Program-made: the position numbers and the translations under genes | NCBI GenBank assembly: GCA_035873375.1 | Contig: JAYWMQ010000048.1 | Location: forward strand, 1 to 48,112 | Length of the DNA stretch: 48,112 bases | Reading direction: 5' to 3' | DNA from: Nitrospirota bacterium | GTDB lineage: Bacteria > Nitrospirota > Thermodesulfovibrionia > Thermodesulfovibrionales > JdFR-85 | The notes under the pieces: model-generated | The model's database searches: none | What the model was told of the DNA's origin: nothing | What the model saw: only the letters and a program-made list of their open reading frames with translations | Shown here: one piece after another, positions 1-48,112 of the stretch | How the letters are laid out: each line of letters begins with the position of its first letter | Numbering within the stretch: the stretch's first letter is position 1

Positions 1-1
1 C

Positions 2-856
2 AGGCCAAGGAAGCTTAACGTTCCCGGTGCTGAGGATATGGCAACCGCCTATGACTTCCTCAGGGATATAAATACCGGCAATCCCCCGGACCTGAAAGGC
101 AGGCGGGTGGTGATAATCGGTGCAGGTAATGTGGGAATGGATGTTGCTGCACAGGCATTTCACTGCGGTGCCAAAGAGGTGACGGCTGTTGATGTCCGGA
201 AACCGGCGGCCTTTGGCAAGGAGCTGGAGATTGCAGAGTCCCTGGGGACAAGGATTCTGTGGCCGAAGTTCACGGAAAAATATGTAAAGGGAGAGAAAAA
301 GGTCTGCTTCACGGACGGGACCTTCCTTGAGGCAGACCTTGTGGTTGTCTCCATAGGAGACTCTCCTGTAACGGACTTCCTGCCGCCGACGGTTCATACA
401 AATAAGAACGGCTGGATCGAGGCTGATGAGGCCGGACATACCTCTGATCCAAAGATATATGCAATCGGTGATGCCACAAGGCTTGGCCTTGTCACTCACG
501 CCATAGGCCAGGGCAGAAAGGCCGCCATGGCAGTCCATGCCCTGCTGTCGGGAAGGTCATACTACAGGCCGGCCCCAAAGCCCGTTATCCCTTACGACAA
601 AATAAAGACTGCCTATTATGACGTTTGCCGCGGTGAGCCGTTTAAACCCGAGACAGAGGCAAACCGCTGCATGTCCTGTGCCGTATGCAGGGACTGCCGT
701 ATGTGTGAGGCCACCTGTTATTACGGGGCCATCAGCAGACAGGAATCCGGAGACGGCTCCTATGCCTATGTGGTTGACGACGCCCTCTGTATTGGTTGCG
801 GTTTCTGTGCAGGCATCTGCCCCTGCGGTGTCTGGGAAATGGAAGACAATATCTGA
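2..856 (+). CDS. FAD/NAD(P)-dependent oxidoreductase with C-terminal 2x[4Fe-4S] domain (5' partial)
   Basis: The frame is open from the first bases of the window, so the 5' end lies outside. An internal ATG at 38 is not the start, because codons 2-37 (RPRKLNVPGAED) already match the family. The protein resembles the glutamate synthase small-subunit (GltD-like) NAD(P)H oxidoreductases: a Rossmann motif VVIIGAGNVGMDVA near the start, then the family hallmark IYAIGDATRLGLVTHAIGQG that binds FAD. The C-terminus carries a ferredoxin-like domain with a Cys-rich first set (CMSCAVCRDCRMCEATC) and a second set CIGCGFCAGICPCG, enough for two [4Fe-4S] clusters. Such proteins pass electrons between NAD(P)H and ferredoxin-type partners. 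The partner enzyme is not visible because the upstream genes are missing. Family assignment is secure, exact substrate unknown. Confidence 0.85.
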   Translation, partial: RPRKLNVPGAEDMATAYDFLRDINTGNPPDLKGRRVVIIGAGNVGMDVAAQAFHCGAKEVTAVDVRKPAAFGKELEIAESLGTRILWPKFTEKYVKGEKKVCFTDGTFLEADLVVVSIGDSPVTDFLPPTVHTNKNGWIEADEAGHTSDPKIYAIGDATRLGLVTHAIGQGRKAAMAVHALLSGRSYYRPAPKPVIPYDKIKTAYYDVCRGEPFKPETEANRCMSCAVCRDCRMCEATCYYGAISRQESGDGSYAYVVDDALCIGCGFCAGICPCGVWEMEDNI

Positions 857-969
857 CCCGTTTCCTTCAATTAACAATCCCGGGACAGCCTTGGTTCCCT
901 GTCTGATATCCATTGTCTGCTGCTCCTTAATGCTTGACTAATTTATCCTGATAAGGATTTAATAATGGT

Positions 970-1731
970 ATGAAACAACTATTGTTTTCCACGCTTTTAT
1001 TTGTATCAATGGTCTCCCTGCTGCTGGTCTCCTGTTCCGGAAAAAAGCCGGTCAGACAGGATGTGTTTGACCCCAAGGCCGTGCTTCAGCAGGCCAGCAA
1101 GTTTATTGAGATGGACGAATATGAAGAGGCAAGAAAGCTCCTCTTTGAAGTAAAAAACCGGGACCTCTCAAAAAAATATGCCCCCCTGGCACAGTTGAAG
1201 ATTGCAGAATCTTTTGTAACGGAAGGACAACCCGAACGTGCGGTTGAGGAGTACAGGAGATTCCTGCAGCTTTATCCCGCCCATCCCCAGGCACCTTATG
1301 CCCAGTATCAGATCGCCCTTGTATATTTTAAGCAGATTGAAAGCCCTGCAAAAGGTGCCGGAGGTGCAAGGAAGGCCCTGGAGGAGTTTCAGAAACTGCT
1401 CAGGCTTTATCCAAGGAATCCCTACAGGGAGGCAGTAGAGCTCAAGATAAGGAAATGCCGGAATCTCATAGCTGAATATGAGTTCCTTGTCGGCGAGTTT
1501 TATTACAAAAAGGGGGCCTATAATGCCGCCACAGGAAGGTTTCTCGGCCTCTTAAAAGAGTTTCCCGATTACAAAAAAACGCCGGAAGTCCTTTATCTTA
1601 CAGGCATCTCATACAAAAAGCTGAACAGGACAGACGAATCACTGCGATATCTTAAGGAGCTGCAAAAACGATTTCCTGACAGTGAATTCTCTAAAAAAGC
1701 AGAAAAGGTTATAGCTGAAATCAAACCGTGA
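970..1731 (+). CDS. bamD: Outer-membrane assembly lipoprotein, BamD-like (TPR)
   Basis: A 253-residue lipoprotein. The N-terminus is a hydrophobic signal ending in a lipobox (LLVSC, Cys at about residue 22), so it should be lipid-anchored. The mature part is a chain of tetratricopeptide helices with recurrent patterns such as GQPERAVEEYRRFLQLYPAHPQAPYAQYQ, written here in the style of YbgF/BamD outer-membrane lipoproteins, and the length is that of BamD. BamD is part of the beta-barrel assembly machine at the periplasmic face of the outer membrane, which implies a diderm cell. The stop codon overlaps the GTG start of the next gene (GTGA), so the two are probably co-translated. It could be another TPR lipoprotein such as a CpoB-like protein; BamD is the best fit by length and lipobox. 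Confidence 0.7.
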   Translation: MKQLLFSTLLFVSMVSLLLVSCSGKKPVRQDVFDPKAVLQQASKFIEMDEYEEARKLLFEVKNRDLSKKYAPLAQLKIAESFVTEGQPERAVEEYRRFLQLYPAHPQAPYAQYQIALVYFKQIESPAKGAGGARKALEEFQKLLRLYPRNPYREAVELKIRKCRNLIAEYEFLVGEFYYKKGAYNAATGRFLGLLKEFPDYKKTPEVLYLTGISYKKLNRTDESLRYLKELQKRFPDSEFSKKAEKVIAEIKP

Positions 1732-2357
1732 GATACTATCCTGTATTCTTAAATCTTGAAGGCAAAAGGTGCATTGTAATCGGTGGCGGTGAGGTAGCGG
1801 AAAGAAAGGTGCTTACACTTCTTGAGGCCGGTGCCTCAGTGACTGTTATCAGTCCGGAGCTTACTGAAAGGCTTGCCGGGCTAAAGCGTGCGGGACAGAT
1901 AGAACATATACAGCGGAGATATCAGGAGGGCGACCTGACAGGGGCATTTATTGTTATAGCCGCCACATCTGCTATGGATGTAAACCGTAAGGTCTCCGGG
2001 GATGCAGGCAATATTCCGGTAAATGTAGTGGACGTGCCGGATCTATGCACTTTTATTGTACCTTCCGTTGTAAAAAGAGGAGAGCTTACCATAGCAGTTT
2101 CAACATCCGGGGCAAGCCCTGCCCTTTCAAGGAGCATCAGGGAGGAACTCGAAGACCTCTACACAAAAGAAGCAGGGGACCTTCTTCAACACATTGCAGG
2201 AATAAGGAAGACCTTAATGGAGTCAGACATTCCGCCTGAGAAAAGGGCTGTGATTCTCAAAAGGCTCGGCAGCAGGGAAGTCCTGCAGATCCTCAGAGAA
2301 GAAGGCCCCGAGGGGGCCTTAAGGCATATTCAGGATATACTCGATCACTCAGGCTGA
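1728..2357 (+). CDS. Precorrin-2 dehydrogenase / sirohydrochlorin ferrochelatase (siroheme synthase N-terminal domain)
   Basis: A 209-residue protein starting at GTG within the overlap GTGA with the lipoprotein gene. The N-terminal Rossmann fold reads FLNLEGKRCIVIGGGEVAERKV, the signature of the Met8p/CysG-N family that oxidises precorrin-2 with NAD+ and can insert iron to give siroheme. The region VVDVPDLCTFIVPSVVKRGELTIAVSTSGASPALSRSIRE is the conserved dimer and catalytic segment, with the active-site Asp probably the one in NVVDVPD. There is no uroporphyrinogen methyltransferase domain, so this is the stand-alone form. Siroheme serves sulfite and nitrite reductases, or heme d1/alternative heme routes in anaerobes. 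The last 13 bases overlap the end of the convergent gene on the other strand. Confidence 0.88.
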   Translation: MRYYPVFLNLEGKRCIVIGGGEVAERKVLTLLEAGASVTVISPELTERLAGLKRAGQIEHIQRRYQEGDLTGAFIVIAATSAMDVNRKVSGDAGNIPVNVVDVPDLCTFIVPSVVKRGELTIAVSTSGASPALSRSIREELEDLYTKEAGDLLQHIAGIRKTLMESDIPPEKRAVILKRLGSREVLQILREEGPEGALRHIQDILDHSG

Positions 2358-3442
2358 AATCTCTCCTCAAGCTTCTTCATTAACTGCGGCATGGTTGTGT
2401 ACTCCAGGTCATCAAGCCCCAGTCTGTGAGGTTCAAAGGGTCCATGAGCCCTCATGTAGTCTCCAACTTCATTGCAGCGCTTTCTTGCCCTGTCAAATGC
2501 AGGGTCGTCAAAGAGGTCCCTCGGTCCCACGAGATGGCCGTTGCTGATCTGGAACCCCGCGGCTATCACCCTTGGCGGACCGTCAAACCTTGACGGGTTG
2601 GCCTCATAAAAAGGCACCGGCATCAGCGGTCCATGATGAGAACCACGCATCCAGCCCTCTACTAAATGGGGGAAGCTGAAGGGCTCAAGTGCCTCACCCA
2701 CGGCAGGCATACCCGACTGGCACCTGACAATCAGGACAGGGTCATCCTTTCCAACATATCTGCCTGCAATCAGGCTCAGTTTCTGTGTGGAAGCAGAGGC
2801 ACATACCTCTCCGTCCTTTCTGTAGACCCGCCTTATAAGGTACCTCCTCATCGCACCTATAAACATCAGCAGGTCATATATCTCCTCCGGACATGAAAGG
2901 GTAATACTCCTGTGTCCGTAAACATCGACAACCTCAAAGCTGAACCCCTCATGCATGGTTGGGTCGATCACCAGCCCGGCAGTGTTGAAAGGATCGGCAA
3001 ATATCTTGTACAGGGGCAGGTTCCAGGCCCCCGGGGATGTCTTGTCAGCCATAAAGATTATAACAGGCTCGGATTTCCTCTCAACAAACTCCATCTCCGC
3101 CACTCCGGGGCCCATCCCTCTCACAGTTCCTGAAAAGGCATCACCGAGCAGGTCCTGACCAGCCCCGTAAAGCTTGAGCCTCTTTGCCTCTTCAGTTGCA
3201 GCAACAAATGTGTCCCAGGCAAGCTGGTGGACCTCCTCATTATCAACGCCCCGGGTGTGCGTCATAATGAGCTCAAGGTCGTCACCAACCCGCGTAACAT
3301 GAAAGTCTGTAAGGTCTCCCCGCTCCTTTGCCTTGGCGAGCCGCTCCCTGGCAATATCAATAAGGTTCTGGTGGATACTTGAATGACCAACATAGCCCCC
3401 TACATCAGCCTTGATAACACTGAGGGTAATCTTGTCAGACAT
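2345..3442 (-). CDS. fbp: Bifunctional fructose-1,6-bisphosphate aldolase/phosphatase (class V FBPase)
   Basis: A 365-residue protein with a strong ribosome site (GGAGG) before its ATG. The N-terminus (TLSVIKADVGGYVGHSSIHQ) is characteristic of the archaeal-type FBP aldolase/phosphatase, a single enzyme that condenses triose phosphates and then removes the 1-phosphate to give fructose 6-phosphate. Conserved blocks such as HTRGVDNEEVH, LGDAFSGTVRGMGPG and FADPFNTAGLVIDPTMHEGF contain the Asp/Glu metal ligands and the catalytic Lys/Tyr region of the family. The enzyme acts one way, in gluconeogenesis, and is typical of Archaea and deep-branching, often autotrophic bacteria, which supports an autotrophic anaerobe. 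Assignment is very secure. Confidence 0.95.
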   Translation of the reverse strand: MSDKITLSVIKADVGGYVGHSSIHQNLIDIARERLAKAKERGDLTDFHVTRVGDDLELIMTHTRGVDNEEVHQLAWDTFVAATEEAKRLKLYGAGQDLLGDAFSGTVRGMGPGVAEMEFVERKSEPVIIFMADKTSPGAWNLPLYKIFADPFNTAGLVIDPTMHEGFSFEVVDVYGHRSITLSCPEEIYDLLMFIGAMRRYLIRRVYRKDGEVCASASTQKLSLIAGRYVGKDDPVLIVRCQSGMPAVGEALEPFSFPHLVEGWMRGSHHGPLMPVPFYEANPSRFDGPPRVIAAGFQISNGHLVGPRDLFDDPAFDRARKRCNEVGDYMRAHGPFEPHRLGLDDLEYTTMPQLMKKLEERFQPE

Positions 3443-3464
3443 AGCAACCTCCTGCTTTTTGAGC

Positions 3465-3770
3465 CTACTTTTTAAGTTTTTTGCCGAGCCTTTTCTCTAC
3501 AGACTTTACCTTGAGTTCCAATCTGTTCGGCTTTCCCTTCCGGTCATCGATCGAGATGTTTATTATGGTCCTGTCTGCCTTCTTCATCACTGCAGTGTGA
3601 CATTTTTTGATGAGTCCCATTATCTCCGTCCACTCCCCCTCCACACAGGTTCCCATGGGATTGACCTTGTAAGGCAGGCCGCTCTCGTCAACAATCCTCA
3701 GTACGTCGGCGAGATAATCCCCTATGCTGCTGCCAACACCTAACGGGATTATACTGAATTCTGCCAGCAT
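3465..3770 (-). CDS. MTH1187-family thiamine-binding-like protein
   Basis: A 101-residue protein of the UPF0045/MTH1187 family. It begins MLAEFSIIPLGVGSSIGDYLADVLRIV and continues GLPYKVNPMGTCVEGEW, the family's conserved core, and forms a ferredoxin-like fold that assembles as a tetramer. Members bind thiamine or its pyrimidine moiety, but the cellular role is not settled. A good Shine-Dalgarno (GGGAGGTG) precedes the ATG. It is 22 bp upstream of the FBP aldolase/phosphatase gene on the same strand, so the two may share a transcript. Confidence 0.85.
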   Translation of the reverse strand: MLAEFSIIPLGVGSSIGDYLADVLRIVDESGLPYKVNPMGTCVEGEWTEIMGLIKKCHTAVMKKADRTIINISIDDRKGKPNRLELKVKSVEKRLGKKLKK

Positions 3771-3867
3771 TGCTCACCTCCCTGTAATTCTGCAGGTTGA
3801 CAATGAAAACAAATACTTCCGGATTCTGGTTCCTCTGACATGAACTGTCTGTTATAATGAGAAGTGA

Positions 3868-3892
3868 GGGGGATGGAAGAAGTCCATCCCCC
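3868..3892 (-). terminator. 10-bp hairpin downstream of the HU gene
   Basis: GGGGGATGGA and TCCATCCCCC form a perfect 10-bp stem with a 5-nt loop, 15 bp beyond the HU stop codon. The minus strand lacks a clean T-tract after the stem (CTCACTTCTC), so termination is likely but not canonical; a role in mRNA 3'-end protection is an alternative. Confidence 0.55.
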
Positions 3893-3907
3893 GGAACAAA
3901 AAATGAG

Positions 3908-4180
3908 TTATTTGATTGCATCCTTCAAGCCTTTACCTGCTATGAACTTTGGAACCTTGGCAGCGGCTATCTTAATCTCTTCGCCTGTTCGCGGGTTACG
4001 ACCCTTTCTGGCCTTTCTCTTGGTGACCGAGAAAGTACCAAAACCAACAAGCGTCACCTTCTGATTTTTCTTGAGAGACTTCTTGATGTTATCAAGAACA
4101 GCATCCAGCGCCTTGCCTGCATCTGCCTTGCTCAACCCGGCATCTGAAGCAACCTTGTCAATGAGATCAGACTTTGTCAT
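3908..4180 (-). CDS. hup: HU-family DNA-binding protein
   Basis: A 90-residue nucleoid protein of usual HU length. The start [22 protein letters not shown] matches the dimerisation helices, [11 protein letters not shown] the central strands, and [14 protein letters not shown] the DNA-binding arm with its conserved RNPRTG tip. HU bends and compacts DNA non-specifically and helps replication, recombination and regulation. It is monocistronic by context: a hairpin follows the stop, and upstream lies a 270-bp leader with candidate promoters. Ribosome site GGGGGAAG precedes the ATG. Confidence 0.97.
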
Positions 4181-4337
4181 TTAATCTTCTTCCCCCCTTT
4201 CTTTTAAGAGATTGTTTTGATTTTAATAAACCATTTGAGGTCTGAATGGCCTGCATTCAACCTCCTGGATAAAACTTCCTATAGTGAGTGCCTTACCCAT
4301 TATATTTTCTTTATCACGGACCTTCCGAGTTTCAGAC

Positions 4338-4400
4338 AAAAAAGACCCGTTGTGCCAGGGGACCGGGATTATTAATTTTCAGCGGGTTTTACGGTCTTTT
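4338..4400 (-). terminator. Hairpin with T-tract between selA and the HU gene
   Basis: On the minus strand AAAAGACCG (4400-4392) can pair with CGGGTC TTTTTT (4349-4338) with one bulged base, enclosing about 40 nt, and six T follow the stem. This is the layout of an intrinsic terminator for selA. Because a promoter-like TTGACA...TACTGT lies just upstream at 4415-4443, it could instead be a leader attenuator of the HU gene. The remaining 4181-4337 leader also holds a second TATAAT at 4299-4304 on this strand. Confidence 0.4.
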
Positions 4401-4414
4401 AAGGTTCTTGAATA

Positions 4415-4443
4415 ACAGTAGCAAGAAAAATTTTTTTTGTCAA
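4415..4443 (-). promoter_or_regulatory. Candidate sigma-70 promoter for the HU gene
   Basis: Minus strand TTGACA (4443-4438), 17-bp A/T-rich spacer, then TACTGT (4420-4415). The -35 box is perfect and the -10 box is a weak match. Transcription would begin about 225 nt upstream of the HU start and pass through the hairpin at 4338-4400. Confidence 0.4.
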
Positions 4444-4451
4444 GAAAAAAA

Positions 4452-5840
4452 TTAACAGATTGCCTCTCTTATTGCCTTCAGGAGGGGTTTCACCTCTGAG
4501 TCCCTTATCGTCCTTGCATCAATGACAACGGTGCCTGCCCTTATCCTTGTAATTACTGCAACAGCACCCCTCCTCAGCCGCTGCTCTACAGCCGGGGCTG
4601 TCATTCCCTTTACCTTGAGTGTTACAACATATGTCGGCAGACTTACCCCTGGCAGGGAACCACCTCCGGCCTGAGACTCATCCCTTTCAATGGAGACCTG
4701 TGCATTTTTTACATCCCGTTTTATCAACAACTGAATCTTTTTGGCGCGTCTCCTTATCACATCATCTCCCTGCAGCAGGGACTTCAGTACAGGTATTCTC
4801 TCCCTTGCCTTTTCAGGGTCAGCATGAATGAGTAATGTTGCCTCCAGTGCAGCAAGGGTAAGTTTATCTATGCGAAGAGCCCTTGCAAGTGGATGCCTGG
4901 ATATCTGCTCTATCAGGTCCTTCCTGCCGACAATTATTCCGGCCTGTGGTCCCCCAAGGAGTTTGTCGCCGCTGAACGTTACAATGTCCACCCCCTTACT
5001 GACCACCTCATGAACAACGGGTTCGTCATGTATGCCATAGGGTCTCAGGTCGGTAAAGCATCCGCTGCCGAGGTCGAACATAACAGTTACTCCCATTCTT
5101 TTGCCAATCCCGACAAGCTCTCCAATTGACACATCTTCTGTAAAACCGATCACTTTATAGTTGGACTGATGAACCTTGAGAAGCAGTGCGGTCTGCTCGT
5201 CAACAGCTCCTTCATAGTCCCCTGAATTTGTCCTGTTTGTGGTCCCAACCTCCTTCAGGAGCGCCCCGCTCTGCAGCATGACATCAGGAATCCTGAAGGC
5301 CCCTCCAATCTCGATAAGCTCACCCCTTGAGACTACAACCTCCCTGCCCCTTGCAACTGCGCTGAGGCAGAGCAGCACGGCCGCAGCATTATTGTTAACA
5401 ACAACAGCATCTTCGGCACCTGTGATGTCCTTCAGTATCCACCTGACATGGTCATACCTCTCTCCCCTCCTGCCCTCCTCGAGGTTATATTCAAGATTGG
5501 AATATCCCGCGGCAACATCCATGACATTGTTCAAAACCTCAGGGGGCAGGGGTGCCCGGCCAAGGTTGGTGTGTATTACCACCCCTGTTGCATTTATGAC
5601 CGGCTTTAGCCTGCGCTCTACAAGTTTCTCTATCTTTATCTCGATATCGCCGGCTATGGCGTTGAGGCTGACATCAGGGGTGAAGCCTTCGAGTATCTCC
5701 CCCCGTTTAAAGGCTATAATCTCCCTGATAGCACGTAGAATGTATCTTCTCGGGTAGGACTTCAGCCACTTAAGTCCGTGAGGGCTTTTCATGACCTCAT
5801 CCACTGAGGGGATTTTTCTCAAGAGTTCCTTTTGTTCCAT
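4452..5840 (-). CDS. selA: L-seryl-tRNA(Sec) selenium transferase
   Basis: A 462-residue PLP enzyme, normal for bacterial SelA. It converts Ser-tRNA(Sec) to Sec-tRNA(Sec) using selenophosphate and works as a decamer. The family core is plain: INATGVVIHTNLGRAPLP near residue 85, VNNNAAAVLL, the PLP-binding lysine in VTFSGDKLLGGPQAGII (about residue 290), and RIDKLTLAALEATL. The N-terminal helical domain that binds tRNA(Sec) is present (RKIPSVDEVM). SelB, SelD and the tRNA(Sec) gene are not in this window. A GTG/ATG choice is not an issue; ATG at 5840 follows a poor ribosome site. Its presence implies selenoproteins elsewhere, since the formate dehydrogenase here uses Cys. Confidence 0.95.
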   Translation of the reverse strand: MEQKELLRKIPSVDEVMKSPHGLKWLKSYPRRYILRAIREIIAFKRGEILEGFTPDVSLNAIAGDIEIKIEKLVERRLKPVINATGVVIHTNLGRAPLPPEVLNNVMDVAAGYSNLEYNLEEGRRGERYDHVRWILKDITGAEDAVVVNNNAAAVLLCLSAVARGREVVVSRGELIEIGGAFRIPDVMLQSGALLKEVGTTNRTNSGDYEGAVDEQTALLLKVHQSNYKVIGFTEDVSIGELVGIGKRMGVTVMFDLGSGCFTDLRPYGIHDEPVVHEVVSKGVDIVTFSGDKLLGGPQAGIIVGRKDLIEQISRHPLARALRIDKLTLAALEATLLIHADPEKARERIPVLKSLLQGDDVIRRRAKKIQLLIKRDVKNAQVSIERDESQAGGGSLPGVSLPTYVVTLKVKGMTAPAVEQRLRRGAVAVITRIRAGTVVIDARTIRDSEVKPLLKAIREAIC

Positions 5841-5934
5841 AATGGTTTTTTAAACCTGCTCTGTTGCCTTCATGTTTGCCGCCCTGCCTATTATACCGAA
5901 ATGTAATCGCACTGTAAATAGCAGGTTAAAAAGT

Positions 5935-5963
5935 GATCAAACCCGGCTATGCCGGGTTTGATC
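5935..5963 (-). terminator. 13-bp perfect hairpin downstream of the TusA-like gene
   Basis: GATCAAACCCGGC and GCCGGGTTTGATC form a 13-bp perfect stem with a TAT loop. On the minus strand it is followed within four bases by CTTTTTAA, a short T-tract. It fits a terminator for the tusA-like gene, which ends at 6004. Confidence 0.65.
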
Positions 5964-6003
5964 CAGTCTGGTAGCCTGACCATTCATTGAATGGTTTTAC
6001 CTA

Positions 6004-6357
6004 TCAACAGGGGTTAAATCCCTGATAGGGGTAAAGCCCTGTTGTGAATGGCAAGGCCTTGGGGAGGGGTAAGCTAAATAACATAAACCCACAAAAACAT
6101 CCTGATCGAAAAATACCACGTTCAACTTTTAATAAAAAAAACAGCGTGCCTTCGTCTTCCCTGAATTCAAGTAATTCATAGCCGGTGTTCCTGCATAATG
6201 ACGGGATAGCAAGTCTGGTACTGGTATCATTGGCTATTACCTGGAGCACCTTGCCCTTTTTCATGCCTTCCAGTGCCTTCATTGTCAGAACAGTCGGTCC
6301 CGGACATGAAAGCCCCTTGACATCCAGCATCTTGTCAACCTTGATCTCTTTTGGCAC
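6004..6357 (-). CDS. TusA/SirA/YedF-family sulfur-carrier protein with C-terminal extension
   Basis: A 117-residue protein. Residues 1-80 match the TusA family: DVKGLSCPGPTVLTMKALEGMKKGKVLQVIANDTSTRLAIP, given in two blocks around the sulfur-carrying Cys of the CPGP motif. These small proteins pass persulfide sulfur, or in YedF's case may take part in selenium metabolism, which is notable next to selA. The start is GTG at 6357, six bases after AAGGAG. Members usually end near residue 80; here about 35 more residues, rich in Phe, Pro and Cys, continue to a TGA. They do not look like the family, and a run of eight T in the coding strand (near 6130-6140) could hide a frameshift. Confidence 0.8.
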   Translation of the reverse strand: MPKEIKVDKMLDVKGLSCPGPTVLTMKALEGMKKGKVLQVIANDTSTRLAIPSLCRNTGYELLEFREDEGTLFFLLKVERGIFRSGCFCGFMLFSLPLPKALPFTTGLYPYQGFNPC

Positions 6358-6728
6358 CGCAGGCTCCTTTGTTATAACTTAAATCATGCAAACATGGTGC
6401 CACTTCAGGATTATGCGGAATCAGGTTATGAACGCATAATCCTGACTTTGTCCGGCTGGCTTGGCTTTGATCCCCATACACCTGACCGGAGGCGGAAGAG
6501 GCAAGCAATAAACACGATGGACAGGTTGGACTGTTTTGATGTCATCCCTGTCCAGTTCGGCACAGGTAATTACCACCCTCTGTGCCGTAACGGACAGAGA
6601 GGTGCCTGCGTTTGATTTATCATTGGCCTATGCATTAATGTATAGTATGCTGCATTTCATGCAGCACCTGCGCAGCTCAGAACTTACAACTAAAAGAAAA
6701 GAACCGCTGTCAACGCTGTACCATCTGC
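6358..6728. other. 371-bp non-coding region with two inverted repeats
   Basis: No convincing gene is visible. It separates the divergent tusA-like and histidine-kinase genes. TCAGGATTATGCG (6405-6417) and CGCATAATCCTGA (6433-6445) are a perfect 13-bp inverted repeat with a 15-nt loop. TGCTGCAT and ATGCAGCA (6648-6666) form an 8-bp hairpin 62 bp ahead of the kinase start, and a TATAGT box lies at 6641. A minus-strand frame from about 6618 to 6427 is open for about 60 codons (including LSVTAQRVVITCAELDRDD) but has no start; it may be a gene remnant. Confidence 0.5.
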
Positions 6729-8387
6729 ATGAACTGGCTGTTTTATCATATAGGAGAAGAATATGCGATAGCATTAATATGCTTTGCCCTGTCAATCAGG
6801 GTTTTATCCATCTCCCGTTCGGAAAACCCCGCCCTTGACAAAGAGAAAAGAAGCAGAATGTTCCTCATCAGTTCAGGGTTCGTGCTGCTGGGTATCAGCA
6901 GTGTCATACACGCCACCATACACACTGCTGGTCTGGATGAAAACATCCTTTACCAGACACTCCTTGGCTACTGCCTTGGACTCCTTATACTGATAGTAGC
7001 TGTTTCCGTGGAAAAGCCCTGGACTAAAAAGGCCTTTCCACTGCTTTACCTTCCCCTTTTGATCCTGCTTTTCCCCGATGTCTACAGAAAATTTCCCATA
7101 TTCGGCGAGTTCAGACCACTGATATGGATTATCATTGCCTATCTCTCGGGAGTTGTTTGCATGCTCTATATCGCAGCATTCCATCATACCGGACTCAGGG
7201 CATATCTGTACCTTGCACTCGGACATGCCCTGATATGCATATCTGCAGTCCTGCTCTTTTTCCCGGCACCGATAGGGTCGACAATCTGGGTGTATGGTCA
7301 TCTCTTCAGGCCGGTGGGGTTCGGAATACTTTTTTTCAGCCTGAAACAGGAGGGACTTTTACAGTTAAAGGGAAGCATGCTCTACAGGACACTTACTGCA
7401 TTCAGCCTTCTCGCTGCCATCCCCCTGCTCGTCTTCGGCATGGTGGTCTTCTATGAAAACATTAATCCACTCCACCTCACAGGAAGAAGGATTATAGTCT
7501 TTCTTCTTCTGCTGATTACCCTGGCATCTGCACTGCTGTTCGGACTTGGCCTGATAATAAAACTTATACGCCCGCTGCTTACCCTGAAAGATGCCGTGGA
7601 CAAGCTTGCAGAAGAAGGATTCAATAAACAGATAGAGGTTAACAGCAGTGATGAGATAGGGGAGCTCTCCAGGGCATTCAATGATATGGTTGTCAAGTTG
7701 AATCACTCCCTTTCAGAACAGGACAGGTTGAGCAGACTTGCGGCTACAGGTGAACTGGCAGCCACGCTTGCACATGAGATTAAAAATCCCCTTAATGCAA
7801 TAGGAGGGGCCGCCCTGTATATCAAAAAGAACTTTAAAGGGAGCCTCATCCGGGAATTTTTAGGGATTATCTATGACGAGGTGGCAAGGATTAACAGGCT
7901 GACCACCACGCTGCTGGACTTTGCAAAGCCTGTAAAGCCCGAACCAGAGCCATCGGATATAAACAGGCTTGTCAAAGAAACACTCGGTTTTTTGAGACAG
8001 GAAAGCGAAGAGCAGGGTATAATTATCGAGACCGATTTGCAAAGAGATATCCCGGTAACCTCTTTTGACTACCACCAGATAAAGCAGGTGCTTATAAACC
8101 TCCTGATTAATTCTTTTGATGCCGTGGAGAAAAATGGTAAAATTAAAGTCAGCACCACTCTGTCCGGCAGGGGGCTGCTTCTTTCGGTCCAGGACAATGG
8201 AAAGGGTATTGGAGAGGAAGATATGGAGAATATTTTCAATCCCTTTTTCACCACCAGGACACGGGGAACCGGTCTCGGGCTGGCTGTATCGAGGAAGATA
8301 GCCAAGGAGCATGGTGGGGATATAACTGTTGAAAGTGAGCTCAACAAGGGAAGCATATTTATCCTGTTTTTACCACTGAAGAGATGA
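6729..8387 (+). CDS. Membrane-bound sensor histidine kinase (NtrB/AtoS-like)
   Basis: A 552-residue kinase. The first roughly 285 residues contain about nine hydrophobic segments, the last flanking the HAMP linker (IRPLLTLKDAVDKLAEEGF). The HisKA box TLAHEIKNPLNAIGG carries the phospho-acceptor His349. The ATPase domain has an N box (LINLLINSFDA), G1 DNGKGIG, the F-type segment NPFFTTRTRGTGLGLAVSRKIAKEHGG and ends normally. It senses a membrane or lipid-soluble signal through the multi-helix sensor, which I do not recognise. The gene overlaps the next by four bases (ATGA), so kinase and regulator are a two-component pair. The ATG at 6729 has no clear ribosome site; a later in-frame start is possible. 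Confidence 0.9.
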   Translation: MNWLFYHIGEEYAIALICFALSIRVLSISRSENPALDKEKRSRMFLISSGFVLLGISSVIHATIHTAGLDENILYQTLLGYCLGLLILIVAVSVEKPWTKKAFPLLYLPLLILLFPDVYRKFPIFGEFRPLIWIIIAYLSGVVCMLYIAAFHHTGLRAYLYLALGHALICISAVLLFFPAPIGSTIWVYGHLFRPVGFGILFFSLKQEGLLQLKGSMLYRTLTAFSLLAAIPLLVFGMVVFYENINPLHLTGRRIIVFLLLLITLASALLFGLGLIIKLIRPLLTLKDAVDKLAEEGFNKQIEVNSSDEIGELSRAFNDMVVKLNHSLSEQDRLSRLAATGELAATLAHEIKNPLNAIGGAALYIKKNFKGSLIREFLGIIYDEVARINRLTTTLLDFAKPVKPEPEPSDINRLVKETLGFLRQESEEQGIIIETDLQRDIPVTSFDYHQIKQVLINLLINSFDAVEKNGKIKVSTTLSGRGLLLSVQDNGKGIGEEDMENIFNPFFTTRTRGTGLGLAVSRKIAKEHGGDITVESELNKGSIFILFLPLKR

Positions 8388-8701
8388 AACAGACCATACT
8401 TATAGTTGACGACGAGATAAATTCACTGAAGGTGCTCTCAGCCACTCTCAGGAAAGAGAGATTCAATGTGGAGACCGCCAGAACCGGTGAAGAGGCGATA
8501 TCGCGGTTTAAAAACAACCATGTCGACCTGATAATATCGGATTACAAACTGCCGGGGATTGATGGCGAAACACTTCTCGAAGAGGTCAAGGCAAAGAACC
8601 CCAATATGCCTGTTATCCTCATGACTGCCTACGGCACTATTGAAAGGGCTGTAGATGCCATGAAGAAGGGCGCATACACCTATTTGACAAAACCTATTTG
8701 A
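8384..8701 (+). CDS. Receiver domain of NtrC-family regulator (5' fragment of frameshifted gene)
   Basis: A 105-residue receiver domain. It starts MKQTILIVDDEINSL, has the phospho-acceptor Asp53 in IISDYKLPG, the conserved Thr in MTAYG and Lys103 in YLTKP. In intact relatives the frame runs on as YLTKPVNLD into the AAA+ domain. Here a second copy of a 14-bp unit shifts the frame and a TGA ends the protein at residue 105. Removing one unit joins it cleanly to the next frame to give a regulator of about 450 residues. If the shift is real, the receiver is made as a separate domain. It overlaps the kinase gene by ATGA. Confidence 0.85.
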   Translation: MKQTILIVDDEINSLKVLSATLRKERFNVETARTGEEAISRFKNNHVDLIISDYKLPGIDGETLLEEVKAKNPNMPVILMTAYGTIERAVDAMKKGAYTYLTKPI

Positions 8702-8705
8702 CAAA
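8678..8705 (+). repeat. 14-bp tandem duplication that breaks the response-regulator frame
   Basis: The unit acctatttgacaaa occurs twice head to tail (8678-8691 and 8692-8705), followed by a partial third acct. Fourteen is not a multiple of three, so the extra copy shifts the reading frame. With one copy the protein reads YLTKPVNLD, exactly what NtrC relatives have at this place. Confidence 0.95.
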
Positions 8706-9738
8706 ACCTGTAAATCTCGATATCATGATATCCATGGTGAGGGATGCCTTGCAGAAGAGGGAATGGGTGCTGGAAACAAAGGAAGACATACCCGGCAGGT
8801 ATCAGTTCCTGAATATTATCGGTAAATCAGCAGCAATCCAGGAAGTATTCTCCATGATTCAACGCGTCAGCAAGACTGACGCCGCTGTCCTCATACTCGG
8901 CGAAAGCGGCACAGGCAAGGAACTGGTTGCACGGGCCCTTCACTATACCTCGCTGAGGGCAAACAGTCCGTTTATCCCCATAGACTGTACCACGATCCCC
9001 CCGGAGCTGATGGAGAGCGAGCTCTTTGGTTATGAAAAAGGGGCTTTTACCTGTGCCTATGACAACAAGGTCGGTCTTATCGAGATGTCAGAGGGAGGCA
9101 CCATATTTTTTGACGAGATCGGTGACCTCGACTTTGCACTCCAGAAAAAACTGCTCAGGTTCCTTCAGGAAAAGGAGGTTCACAGGCTTGGCGGAAAGAA
9201 GAAGATAAAGGTCGATGTCCGTATCCTTGCCGCAACCAACAGAAATATAGAGGAGGCGGTTGAAAAGGGTGACTTCAGGGCAGACCTTTACTACAGGCTC
9301 AATGTTATAACAATTAACATCCCCCCGCTCAGGGAAAGGAAAGAGGACATCCCCATCATAGCCGCTCACTTCCTTGAATTCTTCAGCAGGAAAAACAAAA
9401 AAAACATTCCGGGTTTTGATTCAAAAGTCACTGACATCCTTATAAATCATGACTGGCCGGGCAATGTCAGGGAGCTTGAAAATGTTATTGAGCGTGCGGT
9501 TATTCTATGCCCTTACGAGCAGATAACAGTTGACTGTCTTCCCCGTAAACTCAAGCTGGTCGCTGAAGAAGACCGCTTTGGAACCGATGGGTTTAACCTC
9601 GTTGAGATGGAAAAAAGAGTTGTGCTGAAGGCCCTTGAGAAGACATCATGGAACCAGTCAAGGGCAGCAGCCCTTCTCGGTATAAGCCGCAAACAACTCA
9701 GGACCAGGATGAAGAACCTCGAATTGTTACCGGGATAG
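8698..9738 (+). CDS. Sigma-54 activator AAA+ and DNA-binding domains (3' fragment of frameshifted NtrC-family gene)
   Basis: This is the remainder of the regulator gene. The AAA+ domain has Walker A GESGTGKELVARAL, Walker B GTIFFDEIGDL and the WPGNVRELENVIERAV segment, followed by a Fis-type helix-turn-helix (NQSRAAALLGISRKQLRTRMK). The sigma-54-contacting loop reads GAFTCA rather than the near-invariant GAFTGA. The only start near the break is a TTG at 8698 that overlaps the upstream stop (TTGA) and lacks a ribosome site, so separate translation is doubtful. With the 14-bp repeat reduced to one copy this joins the receiver. The 3' end overlaps the convergent oxidoreductase gene by 12 bp. Confidence 0.85.
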   Translation: MTKPVNLDIMISMVRDALQKREWVLETKEDIPGRYQFLNIIGKSAAIQEVFSMIQRVSKTDAAVLILGESGTGKELVARALHYTSLRANSPFIPIDCTTIPPELMESELFGYEKGAFTCAYDNKVGLIEMSEGGTIFFDEIGDLDFALQKKLLRFLQEKEVHRLGGKKKIKVDVRILAATNRNIEEAVEKGDFRADLYYRLNVITINIPPLRERKEDIPIIAAHFLEFFSRKNKKNIPGFDSKVTDILINHDWPGNVRELENVIERAVILCPYEQITVDCLPRKLKLVAEEDRFGTDGFNLVEMEKRVVLKALEKTSWNQSRAAALLGISRKQLRTRMKNLELLPG

Positions 9739-10545
9739 ATACAGCAGGCTATAGTTTTTAATCTCCCTGTATGAAAAGACAGGGCCGTCTGTACAGATGT
9801 ATCTGGGACCTGCATAACAATGACCACATTTACCGACCCCGCACTTCATGTGTGCCTCAAGAGTGGTAATTATTCTCTCCTCAGGCATTCCAAAGAGGAA
9901 TAGCTCTCCCATGGCGGCCTTTATCATCACCTCGGGGCCGCATATATAGGCTGCGGCCTTCTGCAGGTCTGAATGCACCTCCTGCCAGAGGCCTGTTACC
10001 AGACCGACATGGCCCTTCCAGCCTTTATCAGCCCTGTCCACAGTGAGAAGGACCTTTATTCCCCTCTCCTTCCAGCCCTTCATCTCATCCCTGAAGACAA
10101 TATCATCAGGAGTTCTTGCACCGTACAGGAGCGTTACCTGACCCACATCCTCTCTTTTTTTCATAAACCACTGGAGAAGCGGTCTTAACGGGGCCATGCC
10201 GATCCCGCCTGCAACTACTACAACATCCCTGCCCCTGGAGATATCCAGGGGAAAGCCGTTGCCATAGGGACCTCTCAGCCATAACGAATCTCCGGCTTTC
10301 AGGGAATGGATTGCCCCGGTAACGAGGCCGGCCCTCCTTATGCACAGCTCCACCGTATTACCCTTTCCGGAAAGGGATGTCACTGATATGGGAACCTCTC
10401 CTGCACCCCATACCGAAACCATAAAGAACTGTCCCGGTGCATATTCAAGCGGCATTTGAGTCCTTACCCTGAAGAGGCTCACGTCCCTGCCCTCGGGTAT
10501 AATCTCCTCGATCTTTCCGCTTACAGGCAAGTATATATTTTTCAT
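9727..10545 (-). CDS. FAD/NAD(P)-binding oxidoreductase subunit (sulfhydrogenase gamma / AsrB-like)
   Basis: A 272-residue ferredoxin-NADP reductase-type flavoprotein. The FAD domain (EYAPGQFFMVSVWGAGE, about residues 35-50) is followed by the NAD(P)-binding domain (VVVVAGGIGMAPLRPLLQWF and YICGPEVMIKAAM). The C-terminus has a [2Fe-2S] set, Cys in CGVGKCGHC and a fourth Cys in YICTDGP. This is the pattern of the gamma subunit of Pyrococcus-type sulfhydrogenase and of AsrB, which exchange electrons with NAD(P)H. Here it is the third gene behind a formate dehydrogenase and an Fe-S subunit, so the likely role is NAD(P) reduction with electrons from formate, or the reverse. Confidence 0.85.
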   Translation of the reverse strand: MKNIYLPVSGKIEEIIPEGRDVSLFRVRTQMPLEYAPGQFFMVSVWGAGEVPISVTSLSGKGNTVELCIRRAGLVTGAIHSLKAGDSLWLRGPYGNGFPLDISRGRDVVVVAGGIGMAPLRPLLQWFMKKREDVGQVTLLYGARTPDDIVFRDEMKGWKERGIKVLLTVDRADKGWKGHVGLVTGLWQEVHSDLQKAAAYICGPEVMIKAAMGELFLFGMPEERIITTLEAHMKCGVGKCGHCYAGPRYICTDGPVFSYREIKNYSLLYLSR

Positions 10546-10659
10546 TTTTCACTTACCATTTTTCATTTGTCATTTGTTATTTGTTATTTGTTTTCCTCTT
10601 CCGTTGAATCCTGTTAATCCTGTCTGAGAAAATTCCTGTTTTTGCTTATCAGTTATTCT
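10546..10659. repeat. Short-word A/T-rich repeat tract between two operon genes
   Basis: On the plus strand 10546-10600 is built of imperfect reiterations of CATTTTTCA, CATTTGT and TATTTGT, and 10608-10624 has CCTGTTAATCCTGTCTG. There is no gene. The same AAAATGGTAA word occurs inside the coding sequence of nifEN at 37447-37479. The tract lies between the AsrA-like and AsrB-like genes and removes the usual ribosome site of the latter. Confidence 0.7.
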
Positions 10660-11778
10660 TTATTCTTCCTCTCCGTTAATGGCGAGTCCCTTTATCTCTG
10701 TTGCGATGGTTGCCATATCTATTTTCCCGGGACACGTTACGGCACATCTGCCACAACCCACACACCCGAATTCGTTCAGCGTCTCCGGATAGTGGACAAG
10801 CTTGTGGTAATACCACCTCATAGTCCTCAGAACCCTTTTTTCATTTGGCAGTATACCACCGGCCATTCGAGTAAAACCCTTGAAGAGACATGTATCCCAA
10901 AGCCTTATCCTCTCTACACCGTCTGGGTATGTCCTGTCGGTTACAGTGAAGCACGTACAGAGTGGACAGTCATAAACACAGCCGCCGCACTCAAAACATC
11001 GCCCCGCAACCTTTTGCCAGAAGTCGTCCTTTAACCGTCCGGCAAGGATCATCCGGCGGGGGCTTTCAAGGCTTATCCGCTTCTGAAACCTCGCCTTTGC
11101 ACTCAGAAAAACCTCGTACTGATCATCATAGTCTGTCTTTCGTGGTCTGCTGAAGAGAAAGGACATCCCCCTGACTGTCTTTATTCCCTCAGCAGAGGCT
11201 GCCTGAACAAAGTACCTGTTGCCAAGGTCGGTCAACTGTATGTCAAAACCCTCATCAAGATAAGGGCCTGTTCCAAGCCCGATGCAGAAGCATGTCGGAT
11301 CAGGGTTATTGCAGACAACAGAGATAAACAGGGTATTCTTCCTCCGCTGCTCATAATATGGATCCCTGTACCCTTCGAGATAGAATCTGTCCAGGAGCCT
11401 GATGGCAGAGATGTCGCAGGACCTGACACCAAAGATGACACGCTTCTTTTTATCCATCAGGTCCAGAATCCTGTTTTTTCCAGAAGATTCCTTCATGTGC
11501 ACGTCAGGGGATACGGGTTGCGGTCTGGAGGGAAAAGCCAACTCGTGACTCGTAACCTTTAATCTGAGCATGGGGTCGTATTGGGGGATAAGGAATTCCT
11601 TGGGCGAAGGCAGCGATGCAGGGGAGTCAAGTATGACCTCATGAATCTGCTCAACGCTCCTGAAGACGATATCCTTGCCCTCATCATCCCTTAACGGTCC
11701 GATAAGGTCCTTCTCTTTTCTTAACTGCCTCAGCCAGTAAGAGAGGTGATTTTTTTCAAGTATCCATTCGTTCTTCAT
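10660..11778 (-). CDS. 4Fe-4S electron-transfer subunit (sulfhydrogenase beta / AsrA-like)
   Basis: A 372-residue iron-sulfur protein. The middle has the conserved FGVRSCDISAIRLLDRFYLEGYRDPYY block of the HydB/AsrA family. The C-terminal ferredoxin-like part has two Cys sets, CFECGGCVYDCPLC and CVGCGRCAVTCPG, for two [4Fe-4S] clusters. Such subunits pass electrons between the catalytic subunit and the flavoprotein encoded next. The gene overlaps the formate dehydrogenase gene by four bases (ATGA), so the products are probably made in fixed ratio. The family also serves hydrogenases and anaerobic sulfite reductase; context selects formate dehydrogenase. Confidence 0.85.
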   Translation of the reverse strand: MKNEWILEKNHLSYWLRQLRKEKDLIGPLRDDEGKDIVFRSVEQIHEVILDSPASLPSPKEFLIPQYDPMLRLKVTSHELAFPSRPQPVSPDVHMKESSGKNRILDLMDKKKRVIFGVRSCDISAIRLLDRFYLEGYRDPYYEQRRKNTLFISVVCNNPDPTCFCIGLGTGPYLDEGFDIQLTDLGNRYFVQAASAEGIKTVRGMSFLFSRPRKTDYDDQYEVFLSAKARFQKRISLESPRRMILAGRLKDDFWQKVAGRCFECGGCVYDCPLCTCFTVTDRTYPDGVERIRLWDTCLFKGFTRMAGGILPNEKRVLRTMRWYYHKLVHYPETLNEFGCVGCGRCAVTCPGKIDMATIATEIKGLAINGEEE

Positions 11779-13811
11779 GTCTCGATCTTCTCAATCTTTA
11801 CTGCACAGACCTTGTATTCCGGTATTTTTGCCCCAGGGTCTGTGGCCGGGTTTGTCAGGATATTTGCAGCAGCCTCCATGAAATGAAACGGGATGAAGAC
11901 CGTTCCCTCAGGGGTTCTCCCGGTCACAAGGGCCCTCGGCTCTATCGAGCCCCTCCTTGAACTAACCCTCACCCTTGTCCTTTTTCCGATACCGAGCCTT
12001 TCTGCATCAGCGGGGTTTATCTCTACGAGGCATTCAGGCTCTTCCCTTTCAAGCACAGTGGTCCTCCTGCACATCGTCCCTGTATGATAATGGAATGAGA
12101 GGCGTCCGGTTGTAAGGAGAAAGGGGTATGCCTCATCAGGCGGCTCGTCAGGCGGCAGGAAATCCACTGTAATGAACGAGCCAAGCCCCTTGGCAAATTT
12201 CTTTCTGTGCAGGTAGGGGGTTCCGGGATGGCTGCTGTCAGGGCAGGGCCATTGAAGGCCGAACCCCCCTGATAGCCTGTGGTGGAGTATACCTCCGTAA
12301 GACGGAGTAAGGAGGGCTATCTCCTCCATAACCTCATAGGGGCCCCTGTAGGACATGCTGTAACCCATCTTTTCTGCAAGGGCACATATTATCTCGCCAT
12401 CAGGCATTGATTCACCAACCGGTCCGACCGCCCTGCCGAGAAGCTGAACTCTCCGCTCGGTATTTGTAAAGGTACCTTCCTTTTCGGCAAAGGATGCAGC
12501 GGGCAGGATTACGTCGGCAAGGCTTGAGGTCTCGTTTGGGAATATGTCCTGTACAACAAGGAACTCAAGCATTTCCATAGACTCCCTGACATGATGAAGG
12601 TCAGGGTCGGACATCAGGGGATTTTCTCCCATTATGTACATGGCCTTCAGACTGCCCACACGTGCTGCATCCATCATCTCCATTATTGTCAGCCCGGGAT
12701 TGACGGGGAGTTTTTTGCGCCATGCCCTTTCAAACTTCCTTCTTGCCCGCGCGTCAGTCACTTTCTGATATCCACTGTAAACATTCGGCAGTGCCCCCAT
12801 ATCGCAGGCCCCCTGCACATTGTTCTGTCCCCTCAGCGGGTTGATACCGGACATCGGCAGGCCGATATGTCCGGAGAGCATGACCAGGTTGGCACAGGCC
12901 CTTACATTGTCCACCCCGGTTATATGTTGTGTAATCCCCATTGCATAAAAAAGCATGGAGCGTTTCTCCATGGCATATATCCTTGCCACACGCCTTATAT
13001 CATTGGCCTTGACCCCGGTAATCCCCTCAACAGTTGCCGGTGAATAACGCTTCAGCTCCTCTTCAAAGGGGTCGAAATTCTCGGTCCTTCTTCTGACAAA
13101 GTCGGCATCCACAAGCCCTTCGCTCACTATTACATTCATTATCCCCATCAGAAGGGCAACGTCTGTGCCGCTGCGGTGCCTGAGGTGGATATGGGCAAAC
13201 TCTGCTATCTGTGTCCTTCTCGGGTCTGCAACTATCAGTGTTGCCCCACGGTCAACGGCCTCAAGCATATGCATACCGATCATCGGGTGCTGTTCCGTGG
13301 TGTTCGAACCAATCACAAAGAGGAGGCTTGCATCAGCAATCTCGCTTATGGAGTTGGTCATTGCCCCGGAACCGAATGCAGCAGCCAGACCACCCACGGT
13401 TGAGGAGTGACAGAGCCTGGCACAGTGGTCAATGTTGTTTGTACCAAGCACGGCCCTTGCAAACTTCATCATCAGGTAGTTTTCTTCATTTGTACACTTT
13501 GCTGAACTGAGAATCCCTGTGGAGTCAGGCCCGTGTTTTGTCCTGATCTCACCAAGGCGTGCTGCTACAAGGGTCAATGCCTCATCCCAGGTGGCCCTTT
13601 TCAGGCTTTTCCCTTCTCTTATCAGGGGATATTTCAGTCTGTCGGGGTGGGTGGCAAACTCATGGGCATTCCAGCCCTTTACACAGAGGCTCCCCCTGTT
13701 TACCGGGTGGGCCCTGCTCGGAGAGGTGCCTGTAATCCGCCCGTTCTCCACATGGAGGTAGAGGCCGCAACCGCAGCCGCAGTAGGGACAGACCGTCATA
13801 ATCTTCTTCAT
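11775..13811 (-). CDS. fdhA: Molybdenum/tungsten formate dehydrogenase, catalytic subunit (Cys type)
   Basis: A 678-residue molybdopterin oxidoreductase. It starts with a [4Fe-4S] motif, CPYCGCGCG then Cys in GSLCVKGWN. The active-site segment is DHCARLCHSSTV, where the residue that is selenocysteine in many formate dehydrogenases is Cys, followed by the conserved His. Pterin-binding blocks NPLRGQNNVQGACDMGALPN and the C-terminal LLTTGRLSFHYHTGTM are present. It oxidises formate to CO2 or runs in reverse. It has no N-terminal ferredoxin extension, so it depends on the two Fe-S/flavin subunits encoded downstream. A consensus extended -10 lies seven bases from the ATG and no ribosome site is seen, suggesting a leaderless mRNA. 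Confidence 0.92.
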   Translation of the reverse strand: MKKIMTVCPYCGCGCGLYLHVENGRITGTSPSRAHPVNRGSLCVKGWNAHEFATHPDRLKYPLIREGKSLKRATWDEALTLVAARLGEIRTKHGPDSTGILSSAKCTNEENYLMMKFARAVLGTNNIDHCARLCHSSTVGGLAAAFGSGAMTNSISEIADASLLFVIGSNTTEQHPMIGMHMLEAVDRGATLIVADPRRTQIAEFAHIHLRHRSGTDVALLMGIMNVIVSEGLVDADFVRRRTENFDPFEEELKRYSPATVEGITGVKANDIRRVARIYAMEKRSMLFYAMGITQHITGVDNVRACANLVMLSGHIGLPMSGINPLRGQNNVQGACDMGALPNVYSGYQKVTDARARRKFERAWRKKLPVNPGLTIMEMMDAARVGSLKAMYIMGENPLMSDPDLHHVRESMEMLEFLVVQDIFPNETSSLADVILPAASFAEKEGTFTNTERRVQLLGRAVGPVGESMPDGEIICALAEKMGYSMSYRGPYEVMEEIALLTPSYGGILHHRLSGGFGLQWPCPDSSHPGTPYLHRKKFAKGLGSFITVDFLPPDEPPDEAYPFLLTTGRLSFHYHTGTMCRRTTVLEREEPECLVEINPADAERLGIGKRTRVRVSSRRGSIEPRALVTGRTPEGTVFIPFHFMEAAANILTNPATDPGAKIPEYKVCAVKIEKIET

Positions 13812-13818
13812 AGAGGTT

Positions 13819-13847
13819 ATTATAGCAGAGGGCGTATCATCTGTATA
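13819..13847 (-). promoter_or_regulatory. Promoter of the fdh operon, placed at the start codon
   Basis: Minus strand TATACA (13847-13842), 17-bp spacer ending in TGC, then TATAAT (13824-13819): a perfect extended -10. Only seven bases (AACCTCT) separate the -10 box from the fdhA ATG, so transcription should begin at or next to the start codon. Confidence 0.65.
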
Positions 13848-13887
13848 TGTCCGGATTGATTCCCGATCTGCTGTAAGGAGATAAATT

Positions 13888-13896
13888 TGATATAAT
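13888..13896 (+). promoter_or_regulatory. Extended -10 element upstream of cutA
   Basis: TGATATAAT is an extended -10 match; the -35 region is not obvious. It would give a leader of about 90 nt before cutA. Confidence 0.4.
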
Positions 13897-13992
13897 AGAG
13901 ACTCGTTGATTCCCGGATGCAGAAAAGACAGCGGGTAATCCCCAGGGCTTCAAGGATGTCCGGGCAGGTCCCGACTTAAGGAGGTTAAGGTT

Positions 13993-14310
13993 ATGGAGTA
14001 TTCAGTTGTTTTCATTACAGCACCTGATGAAGAAGAAGCAGCAAGGATTGCAAGGACTATTGTTGAAGAAAGGCTCGCAGGGTGTGTGAATATCGTAAAG
14101 GGCATACGTTCAATCTATAGCTGGGAAGGGAAGATAGAGGATGAACACGAGGTCCTTATGATTGTAAAGACAAAAAGGGCCCTCTTCACAGTACTTGAGA
14201 AGAGGGTGAAAGAACTCCATTCCTATAGCGTACCGGAGATAATTTCACTTCCGCTTGTTGAGGGCTCTGAAGATTATCTGAAGTGGCTTGATAATGAATT
14301 GATACGTTGA
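13993..14310 (+). CDS. cutA: CutA1 divalent-cation tolerance protein
   Basis: A 105-residue protein with the full CutA1 pattern: VVFITAPDEEEAARIARTIVEERLAGCVNI, then the SIYSWEGKIEDEHEVLMIVKT and the HSYSVPEIISLPLVEGSEDYLKWL segments. CutA1 proteins form very stable trimers with a ferredoxin-like fold and bind copper and other divalent metals; their physiological role is uncertain. A strong ribosome site (AAGGAGG) precedes the ATG. It ends two bases before the convergent NifU-like gene. Confidence 0.95.
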   Translation: MEYSVVFITAPDEEEAARIARTIVEERLAGCVNIVKGIRSIYSWEGKIEDEHEVLMIVKTKRALFTVLEKRVKELHSYSVPEIISLPLVEGSEDYLKWLDNELIR

Positions 14311-14312
14311 CC

Positions 14313-14540
14313 CTATACTGCCTCTACTGCCTTGACCTCAGGGATATCCTGCTTCATTGCAGTCTCAATCCCTCCCTTCAGTGTCATTATGGACATGGGA
14401 CATGTACCGCAGGCGCCAACGAGTCTCACCTTTACGATATTGTCATCTGTAATCTCAACGAGTTCGACGTCTCCACCATCCCTCTGAAGCGTTGGCCTGA
14501 TCCTGTTTATCACCTCTTCAACCTTTGTCCTGTCAATCAT
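14313..14540 (-). CDS. NifU-like Fe-S scaffold domain protein (Nfu)
   Basis: A 75-residue protein equal to the C-terminal domain of NifU. The motif VGACGTCPMSIMTLKGGIE holds the CxxC pair that binds a [4Fe-4S] cluster for transfer to target enzymes. RPTLQRDGGDVELVEI is the other conserved block. Proteins of this size are common in anaerobes rich in Fe-S enzymes; it may help to supply the dehydrogenase and nitrogenase here, but it is not in the nif operon. Ribosome site AGAGGAG precedes the ATG. Confidence 0.92.
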   Translation of the reverse strand: MIDRTKVEEVINRIRPTLQRDGGDVELVEITDDNIVKVRLVGACGTCPMSIMTLKGGIETAMKQDIPEVKAVEAV

Positions 14541-15140
14541 TGATATGCTCCTCTCTGGATCGAATTTTTATCAGGGTAATCTGAATAACCCCGTAATTAC
14601 TCTATTTTCCTATTTTCAGCATACCAAAAGCAACCCTGCAAGGGCTTCCTGATTCGTGCAGTTGACAAAGTTTTCTCTTTATTGTACTCTATACATTAGA
14701 ATTATGAGAGAAGCTTTTTATTCAAGGTCTCTTCAGGCTATAATCAGGATATAATTTATGTACACGTTGCTCCTGCCGTATCAGAGGGGAGGAAGATGCA
14801 GATTCCTGTTCATACCTAAAACACCGATATCAATTAATGGTTGTACCCAACAGGCGGCAATTTTGATGGCATTATGTTTTATTGCAGGGATGCCGTCTTT
14901 TACCCTTAAGAGCCTGAGGAATGAAAAATAGCTTTCAACGGCTGAGAATATCACGAATACCAGCCTCTTTTATAAACAATCAAGTTTTATGAAAATTCAA
15001 GGCTCTGAAAACCTGCCGGTCTAATCAGGTTAATAAATATCTTCAGCTTTAGAAAAAAACAATGAAGAAGCCATAGGCTTTCTTAGTAATACTTATCTGG
15101 AAAGACTTGACACCTTAACAGATATTTTAAGGAGTGCATC
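14541..15140 (+). other. 600-bp region before rho, no secure gene
   Basis: A candidate promoter reads TTGACA (14662-14667), 17-bp spacer, TACTCT (14685-14690). A second TATAAT is at 14739-14744. The frame 14758-14931 could encode 57 residues (MYTLLLPYQRGGRCRFLF at its start) but has a weak ribosome site and no known relative that I recognise. AACCTG...CAGGTT near 15012-15033 can form a small hairpin. A long untranslated leader would fit rho autoregulation by early Rho-dependent termination, as known in Escherichia coli; here that is inference. Confidence 0.45.
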
Positions 15141-16400
15141 ATGAGTAATGTCTCGATTTCTGAACTAAAAGAAAAGACCATTGAGGAACTCTCCCAGGTA
15201 GCCCACCATCTGCGTATTGACGGGGCCGCGGGAATGAGAAAACAGGAACTTATATACGCAATATTACATGCCCAGGCTGAAAAGACCGGGAACCTTTTTG
15301 CAGAGGGTGTCCTTGAGATACTGCCTGACGGCTTTGGTTTTCTGCGTTCACCTGATTACAGCTACCTGCCAAGCCCGGACGATATATACGTATCCCCATC
15401 GCAGATAAGGCGGTTTAATCTGCGGACAGGTGACCTTGTATCCGGACAGATACGGCCTCCGAAAGAGAGTGAGCGGTATTTTGCGCTGCTTAAGGTCGAG
15501 GCCATCAACCATGAACCACCTGATGACAATATAACGCGTCCGCTCTTTGATAATCTCGTTCCCTACTACCCAACTGAAAAGATTAACCTGGAGCACAGCT
15601 CAAGCGATTATTCCACAAGGGTTATGGACCTCATCACACCTGTTGGCAAAGGACAACGAGGCATGATTGTTGCAGCTCCGAGGACAGGCAAGACCATGCT
15701 CCTGCAGTCAATTGCCAAGGCCATAAAGCATAACCAGCCGGAGATACACCTCATTATTCTCCTTATTGATGAGAGGCCTGAGGAGGTAACAGACTGGAGA
15801 AGACAGGTTGTTACTGCGGAGATAATAGGGTCTACCTTTGATGAACCACCTCAGAGACATACACAGGTATCTGAAATGGTTATTGAGCGGGCAAAGAGGC
15901 TTGTTGAGATAAAGAGGGATGTCGTCATACTCCTTGACAGTATAACCCGGCTTGCCCGGGCATACAATACCATCATTCCTGCAAGTGGAAAGGTCCTCTC
16001 CGGAGGTCTTGATGCCCATGCCCTTCAGAAACCCAAGCGGTTTTTCGGTACGGCAAGGAATATTGAGACCGGAGGCAGCCTTACAATCATTGCCACCGCC
16101 CTTGTTGATACAGGCAGCCGTATGGATGATGTCATTTTTGAAGAATTTAAAGGCACAGGCAACATGGAGCTCCATCTTGACAGAAGACTTGTTGAGAAAA
16201 GGATATTCCCGAGTATTAACATCAATGCCTCCGGTACGAGAAAAGAGGAGTTGCTGGTTGACAAGGATGTGCTTAACAAGATGTGGATACTCAGAAAGGT
16301 ACTTAATCCCCTGGGAACAGTGGAGAGTATGGAATTTCTGTTAGGCAAGCTCAGAGGCACCAAAGCCAACAAAGAGTTTCTTGAAATGATGAATAAATAG
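15141..16400 (+). CDS. rho: Transcription termination factor Rho
   Basis: A 419-residue hexameric RNA-dependent ATPase, normal length. The N-terminal helix-extension ([19 protein letters not shown]) is followed by the cold-shock-like RNA-binding fold ([18 protein letters not shown]). The ATPase core has Walker A ([17 protein letters not shown]), Walker B ([17 protein letters not shown]), and the Q/R-loop segments after it ([21 protein letters not shown]). Ribosome site AAGGAG lies seven bases before the ATG. It stands alone behind a long leader. Confidence 0.98.
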
Positions 16401-16484
16401 TAAAGTCATGTTTTGGGCTCATTTATGAAGGGCCAGCGGAGCAGGGCAGAGACGTTTTCCTTTATCGGTTTGATATCAGGAGGG

Positions 16485-16510
16485 AAAGCCGAGCCTTTTG
16501 TTGGCTTTTT
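16485..16510 (+). terminator. Weak hairpin with T-tract after rho
   Basis: AAAGCC (16485-16490) can pair with GGCTTT (16503-16508) and TT follows; the stem is only six base pairs with a 12-nt loop, so the call is tentative. Confidence 0.3.
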
Positions 16511-16571
16511 CATTAATGAACATCATTGTGCCGGTTCTGGAAGCAGTGATTACCAATAGCAGGGACAAAGT

Positions 16572-16964
16572 ATGGATTTTGTTGATAACGGAGCGTGTTT
16601 TGTCTGTGGAAAGGCAAATCCTTCAGGACTAAGACTCGATTTCTCTGCCTCAAATGGTCACGCAAGCGCTACATACCTTCCGGATAAAATACACCAGGGA
16701 TACCGGGACATTCTCCATGGCGGACTGATTTCAACCCTCATTGACGAAGCTGCAGTAAAGGCAGCATCCTCTCTTGGTATCAAGGCCATTACCGTCGAGA
16801 TATGTATCAGGTTCAAGACCACGCTTATGATAGGTGAAAGATGTGTGGTTGAGGCCTCTGCCGAACCGGTCAGGGGGAGGCTGATAGAAGGGGTTGCTGT
16901 GGTGAAAAAGATGGACGGGACCATAGTTGCTGAAGGACATCTCAAGCTTTTCAGTGCCAGGTAA
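16572..16964 (+). CDS. PaaI-family hotdog-fold thioesterase
   Basis: A 130-residue protein. It begins with CFVCGKANPSGLRLDF, a form of the family in which Cys residues precede the hotdog fold. HGGLISTLIDEAAVKAA is the conserved catalytic helix with the HGG motif and the acidic residue. Proteins of this kind hydrolyse acyl-CoA thioesters; the substrate cannot be inferred. It is convergent with yidC and stands alone. Confidence 0.85.
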   Translation: MDFVDNGACFVCGKANPSGLRLDFSASNGHASATYLPDKIHQGYRDILHGGLISTLIDEAAVKAASSLGIKAITVEICIRFKTTLMIGERCVVEASAEPVRGRLIEGVAVVKKMDGTIVAEGHLKLFSAR

Positions 16965-17050
16965 GATTAGGGTAGCATCTTTCCCCGCGAAGTGTTCCTG
17001 TGAGTATGCAGTACAGAATCTTCCCTGAAAGCCCCACGCACCTTTATTTA

Positions 17051-18625
17051 TTAAACAGGCTCTTCTTCCCGGGCTATTTTCCTGTTAACAAAATACTGCT
17101 GCAGGATGCTCAGAAGATTACTTACAAGCCAGTAGAGGACAAGGCCTGACGGGAATTTCAGGAAGAGGAAAGTAAAGACTATGGGAAGATAGGTCATTAT
17201 CTTCTGCTGCTGTGATTCCATAGTTGTTGGCGTCATCTTCTGCTGAATAAACATGGTAGCCCCCATAATTATGGGTAATATGTAGTAAGGATCCTTTTCC
17301 GAGAGGTCCTGAATCCAGAAGATAAACGGTGCACTCCGAAGTTCAATTGCAACAAGGAGTACCTTATATAAAGCAAAGAAGACCGGAATCTGTATAAGCA
17401 TCGGCAGGCATCCGCTCATGGGATTCACCTTGTATTTTTTGTACAGCTCCATCATTTCCTTCTGCATCTTCTGAGGGTCTTTTTTGTACTTCTGCTTTAT
17501 CTCGGTCATCTTTGGCTGAAGGGCCTGGAGCTTTTTCATGGACTTCTGTCCCTTGTTGATAAGGGGTATAAAGGGAATTCTCACCAGGATTGTAAGAAGC
17601 GCTATTGACCAGCCATAATTGCCGATAGCCCTGTAGAATAACTTCAGTATCCAGAAGAGAGGTTGTGCAAGTATGGAGAAAAAGCCAAAGTTTACAATAT
17701 ATTCGAGACCAACACCAAGGCTCTTCAGCCGGTCATACTCTTTGGGCCCGGCATAGAGGAGAAGTTTGTTCTTGCCCGCGGGGAGATTTACTGCAACAAG
17801 CGCATCTCCGTTGCCGGTGCGCCATACCTTTGCACCTATAGCTTTCTCAAGCGGGACAAGTGAGGCAAAGAAGTATTTGTCTTCCTGGGCTATCCATTTC
17901 AACTCTGAGCCAAAAATCTTGGGTTCTTTGAGCTTGTTGGGTTTAATCTCAACCCTGTCAGCATCCTTGAGTATTACAGGTCCGATATGGCCTCCGTAGC
18001 CCACTGCACCTGATATGCCAAATCCAGTGCCGAGGGTAACCCAGTAGTTATCCGGGCCCTGAACCTCTTCAATGAGTTCAATATCGTAATTATCTGAGAA
18101 GAATGAATACGTTCTTTTTATTACGATCCCGTCTCCTCTGTATGTGAATGAGAGGGAAGCCCTGTCTCCTTCGTTTCTTAAGTTAATATTGTCCTGCCCT
18201 TCGCTGATGGTAAAGTTCACCTTGTCAAAGACGAAGTTTTTGCCGTCTGTTCCCATGGCAAGGGCCGGGACCTCAGCATCAGTCCTCATTAAAACCACCT
18301 CAAGGCCCTCGTCATCCCGGTATTTTTTTAGCTGCCAATTTTTGATGGTTCCGCCTTTTGACGAAAAAAGTGCCGTATAGAGGGGGGTCTCTACCTTCAG
18401 GAGTCTCTCTTCAGATGCCATTGTACCTTCAGGCACAAAGAGATTTTCTGCCTTTGGCACAGAGGGCCTCTCCGTTACCCTTTTCTGTATGTCCTGTGCG
18501 ACATTCCGGGGTTGTTCAGGTCTCCGGGGCTGTGGTGAAGGTGCAAAGAAATACTGATACCCAAGGAGTACCACGAGGGCAAGTACAATCGCAATTAAAG
18601 TTCGTTTTTCGAAATTTTCTTCCAT
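17051..18625 (-). CDS. yidC: Membrane protein insertase YidC
   Basis: A 524-residue Gram-negative-type YidC. The N-terminal membrane anchor (KRTLIAIVLALVVLLGYQYF) is followed by the large periplasmic P1 domain (about residues 50-320). The C-terminal five-helix insertase core includes NYGWSIALLTILVRIPFIPL, the cytoplasmic hairpin rich in Lys (KSMKKLQALQPKMTEIKQKY) and NPMSGCLPMLIQIPVFFALY. It inserts inner-membrane proteins alone or with SecYEG. The long P1 domain again indicates a diderm. It is the last gene of the rpmH-rnpA-yidD-yidC operon, six bases behind yidD. Confidence 0.97.
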   Translation of the reverse strand: MEENFEKRTLIAIVLALVVLLGYQYFFAPSPQPRRPEQPRNVAQDIQKRVTERPSVPKAENLFVPEGTMASEERLLKVETPLYTALFSSKGGTIKNWQLKKYRDDEGLEVVLMRTDAEVPALAMGTDGKNFVFDKVNFTISEGQDNINLRNEGDRASLSFTYRGDGIVIKRTYSFFSDNYDIELIEEVQGPDNYWVTLGTGFGISGAVGYGGHIGPVILKDADRVEIKPNKLKEPKIFGSELKWIAQEDKYFFASLVPLEKAIGAKVWRTGNGDALVAVNLPAGKNKLLLYAGPKEYDRLKSLGVGLEYIVNFGFFSILAQPLFWILKLFYRAIGNYGWSIALLTILVRIPFIPLINKGQKSMKKLQALQPKMTEIKQKYKKDPQKMQKEMMELYKKYKVNPMSGCLPMLIQIPVFFALYKVLLVAIELRSAPFIFWIQDLSEKDPYYILPIIMGATMFIQQKMTPTTMESQQQKIMTYLPIVFTFLFLKFPSGLVLYWLVSNLLSILQQYFVNRKIAREEEPV

Positions 18626-18631
18626 AGTTAC

Positions 18632-18841
18632 CTATTTTACAGGGTCATATCCACCTGGGTGGAAAGGGTGGCATTTTAATATCCTTTTTGCAGACATAAC
18701 GCTGCCTCTAAAAGTTCCATACTTGTTAATTGCTTCGATTGAATACTCGGAACAGGTTGGAACGAATCTGCAGCTCTGTGGCAAGACCGGTGAGAGCAAC
18801 ACTTTGTAGCTTTTTATAAGTAAGATAATCGGACTTTTCAT
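18632..18841 (-). CDS. yidD: Membrane insertion efficiency factor YidD
   Basis: A 69-residue protein with the YidD hallmark [19 protein letters not shown] and the C-terminal [12 protein letters not shown]. It is a small amphipathic protein that aids insertion by YidC at the inner membrane. Its ATG is one base beyond the rnpA stop (TGAAATG), the usual tight packing of this operon. Confidence 0.95.
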
Positions 18842-18842
18842 T

Positions 18843-19181
18843 TCAAACGGTTTTTAGCTTCTCAGTCAGGTCCGGCACTATCTCAGATGACTTTGCGGTA
18901 ACGCATCGCTGCCTGGGAATCAGTATAATGTCATAGCCGTGTAACTTTGAGACTCCTTCTTCCTTTAAGACCAGACAAAGGGCTTGCCTCATTGCTTCCC
19001 TGAGCAGCCTCTTTGTCCTGTTTCTGACAACAGCGTTTCCTATCCTTTTACTTACGGCCAGACCTAATCTGATACTGTTCAGGTTATTTGGTAGGGCGTA
19101 GAGGATAGTGTGTTTCGATACAATTTTTCGTCCGGATCTGAAGACTTCCTGAAAATCCTTCTTTTTTCTCAGACGGTCAAT
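18843..19181 (-). CDS. rnpA: Ribonuclease P protein component, apparent ATT start
   Basis: A 112-residue protein if translation begins at ATT (19181-19179). It reads (M)[18 protein letters not shown], contains [14 protein letters not shown] and the RNase P signature [15 protein letters not shown], and ends LTEKLKTV. This is the protein cofactor of the tRNA 5'-processing ribozyme. The frame contains no ATG, GTG or TTG anywhere upstream of residue 80, yet the family start falls exactly at the ATT, with AAAAGG nine bases ahead as ribosome site. The frame stays open through all of rpmH and 48 bp beyond it. rpmH ends as the family expects, so a simple indel cannot explain the missing start. The reading overlaps rpmH by 13 bases. 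Confidence 0.9.
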
Positions 19182-19312
19182 TTTTTGCGGCCTTTTGCCC
19201 TTCTTCTCTTTACAACCTTCCGACCGCTTTTTGTTCTCATCTTTATGAGAAACCCGAGGGACCTTTTTCTTTTGATCCTGTGAGGACGATATGTTGTGTA
19301 TGCTCCTCCCAT
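19169..19312 (-). CDS. rpmH: 50S ribosomal protein L34
   Basis: A 47-residue basic protein too short for a simple length cut-off. It reads [20 protein letters not shown], then [19 protein letters not shown], the conserved L34 body and C-terminus. The N-terminus (MGGAYTTY) is slightly longer than in Escherichia coli. Ribosome site AAGGGG lies ahead of the ATG. It heads the operon with rnpA, yidD and yidC; dnaA is not adjacent and I see no DnaA-box cluster, so the origin is not here. Confidence 0.96.
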
Positions 19313-19365
19313 CTGTTTTTCCCCTTGTTATTCTTTTTAGTTTGCGTATTAGTTTACGGATACGA

Positions 19366-19395
19366 AGTATAAAGTTTTAAAGGCACTTATGTCAA
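19366..19395 (-). promoter_or_regulatory. Sigma-70 promoter of the rpmH operon
   Basis: Minus strand TTGACA (19395-19390), 18-bp spacer, TATACT (19371-19366). Both boxes are near consensus. The expected leader before rpmH is about 47 nt. Confidence 0.7.
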
Positions 19396-19443
19396 GAAAA
19401 AGATGCGGCAGGAATCATGAATTTCCTGAAGGTAGACGTTGCC

Positions 19444-20118
19444 CTACGGCAGGAGTTCCCTGAAATCTCCGACGGCAAGGAAGTTGCCATTATCTCCTGC
19501 CTCCTTATCCTTTGAGCTTGCCATTGTCTTCAGTACAATGTATCTGATACCAAACTCCCTGGCTGCCTCAAGGTTTTCCATAACGTCATCAATAAAAACC
19601 GTTTTTTCCCTGTCAAAACGCAGCATTTTTTCTGTCCTCCGCCAGAATTCGATGTCCTCCTTGGGACAACCAATTTCTGAAGAGGTAATGACCTTGTCAA
19701 AGTATCCGCCTATAGAGGTCTTTCGCAGCTTTATCTTAAGGGTCTTGTAGTGGGCGTTTGTAGCAAGTATGACCTCTTTGTTGGCACTTTTCAGCTCCCT
19801 GAGAAAATCCTCAACATGGGGATGTACCTCTATCAGGTGCCTTATCTGCTCTTTAAGCGCAGGGATGTCGAGGTCAAGTTCCCTTGACCAGAAATCAATA
19901 TCCGTCCAGTTAAGCGTACCCTCGTGGACCTTGTACTTCTTTAACAATTCCTCTTTTGCCCTGCCAAAGGTGATGTTGTGTTTTTCTGCATATTTTTCAG
20001 GCACGAGGTGTTCCCAGAAATAGTCATCAAAATATCTGTCCAGGAGGGTGCCGTCCATGTCGAGCAGGACGTGCTTGACCTCGGACCAGAGTGCCTTTTT
20101 AAATCTTTTAATATCCAT
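19444..20118 (-). CDS. HAD-family hydrolase, GMP/IMP nucleotidase (YrfG)-like
   Basis: A 224-residue haloacid-dehalogenase-type phosphatase. Motif I is LLDMDGTLLD near residue 20 with the nucleophile Asp, motif II ATNAHYKTL, and motif IV FIDDVMENL. The helical cap insertion YFDDYFWEHLVPEKYAEKHN and the following RAKEELLKKY resemble YrfG-type purine nucleotide 5'-nucleotidases, but substrates of HAD enzymes are hard to call from sequence. It is six bases downstream of mgtC, in the same direction. Confidence 0.8.
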   Translation of the reverse strand: MDIKRFKKALWSEVKHVLLDMDGTLLDRYFDDYFWEHLVPEKYAEKHNITFGRAKEELLKKYKVHEGTLNWTDIDFWSRELDLDIPALKEQIRHLIEVHPHVEDFLRELKSANKEVILATNAHYKTLKIKLRKTSIGGYFDKVITSSEIGCPKEDIEFWRRTEKMLRFDREKTVFIDDVMENLEAAREFGIRYIVLKTMASSKDKEAGDNGNFLAVGDFRELLP

Positions 20119-20124
20119 TATTAT

Positions 20125-20802
20125 TTAACCCCTCAGGTAAAACCTCTTGATATAGGTCAATTCAGAAATCTTTTCCAGGATGGCTGAAATAACCTCCTTG
20201 TTTTTAAACGTTATGGATAGATGATAGGTCACTTCGTTTTTAGTCCTGTCCATCTCATAGTCTATATTTGCAATATCGGCACCGGCCTCCTTAATGACTT
20301 TAACAACATCTTCCTCCTTTGCTTTGGGCTCGGTAGTCAGGGTAAGGATTTTGTATGTCAGTCTCGGAACCTTTACCTCAACCCTCCTGAGAGTCCAGAG
20401 CGAGAAGAATGTAATAAGGAATGCAGTCAATGCCGGGACATAAAGACCGCTTCCTACTGCAAGCCCTATAACCGAGACAATCCACAGACAGGCTGCTGTT
20501 GTCAGTCCCTGGATGCTTAGCCCTGACTTGATTATAACCCCTGCACCAAGAAATCCGACCCCTGTAATGGCACCTGCTGCTATCCTTGCAGGGTCAATCC
20601 TGATTATCTCGGGGTTGAGTGTACTCATGCGATAGAAGTCATCGGAGACAATCATTATTAATACAGATGCGAGGCTCACAATAAGGTGGGTCCTGAAACC
20701 TGCAGGCCTGCCATGACTCTGGCGTTCAAATCCAATAATGCCGCCGAGCACGGCACCAAGCAGGAGTCTGAGGATAGTTTCTGTTGGATCAGTCATTGTC
20801 AT
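20125..20802 (-). CDS. MgtC/SapB-family inner-membrane protein
   Basis: A 225-residue protein. The N-terminal membrane domain shows the family blocks LLLGAVLGGIIGFERQSHGRPAGFRTH and ARIAAGAITGVGFLGAGVI, broken here by loops, with four to five helices up to about residue 135. The C-terminal soluble part (YKILTLTTEPKAKEEDVVKV) is ACT-like. MgtC proteins affect growth in low magnesium and modulate ATP synthase in some pathogens. It is probably co-transcribed with the HAD gene. Confidence 0.88.
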   Translation of the reverse strand: MTMTDPTETILRLLLGAVLGGIIGFERQSHGRPAGFRTHLIVSLASVLIMIVSDDFYRMSTLNPEIIRIDPARIAAGAITGVGFLGAGVIIKSGLSIQGLTTAACLWIVSVIGLAVGSGLYVPALTAFLITFFSLWTLRRVEVKVPRLTYKILTLTTEPKAKEEDVVKVIKEAGADIANIDYEMDRTKNEVTYHLSITFKNKEVISAILEKISELTYIKRFYLRG

Positions 20803-20854
20803 AACGCTTCAGCTACGAACAAACACGGAGTCTCACTAATAAAAGAAACATCCG

Positions 20855-22054
20855 TTATACTGGTTTAATCTTCAGAAAACGCCTCTTCCCAACCTTTATT
20901 ATGTATTCACCCTCGGGTAATCTCTCCTGGGGGTCAACAACACGACGGTCATTTATCCATACCCCGCCCTGCTTTATAAGCCTCATGGCCTCACCAGTGC
21001 TCTTGCAGAGACCTCCCTCTTTCAGCACCTGCGGCAGCCATATATCCTCATTGTTCCAGGTTACTGCCATTTCCGGGATATCATCCGGCAACTGTTTTTC
21101 CTTAAAAACCCTCTCAAACTCCTCCTGTGCCCTGAGGGCCGCATCCATGCCCCAGTAACGTCCTACCAACTCCAGCGCAAGGGCCTCCTTTGCCTTCTTT
21201 GGATGAACCGTGCCGTCTTTGATGCCCCTTTTCAGTGCTTCAAATTCTTCTATGCTTATATGGCTCAGTAATTCATAGTATTTGATCATTAATTCGTCTG
21301 TGATTGACAGCAGTTTGCCATACATCTCTTTCGGTGGTTCAGATATCCCTATGTAGTTGCCAAGGCTCTTTGACATTTTCTGAACACCGTCTGTGCCCTC
21401 CAGCAAAGGCATCATAATAACTACCTGCTCTTCCATGCCCGATTTTTTCTGAAAAGTCCGTCCCAGAAGGAGGTTGAACCGCTGGTCGGTCCCGCCCAAT
21501 TCAATATCCGCCTTTAAAAACACGGAATCATATGCCTGAAACAGGGGATAATAAAACTCCAGAATGGTTATGTCCTGCTGAGACTCGAACCTCTTTTTAA
21601 AATCATCCCTTTCAAGCATCCTCGCCACTGTCTGCATTGCGCCGAGACGTACAATCTCCAGGGCGTTCATCTTTGAAAACCACTCGCTGTTGAATCTTAT
21701 CTCTGTTCTTTCAGGGTCCAGGATTTTATATACCTGTTCCTTGTAGGTCTCTGCGTTTTTCAAGACCTCTTTTTCCGTTAAGGGTTTTCTTGTCTCGGAC
21801 TTGCCTGAGGGGTCGCCGATCATCCCGGTAAAGTCCCCGATGAGGAATATCACCTCATGCCCCAATTCCTGCAACTGCCGCATCTTCTCAAGGAGCACCG
21901 TGTGACCAAGGTGTATGTCAGGGGCAGTAGGATCAAAGCCCGCCTTGATCCTCAGGGGTCTTCCCTCTCTCAGTTTCCTGAGGAGCTCTTCCTCCTTGAT
22001 GATCTCTACAGTTCCTCTTTTGATTGTATTGATCTGTTTTTCCGGTGGAATCAT
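20855..22054 (-). CDS. tyrS: Tyrosyl-tRNA synthetase
   Basis: A 399-residue class I synthetase, of the shorter bacterial type. The HIGH-like motif is in [15 protein letters not shown], the Tyr-binding [13 protein letters not shown], and the KMSKS motif in [12 protein letters not shown]. The C-terminal S4-like RNA-binding domain ([19 protein letters not shown]) is present. It charges tRNA(Tyr). The ATG has no clear ribosome site, but TATAAT lies eight bases ahead of it, which points to a leaderless or nearly leaderless transcript. Confidence 0.97.
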
Positions 22055-22062
22055 GGTCGTTT

Positions 22063-22068
22063 ATTATA
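22063..22068 (-). promoter_or_regulatory. Candidate -10 box at the tyrS start codon
   Basis: Minus strand TATAAT lies eight bases from the ATG of tyrS. The -35 match (TTCTGA with an 18-bp spacer) is weak. Confidence 0.4.
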
Positions 22069-22109
22069 CTCCAAACGACGCATTTTTCAGAAGGGCTGTC
22101 TGTTAATCG

Positions 22110-22144
22110 GTCAGATAAGACGGATCAGTCAGATAGGACGGATA
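22110..22144. repeat. Imperfect tandem repeat upstream of tyrS
   Basis: Two head-to-tail copies of GTCAGATAAGACGGATCA (the second with A to G at one position and one base shorter). It belongs to the class of short-word tracts seen elsewhere in this window. Confidence 0.8.
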
Positions 22145-22167
22145 GCTGCCAACCTGTCAGGCCGGCA

Positions 22168-22725
22168 TCAGACCCAGAAGTGAGGGTATCTGCGGTTTTT
22201 GTGTATGTTATTAACCAGGAGTGCAACAATTAACATGATAACCGCTCCAAGTCCAACGGGTACAATAGCATATAAATAACCCAGGCTGTGGATTTTGTTA
22301 CTGCCTATTACTGCGATTAGTGAGGTTGCACCACCCGGTGGATGTAATGTCTTTGTGGCGTGCATAACGGCTATGGATGTGGCAACGGCCAGAGAGGATG
22401 CCAGCCACATTTGAGAAGGGAAAAGCTTGTAACAGGTAACCCCTATAATTGCCGAGATTATGTGTCCACCTATGAGGTTTCTTGGCTGAGCCAGCGGGCT
22501 TTTAATGGCACCGTATAGCAGAACTGCAGATGCTCCGAAAGAGCCTATCACCATTACAAGGTCAGTATCTTCAAGAATGTTGTAATTAGCGTAGGATACA
22601 GCGGCAATACCAAGGAATGCACCAATCCATGACCAGGCAATTTCAGAAAGACTTACCACTGGCGGGCTTTTGGTTGTTCCTTTCATTTTTGATAAATAAC
22701 TGTATTTGATCTGAGTGTCTTTCAT
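22168..22725 (-). CDS. HPP-family integral membrane protein
   Basis: A 185-residue protein with about five membrane helices. It contains the HPP motif in TKTLHPPGGATSLIAVIG, preceded by LAQPRNLIGGHIISAIIG, the conserved core. Related plastid and cyanobacterial proteins transport nitrite, but most bacterial members are uncharacterised. It stands alone after a 230-bp upstream gap in which I see no gene. Confidence 0.88.
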   Translation of the reverse strand: MKDTQIKYSYLSKMKGTTKSPPVVSLSEIAWSWIGAFLGIAAVSYANYNILEDTDLVMVIGSFGASAVLLYGAIKSPLAQPRNLIGGHIISAIIGVTCYKLFPSQMWLASSLAVATSIAVMHATKTLHPPGGATSLIAVIGSNKIHSLGYLYAIVPVGLGAVIMLIVALLVNNIHKNRRYPHFWV

Positions 22726-22954
22726 TGTTTTATCCCTTTTAAGAGTATCTGCTTAATTGGTTGTACCTGCATACTGTATAATATGCTTATTGCTGGCAGA
22801 AAATGTATGATTTGAATCATATCTCCGGATAAGACTTGTTTTTTTTACTCAGGGGATGATTTATCTCATGGACTCTCTGTATGTTCTGGTGTAAGATAGT
22901 AATCAGGAGAGCATTCTTGTTCACTATGTGTATTAACAAAAAAAGGAGGAAGCA

Positions 22955-23272
22955 ATGGCCGAGGTATTGAATTTAAAGGAACTTATCAAATTCTATCCTG
23001 ACAAGATTTCAAGAGAGATGCTTGCAGACACCCCGGAGATGAGGGTGGCCCTAATGTGTCTGGAGCCGGGGCAGGAATTAAAACCGCATAAGGCTCCACT
23101 GAGACTCATGATGTACTGTGTTGAGGGCAGGGGGGTATTCACAGTTGGTGATGAGGAGATTGAGGCTGACGAAAAGACGGCTATTCTCTGCGACCCGATG
23201 GTGCCGCACGGTTTTAAGGCCTCAAAGGGCGAGAGGCTTGTTGTTATGGCAGTGATTACGCCTGTAGAGTAA
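22955..23272 (+). CDS. Single-domain cupin protein
   Basis: A 105-residue beta-barrel cupin. LEPGQELKPHKAPLRLMMYCVEG contains cupin motif 1 in degenerate form, with the single His, and MVPHGFKASKGERL motif 2. Metal-binding residues are fewer than usual, so an enzymatic role is uncertain. Perfect ribosome site AGGAGG before the ATG. It is 135 bp upstream of the oxoacid oxidoreductase genes and could be regulated with them. Confidence 0.8.
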   Translation: MAEVLNLKELIKFYPDKISREMLADTPEMRVALMCLEPGQELKPHKAPLRLMMYCVEGRGVFTVGDEEIEADEKTAILCDPMVPHGFKASKGERLVVMAVITPVE

Positions 23273-23407
23273 CCACTTTCAAATTCTATACCCTTGCCCC
23301 TTTCTGATTTCTATTGCCCAAAAGAACAAGAGGTGATATACTGTTAAATAGTTCTTCTCACCGTGGAGGGAAGCCTGAAAACTTGGTTATAAGCGGGGGC
23401 AAAATTT

Positions 23408-25135
23408 GTGGATTACACGATCAGGATAGGGGGAGAGGCAGGGCAGGGGCTTCAGACAATAGGCGGAGTGCTTGCAAAGGTCTTCGCCCGCTCAGGACTC
23501 CATGTCTTTACTCATCAGGACTATATGTCCCGCATACGCGGAGGGCATAATTTCTACCAGATACGCCTCTCCGACAGAGAGGTCATGTCTTCGAGAGAAA
23601 AGGTTGATATCCTTATTGCCCTTGACCTCAACACTATTTCGATCCACAGGGGATCCCTCAGTGAAGAGGGGATAATTATTTATGATGCAGCCTTTATAAA
23701 AAAGGGCTTTGATTCCCCGGAGTTTTTAAACATACCATTTGAGGCGATTGCTGTTGAGGCCGGGGGCAACAGGATTATGGCAAATACAGTGGCAACCGGT
23801 GCGGTGCTGGGAATACTCGGCATGGACCTGAACATTTTTGAAGATATTATCCGTGAAAGGTTCAGTAAAAAGGGAGAAGAGATTGCCGGGAAAAACATTG
23901 CCTCGGCAAGGGCGGGCTTTGACCATGCCGTAAAAGTTTGCACCAGGTGTGATTTTGCCGTTCCTGAGCCTGGGGGAACACCCCTTATGCTCATCAATGG
24001 CAATGAGGCAACAGGCCTTGGTGCACTTATGAGCGGATGCAGGTTTTATGCAGCATATCCCATGACCCCGTCAACCGGCATTATGATCTTCCTTGCCTCA
24101 AAGGCCAAAGAATATGGAATAGTCATAGAGCAGGCAGAGGACGAGATATCTGCAATAAATATGGCACTGGGCGCTTCTTTTGCCGGCACAAGGGCAATGA
24201 CAGGCAGTTCAGGCGGTGGATTTGCCTTGATGGTTGAAGGGCTCTCACTTGCTGCAATGACAGAGACCCCGATTGTAATCGCAGAGGTGCAGAGGCCGGG
24301 ACCGGCAACCGGCCTGCCCACAAGGACCGAGCAGGCTGACCTCCTCTTTGTCCTCCATGCCGGGCATGGCGAGTTTGCAAGGGTTGTCCTTGCACCGGGT
24401 ACGCCGGAGCAGGCTTTTTACCTCACAAACAAGGCCTTTGACCTGGCAGAGAAGTACCAGATTCCCGTATTTATCCTCTCAGATCAGCACCTTGCCGATA
24501 GTGAATGGACTTTCAGGGGGTTGGATACCGGCAGGTTAAGGCATAATGACTACAAGTTGAGGAGCGAAGCTCTTGAAAGCATCTCTGTTTATAAACGCCA
24601 TAGACTGACGGAGAACGGGATATCTCCGATGGCTGTGCCGGGAGAGTCAGGGCACCTGATAGTGACGGACAGTGATGAGCATGATGAAGAGGGGCATATG
24701 ATAGAAGATGCTGAAACAAGGATAAAGATGACGCAAAAGAGGTTGTTGAAGAAGCTGCCCCTCATCAGGCAGGAGATCGAGCCACCGCTTCTGTATGGCA
24801 GCGAGCGTCCGGATATAGTGATTGCTGGTTGGGGTTCAACATACGGGGTGATGAAAGAGGCTGTTGACGTGTTTTCAGGGGATTATGCAATTGCAATGCT
24901 TCATTTCAGCGAACTTTACCCGTTTCCATCAACTGAAAAATTTGATTACCTGAGTGTCCTTGGCAATGCAAGGCTCAGCCTCTGTATAGAGAACAATGCC
25001 ACCGGGCAGTTTTCGCGCCTTATGAGGGCGGAAACAGGATACAAATTTGATGCAGGGATTAACAAATACGACGGCAGGCCCTTTACACTGGAAGGCCTTT
25101 CAGGAGAATTGGATGCCCACATTTCAAAGTTATGA
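23408..25135 (+). CDS. korA: 2-oxoacid:acceptor oxidoreductase, fused gamma-alpha subunit
   Basis: A 575-residue protein starting at GTG. The first roughly 185 residues are the gamma domain (IRIGGEAGQGLQTIGGVLAK, DYMSRIRGGHNFYQIR). The rest is the alpha subunit with NGNEATGLGALMSGCRFYAAYPMTPSTG and GASFAGTRAMTGSSGGGFALM. Together with the next gene it forms an enzyme that couples a 2-oxoacid, CoA and ferredoxin, for example 2-oxoglutarate synthase of the reductive TCA cycle, or a pyruvate or other oxoacid enzyme. The substrate is not clear from sequence. There is no separate ferredoxin subunit gene. The 3' end overlaps the beta gene by 23 bp. Confidence 0.92.
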   Translation: MDYTIRIGGEAGQGLQTIGGVLAKVFARSGLHVFTHQDYMSRIRGGHNFYQIRLSDREVMSSREKVDILIALDLNTISIHRGSLSEEGIIIYDAAFIKKGFDSPEFLNIPFEAIAVEAGGNRIMANTVATGAVLGILGMDLNIFEDIIRERFSKKGEEIAGKNIASARAGFDHAVKVCTRCDFAVPEPGGTPLMLINGNEATGLGALMSGCRFYAAYPMTPSTGIMIFLASKAKEYGIVIEQAEDEISAINMALGASFAGTRAMTGSSGGGFALMVEGLSLAAMTETPIVIAEVQRPGPATGLPTRTEQADLLFVLHAGHGEFARVVLAPGTPEQAFYLTNKAFDLAEKYQIPVFILSDQHLADSEWTFRGLDTGRLRHNDYKLRSEALESISVYKRHRLTENGISPMAVPGESGHLIVTDSDEHDEEGHMIEDAETRIKMTQKRLLKKLPLIRQEIEPPLLYGSERPDIVIAGWGSTYGVMKEAVDVFSGDYAIAMLHFSELYPFPSTEKFDYLSVLGNARLSLCIENNATGQFSRLMRAETGYKFDAGINKYDGRPFTLEGLSGELDAHISKL

Positions 25136-25964
25136 GGGACAGACACCTGCATGGTGTCCCGGATGCGGCAATTTCCCCATCTTAAAGACCCTCAAGGAAG
25201 CCCTTGCAGAGCTTGAGATTGAGCCGCACCAGCTTACCGTTGTGTCCGGGATTGGACAGGCTGCCAAGCTCCCCCACTACATGAAGTGCAATACCTTCAA
25301 CGGCCTTCACGGAAGGACCCTGCCTGTTGCAACAGGAATAAGGCTTGCAAATCATGAGATGCCTGTTATTGCCGTTGCCGGAGACGGGGACTGCTATGGG
25401 GAAGGGGGCAACCACCTGCTGCACGCAATCAGGAGAAACATAAATGTAAAACTCTTTGTTCATGATAATCAGGTATATGGACTGACAAAGGGGCAGGCAT
25501 CACCAACAACCATGGAGGGGGTGGTTACAAAGACCCAGCCCTTTGGCAGCCTGTCAGAGGCATTGAATCCCATGGCAATGGCTGTTGCCCTTGATTGCAG
25601 CTTTGTGGCGAGGGGATTTGCAGGTGATGCGGAGTTCCTCAAGGGGCTTATGAAAGAGGCCCTTAATCATAAAGGGTTTGCCCTGCTTGATATACTTCAA
25701 CCGTGTGTGACCTTCAATAAGGTCAATACATACCAGTGGTATAGCGGGAGGGTCTACCGCATAGGTGACGATCATGACCCCTTTGACAGGATAGAGGCAT
25801 TTAAAAAGGCCCTTGAGTGGGGAGAAAAGATACCCACCGGGATTATTTACAGAAACAGCAGGCCAACCCTTGAAGAAAGAATTCCCGTTATTAAGGATAC
25901 TCCTCTCATTAAACAGCGATTCTCTTTCAAAGAAGCTGAAAAGGAGATTCAGGGTTTTTATTAA
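25113..25964 (+). CDS. korB: 2-oxoacid:acceptor oxidoreductase, beta (TPP-binding) subunit
   Basis: A 283-residue subunit. An earlier in-frame ATG exists at 25047, but ATG at 25113 has AGGAG at the right distance and starts MPTFQSYEGQTPAWCPGCGN as relatives do. CPGCGN supplies cluster ligands, and AVAGDGDCYGEGGNHLLHAIRRN with VKLFVHDNQVYGLTKGQ form the thiamine diphosphate and magnesium site (GDGD...N). It completes the two-gene complex with the upstream gene. Confidence 0.93.
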   Translation: MPTFQSYEGQTPAWCPGCGNFPILKTLKEALAELEIEPHQLTVVSGIGQAAKLPHYMKCNTFNGLHGRTLPVATGIRLANHEMPVIAVAGDGDCYGEGGNHLLHAIRRNINVKLFVHDNQVYGLTKGQASPTTMEGVVTKTQPFGSLSEALNPMAMAVALDCSFVARGFAGDAEFLKGLMKEALNHKGFALLDILQPCVTFNKVNTYQWYSGRVYRIGDDHDPFDRIEAFKKALEWGEKIPTGIIYRNSRPTLEERIPVIKDTPLIKQRFSFKEAEKEIQGFY

Positions 25965-25966
25965 GT

Positions 25967-26650
25967 TCAGATAAACCCTATTTTCCTTGATGTTTCTTTT
26001 TTCATCAGGTCTGTCACAAGCACTGATGCTGTTGCAAGTATACCTGCGGTGACCACCTCAAGGATTTTTGTGCGTATTCCCGGGGAACTACTTGCGCTGA
26101 GGATACCTTCTGTAATTGCATACGCAATAAGGCCTCCCCCCAGTAACAGGAGCCCATATAACACCCTGCGCCTGCTTCCCCTTTTCTTTTTGTTGAGATA
26201 CAGGTTGATACATCCCACAAATCCGAGAATTGCACCGTTATAACCAAAGCTGAATCGGCTTGTTTTCTCGAGCTCGGAGGACTCGACCGAACCAGAAACA
26301 TAGAGTATCATGTACCCGATGAAGAGGAGGACAGGGAATATCTTGTAGTCTATTCTGGTCTCAATCTTGTAGGTAAGGATGCTGATACCGAAATGAAACA
26401 GGAATATGTTGGAAATAACGGCAAACATAATCCTTGAGTTATCGGCAAGGGTTGATATATATAATGGGGTGTCGGCAAAGAACCATCCGTATGAAGCTAT
26501 GGAGGCCCCGGCCTTCATAATGGCAAAAACTGTAAGTGCCCAGAAGATGTTCTTCAGGTGTGCATCAGTTGCCCCGCGGCTCTTTTTTATAAGCACAAGG
26601 GACATAAACAAAAAAAGGGCGATATATATACCGTGGAGAATATTTATCAA
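25967..26650 (-). CDS. Seven-helix membrane protein of unknown function
   Basis: A 227-residue hydrophobic protein with about seven membrane segments, for example IYIALFLFMSLVLI, IMFAVISNIFLFHFGISIL and VLYGLLLLGGGLIAYAI. The start is TTG at 26650, without a ribosome site, so a later start is possible. I do not recognise the family; the layout resembles membrane sensor domains that lack their output domain. It is convergent with korB and separated from it by two bases. Confidence 0.65.
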   Translation of the reverse strand: MINILHGIYIALFLFMSLVLIKKSRGATDAHLKNIFWALTVFAIMKAGASIASYGWFFADTPLYISTLADNSRIMFAVISNIFLFHFGISILTYKIETRIDYKIFPVLLFIGYMILYVSGSVESSELEKTSRFSFGYNGAILGFVGCINLYLNKKKRGSRRRVLYGLLLLGGGLIAYAITEGILSASSSPGIRTKILEVVTAGILATASVLVTDLMKKETSRKIGFI

Positions 26651-26842
26651 TTTATCACATATGGATGCTTATAGATTAATATCCGGCAGGTTTGCCCCCC
26701 CTACCACTCCCCCCAATTAATTCTATTATTGCATAACGTTAAAACATTTGCAACATGCACGCCTCGTTTGTCCCCTTGCCGGCATTGCTTCATAATTAAA
26801 CAGGCTTAAACTTTGCCCCGAGCTAATTCCAGGGAGGTTCTG
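26651..26842. other. Non-coding stretch before the gene-remnant cluster
   Basis: No gene is seen. It holds C-rich and A/T-rich blocks only, and the ribosome-site-like AGGGAGG (26831-26837) that belongs to the remnant starting at 26843. Confidence 0.5.
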
Positions 26843-26941
26843 GTGGAAGATATTATTGATGTCGTCAGGCTGATTAAGAACGGAGTTACAGAGGCATTCT
26901 CAATCCTTGTAGAAAAACACCCCGGACTGAGTTTTCAATAG
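26843..26941 (+). pseudogene. Remnant of an ECF-type sigma factor N-terminus
   Basis: From GTG at 26843, preceded by AGGGAGG at five bases, 32 codons read [19 protein letters not shown], then [13 protein letters not shown] and a TAG. The pattern is that of region 2.1 of extracytoplasmic-function sigma factors (a KNG[16 protein letters not shown] block). The rest of the gene is missing. A good ribosome site suggests a functional gene until recently. Identification rests on a short segment. Confidence 0.45.
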
Positions 26942-26943
26942 GT

Positions 26944-27267
26944 TTTCCTTTCAGCCCGAAAATACTTACACTCTTCAGGCATCAGGAGACGGAATTTACC
27001 CTGCGGCTGCTCCCTCTTGGCGGCTTCGTGAGTTTCTCTGAAGGAGAAGACGGCGAGGCAAAGGAATTGTTTGAGGCTTCCTGGTTTAAACGTGCACTAA
27101 TAATGTCAGCAGGATCACTGTTTATTATCCTTAGCCTTATTGTAACCTACAGAGATATTGTCAGGATTGTAGCCTGAGGCACCCTGATGTTCGAGACGAC
27201 CGGGGAGATAAAGAACTATTTTGAACTTGCGGAAAGGATGATTTCAGCGCAGCATGAGCTGTTTTGA
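26944..27267 (+). pseudogene. Remnant of an M50 site-2 protease (RseP-like)
   Basis: The frame reads [40 protein letters not shown], then [19 protein letters not shown] before a TGA at 27175, and reads on after it with KNYFELAERMISAQHELF to another TGA at 27265. The segment [10 protein letters not shown] plus WFKRALI-x-x-AGS is typical of RseP-type proteases, between the first two catalytic helices. Both the N-terminal HExxH part and the C-terminal LDG part are gone. Such proteases activate ECF sigma factors by cutting anti-sigma factors, so the pairing with the remnant before it makes sense. Confidence 0.75.
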
Positions 27268-27587
27268 ATGACAGTGATGAAAGAACTCGAAAGTATCCGC
27301 AGACTTGTAGGACAAATCGATAAAGAGCAGCTCCGTTATGTAGACTGTTTCATTGGTACGGATATCGGTCTGTTCATGCCTGCGGGAGGGGCGTGTTTTT
27401 ATGCACTGACACCTCTACACAGCCATCCCTCTTATATGTTTATCCTGCCATTTAACGACCGGACAAGTTTACGGATGGAAAAACAATAACAGCGATACCC
27501 GGCCTGAAGAAAGGTCTGATTCCTAAAAACATGGCAAGATATCGAAAAACTGATTCCCGCTTTCATGTTAAAATGCCTGTACTTTGA
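27268..27587 (+). pseudogene. Frameshifted cupin / AraC-type regulator N-terminus remnant
   Basis: The first frame from ATG 27268 gives 73 residues, with FIGTDIGLFMPAGGACFYAL and HSHPSYMFILPFNDRTS, the sugar-binding-like cupin of AraC-family regulators. It ends at 27489. In the next frame over, from 27467, the sequence FTDGKTITAIPGLKKGLIPK continues the same cupin, up to a TGA at 27587. One base missing in AGTTTACGG accounts for the switch. There is no helix-turn-helix region, so the gene is also cut at its 3' end. Confidence 0.65.
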
Positions 27588-27609
27588 ATACAAGGAGTCA
27601 GACATCATT

Positions 27610-28566
27610 ATGAAAGCTATAGTTATTAACAGATATGGAAGTGCAGAGGTATTGGAATACAAAGAAGTTCCGTTACCACAAGTTAAACCCTCTCATCTGC
27701 TTGTCAGAATACATGCTACTTCGGTTAATCCTGTTGACTTCAAAATTCGAAGAGGAGAATTAAAGTTATTTACCGGGATTATAAAGCCCTGGGTAAAGAT
27801 ATTGGGTTTTGATATTGCCGGAGAAGTAGTTGAGGTTGGTAAACGTGTAGAAAAATTCAGGAAAGGTGATCAGGTCTATGCATTAATAGGCATAAGGGAC
27901 GGGGGAGCTTATGCTGAATATACTTCCGTACCTGAAAGGTCTGCGGCCATAAAACCTGCCAATATGTCATTTGAAGAAGCAGCGGCTGTTCCTTTGGCAT
28001 CGCTTACAGCGTTGCAGGCACTCAGGGATAAGGGAAAAGTCTCTGCAGGGGAAAAAGTGCTCATTAATGGCGCCTCCGGAGGAGTTGGAACTTTTGCTGT
28101 CCAGATCGCCAAGGCATTAGGCGCAGTTGTTACCGGGGTATGCAGTTCTAAAAATATAGAGTTGGTTCAATCTCTGGGTGCAGATAACGTGATTGATTAC
28201 ACAAAAAAGAATTTTACAGAAGATTCTCGGACATACGATATTATTTATGATGTAGTTGCAAACAAATCATTCGCAACATGCAAAAAAGTCCTGACCCCAA
28301 ATGGAATTTATATCACAACTGTACCTGGTCCAAAGACTATTCTTCAAAAACTCCTGACGTCCTTATTGCCAGGCAGAAAGGCGACATATATTATGGTAAA
28401 GGCAAACAGCAAGGACCTTGATTTCATTAAAGACCTTATTGAAGCAGGTAAGATAAGAGCCATAATTGATAAAACCTTTCCGTTATCTCAAGTTGCTGCT
28501 GCGCATAAATACTGTGAGGCAGGCCATAGCAGAGGGAAAAATGTCGTAACAACCCGAATCCTGTGA
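27610..28566 (+). CDS. NAD(P)-dependent zinc-less alcohol dehydrogenase / quinone oxidoreductase (MDR family)
   Basis: A 318-residue medium-chain dehydrogenase. The start at 27610 (MKAIVINRYGSAEVLEYKEV) matches the family; an ATG 45 bases further upstream does not. The catalytic domain has HATSVNPVDFKIRRG and GFDIAGEVVEVG; the Rossmann domain GEKVLINGASGGVGTFAVQIAKALG binds NADPH. No structural zinc Cys cluster is present. It resembles quinone or enone reductases. It follows directly on decayed genes and is A/T-richer than the core genes, consistent with the accessory character of this stretch. Confidence 0.88.
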   Translation: MKAIVINRYGSAEVLEYKEVPLPQVKPSHLLVRIHATSVNPVDFKIRRGELKLFTGIIKPWVKILGFDIAGEVVEVGKRVEKFRKGDQVYALIGIRDGGAYAEYTSVPERSAAIKPANMSFEEAAAVPLASLTALQALRDKGKVSAGEKVLINGASGGVGTFAVQIAKALGAVVTGVCSSKNIELVQSLGADNVIDYTKKNFTEDSRTYDIIYDVVANKSFATCKKVLTPNGIYITTVPGPKTILQKLLTSLLPGRKATYIMVKANSKDLDFIKDLIEAGKIRAIIDKTFPLSQVAAAHKYCEAGHSRGKNVVTTRIL

Positions 28567-28579
28567 TTAAGGTAGTGTT

Positions 28580-28713
28580 AGGAGTGATATGATAGACCCT
28601 TCACTCATTCTCGTCCCGGCATCCGGCCAGGACTCCGATCCCGAAATACTTCGGGAATCCAGGTGAGTCTTATGTAAAACTGGAAACCGTTCAGAGTCTA
28701 TCATATCACTCCT
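28580..28713. repeat. 134-bp element with 18-bp perfect terminal inverted repeats (MITE-like)
   Basis: AGGAGTGATATGATAGAC (28580-28597) is exactly repeated in inverse as GTCTATCATATCACTCCT (28696-28713). Between them, TCCCGAA and TTCGGGA (28639-28656) form an inner hairpin with a 4-nt loop. There is no coding capacity. The layout resembles a miniature inverted-repeat element or a very large terminator. The rest of the 28567-29038 gap is described in the next entry. Confidence 0.65.
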
Positions 28714-28799
28714 TCCTTTGTTCATGGCTTTTTATCGTTGCATCCTGTTTTTTCTTGACATTGAAATCTGATCTGTTTTATGCTTGAGCCATGTATAAC

Positions 28800-28943
28800 A
28801 AAAATCTAATATTAGTAAAGCAGCTTCTTAAAGCGGTATGGCATATAGATGCCATGGCTGAAGGGGGTTTTTATTAGTTGGTAGCAGGTTAAATCTAAAA
28901 AAAACTCAAAGGCCACGGCATTTATTTCCGTGGCCTTTTTTAT
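28800..28943 (+). ncRNA. Possible small RNA ending in a strong intrinsic terminator
   Basis: AAAGGCCACGG (28908-28918) and CCGTGGCCTTT (28928-28938) form an 11-bp perfect stem, followed by T-rich sequence to 28943: a strong terminator, usable in either direction because A-runs precede it. The nearest upstream gene ends 340 bp away, beyond the inverted-repeat element. Between them TGGCATATAGATGCCA (28838-28853) can form a small hairpin. A short independent transcript is therefore possible, but no promoter is convincing. Confidence 0.35.
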
Positions 28944-29038
28944 TATAGAGATATTTTATAAAACCAGGATCCGGAGATTAACGGTTGTTGGAGAATAACA
29001 TCATTTGTTAACTATCTTAGACCAGGAAAGGAGACATT

Positions 29039-29575
29039 ATGCGTAAGAGTAAAAAAGAGATACGGGACAAAAACGTTATTATTGAACTACTGAATACCTG
29101 CCATGCCGGCAGGCTTGGGACTATCGGCAAAGACGGCTATCCAATGGTCAAGCCGCTCAACTTTGCATATCACGAAGGAAAGCTATATTTTCATAGTGCA
29201 AAAGAGGGAGAAAAGATTGACGACATAAGGAGAGACAGCCGGGTCTGTTTTGAAGTGGACGAGCCATTAGCCTATGTAAAGGCAAAGAATCAACCCTGCG
29301 AGGCTGGATATCTTTACAGGAGCGTTATCATAAAAGGCAAGGCCCATATTATTGAAGACAGAGAAGAAAAACTGTTTGCACTGAGATGCCTTATGGAAAA
29401 ATATCAGCCGCAGGGCAATTATGGTGGATTTCTTGAAAAGAAGCTGGTATTAATCGTGGTTGTCAGAATAGATATAGAGGAGATGACAGGCAAGGAAGAC
29501 CTCGGCAAAGACAGTCACAAGGATGCCGTGCTGAAGGCATTGAGAGAGGGGGGGGACAGTACCCATAGTTCTTGA
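29039..29575 (+). CDS. Pyridoxamine 5'-phosphate oxidase-family flavoprotein (NimA-like)
   Basis: A 178-residue split-barrel protein. CHAGRLGTIGKDGYPMVKPLNFAYHEGKLYFH is the FMN-binding core, shown here as the family's first half, and RDSRVCFEVDEP continues it. The closest named relatives are NimA-type nitroimidazole-reducing proteins and general FMN-dependent reductases. Ribosome site GAAAGGAG precedes the ATG. A terminator hairpin follows. Confidence 0.85.
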   Translation: MRKSKKEIRDKNVIIELLNTCHAGRLGTIGKDGYPMVKPLNFAYHEGKLYFHSAKEGEKIDDIRRDSRVCFEVDEPLAYVKAKNQPCEAGYLYRSVIIKGKAHIIEDREEKLFALRCLMEKYQPQGNYGGFLEKKLVLIVVVRIDIEEMTGKEDLGKDSHKDAVLKALREGGDSTHSS

Positions 29576-29579
29576 ATAG

Positions 29580-29620
29580 AAAAGTCAGAATCTGTGGAAT
29601 GTCATTCCGATGACTTTTTT
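29580..29620 (+). terminator. Intrinsic terminator after the flavoprotein gene
   Basis: AAAAGTCA (29580-29587) pairs with TGACTTTT (29611-29618), with inner pairing of GAAT and ATTC, and six T end the stem. Confidence 0.65.
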
Positions 29621-30040
29621 GTGTTCTGTCACCCTGAAGTTGTTTCAGGGTCTCAAAAGAGGCTGGAACAGAGAGATGCTGAATCAAGTTCAGCATGACA
29701 GTGACGGAGCGGTTATGCCGGATGGAGCTTTGTGTTCTGTCACCCTGAAGTTGTTTCAGGGTCTCAAAAGAGGCCGAAAGGGAGAGATGCTGAATCAAGT
29801 TCAGCATGACAGTGACGGGAGCGTTTATACCGGATGGAGCTTTGTGTTTTGTCACCCTGAACTTGTTTCAGGGTCTCAAAAGAGGCTGCAACAGAGAGAT
29901 GCTGAATCAAGTTCAGCATGACAGCGATGGAGCGTTTATACCGGATGGAGCTTTGTGTTTTGTCACCCTGAACTTGTTTCAGGGTCTCAAAAGAGGCCGA
30001 AAGGGAGAGATGCTGAATCAAGTTCAGCATGACAGCTGAA
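29621..30040. repeat. Four-copy tandem array of a 111-bp double-hairpin unit
   Basis: Copies begin at 29630, 29741, 29853 and 29964 (spacings 111, 112, 111). Each unit has hairpin A, CCCTGAA...TTTCAGGG, then a spacer with CTCAAAAGAGGC, hairpin B, ATGCTGAA-TCAAG-TTCAGCAT, and a variable link containing CCGGATGGAGCTTTGTG. Copies 1-2 carry AAGTTG in loop A and copies 3-4 carry AACTTG; the text after CAAAAGAGGC alternates between copies 1/3 (TGGAACAG or TGCAACAG) and 2/4 (CGAAAGGG). So two-unit steps of amplification are likely. No protein is encoded; the apparent frames are low-complexity. Confidence 0.95.
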
Positions 30041-30055
30041 GAGGCAGGTTTTTAG

Positions 30056-30346
30056 ATGAAAGATAAGCAATACCACGTCTATATTCTTACGAACAAATCA
30101 AATAGTGTTTTTTATATAGGTGTAACAAACGATCTGTCACGCAGAATGTTTGAACACAAAAATAAGATCGTGGAAGGATTTACAAAAAAGTATAAACTCA
30201 AGAAACTTGTCTATTATGAGGTAACAAACGATGTGGAAAGTGCTATAAGTAGAGAAAAACAACTAAAGAACTGGCACAGGAAATGGAAGATAGATTTAAT
30301 AACCCAGCTTAATCCTGATTGGATAGATTTAAGCGAGGAATTCTGA
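30056..30346 (+). CDS. GIY-YIG nuclease-domain protein (UPF0213 type)
   Basis: A 96-residue single-domain protein. YHVYILTNKSNSVFYIGVTN carries the VYI...YIG pair of the GIY-YIG fold, DLSRRMFEHK the conserved Arg and His, YYEVTNDVESAISREKQLK the catalytic Glu region. It is close to the short UhpP/YhbQ-like family whose function is unknown. The gene is A/T-rich and sits between hairpin repeats: one copy of hairpin B ends 20 bp before its ATG and another begins 15 bp after its stop, in the same orientation. Confidence 0.92.
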   Translation: MKDKQYHVYILTNKSNSVFYIGVTNDLSRRMFEHKNKIVEGFTKKYKLKKLVYYEVTNDVESAISREKQLKNWHRKWKIDLITQLNPDWIDLSEEF

Positions 30347-30357
30347 GACCGAAACGG

Positions 30358-30450
30358 TGAGATGCTGAATCAAGTTCAGCATGACAGCTATGGAGGTGTT
30401 ATTCCATCTGGTGATTTCTGGTTTGTCATTCTGAACTTGTTTCAGAATCT
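30358..30450. repeat. Palindromic repeat pair downstream of the GIY-YIG gene
   Basis: Hairpin B (ATGCTGAA-TCAAG-TTCAGCAT, 30362-30382) is followed by a variant of hairpin A (ATTCTGAA...TTTCAGAAT, 30428-30448) and CTCAAAAATGG. The order of the two hairpins matches the array upstream. The remainder of the 30347-30683 gap holds the 106-bp repeat below and the ribosome site of the next gene. Confidence 0.9.
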
Positions 30451-30505
30451 CAAAAATGGTGACGCAGTCTATTCGAATTGCCACTCCTGAAAAAGTTCAG
30501 AGCCT

Positions 30506-30611
30506 GCCCTGAATTTAGTTCAGGGGTAACAAAACAAGGGTTCATGCAACAATCTCTTAAGTGGTAGACTTTGACGAATATGTCTCTCTGTATAGTTGAC
30601 GGATTAATATC
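30506..30611 (+). repeat. 106-bp dispersed repeat, copy 1
   Basis: It starts with the hairpin CCCTGAA...TTCAGGGG and runs through TTGACGAATATGTCTCTCTG to TTAATAT. A second copy lies at 44473-44578 in the same orientation; my hand alignment gives about 16 mismatches and one gap. It encodes no protein that I can see. Confidence 0.85.
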
Positions 30612-30683
30612 AATACGTTGGCAACATCATGAAGCAATTGTCGAGTATGTTGAACACACTTGCTAAAATAAGAGGAGGTCAAA

Positions 30684-31622
30684 ATGAAGAGGGCTATTTT
30701 AAGAAGGGGATTTATTTTTCTGTGGGTTTTGGTGCTTACATCTTTCAGTTCTGTTGCGTTCAGTCAGGATATAACTGCCCGGGAGGGACTGACAAGGATA
30801 ACGGATAATGTTTATTCCTATGTTGGTGTCAAAGACGATTCTCCATCAAACAGCTTTGGTGCAAATGCAGGGATTGTTATCGGAAAAGACGGGATTGTTG
30901 TTATTGACACCCTGGTCTCTTCAAAAGAGGCAAAGAGGTTTATCAAAGATATAAGGTCGGTTTCAGACAAACCCATCAAGTATGTCGTCAACACCCATTA
31001 TCACCTCGACCATACATTTGGCAATTCAGAGTTTGTAAAAACCTGGGCAACAATTATCTCTTCTATAAACTGCAGGAATAATCTGAAAAACAGGGGTGAG
31101 GGTGCTCTTACGAACGCAAAAGACTACGGACTTACAGAAGAGGATATGCAGGGAACAGAGATCGCCATTCCTTCCCTGACCTTTGAAAAGACAATGGAGA
31201 TATATCTGGGTAATCAAAAAATAGAATTGATTTACGCCGGTCCATCCCATACAGACGGAAGCATTATGGTCTATCTGCCCAAGGAAAAGGTACTGTTTAC
31301 CGGGGATATATTGTTTACAGATTACCATCCGTTTATGGCAGATGGAGATATCGAAGGCTGGGTAAAGGTGCTTGACTACATTATTGCGCTTGATGTGGAG
31401 ACCATAATCCCCGGACACGGGCCGGTTTCGAGCAAAAAGGATATTAAGGATATGAAAGATTACATTATTGCCTTTGATAAAAAGGCAAAGGAACTTGCGG
31501 CAAAATCAGATGATGTTGAGTACATCACATCCGAGATCAAAAAGGCACTGCCTGCGAGGTCTCTGGGAGATAATCTTATTCCCGCCAATATTCAGATGAA
31601 ATATCTGAAGGGGAAAAAATAA
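30684..31622 (+). CDS. Exported metallo-beta-lactamase-fold hydrolase
   Basis: A 312-residue protein with a signal peptide (FIFLWVLVLTSFSSVAFSQ) that should be cleaved near residue 27. The metal-binding motif is VVNTHYHLDHTFGNS, with further ligands in YAGPSHTDGSI, LFTGDILF and IPGHGP. This is the layout of periplasmic MBL-fold hydrolases related to subclass B3 beta-lactamases and to quinoprotein-associated hydrolases. The substrate is not known. Ribosome site GAGGAGG precedes the ATG. Confidence 0.88.
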   Translation: MKRAILRRGFIFLWVLVLTSFSSVAFSQDITAREGLTRITDNVYSYVGVKDDSPSNSFGANAGIVIGKDGIVVIDTLVSSKEAKRFIKDIRSVSDKPIKYVVNTHYHLDHTFGNSEFVKTWATIISSINCRNNLKNRGEGALTNAKDYGLTEEDMQGTEIAIPSLTFEKTMEIYLGNQKIELIYAGPSHTDGSIMVYLPKEKVLFTGDILFTDYHPFMADGDIEGWVKVLDYIIALDVETIIPGHGPVSSKKDIKDMKDYIIAFDKKAKELAAKSDDVEYITSEIKKALPARSLGDNLIPANIQMKYLKGKK

Positions 31623-31784
31623 CTTCACAAAATAAGCCACAGAGGGCACAGAGAAGAAGATAAGTGCGAATAGAGATGCTGAATCAAGTTCAGCATGACA
31701 ATAATCAAGTTCAGGGTGGCTCTTTTAATGAAGACGACTTCCTTCATAGAGTTTATACACAGACTCTAATCCGGGGATAAAAAG
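31623..31784. repeat. Hairpin B copy and short-word repeat
   Basis: ATGCTGAA-TCAAG-TTCAGCAT lies at 31676-31696, followed by AATCAAGTTCAGGGTGGC. Before it, 31635-31660 is the short-word tract GCCACAGAGGGCACAGAG. No gene. Confidence 0.85.
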
Positions 31785-32507
31785 ATGACGGAATTCAATA
31801 GATCAAGATGGGCAAAGGCTGATTTTTCACAGGAGTATAGAGAGAAAGCGGATATCTATATCGTTGAGCGAAGGCGGATGTTCGGGATAATGAAGTCATT
31901 CTACCGGCACTTCCCCGGCAGCAGACAAAACAATATGCTTCTCGATCTGGGCTGTGGAGACGGAATTGTCACACATGAACTCCTGTCTGTGGATGAGTCA
32001 ATATCGGCAACACTGATAGACGGCTCCGTTGATATGCTCAATAAGGCAAGGGAACGCCTGAAGGGATTCAAAAATATCAATTATATTCAGGCAAGCTTTC
32101 AGGAGATGCTCGAAAAAGAGATTCCGGAGCAGGACTTTGATTTCATCGTCTCAGCCCTTGCCATACATCATCTGACAATGAATGAGAAGAGAGACTTTTT
32201 CAGGTTAATTTATTCACACCTGAAGGCCGGCGGATACTTTATGAACATTGATGTCATACTCGCACCAACGGAAACACTTGATCAGTGGTATATGAAATTA
32301 TGGGAGGAGTGGATGGATGAAAGAAAGGCCACTCCTGGCATGGAAGGCAACTACTTTGATGATATTACAAGGAGATACAAGGAAGCAGATGAGAATAAAC
32401 CTGACACCCTGAACGAACAGTTGGATACCCTGAGAAAGCTTGGATTTAAGAACGTTGATTGCTATTATAAATACGGAATCTTTGCGATTTATGGCGGAAG
32501 AAACTGA
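31785..32507 (+). CDS. Class I SAM-dependent methyltransferase
   Basis: A 240-residue protein. NMLLDLGCGDGIVTHELL is the SAM-binding motif I; the following IDGSVDMLNKARERL and DFIVSALAIHHL are motifs II and post-II. The C-terminal part (WMDERKATPGMEGNYFDDI) has no recognised target signature. Substrate unknown. It may be in one unit with the two genes after it. Confidence 0.87.
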   Translation: MTEFNRSRWAKADFSQEYREKADIYIVERRRMFGIMKSFYRHFPGSRQNNMLLDLGCGDGIVTHELLSVDESISATLIDGSVDMLNKARERLKGFKNINYIQASFQEMLEKEIPEQDFDFIVSALAIHHLTMNEKRDFFRLIYSHLKAGGYFMNIDVILAPTETLDQWYMKLWEEWMDERKATPGMEGNYFDDITRRYKEADENKPDTLNEQLDTLRKLGFKNVDCYYKYGIFAIYGGRN

Positions 32508-32605
32508 CATCATCCACAGATTACACAGATTTATCAGAAAAGATACAAAATTTTTTAATCTTTCCTGTTCGCTCAATCTGTGGACAAAAAGACTAAGGAG
32601 GGCAC
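32508..32605. other. Non-coding link with inverted CCACAGATT repeats
   Basis: CCACAGATT (32515-32523) is followed by its complement AATCTGTGG near 32574-32582, and AAAGAT...ATCTTT lies between. This is a large weak hairpin made of the ATCCACAGATTACACAGATT short-word repeat. Ribosome site AAGGAGG for the next gene follows. Confidence 0.6.
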
Positions 32606-32878
32606 ATGTACTTTATGACAATCAACAGGATCAAACCCGGAGTTAATCCGGAAGAAATCGGAAAGGTCATTCCGCAGCATATTCAATGGATCAAGGAACA
32701 GATTGGCAGAGGAATAATTGTTCAGGCCGGTAAATGGGGCGATTCAGGCGGGATGGCTATCTCTAAAGCAGACAGTATTGCTGAAGCTGAGAAGATATCC
32801 GGTGAAGACCCGCTGGTTAAATCAGGATTGGTCACTCTTGAAACAGAGAGGTTTTATCCGAATGTGGAGATCGGGTAA
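32606..32878 (+). CDS. YciI-like (YCII-domain) small protein
   Basis: A 90-residue ferredoxin-like alpha-beta protein. IPQHIQWIKEQIGRGIIVQAGKWGD and the GMAISKADSIAEAEKI and DPLVKSGLVTLETERF blocks match the YCII family, in which a His-Asp pair is thought to act in catalysis. Function unknown. It ends two bases before the next ATG, so the pair is co-transcribed. Confidence 0.85.
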   Translation: MYFMTINRIKPGVNPEEIGKVIPQHIQWIKEQIGRGIIVQAGKWGDSGGMAISKADSIAEAEKISGEDPLVKSGLVTLETERFYPNVEIG

Positions 32879-32880
32879 TC

Positions 32881-33843
32881 ATGAAGGCGGTCTTTTTTGA
32901 TAACAAACTGGAGTTTGTTGAAGACTACCCTGTGCCTGAACCAGCAGAAGACGAGGCGCTTATCAGGGTAAGCCGGGCCGGAATCTGCAACACTGACCTT
33001 GAAATCAGGAAGGGCTACAGTGGGTTTAAAGGAATAATCGGACATGAGTTTGTGGGTGTGGTGGAGAAGATAAACGGCAAAGACCGGGGATTAACCGGCA
33101 GGCGGGTTGTCGGTGAAATCAACTGTGGATGCGGCCTTTGCAGCTATTGCTTGAGGGGACTGAAAAACCACTGTCCAAACAGAAAAGTCCTTGGGATCCT
33201 CAACAAGGACGGGGCTATGGCTGAATATATTACCCTTCCCGCAAAGAACCTGCTTAAAGTTCCGGAAAACATTACCGCCGAAGAGGCGGTCTTTACAGAA
33301 CCCCTGGCTGCTGCATTTGAAATCACACAGGGAGTCCACATCAAACCCACTGACAAAATCCTTGTCATGGGGGATGGAAAGCTCGGCCTGCTCTGCTGTC
33401 TTGTCCTCAACCTCCTTCAGGCAGACCTGTCCCTCGTTGGAAAGCATGAAGATAAACTCAGGATTGCAAGAGGGCAGAACGTAAAGACCATTCTTCTTGA
33501 TAATCTGGAGATGGAAAAGAGTTACGACACTGTTGTCGAGTCAACCGGCTCAGCCGATGGTTTTGAGATGGCCCTGAAACTGGTAAAACCCGGGGGAACT
33601 GTTGTTTTAAAGAGCACGGTTGCAGAAGGCAGGGAGATGAACCTTGCGCCTTTGGTAATTGATGAGATAACGGTTGTGGGCTCAAGGTGCGGTCCATTTA
33701 AACCTGCGCTGCGGGCACTGGAGAGGAAAAGCATTGATGTAAGGCCACTCATTACAGGGATATTTCCCTTTGAGAGGGCAAAAGGGGCATTTGAAAAAGC
33801 AGAAGAAAAAGGTTCTCTCAAGGTCATCATCGATTTCAGGTAA
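32881..33843 (+). CDS. Zinc-dependent alcohol/polyol dehydrogenase (MDR family)
   Basis: A 320-residue dehydrogenase. The catalytic zinc ligands are Cys in RAGICNTDLEIRKG and His in IIGHEFVGVVE. The structural zinc set is CGCGLCSYCLRGLKNHC. The coenzyme domain has LVMGDGKLGLLCCLV; the loss of GGxG-type spacing is notable but tolerated in relatives. It resembles threonine or sorbitol dehydrogenases; the substrate is not evident. It follows the YciI-like gene at two bases. Confidence 0.88.
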   Translation: MKAVFFDNKLEFVEDYPVPEPAEDEALIRVSRAGICNTDLEIRKGYSGFKGIIGHEFVGVVEKINGKDRGLTGRRVVGEINCGCGLCSYCLRGLKNHCPNRKVLGILNKDGAMAEYITLPAKNLLKVPENITAEEAVFTEPLAAAFEITQGVHIKPTDKILVMGDGKLGLLCCLVLNLLQADLSLVGKHEDKLRIARGQNVKTILLDNLEMEKSYDTVVESTGSADGFEMALKLVKPGGTVVLKSTVAEGREMNLAPLVIDEITVVGSRCGPFKPALRALERKSIDVRPLITGIFPFERAKGAFEKAEEKGSLKVIIDFR

Positions 33844-33897
33844 AAAGCAGTCTGTGCAACAAAGTTCGGAAGTAGGGGACAAACCTGAACAAATGTC

Positions 33898-33926
33898 TTG
33901 ACAAAAATATTTCCTTCTTATATTAT
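33898..33926 (+). promoter_or_regulatory. Promoter of ilvE, placed at the start codon
   Basis: TTGACA (33898-33903), 17-bp spacer, TATTAT (33921-33926). Only nine bases separate the -10 box from the ATG and no ribosome site is present, so the leader would be 0 to 3 nt. Confidence 0.65.
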
Positions 33927-33935
33927 TCAGTTCTT

Positions 33936-34805
33936 ATGAAAATATATATTGACGGTAAATACTATGACAAGGCTAATGCGAAGATATCGGTCTTTGACCA
34001 TGGACTTCTCTATGGAGATGGTGTTTTCGAGGGCTTACGGATTTACAGCGGTAAGGTCTTCAGGCTCAGAGAGCATATCGAGAGACTTTATCAGAGTGCA
34101 AAGGCGATCCTGCTTGAAATACCAATGAGCATTGAAGAGATGCAGGAGGCGGTACTAAAGACCGTTGAGATAAACCGGAAGGAAAACGGATATATCCGTC
34201 TCATTGTCACAAGGGGAGAGGGGCCTCTCGGCATTGACCCGTCGGCATGCGAAAGGGCCATGGTGATAATCATTGTTGCCGACATCCAGTTATATCCTGC
34301 GGAATATTACGAGGATGGAATCGAGATAATCACTGCTTCATCCCGACGCATACCCTCGGACAGTCTTGACCCCAGGATAAAGTCATTAAACTACCTCAAC
34401 AATATTATGGCAAAGATCGAGGCGGAACAGGCCGGCTGCCTTGAGGCCGTTATGCTTAACAGGGAAGGATCTGTGGCGGAATGCACAGGAGACAATATCT
34501 TTATTATGAAAGACTCCGAGCTCCTTACCCCTGCCCCCTGTCATGGTGCCCTTGACGGTATCACCAGGAAGACGGTGATGGAGATAGCTGAAACCCTCGG
34601 CATCACAAGTCGTGAAACAACCCTCACCCGTTATGACCTGTATAACGCAGAGGAATGCTTTATGACGGGTACCGGGGCTGAAATTATTGCCGTCATAAAG
34701 ATTGACGGCAGGGTTATAGGCAACGGAACTCCGGGAAGGGTAACCCGGATGCTGACAAAGAGATTTAAACAGAAGATATTAGAGCAGCATGGCCAAATAG
34801 TCTGA
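33936..34805 (+). CDS. ilvE: Branched-chain amino acid aminotransferase-like class IV PLP enzyme
   Basis: A 289-residue aminotransferase. SVFDHGLLYGDGVFEGLRIY is the family start, the PLP lysine is in RIKSLNYLNNIMAK, and GSVAECTGDNIFI with the C-terminal FMTGTGAEIIAV complete the fold. It transfers amino groups between branched-chain amino acids and 2-oxoglutarate; a D-amino-acid aminotransferase or aminodeoxychorismate lyase is less likely given the EGLRIY and GTGAEI blocks. The promoter abuts the ATG. It ends before a bidirectional hairpin. Confidence 0.88.
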   Translation: MKIYIDGKYYDKANAKISVFDHGLLYGDGVFEGLRIYSGKVFRLREHIERLYQSAKAILLEIPMSIEEMQEAVLKTVEINRKENGYIRLIVTRGEGPLGIDPSACERAMVIIIVADIQLYPAEYYEDGIEIITASSRRIPSDSLDPRIKSLNYLNNIMAKIEAEQAGCLEAVMLNREGSVAECTGDNIFIMKDSELLTPAPCHGALDGITRKTVMEIAETLGITSRETTLTRYDLYNAEECFMTGTGAEIIAVIKIDGRVIGNGTPGRVTRMLTKRFKQKILEQHGQIV

Positions 34806-34810
34806 ACGTA

Positions 34811-34843
34811 ACCACAGGAACAGTGAATCACTGTTCCTGTGGT
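34811..34843. terminator. 15-bp perfect hairpin between convergent ilvE and nif ferredoxin genes
   Basis: ACCACAGGAACAGTG and CACTGTTCCTGTGGT pair perfectly with an AAT loop. It lies between convergent stops and lacks a T-tract on either side, so it acts as a bidirectional barrier or 3'-end stabiliser. Confidence 0.7.
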
Positions 34844-34867
34844 CTCCTCAACGTATTTTCAGATTAA

Positions 34868-35146
34868 TCATATCTCCACATGTACATGGCATTTCTTTGT
34901 GCATATCTTGGAGCATGCCGCGCAGCCGATACAGTCATCCGGATTTGCAACAGACATTACCTTGTTCCCCATATCGTCTCCATAGTCATCATCACCCTCA
35001 AAGGGTTTTTCAATGAGCTCAAGGACATCCCTGCTACAAACCTTATAGCAGCGTCCGCAACCCAGACACTTTTCAACATCAATTGATTCGATAAACCTCG
35101 GGGTCCACGGCGTGCCACCCCTTGTTAAACAATTTGCCTGTGCCAT
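34868..35146 (-). CDS. Nif-specific ferredoxin III-like 2[4Fe-4S] protein
   Basis: A 92-residue ferredoxin. The first set is CLGCGRCYKVC and the second CIGCAACSKICTKKC, with the long acidic insert (EKPFEGDDDYGDD) between them that marks ferredoxin III of nif clusters (FdxB type). It probably gives electrons to the nitrogenase Fe protein or to cofactor assembly. Last gene of the nif run; ribosome site AAAGGAG. Confidence 0.85.
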   Translation of the reverse strand: MAQANCLTRGGTPWTPRFIESIDVEKCLGCGRCYKVCSRDVLELIEKPFEGDDDYGDDMGNKVMSVANPDDCIGCAACSKICTKKCHVHVEI

Positions 35147-35220
35147 AAATCTTCTCCTTTCCTAAAAAGCATTAAAAAATAAAAGGCTTAATCAGCCTGC
35201 AAGTAATTATACTTAAAAAT

Positions 35221-35637
35221 TTAAGCTATTGCCTCTCCATCCGTCTCGCCTGTCCTTATCCTCACAGCACCGCCTATCGGTGCAACAAATATCTTTCCAT
35301 CCCCGTGCTTGCCCGTATAGCCAACCTTGATTATTGATTTAACGATCTTGGTGACCACATCATCGGGCACCACTATTGTAAGCATCCTCTTGGGTACGTA
35401 AAGGGCCACCTTCGGCAGTGTATGCTCGAGGGCATAAGTAGAAGGTGTGGGTTTCAGTTTAGCCGCAGTACAGTAGCTCTCCGGCATCTCCGAGTCCATC
35501 TCTGCACACATGGCCCCTTTCTGCTTACCCCTTCCATCAACGCTCTGAATCGTAAGTGATGGATATCCGAGATCCTCGAGAACCTGCTTGATTTCGGGGA
35601 CCTTGTCTCTCCGGATAATTGCAACAATCTCTTTCAT
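35221..35637 (-). CDS. nifI2: PII-family nitrogenase regulator NifI2
   Basis: A 138-residue PII-like protein. It has MKEIVAIIRRDKVPEIKQVL and VDGRGKQKGAM, followed by an extended and variable T-loop (ESYCTAAKLKPTPSTY) and ends with GDGKIFVAPIGGAVRIRTGE. NifI1 and NifI2 together bind the MoFe protein in methanogens and switch nitrogenase off when nitrogen is plentiful, with 2-oxoglutarate as the antagonist. In those species the pair lies between nifH and nifD; here it lies at the far end, after nifEN and nifX. It overlaps nifI1 by four bases. Confidence 0.9.
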   Translation of the reverse strand: MKEIVAIIRRDKVPEIKQVLEDLGYPSLTIQSVDGRGKQKGAMCAEMDSEMPESYCTAAKLKPTPSTYALEHTLPKVALYVPKRMLTIVVPDDVVTKIVKSIIKVGYTGKHGDGKIFVAPIGGAVRIRTGETDGEAIA

Positions 35638-35951
35638 AGGCCTTCCTCCCCGGTCCTGACGGTATAGGCAGTATCCACCGGGCTGACAAATATCTTACCA
35701 TCACCGATAAATCCTGTCTTCGCCTTTTCCTGTATCAATCTTACCACCTTCTTTTCGTCCTCCTCATCAACAACTATCAAGAGCAGTGTCTTTGGAAGTT
35801 CATCGTAATGCACAGGACCTACCTGAAGTCCCTTCTGCTTCCCCCTTCCAAATACCGGCATCTTTGTAACGGATGGAAACCCCGCTCCTTCTAATGCCAA
35901 GACCACTTCCTGCTCCTTTTCCGGTCTTATAAACGCCCTGATCATCTTCAT
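35634..35951 (-). CDS. nifI1: PII-family nitrogenase regulator NifI1
   Basis: A 105-residue PII-like protein. MKMIRAFIRPEKEQEVVLAL and VFGRGKQKGLQ, then the short T-loop GPVHYDELPKTLL, and GDGKIFVSPVDTAYTVRTGE at the end. Shorter than NifI2, as in other organisms. It is the partner of NifI2 in ammonium-dependent switch-off. The ATGA overlap with nifI2 suggests equal production. Confidence 0.9.
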   Translation of the reverse strand: MKMIRAFIRPEKEQEVVLALEGAGFPSVTKMPVFGRGKQKGLQVGPVHYDELPKTLLLIVVDEEDEKKVVRLIQEKAKTGFIGDGKIFVSPVDTAYTVRTGEEGL

Positions 35952-36040
35952 CTTTTTTTCCTCCTTGGTTATTGTTTGGTGTTTTGTTTCAGGAGCAGCA
36001 GTATAAACCGATACGCTGCCGCCCTGTATACTCTTGTTCT

Positions 36041-36436
36041 TCAGTCACTGTTCAACGCTTTTTTAAGCCACGGCGGTGGAGATGCTTTCACGGTCTCAAG
36101 GAGTTTTTTCAGGGCATCCTCAATGGCAATCACCTCTTTAACCTTTACGGGCATTATGCCCTTTCTGGCAAGCCTTGCGGCTGATGGACCCCCGATATCC
36201 GTAAGGTATATAATCTTGCAGTCCGCAAGCTTTTCCACTTTACTCTGTACCTTGTCCTCGTGTATCTGTCCCTTTCCCTTTGTCTCCTCTATCTCTACAT
36301 CCCTGCCCTCGGCAAACTTCCTCATCTCGATGAATTGATAAGCATCTCTTGTCAGTTCATATATGGCAAACTTACCAGCCCTGCCAAAATGCTCGTCAAC
36401 ATTTACACCGTCTGTTGTTGCAAATGCTATCTTCAT
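36041..36436 (-). CDS. nifX: NifX/NafY-type dinitrogenase iron-molybdenum cofactor-binding protein
   Basis: A 131-residue protein. The start MKIAFATTDGVNVDEHFGRA is the NifX/NifB C-terminal fold; YLTDIGGPSAARLARKGIMPVKV follows and holds the conserved cofactor pocket. An in-frame GTG three bases upstream is possible but ATG at 36436 has the better spacing to AAGGAGG. Proteins of this fold carry FeMo-cofactor precursors between NifB, NifEN and NifDK. The position after nifEN fits. The C-terminal tail (KASPPPWLKKALN) is outside the fold. Confidence 0.88.
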   Translation of the reverse strand: MKIAFATTDGVNVDEHFGRAGKFAIYELTRDAYQFIEMRKFAEGRDVEIEETKGKGQIHEDKVQSKVEKLADCKIIYLTDIGGPSAARLARKGIMPVKVKEVIAIEDALKKLLETVKASPPPWLKKALNSD

Positions 36437-36492
36437 CACCGGCCTCCTTTACTTTAATTAATCAAGATACTAACTTTAAATCGACCAACCCG

Positions 36493-39207
36493 TTATAAAT
36501 CATCCTGAAACAGCAGATTTGCCATCTCGTTAATCATCACAAGCGTCCCTCTATACCCTATGGCAATCCTTGAATTATTCCCCAAAACCTTATACACGGG
36601 AAACCCCGTCTGATACAACGGCACACCAAGCCTCTTTGCTGTATCCGCTCCATGAGAACCTGCAATCAAAAGGTCGAAATCACCGTCTATTGAAAAAAAG
36701 TCGCCAACAAGGACATTCCCTGCATAAATTCTCCCTGCAGATTCCGTACGGGACGGAACAACCGAAAGTCCAACTTCAGCACCCATCTCACTGAGCACCC
36801 TTGAGACCTGGACCGACAAATCAGCCTCCAGGGCCATACAGACCCTTTTGCTGCCAAAATAGAAATGAGCATCCCTCATTCCGTCAATCAGCACCCTTCT
36901 CTGCCTTTCGTATTTAGGAGGCACCTGCCTGCCACTCAGGGCTGAAAGCGTCTCCATGAATGCATCCACTCCCTGAAGACCGTAAATACTCTCAAACATG
37001 GTGTATTCAATGCCAAAACTCTCTTTCAAAAGCCTTGCCGGCCCTTCCATGCTCATCCCTATCGCTATGGTAAATCCGGCACTGCCCATCGTCTCAATCT
37101 CACTCATCTTAGTACCACCGGAGGAGAGTGTCGAGAACTCCTGTCTGCTCCCGTCAAGTGCGGAAAGGTCAGGCAGGATAACCGGGGTCAAGCCAAAAGA
37201 TTCTATCATCTCACGCAACTCTGTAAAGTCAGCAGGAGTCAGGTGCGAGCCAACAAGGACATTTACTTTATAATTTCCGCTTAAGCGTCCGGCATCAGGA
37301 AAGCCTGCAAGGTCTTTTACTTCTGCCTCCAGCCTTCTGCCTTCAGCCTTCCGTCTTCCAACTACAGACTCAATGACTGCCTCTACCGCCTTTGCATATC
37401 CCGTCTCCAGACCGCCTTCATAATCAGGAGTGGAAACATAGACAATTTGCCGTTTACCATTTTCCATTTTCCATTTTTTTATCGTCCCTGCCACATCGTC
37501 GCCCTTGACCTCTGAAAGTCCTGTGGTAAGGACACCTATCAGGTCCGGCTGCTGTTTTTCGATAACCCCTTCAACAACTGTGGTCAGGTTTTCCTCACTA
37601 CCCATTACAACATCCTCTGTAAAGAGTTTTGTGCTCATCAGTGCAATAGGCTCTCTGAAGTGTTTTGTTATAAGCACTTTTGCAAGGAAATTACAGCCCT
37701 GCGCCCCATGAATAACCGGGAGTGTCCTGTCTATCCCCTGCAGGGCAATTGCAGCCCCTATGGACTGGGAGTGTTTTAAAGGGTTTATCAACACATCCCT
37801 GTCGCTTCTGGTTTTTAAGGGAACAGATACAGTTTGCCCGCTGATTTCCGACCCGCAAACCTCTTTACCATTGAAAAATCTGACACTGTTACTTATCTGC
37901 TCTGCAAGGTTTACAAGCCCGTCATATCCGGCATAGGCGATGTGTCTCTCCTGATTCACATCCACAAAAGGGAACCCCTCTTTCATGGCAAGATAGAGGT
38001 TACGACCACCTGCAACAAGCATATCCGCCGCCCTCTCCTTCATAAGCTTCCTCAGGTTTGCCGGAGTAACATCCTCAATAAGAGGGGCATCCTTGCCAAG
38101 TATGGCCTTCATCTTCTCCTCATCCTCAACCGTGCTCTTTTTAGTACCCACTGCAACTATCTCTATCCCGAGATCCTGAAGGGCAGAGATAAAAGACCAG
38201 CTCTTGACTCCACCCGTATAGAGCACGGCCTTCATGCCCCGCAGATGAGCATATTTTTTCAGTTTTTCTCCAAGCCCGGTCTCTTCACTTTCAATCACTT
38301 TATCGATCTTCTGTGCCAGGTCAAAATCACTCCATGCGTTTAAACGACTTGAACGGCCGGAGCTATTTGAACGGCTGAAACCGCTTCCAATCCCTCTCAA
38401 CGCCTTTGCCATCTCGGTTTTGCCAAAAAAGGAGACCTCAACATAAGGTATCCCGTACTTCTTCTCCATCTCCTTGGCAACATTCACGAGGGCCCGGCTG
38501 CAGACCACTACATTCAGGTCTGCGCTGTGTGCATAGGTTATCTCTTCAAACGTTGCATCCCCTGTAATCCTGGACATGATCCTTACGCCTGCCTTCCTTA
38601 GCACAGGCTCAATAAGCCACAGGTCACCTGCAATGTTATACTCCCCGATAAGGTTTATAAATCCCCCCCTGGCGGAGAGGTTGTCAGGGGGCTCACCTGT
38701 ACCTATTACAGAATCAAGCAATACCTCACCCGCTATCCTGTTTCCAAGGTTTTTAGGTCCCACAAACCCCGGGGCATTAACGGGTATGACCCTTATGCCG
38801 CAAGCATCCTCTGCCTTCCTGCAGATAGCATCCAGGTCCTCTCCGATAAGACCGCTTACACACGTGGAGTAAACAAAGATCGCCTTCGGGTGTACGGACC
38901 TGTACGTCTGGACAATGGCATTGAAGAGCCTGGTCTCAGAACCGTAGACAATGTCTATCTCGTCAATATCAGTTGTAAAACCCAGCTTATACAGTTCACC
39001 CTGAGATGATAACGTGCCCCTGCCTTCCCAGGTGTTTCCGCAACACGCTATGGGACCGTGAACAAGATGTGCCGTGTCGGCAATGGGCTGAAGCACTATC
39101 ATTGCCCCGTCAAAGGCACAAGACTCTCCGCCACGGCTCCTGCAGAGTTTTTCCTTTTTCTCCACGCCGCAGCCACTCTCTAAAAGTTTATCAGTCCCGG
39201 TTAACAT
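36493..39207 (-). CDS. nifEN: NifE-NifN fusion, FeMo-cofactor scaffold
   Basis: A 904-residue fusion in a single frame. Residues 1 to about 445 are NifE: GESCAFDGAM with Cys30, GPIACCGNTWEGRG with Cys55/56, YSTCVSGLIGEDLD with Cys116, and Cys236 in NVVVCSRAL as the likely precursor ligand. About 455-904 is NifN, with HGAQGCNFLAKVL (Cys505). NifE and NifN are normally separate proteins that form a tetramer on which the cofactor is completed before transfer to NifDK. The join has no start codon with ribosome site. Three stretches (residues 275-290, 577-587, 616-631) are low-complexity and are encoded by short-word repeats. Confidence 0.93.
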   Translation of the reverse strand: MLTGTDKLLESGCGVEKKEKLCRSRGGESCAFDGAMIVLQPIADTAHLVHGPIACCGNTWEGRGTLSSQGELYKLGFTTDIDEIDIVYGSETRLFNAIVQTYRSVHPKAIFVYSTCVSGLIGEDLDAICRKAEDACGIRVIPVNAPGFVGPKNLGNRIAGEVLLDSVIGTGEPPDNLSARGGFINLIGEYNIAGDLWLIEPVLRKAGVRIMSRITGDATFEEITYAHSADLNVVVCSRALVNVAKEMEKKYGIPYVEVSFFGKTEMAKALRGIGSGFSRSNSSGRSSRLNAWSDFDLAQKIDKVIESEETGLGEKLKKYAHLRGMKAVLYTGGVKSWSFISALQDLGIEIVAVGTKKSTVEDEEKMKAILGKDAPLIEDVTPANLRKLMKERAADMLVAGGRNLYLAMKEGFPFVDVNQERHIAYAGYDGLVNLAEQISNSVRFFNGKEVCGSEISGQTVSVPLKTRSDRDVLINPLKHSQSIGAAIALQGIDRTLPVIHGAQGCNFLAKVLITKHFREPIALMSTKLFTEDVVMGSEENLTTVVEGVIEKQQPDLIGVLTTGLSEVKGDDVAGTIKKWKMENGKRQIVYVSTPDYEGGLETGYAKAVEAVIESVVGRRKAEGRRLEAEVKDLAGFPDAGRLSGNYKVNVLVGSHLTPADFTELREMIESFGLTPVILPDLSALDGSRQEFSTLSSGGTKMSEIETMGSAGFTIAIGMSMEGPARLLKESFGIEYTMFESIYGLQGVDAFMETLSALSGRQVPPKYERQRRVLIDGMRDAHFYFGSKRVCMALEADLSVQVSRVLSEMGAEVGLSVVPSRTESAGRIYAGNVLVGDFFSIDGDFDLLIAGSHGADTAKRLGVPLYQTGFPVYKVLGNNSRIAIGYRGTLVMINEMANLLFQDDL

Positions 39208-39254
39208 TTAATATCTTCCTTGTGTATTTTCAGGGTCTTAAAATCTTTTTTTTT

Positions 39255-39302
39255 GTCACCCTGAATTTATTTCAGGGTGACATTGCTGAAACAAATTCAG
39301 CA
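39255..39302. repeat. Palindromic repeat pair between nifK and nifEN
   Basis: GTCACCCTGAA (39255-39265) and TTCAGGGTGAC (39271-39281) form an 11-bp stem with a 5-nt loop, followed by GCTGAA-ACAAA-TTCAGC (39285-39301). These are hairpins A and B of the dispersed family, here inside the nif operon, 35 bp before the nifK stop in genome order and 48 bp after the nifEN start. Confidence 0.9.
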
Positions 39303-39336
39303 TGACATGTTACACTGTTTGTGCTTTCTGCGAAAC

Positions 39337-40851
39337 TTATCTTATAACATCAAAACTCGTTGTATTCATCGTCTTTCTGTCCATCTCGTCAAGAACCGTG
39401 TTGACAATCCAGTTCACCATATTCAGCACTCCCTGATAGCCGATAACCGGATATCTGTGGAGGTGATGCCTGTCGAATATGGGGAATCCTATTCTTACCA
39501 GGGGCGTCCCCGTATCCCTCCAGAGGAATTTTGCATAGGAATTCCCTATGAGAATGTCAACGGGGTCGGTAAACATCAGAGACCTCAGATGCCACATATC
39601 CTTGCCCGTGTAAACCGTTGCCTCCTGACCAAAGGGACTTTCGCTCAGAAGCGCATTCGCTGCTGCCGCGAACCTCTTGTCTCCGTTGGTGCAGACGATA
39701 TGAGCCGGAAGTCCTCCCATCTCCAGAATGAAACTTATCAAGCCCAACAGGATGTCCGGGTCACCGGTCAGGGCAAACCTCTTTCCGTGGACATAGGGAT
39801 GGGAATCTATCATTGCATCCACTGCCCTGCCCCTTTCATCCTCAATCTCCTGAGGAACGGGCTTTCCGGTTATCCTGCTTATCTCATCGAAAAATCTGTC
39901 CGTATTTTTTACACCCATGGGCGGAAGCACCAGGGCCTCCTGACCCCACTCCTTCTCAATGTATTTCATCGTCTTTACCGTTGAATACTTTTGAAGCGCA
40001 ATAGTGGCCGTAGCATTTACGGAGTCAGCGGCCTCCTCAAGCGGGGTACCGCCCGGATACATCTTGTACTCTCCGGTATTCGGGGAGTCAAAGACATCAC
40101 TCACATCCGAAAGCAGGGTAAAGTCAACACCCATGATCCCGAGAAGCCTCTTCACCTCGCGGTAGTTACCCGTGTAGGTATCAAAGCCGGGGATGATGTT
40201 TATCTTTCCGTTAGGCTCACCCTTCTTTCCTTCCGTAATGGTGGTGAGTATCCCCTTCATCATATTGTCATACCCGGTAATGTGCGAGCCGACAAAACTT
40301 GGCGTATGCGCAAAGGGCACCGGCAGGTCCCTGGGAATGATGTCCTTATCCTTTGCCTGTCTTATATAGGCATTCAGGTCGTCACCGATAACCTCTGCCA
40401 TGCAGGTAGTGCAGACGGCGAGCATCTTCGGATTATACAGGGCATAGGAGTTACGTAATCCCTCGAGCATATTGTTCAGCCCGCCGAATACCGCTGCATC
40501 CTCTGTCATGGATGTTGATATGGCTGCCATCGGCTCCTTAAAATGCCTGTTCAGGTGACTCCTGAAGTAGGCAACACAACCCTGAGCACCCTGAACAAAA
40601 GGCATGGTACCTTCAAACCCCGAGGCACAGAATATGGCACCAAGTGGCTGGCATGCCTTTACAGGATTAATCTTTATATTCTTGCGGGCAAAGTTCTTTT
40701 CCTGATACTCTTCCGTCTTTGTCCACTCTGCCACTTCCCTGACCTTTTCTGCAGGCCAGGGATTCTCAAACTCCTTCTTCTTCTCAAACTGCTCAAGGTA
40801 TTCCTTTTCCTGAAAGAGTTCATTATGGTCTTTTATCTTTATCCTCTTCAT
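39337..40851 (-). CDS. nifK: Nitrogenase MoFe protein beta subunit
   Basis: A 504-residue subunit when the ATG at 40851 is used. That start overlaps the nifD stop (ATGA) and has GGAGG six bases ahead; an ATG 24 bases further upstream lacks one. The P-cluster ligands are Cys67 ([11 protein letters not shown]), Cys92 (GAQGCVAYF) and Cys150 ([13 protein letters not shown]), matching Cys70, Cys95 and Cys153 of Azotobacter. The N-terminus has the extension typical of NifK ([16 protein letters not shown]). Together with NifD it is the catalytic component that reduces N2. Confidence 0.96.
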
Positions 40852-42275
40852 CTCTTCCTCCGTATCAAGCTCCATGTAGGGCTGTTCACCGTCATATCCA
40901 TATCCCTGGCAAAAACAGGGAAGCCGTCAAAGCCATGGTAAGGACCACTGTAGTCCCATGAATGCATCTGCCTGAAGGGCACTCCCATCTTGTGATAGGA
41001 ATACTTTTCCTTGATACCGGATCCCACCATGTCAGGCCTGAGCCTCCGTGCAAATTCCTCCATCTCGTAGAGCGTGGCATCATCCATTATCACAGCTCCC
41101 TCTTTCAACTCGGGATAGGTCCTCTTGTAATCATCGTCATGCCCGAACTCATACCCTGCGGCTACAACCTCCATCCCAAGGTCTTCATAAGCGCCGATGG
41201 TATGTCTCGGCCTCAATCCTCCCACGTAGAGCATCACCTTCTTGTCCTCAAGCGTCGGCTTGTAACGCTCGATAACCGCATCCATCACCGGCTTGTATTT
41301 CTCGATCAACTTCTCTGCGTTCTCCTTGATCCTGTCGTCGAAATATGACGCGATCTTTCTGATGCTCTGGTATATCTTCGTGGGGCCGAAAAAATTAAAC
41401 TCCGTCCAGGGAACACCGTACTTCTCTTCCATGTGCCTGCATATATAGTTCATGGACCTGTAACAGTGGATAAGGTTCAGCTTGGACTTGTGTGCAATGC
41501 CAAGCTCGTTTACCGAGGCATCACCCGTCCATTGTGCGATAACCCTCAGGCCCATCTCTTCAAGCATCTTCCTTGAGGCCCATGCATCTCCACCTATATT
41601 GTAATCCCCGATCAGAGAGACATCATAAGGCGTTGATTCCTTCAGCTCACCCTTGCCAAGCACAAAGTCCCTTATGGTGTCATTGGCAATATGGTGACCG
41701 AGGGACTGGCTGACCCCCCTGAACCCCTCACACCTAACAGGCACTATCGGGTAACCGAAATCCTTTTCAGCATTTTTTGAAACCGCCTCGATATCGTCTC
41801 CGATGAGACCCACAGGGCACTCCGAGAGTATGCCGATCCCCCTTGCCAGGGGGAACAGCTCTTTCAATTCCAGTAAAGCTGCCTCCAGACCCTTGTCACC
41901 CCCGTAAACAATGTCTTTTTCCTGAAAGTCCGTTGTAATGTGCATTGTGCCAAAGGTATCAATACCTGTCTGGCCGTTGTAATAATTCCTTCTTGCCCCC
42001 CAGCTGTACTGCCCGCAACCGACAGGGCCGTGACTGACCGTAATCTGGTCCTTCACAGGGCCCCAGACAACACCCTTTGCACCGGCATATGCACATCCCC
42101 TGACAGTCATGACGCCAGGCCTTGACTTTACATTGGACTTGACCTTGCATGTACTGCATTCGCCGGTCGGGTCATTAGGCGCTAAATGCTTGGCCCTGTC
42201 CTCCCGCGTCTTTTCCGGATATGCCTCCAGTACCTCATCAATTATTTTCTGAGTCTCTTTAATGGCATTACTCAT
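40848..42275 (-). CDS. nifD: Nitrogenase MoFe protein alpha subunit
   Basis: A 475-residue subunit. The P-cluster ligands are Cys61 ([10 protein letters not shown]), Cys87 ([15 protein letters not shown]) and Cys153 ([11 protein letters not shown]). FeMo-cofactor ligands are Cys271 ([10 protein letters not shown]) and His438 ([15 protein letters not shown]), and His194 (SLGHHIAND) corresponds to His195 of Azotobacter. The full set of ligands and the FDGF end identify a molybdenum nitrogenase rather than VnfD or AnfD. An in-frame GTG three bases upstream is not needed. Ribosome site AAGGAGG. Confidence 0.97.
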
Positions 42276-42313
42276 CACTCCTCCTTGTTATATTTTATGA
42301 AAGTCGAATTTCT

Positions 42314-43189
<876 letters not shown>

Positions 43190-43211
43190 TTATTTACTTA
43201 ATATAATAGAT

Positions 43212-43228
43212 AGCAAGAGTCATGCCAA
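43212..43228 (-). promoter_or_regulatory. Sigma-54 promoter of the nif operon
   Basis: The minus strand reads TTGGCATGACTCTTGCT, that is GG at -24 and GC at -12 with correct spacing. It ends about 58 bp before the nifH ATG. I found no TGT-N10-ACA NifA site in the 180 bp upstream, so the activator is not identified. Confidence 0.85.
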
Positions 43229-43336
43229 TCCTGAAAGCAAGCAAAATCAGTGCTTTTGAAGGGCTCGCTCTTTTTGTAGATACATTATTGTTTCTACCCA
43301 AAGCATTTTTGTATGACCATTAAGCTCTGGTTCCTG

Positions 43337-43366
43337 TTGACAAAGGCATCAATAAAGTAATACTTT
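43337..43366 (+). promoter_or_regulatory. Candidate sigma-70 promoter of cysK
   Basis: TTGACA (43337-43342), 18-bp spacer, TACTTT (43361-43366), with a leader of about 40 nt to cysK. It lies in the divergent gap shared with the nif promoter. Confidence 0.5.
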
Positions 43367-43411
43367 TGTGTAAAATAAATTTTCTGACAATAAGGAGAAG
43401 ATAGAGAGACA

Positions 43412-44347
43412 ATGGAAATTCATAAAAACATTCTGGGTCTTATAGGCAATACCCCACTTGTAAGGATCAACCGGCTTGCAGGAGAGGGGGATGCAGAGGT
43501 ATATGCAAAACTTGAAGGGTTTAATCCGGGTGGGTCGGTAAAGGACAGGATTGCATTGAATATGATCGAGGAGGCAGAGAAGGAAGGAAAACTAAAGAAA
43601 GGCGGAACCATTATAGAGCCTACAAGCGGAAATACCGGGATTGGTCTTGCAGTGGTGGCCGCAGTTAAAGGGTACCGACTCATCCTCACCATGTCTGAAA
43701 GCATGACCCTTGAGAGAAGACAGCTCCTTCTGGCTTTTGGAGCAGAGCTGATACTGACCGAGGGCTCAAAGGGGATGATGGGGGCTGTGGAAAAGGCTGA
43801 GGAGTTATACCTTAAAAACAGGGATCGCTATTTTATGCCTCAGCAATTCGAAAATCCGGCAAATCCCGATGCCCACAGAAAGACCACGGCCCCCGAGATA
43901 ATCAGAGACCTTGGCAGCGTACCGGATGCCTTTGTTGCAGGTATCGGCACAGGGGGGACCATAACGGGAGTTGGCGAGGTACTCAAGGAACAACGCACGG
44001 ATTGTCATATCACAGCAGTTGAGCCGGCAGCATCAGCAGTCCTTTCAGGAGGGGAACCAGGACCTCACAAGATCGACGGGATAGGGGCCGGCTTCTTCTC
44101 CGGCGTGCTCAACCCAAAGATATACGATGAGGTTATCCCTGTAACTGACGATGACGCTTACGAGATGTCCAGACAACTGGCACTGAAGGAAGGTCTGCTC
44201 GTCGGGGTCTCTTCCGGTGCAGCCATGTGGGCTGCACTCCGGGTTGCCGCAAGGCTTGGCAGGGGGAAAAAGATAGTCGTGATCCTGCCAGACAGGGGGG
44301 AAAGATACCTCAGCACGGGTCTGTTTGATACAGCGAAACCAGCCTGA
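43412..44347 (+). CDS. cysK: Cysteine synthase A (O-acetylserine sulfhydrylase)
   Basis: A 311-residue PLP enzyme. GFNPGGSVKDRIALNMIEEA contains the PLP lysine, EPTSGNTGIGLAVVAAV the substrate loop, and GTGGTITGVGEVLK and VSSGAAMWAALRVA close the fold. It makes cysteine from O-acetylserine and sulfide. Cysteine supply for Fe-S assembly fits next to nif, though it is divergent. Ribosome site AAGGAG 17 bases before the ATG is a little far; AGAGAG is closer. Confidence 0.94.
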   Translation: MEIHKNILGLIGNTPLVRINRLAGEGDAEVYAKLEGFNPGGSVKDRIALNMIEEAEKEGKLKKGGTIIEPTSGNTGIGLAVVAAVKGYRLILTMSESMTLERRQLLLAFGAELILTEGSKGMMGAVEKAEELYLKNRDRYFMPQQFENPANPDAHRKTTAPEIIRDLGSVPDAFVAGIGTGGTITGVGEVLKEQRTDCHITAVEPAASAVLSGGEPGPHKIDGIGAGFFSGVLNPKIYDEVIPVTDDDAYEMSRQLALKEGLLVGVSSGAAMWAALRVAARLGRGKKIVVILPDRGERYLSTGLFDTAKPA

Positions 44348-44424
44348 TTTTATGAAACCGGCAAATAAATACAGAGTTTTTAGCTGGTTAAAAGTTTGTT
44401 GCACAAACAGAAAAAAACGATATA

Positions 44425-44650
44425 TGTCATTCTGAATTTATTTCAGAATCTCTAAGAATCAAAGACTTATGAGACCCTGAAACAAGTTCAGGGTGACAAA
44501 GCAAGAGTTTACACAACAAGTTCTTAAGTGGTTGATTTTGACGAATATGTCTCTCTGAATAGTTGCCGGGTTAATATGAAACCGGTAAATAAATACGGAG
44601 AGATGCTGAATCAAGTTCAGCATGACAATAGTTAATCAGCATGACAATAA
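44425..44650. repeat. Cluster of palindromic repeats and 106-bp repeat copy 2
   Basis: Hairpin A variant ATTCTGAA...TTCAGAAT (44429-44449), the 106-bp dispersed repeat (44473-44578, beginning with CCCTGAA...TTCAGGG), and hairpin B (44603-44623) follow each other. TCAGCATGACAATA is repeated at 44616 and again at 44636. This fills most of the 319-bp gap between cysK and rel. No gene. Confidence 0.9.
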
Positions 44651-44666
44651 TTAAGTTGAGGTGCTT

Positions 44667-46820
44667 CTATCGCCTTACCCTGAGCACACCCTCTGTTGAT
44701 GCTATCTTCTGGGTAAGCTTTGAGAGCTGGGATTTATCCTTTGCCTGTATAAAGAATGTGAAACGGGCCCTGCCATCCTGCGTTGAGGTTGCCTCGAGAT
44801 GGGTGATATTGACGTTCAAGGAAGAGAAAAGTGCACTGAGATTCGCAAGCATTCCCGGCCGGTCCATTGTCTCCACATTAAGCTTTGTCAGCGAGGTGCT
44901 GTCCCCGGTGGAAGTCCAATCCACCTTGACAAGTCTTGCATCATCTACAGCCAAACGTTCGAGATTTGCGCAATCGTGGCGGTGTATTGTCACTCCCTTG
45001 CCACGAGTTACAAACCCGACTAACTGGTCACCCGGCACAGGGTAACAACAATGTGCCGTATGATAGAGGATATTATCCACCCCTTTTATGGTAATCCCTC
45101 CCATCTCTTTTGTCTTCTTGAGAGGTCTTTTAAGTATCAGCTCCTCTGCTGTTGTTTCTTCTTTCTTTTCAGGCTGCAGCCTGTTGGCCACCTGCTGTGC
45201 AGAGACCTTGCCATATCCGATGGAAACGATCAGGTCTTCCCTGTTCCTCATACTGAAAGACCCGGCAACTTCATCCATCTCATGTGACTTGATGATGGAC
45301 GGACTAAGCCCTCTCTTTCTGAATGTTGTCTCCAGAATCTTGTTGCCGAGCTCCAGACTCTGCTTTCTCTCCTCAGCCTTTATCCATTGCTTTATCCTGC
45401 TTTTGGCCCTCTGGGTTACCACAAACTTCAGCCAGTCCCTGCTCGGACCATGAGCGGGTGATGTAATTATCTCAACCGTATCACCACTCTGTAACTGGTA
45501 TCTCAAAGGCACTATCCTTCCGTTAATCTTTGCCCCCACACACTTATGACCAACCTCCGTGTGGATGCCATAGGCAAAATCCACCGGGGTCGATCCCGCA
45601 GGAAGCTCCTTTATTTCACCCCCCGGGGTAAATACATAGACTACCTCGGGCACAACCTCGCCCTTGACAACATCAAGGAACTCCTTTGCATCACTGAGGT
45701 CTTTCTGAGACTGGATCAACTCCCTCAGCCACTTGATGTATTTTGCATCCTTCTGCAGTACCCTTCCCTCTTCCTTGTACATCCAGTGGGCTGCAATACC
45801 CTCTTCAGCTATCCTGTGCATCTCCCGGGTCCTGATCTGAAACTCAACCCTCTCGCCTTTGGGCCCGATTACCGAGGTATGCAGGGACTGGTACATATTT
45901 GACTTTGGAAGGGCTATATAATCCTTAAACCTGCCGGGAATCGGGGTCCAGAGCGAGTGAATTATTCCCAGTATTTCGTAACAATGGTTTTTGGTGTCCG
46001 TAATTATCCTTAACCCCAGCACATCATATAATTGCTCAAAGGGGATTCTCTGTATCTGCATCTTCCTGTAGATGCCATAAAGGTGTTTGACCCTGCCGGT
46101 CACTTCAGCAGGAATACTATACTCTTTCAACTTCTCCTCTATCTGTTTTGCTACTTCGTTGATGTATCCTTCCTGTGCCTCACGTCTCTTTGCCACTTTT
46201 TTAAGGAGATCCCTGTAGATATCCGGCATCAGGTATTTAAAGCTCATGTCCTCAAACTCTATCCTCATCCAGCCGATACCCAGCCTGTTGGCAAGAGGTG
46301 CATAAATATCAATGGTCTCCTGTGCGATTCTTTTCTGTCTGCCTGGGGGGAGGTGCTGTAGGGTCTTGATATTATGTAACCTGTCGGCAAACTTTATGAG
46401 GATCACCCTTATATCCTCTGCCATTGCAAGGAACATCCTCCTGAAGTTCTCTGCCTGTGCATCCTCCCTCGTCTGAAACTGTATCTTGGCAAGCTTTGTC
46501 AAAGAGCCTACCAGGAAGGCAACCTCTTCACCAAATATTTCCTTGATGTCATGCAGGTTTGTTTCCGTATCCTCTACCGTATCATGAAGAAGGCCTGCAA
46601 TGATGGTCATTACATCCAGATGCATGTCTGCAAGCATTAATGCAACCGAAAGGGGGTGCCCTATGTAGGGACTGCCCTCTTTTCTTGTCTGGCTGCAGTG
46701 TGCCTCATGTGAAAAATAATAGGCCTTTCTAAGCAGTGCAATATCCGCATCAGGGGAATAAGAGAGTATCTTTTCCGTCAGTTCATTAAGGGTTATCAGT
46801 TTGTGTCTAATTGTGCCCAT
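44667..46820 (-). CDS. rel: Bifunctional (p)ppGpp synthetase/hydrolase (Rel/SpoT)
   Basis: A 717-residue protein from ATG 46820, a much better start than an ATG 192 bp upstream, whose extra 64 residues match no Rel. The HD hydrolase domain has YIGHPLSVALMLADM and IAGLLHDTVEDTE; the synthetase domain has YDVLGLRIIT and LPKSNMYQSLHTSVIGPKG; TGS follows (VYVFTPGGEIKELPAGSTPV) and an ACT domain ends the protein. It makes and degrades the stringent-response alarmone. A promoter-like TTGGAC-17-TATATT lies seven bases before the ATG and there is no ribosome site, which predicts a leaderless mRNA. Confidence 0.95.
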   Translation of the reverse strand: MGTIRHKLITLNELTEKILSYSPDADIALLRKAYYFSHEAHCSQTRKEGSPYIGHPLSVALMLADMHLDVMTIIAGLLHDTVEDTETNLHDIKEIFGEEVAFLVGSLTKLAKIQFQTREDAQAENFRRMFLAMAEDIRVILIKFADRLHNIKTLQHLPPGRQKRIAQETIDIYAPLANRLGIGWMRIEFEDMSFKYLMPDIYRDLLKKVAKRREAQEGYINEVAKQIEEKLKEYSIPAEVTGRVKHLYGIYRKMQIQRIPFEQLYDVLGLRIITDTKNHCYEILGIIHSLWTPIPGRFKDYIALPKSNMYQSLHTSVIGPKGERVEFQIRTREMHRIAEEGIAAHWMYKEEGRVLQKDAKYIKWLRELIQSQKDLSDAKEFLDVVKGEVVPEVVYVFTPGGEIKELPAGSTPVDFAYGIHTEVGHKCVGAKINGRIVPLRYQLQSGDTVEIITSPAHGPSRDWLKFVVTQRAKSRIKQWIKAEERKQSLELGNKILETTFRKRGLSPSIIKSHEMDEVAGSFSMRNREDLIVSIGYGKVSAQQVANRLQPEKKEETTAEELILKRPLKKTKEMGGITIKGVDNILYHTAHCCYPVPGDQLVGFVTRGKGVTIHRHDCANLERLAVDDARLVKVDWTSTGDSTSLTKLNVETMDRPGMLANLSALFSSLNVNITHLEATSTQDGRARFTFFIQAKDKSQLSKLTQKIASTEGVLRVRR

Positions 46821-46827
46821 ACTTAAT

Positions 46828-46856
46828 AATATAATCTTTTCACAAACTTTGTCCAA
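46828..46856 (-). promoter_or_regulatory. Promoter of rel, placed at the start codon
   Basis: Minus strand TTGGAC (46856-46851), 17-bp spacer, TATATT (46833-46828), then seven bases to the ATG. Confidence 0.55.
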
Positions 46857-46974
46857 GGGAATGCAGAAGAGGCGGGGAGAGGGAACTGAAACCGTATCAC
46901 TGTCTTTAAACTTCTTTACGAAAGAATCACTATTTTTTGTATAATAGAGATAATTTTTGAAAGGGGTATGAGTA

Positions 46975-47187
46975 ATGGAATGTATCAAGACAGCTAATTT
47001 AAAGAAATGCAACTGCTCATATGGATCATGTTCAAGAAAGGGGAAGTGTTGTGAATGCCTCGTTTACCACAGACGGAACGGGGAGTTACCGGCCTGTTTC
47101 TTTCATGAATCCTACGAAAGGAGTTATGACCGCTCTGTGGAAAACTTTATAAACATGGTCCAGGCAGTAGGGATGAGAACAGGCTGA
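46975..47187 (+). CDS. Small Cys-rich protein of the DUF6485 type
   Basis: A 70-residue protein with eight Cys: NLKKCNCSYGSCSRKGKCCECLVYH, then GELPACFFHESYERSYDRSVENF. The spacing of paired Cys suggests zinc or Fe-S binding. Short proteins with this pattern occur in many anaerobes and have no known function; the name rests on recall of the family pattern. The ribosome site is AAGGGG, and TATAAT lies at 46940-46945. It is divergent from rel. Confidence 0.75.
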   Translation: MECIKTANLKKCNCSYGSCSRKGKCCECLVYHRRNGELPACFFHESYERSYDRSVENFINMVQAVGMRTG

Positions 47188-47252
47188 ATCATTCGATATT
47201 CAATTCATTGGACTCCGGTCTCTGAAACTGGACAATGATAAATGAGCAGCAT

Positions 47253-47338
47253 GCCGGAGTGGTGGAATGGCAGACGCGGTGGACTCAAAATCCACTGGGC
47301 TTCGGCCCGTGCGGGTTCGAATCCCGCCTCCGGCACCA
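47253..47338 (+). tRNA. tRNA-Leu (anticodon CAA)
   Basis: An 86-nt class II tRNA with encoded CCA. The acceptor stem pairs GCCGGAG (47253-47259) with CTCCGGC (47328-47334), the anticodon arm is GTGGA-CTCAAAA-TCCAC with CAA at the anticodon positions, the variable arm is long, and the T arm is GCGGG-TTCGAAT-CCCGC. It reads UUG codons. Confidence 0.97.
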
Positions 47339-47342
47339 TGTT

Positions 47343-47420
47343 TTCAGGATGGAAGACTGAGTTATGGAGGACTGGAGGGGAAAAGACCTGGAGGATTGGA
47401 GATTTGGAGGATTTGAATTG
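47343..47420. repeat. Short-word GGAGGATTGGA tract before tlpA
   Basis: Reiterated words GGAGGACTGGAGG, GGAGGATTGGAGATTTGGAGG fill the space between the tRNA and the ribosome site of the next gene. No gene. A similar AGAGCTGC tract lies at 47977-47997. Confidence 0.7.
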
Positions 47421-47446
47421 TCTTTCTATAATATAAGGAGGGGATT

Positions 47447-47962
47447 ATGAGACAGCAGGTAGTCAGAACTACTGCTATAGTGATATTTTTTCTGTTAGCT
47501 TTCTCTGTCAAGGGATTTGCGAATCCCTGGGCCATAGACGAGATGATCGGCAAGGAGGCATCTCCTTTCAGCCTCAAAGATTTGAGGGGACAAGAGGTAA
47601 GCCTTATGGATTTCCGCGGCAAGGTGATACTTCTGAATTTCTGGGCCACCTGGTGCCCCCCCTGCATTTCAGAAATTCCAAAGTTAAACAATCTGAGGAA
47701 GACATATGCTGAAAAGAACTTTGAGATTGTAGCCGTGTCAACCGACAGGTCATTATCAACTGTCAAAAAATTTATCAGGAAGCATCCTGTCTCGTTTGTT
47801 GTACTTCACGACTCAGACATAAAGGTATCGCGTAAATACAATGTCTTTTCGATTCCCACAACATTTCTGATTGACAAAAAGGGCAAGATAGTCGAGAAAT
47901 TCCTTGGTGAATATGACTGGAATTCCCCTGAGATCAGGAAAAAAATTGATGAGCTTTTATAA
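47447..47962 (+). CDS. TlpA/ResA-like thiol-disulfide oxidoreductase
   Basis: A 171-residue exported thioredoxin-fold protein. A signal peptide (VIFFLLAFSVKGFANP) ends near residue 26. The active site is NFWATWCPPCISEIPKL with the CPPC pair, followed by VSTDRSLSTVKKFIRKHP and the cis-Pro loop SIPTTFLIDKKG. It reduces disulfides outside the cytoplasm, for example apocytochrome c or other exported proteins. Ribosome site AAGGAGG. Confidence 0.92.
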   Translation: MRQQVVRTTAIVIFFLLAFSVKGFANPWAIDEMIGKEASPFSLKDLRGQEVSLMDFRGKVILLNFWATWCPPCISEIPKLNNLRKTYAEKNFEIVAVSTDRSLSTVKKFIRKHPVSFVVLHDSDIKVSRKYNVFSIPTTFLIDKKGKIVEKFLGEYDWNSPEIRKKIDELL

Positions 47963-48021
47963 TAAATCAGAATACCAGAGCTGCAGAGCTGCAGAGCAAA
48001 AAAAGAACAGACAATAAATAC

Positions 48022-48112
48022 ATGCGTTACCTGATAATAGAAGGGGCCCGGCAGAATAATCTCAGGAATATTTCCCTCCGTCTCCCTCATAACAGCATAA
48101 TAGCAGTAACAG
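48022..48112 (+). CDS. uvrA: Excinuclease ABC subunit A, N-terminus (3' partial)
   Basis: The frame from ATG 48022 runs off the window after 30 codons: IEGARQNNLRNISLRLPHN, then IIAVTG, the invariant start of UvrA up to the first Walker A. UvrA is the damage-recognition ATPase of nucleotide excision repair. A short identification, but the pattern is distinctive. A UvrA paralogue is the only alternative. Confidence 0.8.
   Translation, partial: MRYLIIEGARQNNLRNISLRLPHNSIIAVT

Follow-up and report, generated by a model that had tools for sequence, protein, structure and literature searches.

How do tandem short words, of a kind that also lies between genes, come to stand inside the reading frame of an essential enzyme? 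The question is raised by nifEN in a 48,112-nucleotide stretch of DNA (the window), which is contig 48 of a 2.67-Mb Nitrospirota genome, G000. A preliminary description had claimed three such tracts in this gene. On balance we favour the reading that the NifEN tracts are coding copies of genome-wide small dispersed repeats, in which 7-bp words are copied, selected, slipped and decayed. G000 was sampled in stretches (397 kb) and by pattern searches, and a NifEN alignment was built from 74 non-redundant genes of the class.

Tandem words in nifEN

The 904 codons of nifEN are one uninterrupted reading frame. TIGR01283 nifE (592 bits, cut-off 505) and TIGR01285 nifN (435 bits, cut-off 327) both match in that frame, and the product matches the 9i0g NifEN fusion (E 2e-218). 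The product is a bona fide NifE-NifN fusion. Its features are given in Table 1.

Table 1. Features of the window, with residues numbered along NifEN
Feature	Position	Strand	Words	Residues	Remarks
nifEN	36493..39207	-			Intact frame; fused NifE-NifN scaffold for FeMo-cofactor assembly, 904 aa
Site A	38338..38385	-	CCGTTCAA-type	275-290	18-bp duplication
Site B	37783..37875	-		445-475	NifE-NifN linker; tract-free in G000
Site C	37443..37482	-	AAAATGG	~576-587	Heptamer tract; modelled as helix end and turn to strand
Site D	37320..37363	-	GAAGGCW	~615-630	Heptamer tract
Intergenic tract	10549..10600	+	ATTTGTC/ATTTGTT/ATTTTTC		Heptamer tract; adjoins ORF 9727-10545(-)

Three lag-7 tracts were found in the window, two in nifEN and the third between genes. 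The tract at site C matches itself at 19 of 21 positions at lag 7 (4.7 copies in TRF) and the one at site D at 18 of 21 (4.6 copies in TRF). No such tract arose anywhere in the gene when codon order was shuffled (0 of 2000 trials). When synonymous codons were shuffled and the protein kept, the site C value was reached in 41 of 2000 trials and the site D value in 9 of 2000. The proposed tracts at 37447-37479 and 37315-37362 are thus 7-bp arrays. The third, at 38338-38385, is not. A heptamer array at site A of G000 is ruled out by just 4 of 21 matches at lag 7, and what stands there is an imperfect 18-bp duplication holding CCGTTCAA twice. A relative with 91% identity, L001, is shorter by exactly those 18 bp, which is one copy. 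A word was also said to be common to nifEN and the intergenic tract at 10546-10600. This amounts to a single 10-mer, AAAATGGTAA, and no array is shared.

The residues encoded by the three stretches had been described as inserted. Residues 616-631 do fit, since site D of G000 exceeds that of most of the NifEN family, where it is short and without a tract, by about 20 residues. So do residues 275-290, which make site A about 15 residues longer than in Azotobacter NifE. Residues 577-587 do not. Within the window's genus, site C reads AAAATGG in G000, a decayed form of AAAATGG in L001 and GGATTCA in L008, and the loop is 21 residues in all three. Its modal length across the family is 21 aa both with and without a tract. 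Site C in G000 is therefore replaced sequence and not an insertion, because loop length is unchanged across words and without a tract. We also rejected the idea that tracts merely lengthen loops: of the four sites, C alone differs in length between genes that have a tract and genes that lack one, and even there the mode is the same.

The tracts were further said to lie in surface loops. We modelled NifEN from 17 sequences (mean pLDDT 76), and the best structural matches to the model are NifEN chains. Residues 284-292, 447-474 and 623-643, at sites A, B and D, have pLDDT below 50, and site C is modelled as ordered, where helix 572-583 ends and the chain turns into strand 587-591. Because of this the term surface loop would suit sites A, B and D, and site C only in part.

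Another dispersed palindromic repeat is present in the window, TGTCACCCTGAA...TTCAGGGTCTC / TGTCATGCTGAA, at 29618-30035, 39250-39308 and 44425-44627. The window has 30 matches to TGTCACCCTGAA at up to 2 mismatches, where 4.9 would be expected. One set is a 111-bp tandem array of 3.8 copies, and another lies just upstream of nifEN.

Four sites across the class

At lag 7 the 74 NifEN genes yield 88 tracts. The remaining lags between 4 and 13 yield 0-3 apiece, and codon shuffles yield 0; lags 14 and 21 are harmonics of lag 7. Every one of the 88 falls at one of four sites (window residues): A at ~270-285, B in the linker at ~445-466, C at ~571-587 and D at ~611-630. At least one tract is present in 44 of the 74 genes, and all four sites are filled in three. 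Heptamer arrays occur at site A in 26 other species and at site B in 19. Reading frames stay open in nearly all of these genes.

The words at one site vary by species. They include AAAATTC, AGAAGTC, AATCAGC, GGGTCAA, CACGATT, TTGCCCC, GGGATTG and others; at site C alone relatives have GGATTCA, AATCAGC, GGGTCAA, CACGATT and others, and site D of L019 has an AGAAGTC-type array. Same-site words are near-identical (0-1 mismatch) in 29 of 171 species pairs with 80-90% core NifEN identity and in 4 of 6 pairs above 90%. On the coding strand 78 of the 88 words are open in all frames, and on the other strand 31 are. In these uncultured Nitrospirota the same loops are hit repeatedly with words that differ by species, so a DNA-level process probably keeps rewriting small parts of essential proteins.

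Is a tolerant loop all that is needed? The variable loops at residues 171-185 and 807-845 never have a tract in the 74 genes, so tolerance alone fails to predict the sites, which is a weak point of the reading we favour. NifD from the same operon served as a control, and among 30 genes/species it has zero tracts and constant lengths of 474-476. The flanks of nifEN have 4 tracts in 81 kb. Distant NifE/NifN loci of Firmicutes (L009, L010, L012, L013) have zero tracts in 37 kb. It must be noted that one draft genome, G045, has two nifD copies (C100 and C234), 93% and 98% identical to the NifD of the window, from a duplication or a mixed bin.

NifEN probably just tolerates its tracts; there is no sign that they aid its work, and we infer that they are neutral. 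One gene stands apart. In L021 (G152) an in-frame TAA lies at site C beside the remnant of a GGATTCA array and a CCCCGA...TCGGGG palindrome, with the NifN remainder open downstream. This NifEN is possibly broken or split.

Spread of words within genomes

NifEN is one host gene among many, though a very frequent one. Ten lag-7 tracts were found in the 397 kb of G000. In 400 kb of G021, a single 2.37-Mb contig of the same order, there are 43; coding sequence accounts for 34 of these, with AlaRS, MutS and a CobB-like protein among the hosts. In G208, 71 kb hold 0. Coding sequence has 12-94 tracts per Mb in the samples that have any. Between genes the figure goes up to 87-613 per Mb in four of five samples, the fifth having one tract in all. 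The rate in NifEN is ~450 per Mb, computed from its 88 tracts. Tandem 7-bp units are above chance throughout, with lag 7 well over other lags in NifEN, CobB and the genome samples. All 16 tracts in CobB of the class are in one inter-domain linker and their words are unrelated. NifEN is thus not the only protein in which a single tolerant site is used over and over. A 105-bp AAGATGG array lies in frame between the two domains of the CobB-like protein of G021 (L126:6851-6955). A 57-bp array in HolB is confined to G000 and G045.

The main rival to our reading is local slippage during replication and nothing else. A partial repeat present by chance in a tolerant loop would grow in 7-bp steps, site by site, 7 being the unit that the polymerase favours. 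According to work cited in PMC4679880, heptamers are reported to outnumber the other repeats of 5-11 nt in most of the bacterial genomes surveyed, and polymerase slippage has been proposed. Close species do differ by 21 bp, or three words, at site D, which is that much longer in L001 than in the window. Several other length changes between relatives are not multiples of 7. The NifEN words of G000 are also nearly private. AAAATGG arrays were found in nifEN only when searched for across G000, AAAATGGAAAATGG is likewise confined to nifEN in the genome as a whole, and for GAAGGC arrays a single weak match turned up outside the gene. The preliminary description had suggested a search of the genome for these words, and it is a different word, AACCCGC, that turned out to be spread. 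Neither NifEN word of G000 therefore has a clear donor elsewhere in the genome, and this counts against our reading.

However, slippage at each site is unlikely to account for AACCCGC. Its exact array, AACCCGCAACCCGCAACC, is in 8 places in G000 and ~20 in G204, which belongs to another family. It is in none of 118 other genomes, so 1 of 119 besides G000 has it, and a reversed-letter control gave 0. With up to 2 mismatches there are 21 loci in G000: 13 stand in frame within recognised genes, and 6 are clearly intergenic. The in-frame hosts are MqnC, HolB, KdsB, CobB, MutL, TrpE, RimO, CarB, FolC, LeuS, an NusG-II protein, a pilin-like protein and a weakly recognised SurA-like protein. Both strands of AACCCGC are open and both are put to use, giving NPQPATR or GCGLRVA. 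Local slippage alone is probably insufficient because one word is at 21 loci of G000 and its exact array is in one of 119 other genomes.

Three further observations go against slippage alone. Two tracts have a word in common in 10.3% of pairs within a genome versus 4.4% between genomes (permutation, 0 of 2000). An inverted partner array lies within 80 bp of 16 of 64 tracts versus 2 of 128 controls. The CobB inserts of G045 and G046 have a T-rich spacer (AACAGT..TT.ATTCTCTTAACCCGC) close to the spacer of the intergenic copies in G000. We regard slippage alone as rather doubtful.

Genomes have favoured words, and one word is found at many loci both between and inside genes; AATTCAA, for example, is in 29 of 120 genomes at up to about a dozen loci each. 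The coding copies keep the frame and recur at corresponding tolerant sites in conserved proteins, and their words turn over between species although the remainder of the protein is conserved. The earlier proposal, by which one process both seeds intergenic tracts and strikes an essential enzyme that tolerates it, is supported by the same word lying between genes and in frame inside genes of G000 and by the recurrence of tracts at four fixed sites in 44 of 74 NifEN. An empty site with a target duplication was sought in HolB, CobB and RimO, and no clean case was found, a further weak point of our reading; the array-free neighbours carry unrelated loops. As a separate observation, AACCCGC arrays of G204 (L254, L256, L272, L278, L280) have a longer left flank in common that ends in TAGCCGTTG, as though a larger mini-element carried the array.

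Could selection act on the protein, favouring loops that are flexible, polar or disordered, so that the repeat in the DNA is a side effect? The low pLDDT at sites A, B and D of the model is in line with this. However, same-site peptides such as FKIQNSK, QSAISNQ, RSQKSEV, WKMENGK and LAPCPLP have nothing in common, the model gives site C an ordered helix and strand, the periodicity seldom survives synonymous shuffling, and arrays of this kind also lie between genes. We find this explanation very unlikely. Templated addition of 7-nt units at broken ends, by a telomerase-like or other reverse transcriptase, would give a fixed unit length at variable positions and would let a genome hold a preferred word. 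This is more improbable still, as there are many words per genome. We rejected a reverse transcriptase as the writer since the PF00078 domain was not found in G141 and G219, which are both rich in tracts. An artefact of assembly or sequencing is scarcely credible: most of the genomes are drafts from metagenome bins, but the single contig of G021 has its 43 tracts, frames are open in nearly all genes, and L001 and L018, two records of one species, agree exactly at all four NifEN sites.

The favoured reading, that the NifEN tracts are copies of dispersed repeats, can be put as a series of steps. Arrays would be copied to new places by some enzyme or by template switching in repair, and would land regardless of genes. 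Selection would retain those that are open and in frame in a tolerant loop or linker. Slippage would next alter the copy number, and point mutation would then wear the array down to what looks like any other loop, until a further word is written over it.

Known repeats and the meaning of the arrays

We suggest by analogy that the Nitrospirota arrays may work like Rickettsia palindromic elements (RPE) and the heptamer repeats of cyanobacteria. RPE were reportedly described by Ogata and co-workers. They are families of roughly 100-150 bp with conserved sequence and fold. Like the Nitrospirota arrays they are small dispersed repeats, between and inside genes, and in frame at tolerated positions. 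By this description they are set apart from the Nitrospirota unit, which is a 7-bp word that varies by genome and at the same site and changes in copy number. The short tandemly repeated repetitive (STRR) heptamers and small dispersed repeats of heterocystous cyanobacteria, said to go back to Vioque 1997 and Elhai 2008, are likewise tandem 7-bp words, mostly intergenic and also in the RNase P RNA gene. STRR are known from non-coding RNA and intergenic DNA, whereas the Nitrospirota arrays are mainly in frame in core protein genes, where homologous sites are reused. PMC2635572 mentions RPE-bearing proteins, and PMC4748335 lists Vioque 1997.

Two other sets of 7-bp repeats are worth considering. 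Geobacter metallireducens has heptanucleotide elements (GGACCGG, 49 copies) and class 3 sites (MTYCTGA), interpreted as regulatory RNA elements or regulator binding sites; the excerpts of PMC2700814 do not describe homologous protein loops filled by changing words, as seen in Nitrospirota. TAACTGA direct repeats occur in Beggiatoaceae, cyanobacteria and Bacteroidetes (PMC4679880). Like the Nitrospirota arrays they are direct 7-bp repeats, patchy across phyla and at many loci per genome. Unlike them they are one stop-containing word, mostly upstream of start codons, with a proposed role in translation (same source). Our search of the literature on heptamers in coding genes, Nitrospirota or NifEN found nothing on in-frame arrays of this kind. 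Heptamer arrays and in-frame selfish repeats are already known. The Nitrospirota arrays join the two, and in addition the same protein sites are refilled by changing words.

Heptamer arrays are usually regarded as intergenic clutter or regulatory sites. Here the reading frames of tRNA synthetases, CarB, MutL, HolB (a clamp-loader subunit) and the scaffold for the nitrogenase cofactor contain them. They provide a natural map of where essential enzymes have tolerant loops, and they are a clear case of new protein sequence from repeats. Young inserts could reveal the copying mechanism. It is possible, and we say so tentatively, that in Nitrospirota an active DNA process writes genome-specific 7-bp arrays at fresh positions, inside genes as well, and keeps supplying core enzymes with new loop sequence, in which unrelated words overwrite one another while loop length stays near fixed.
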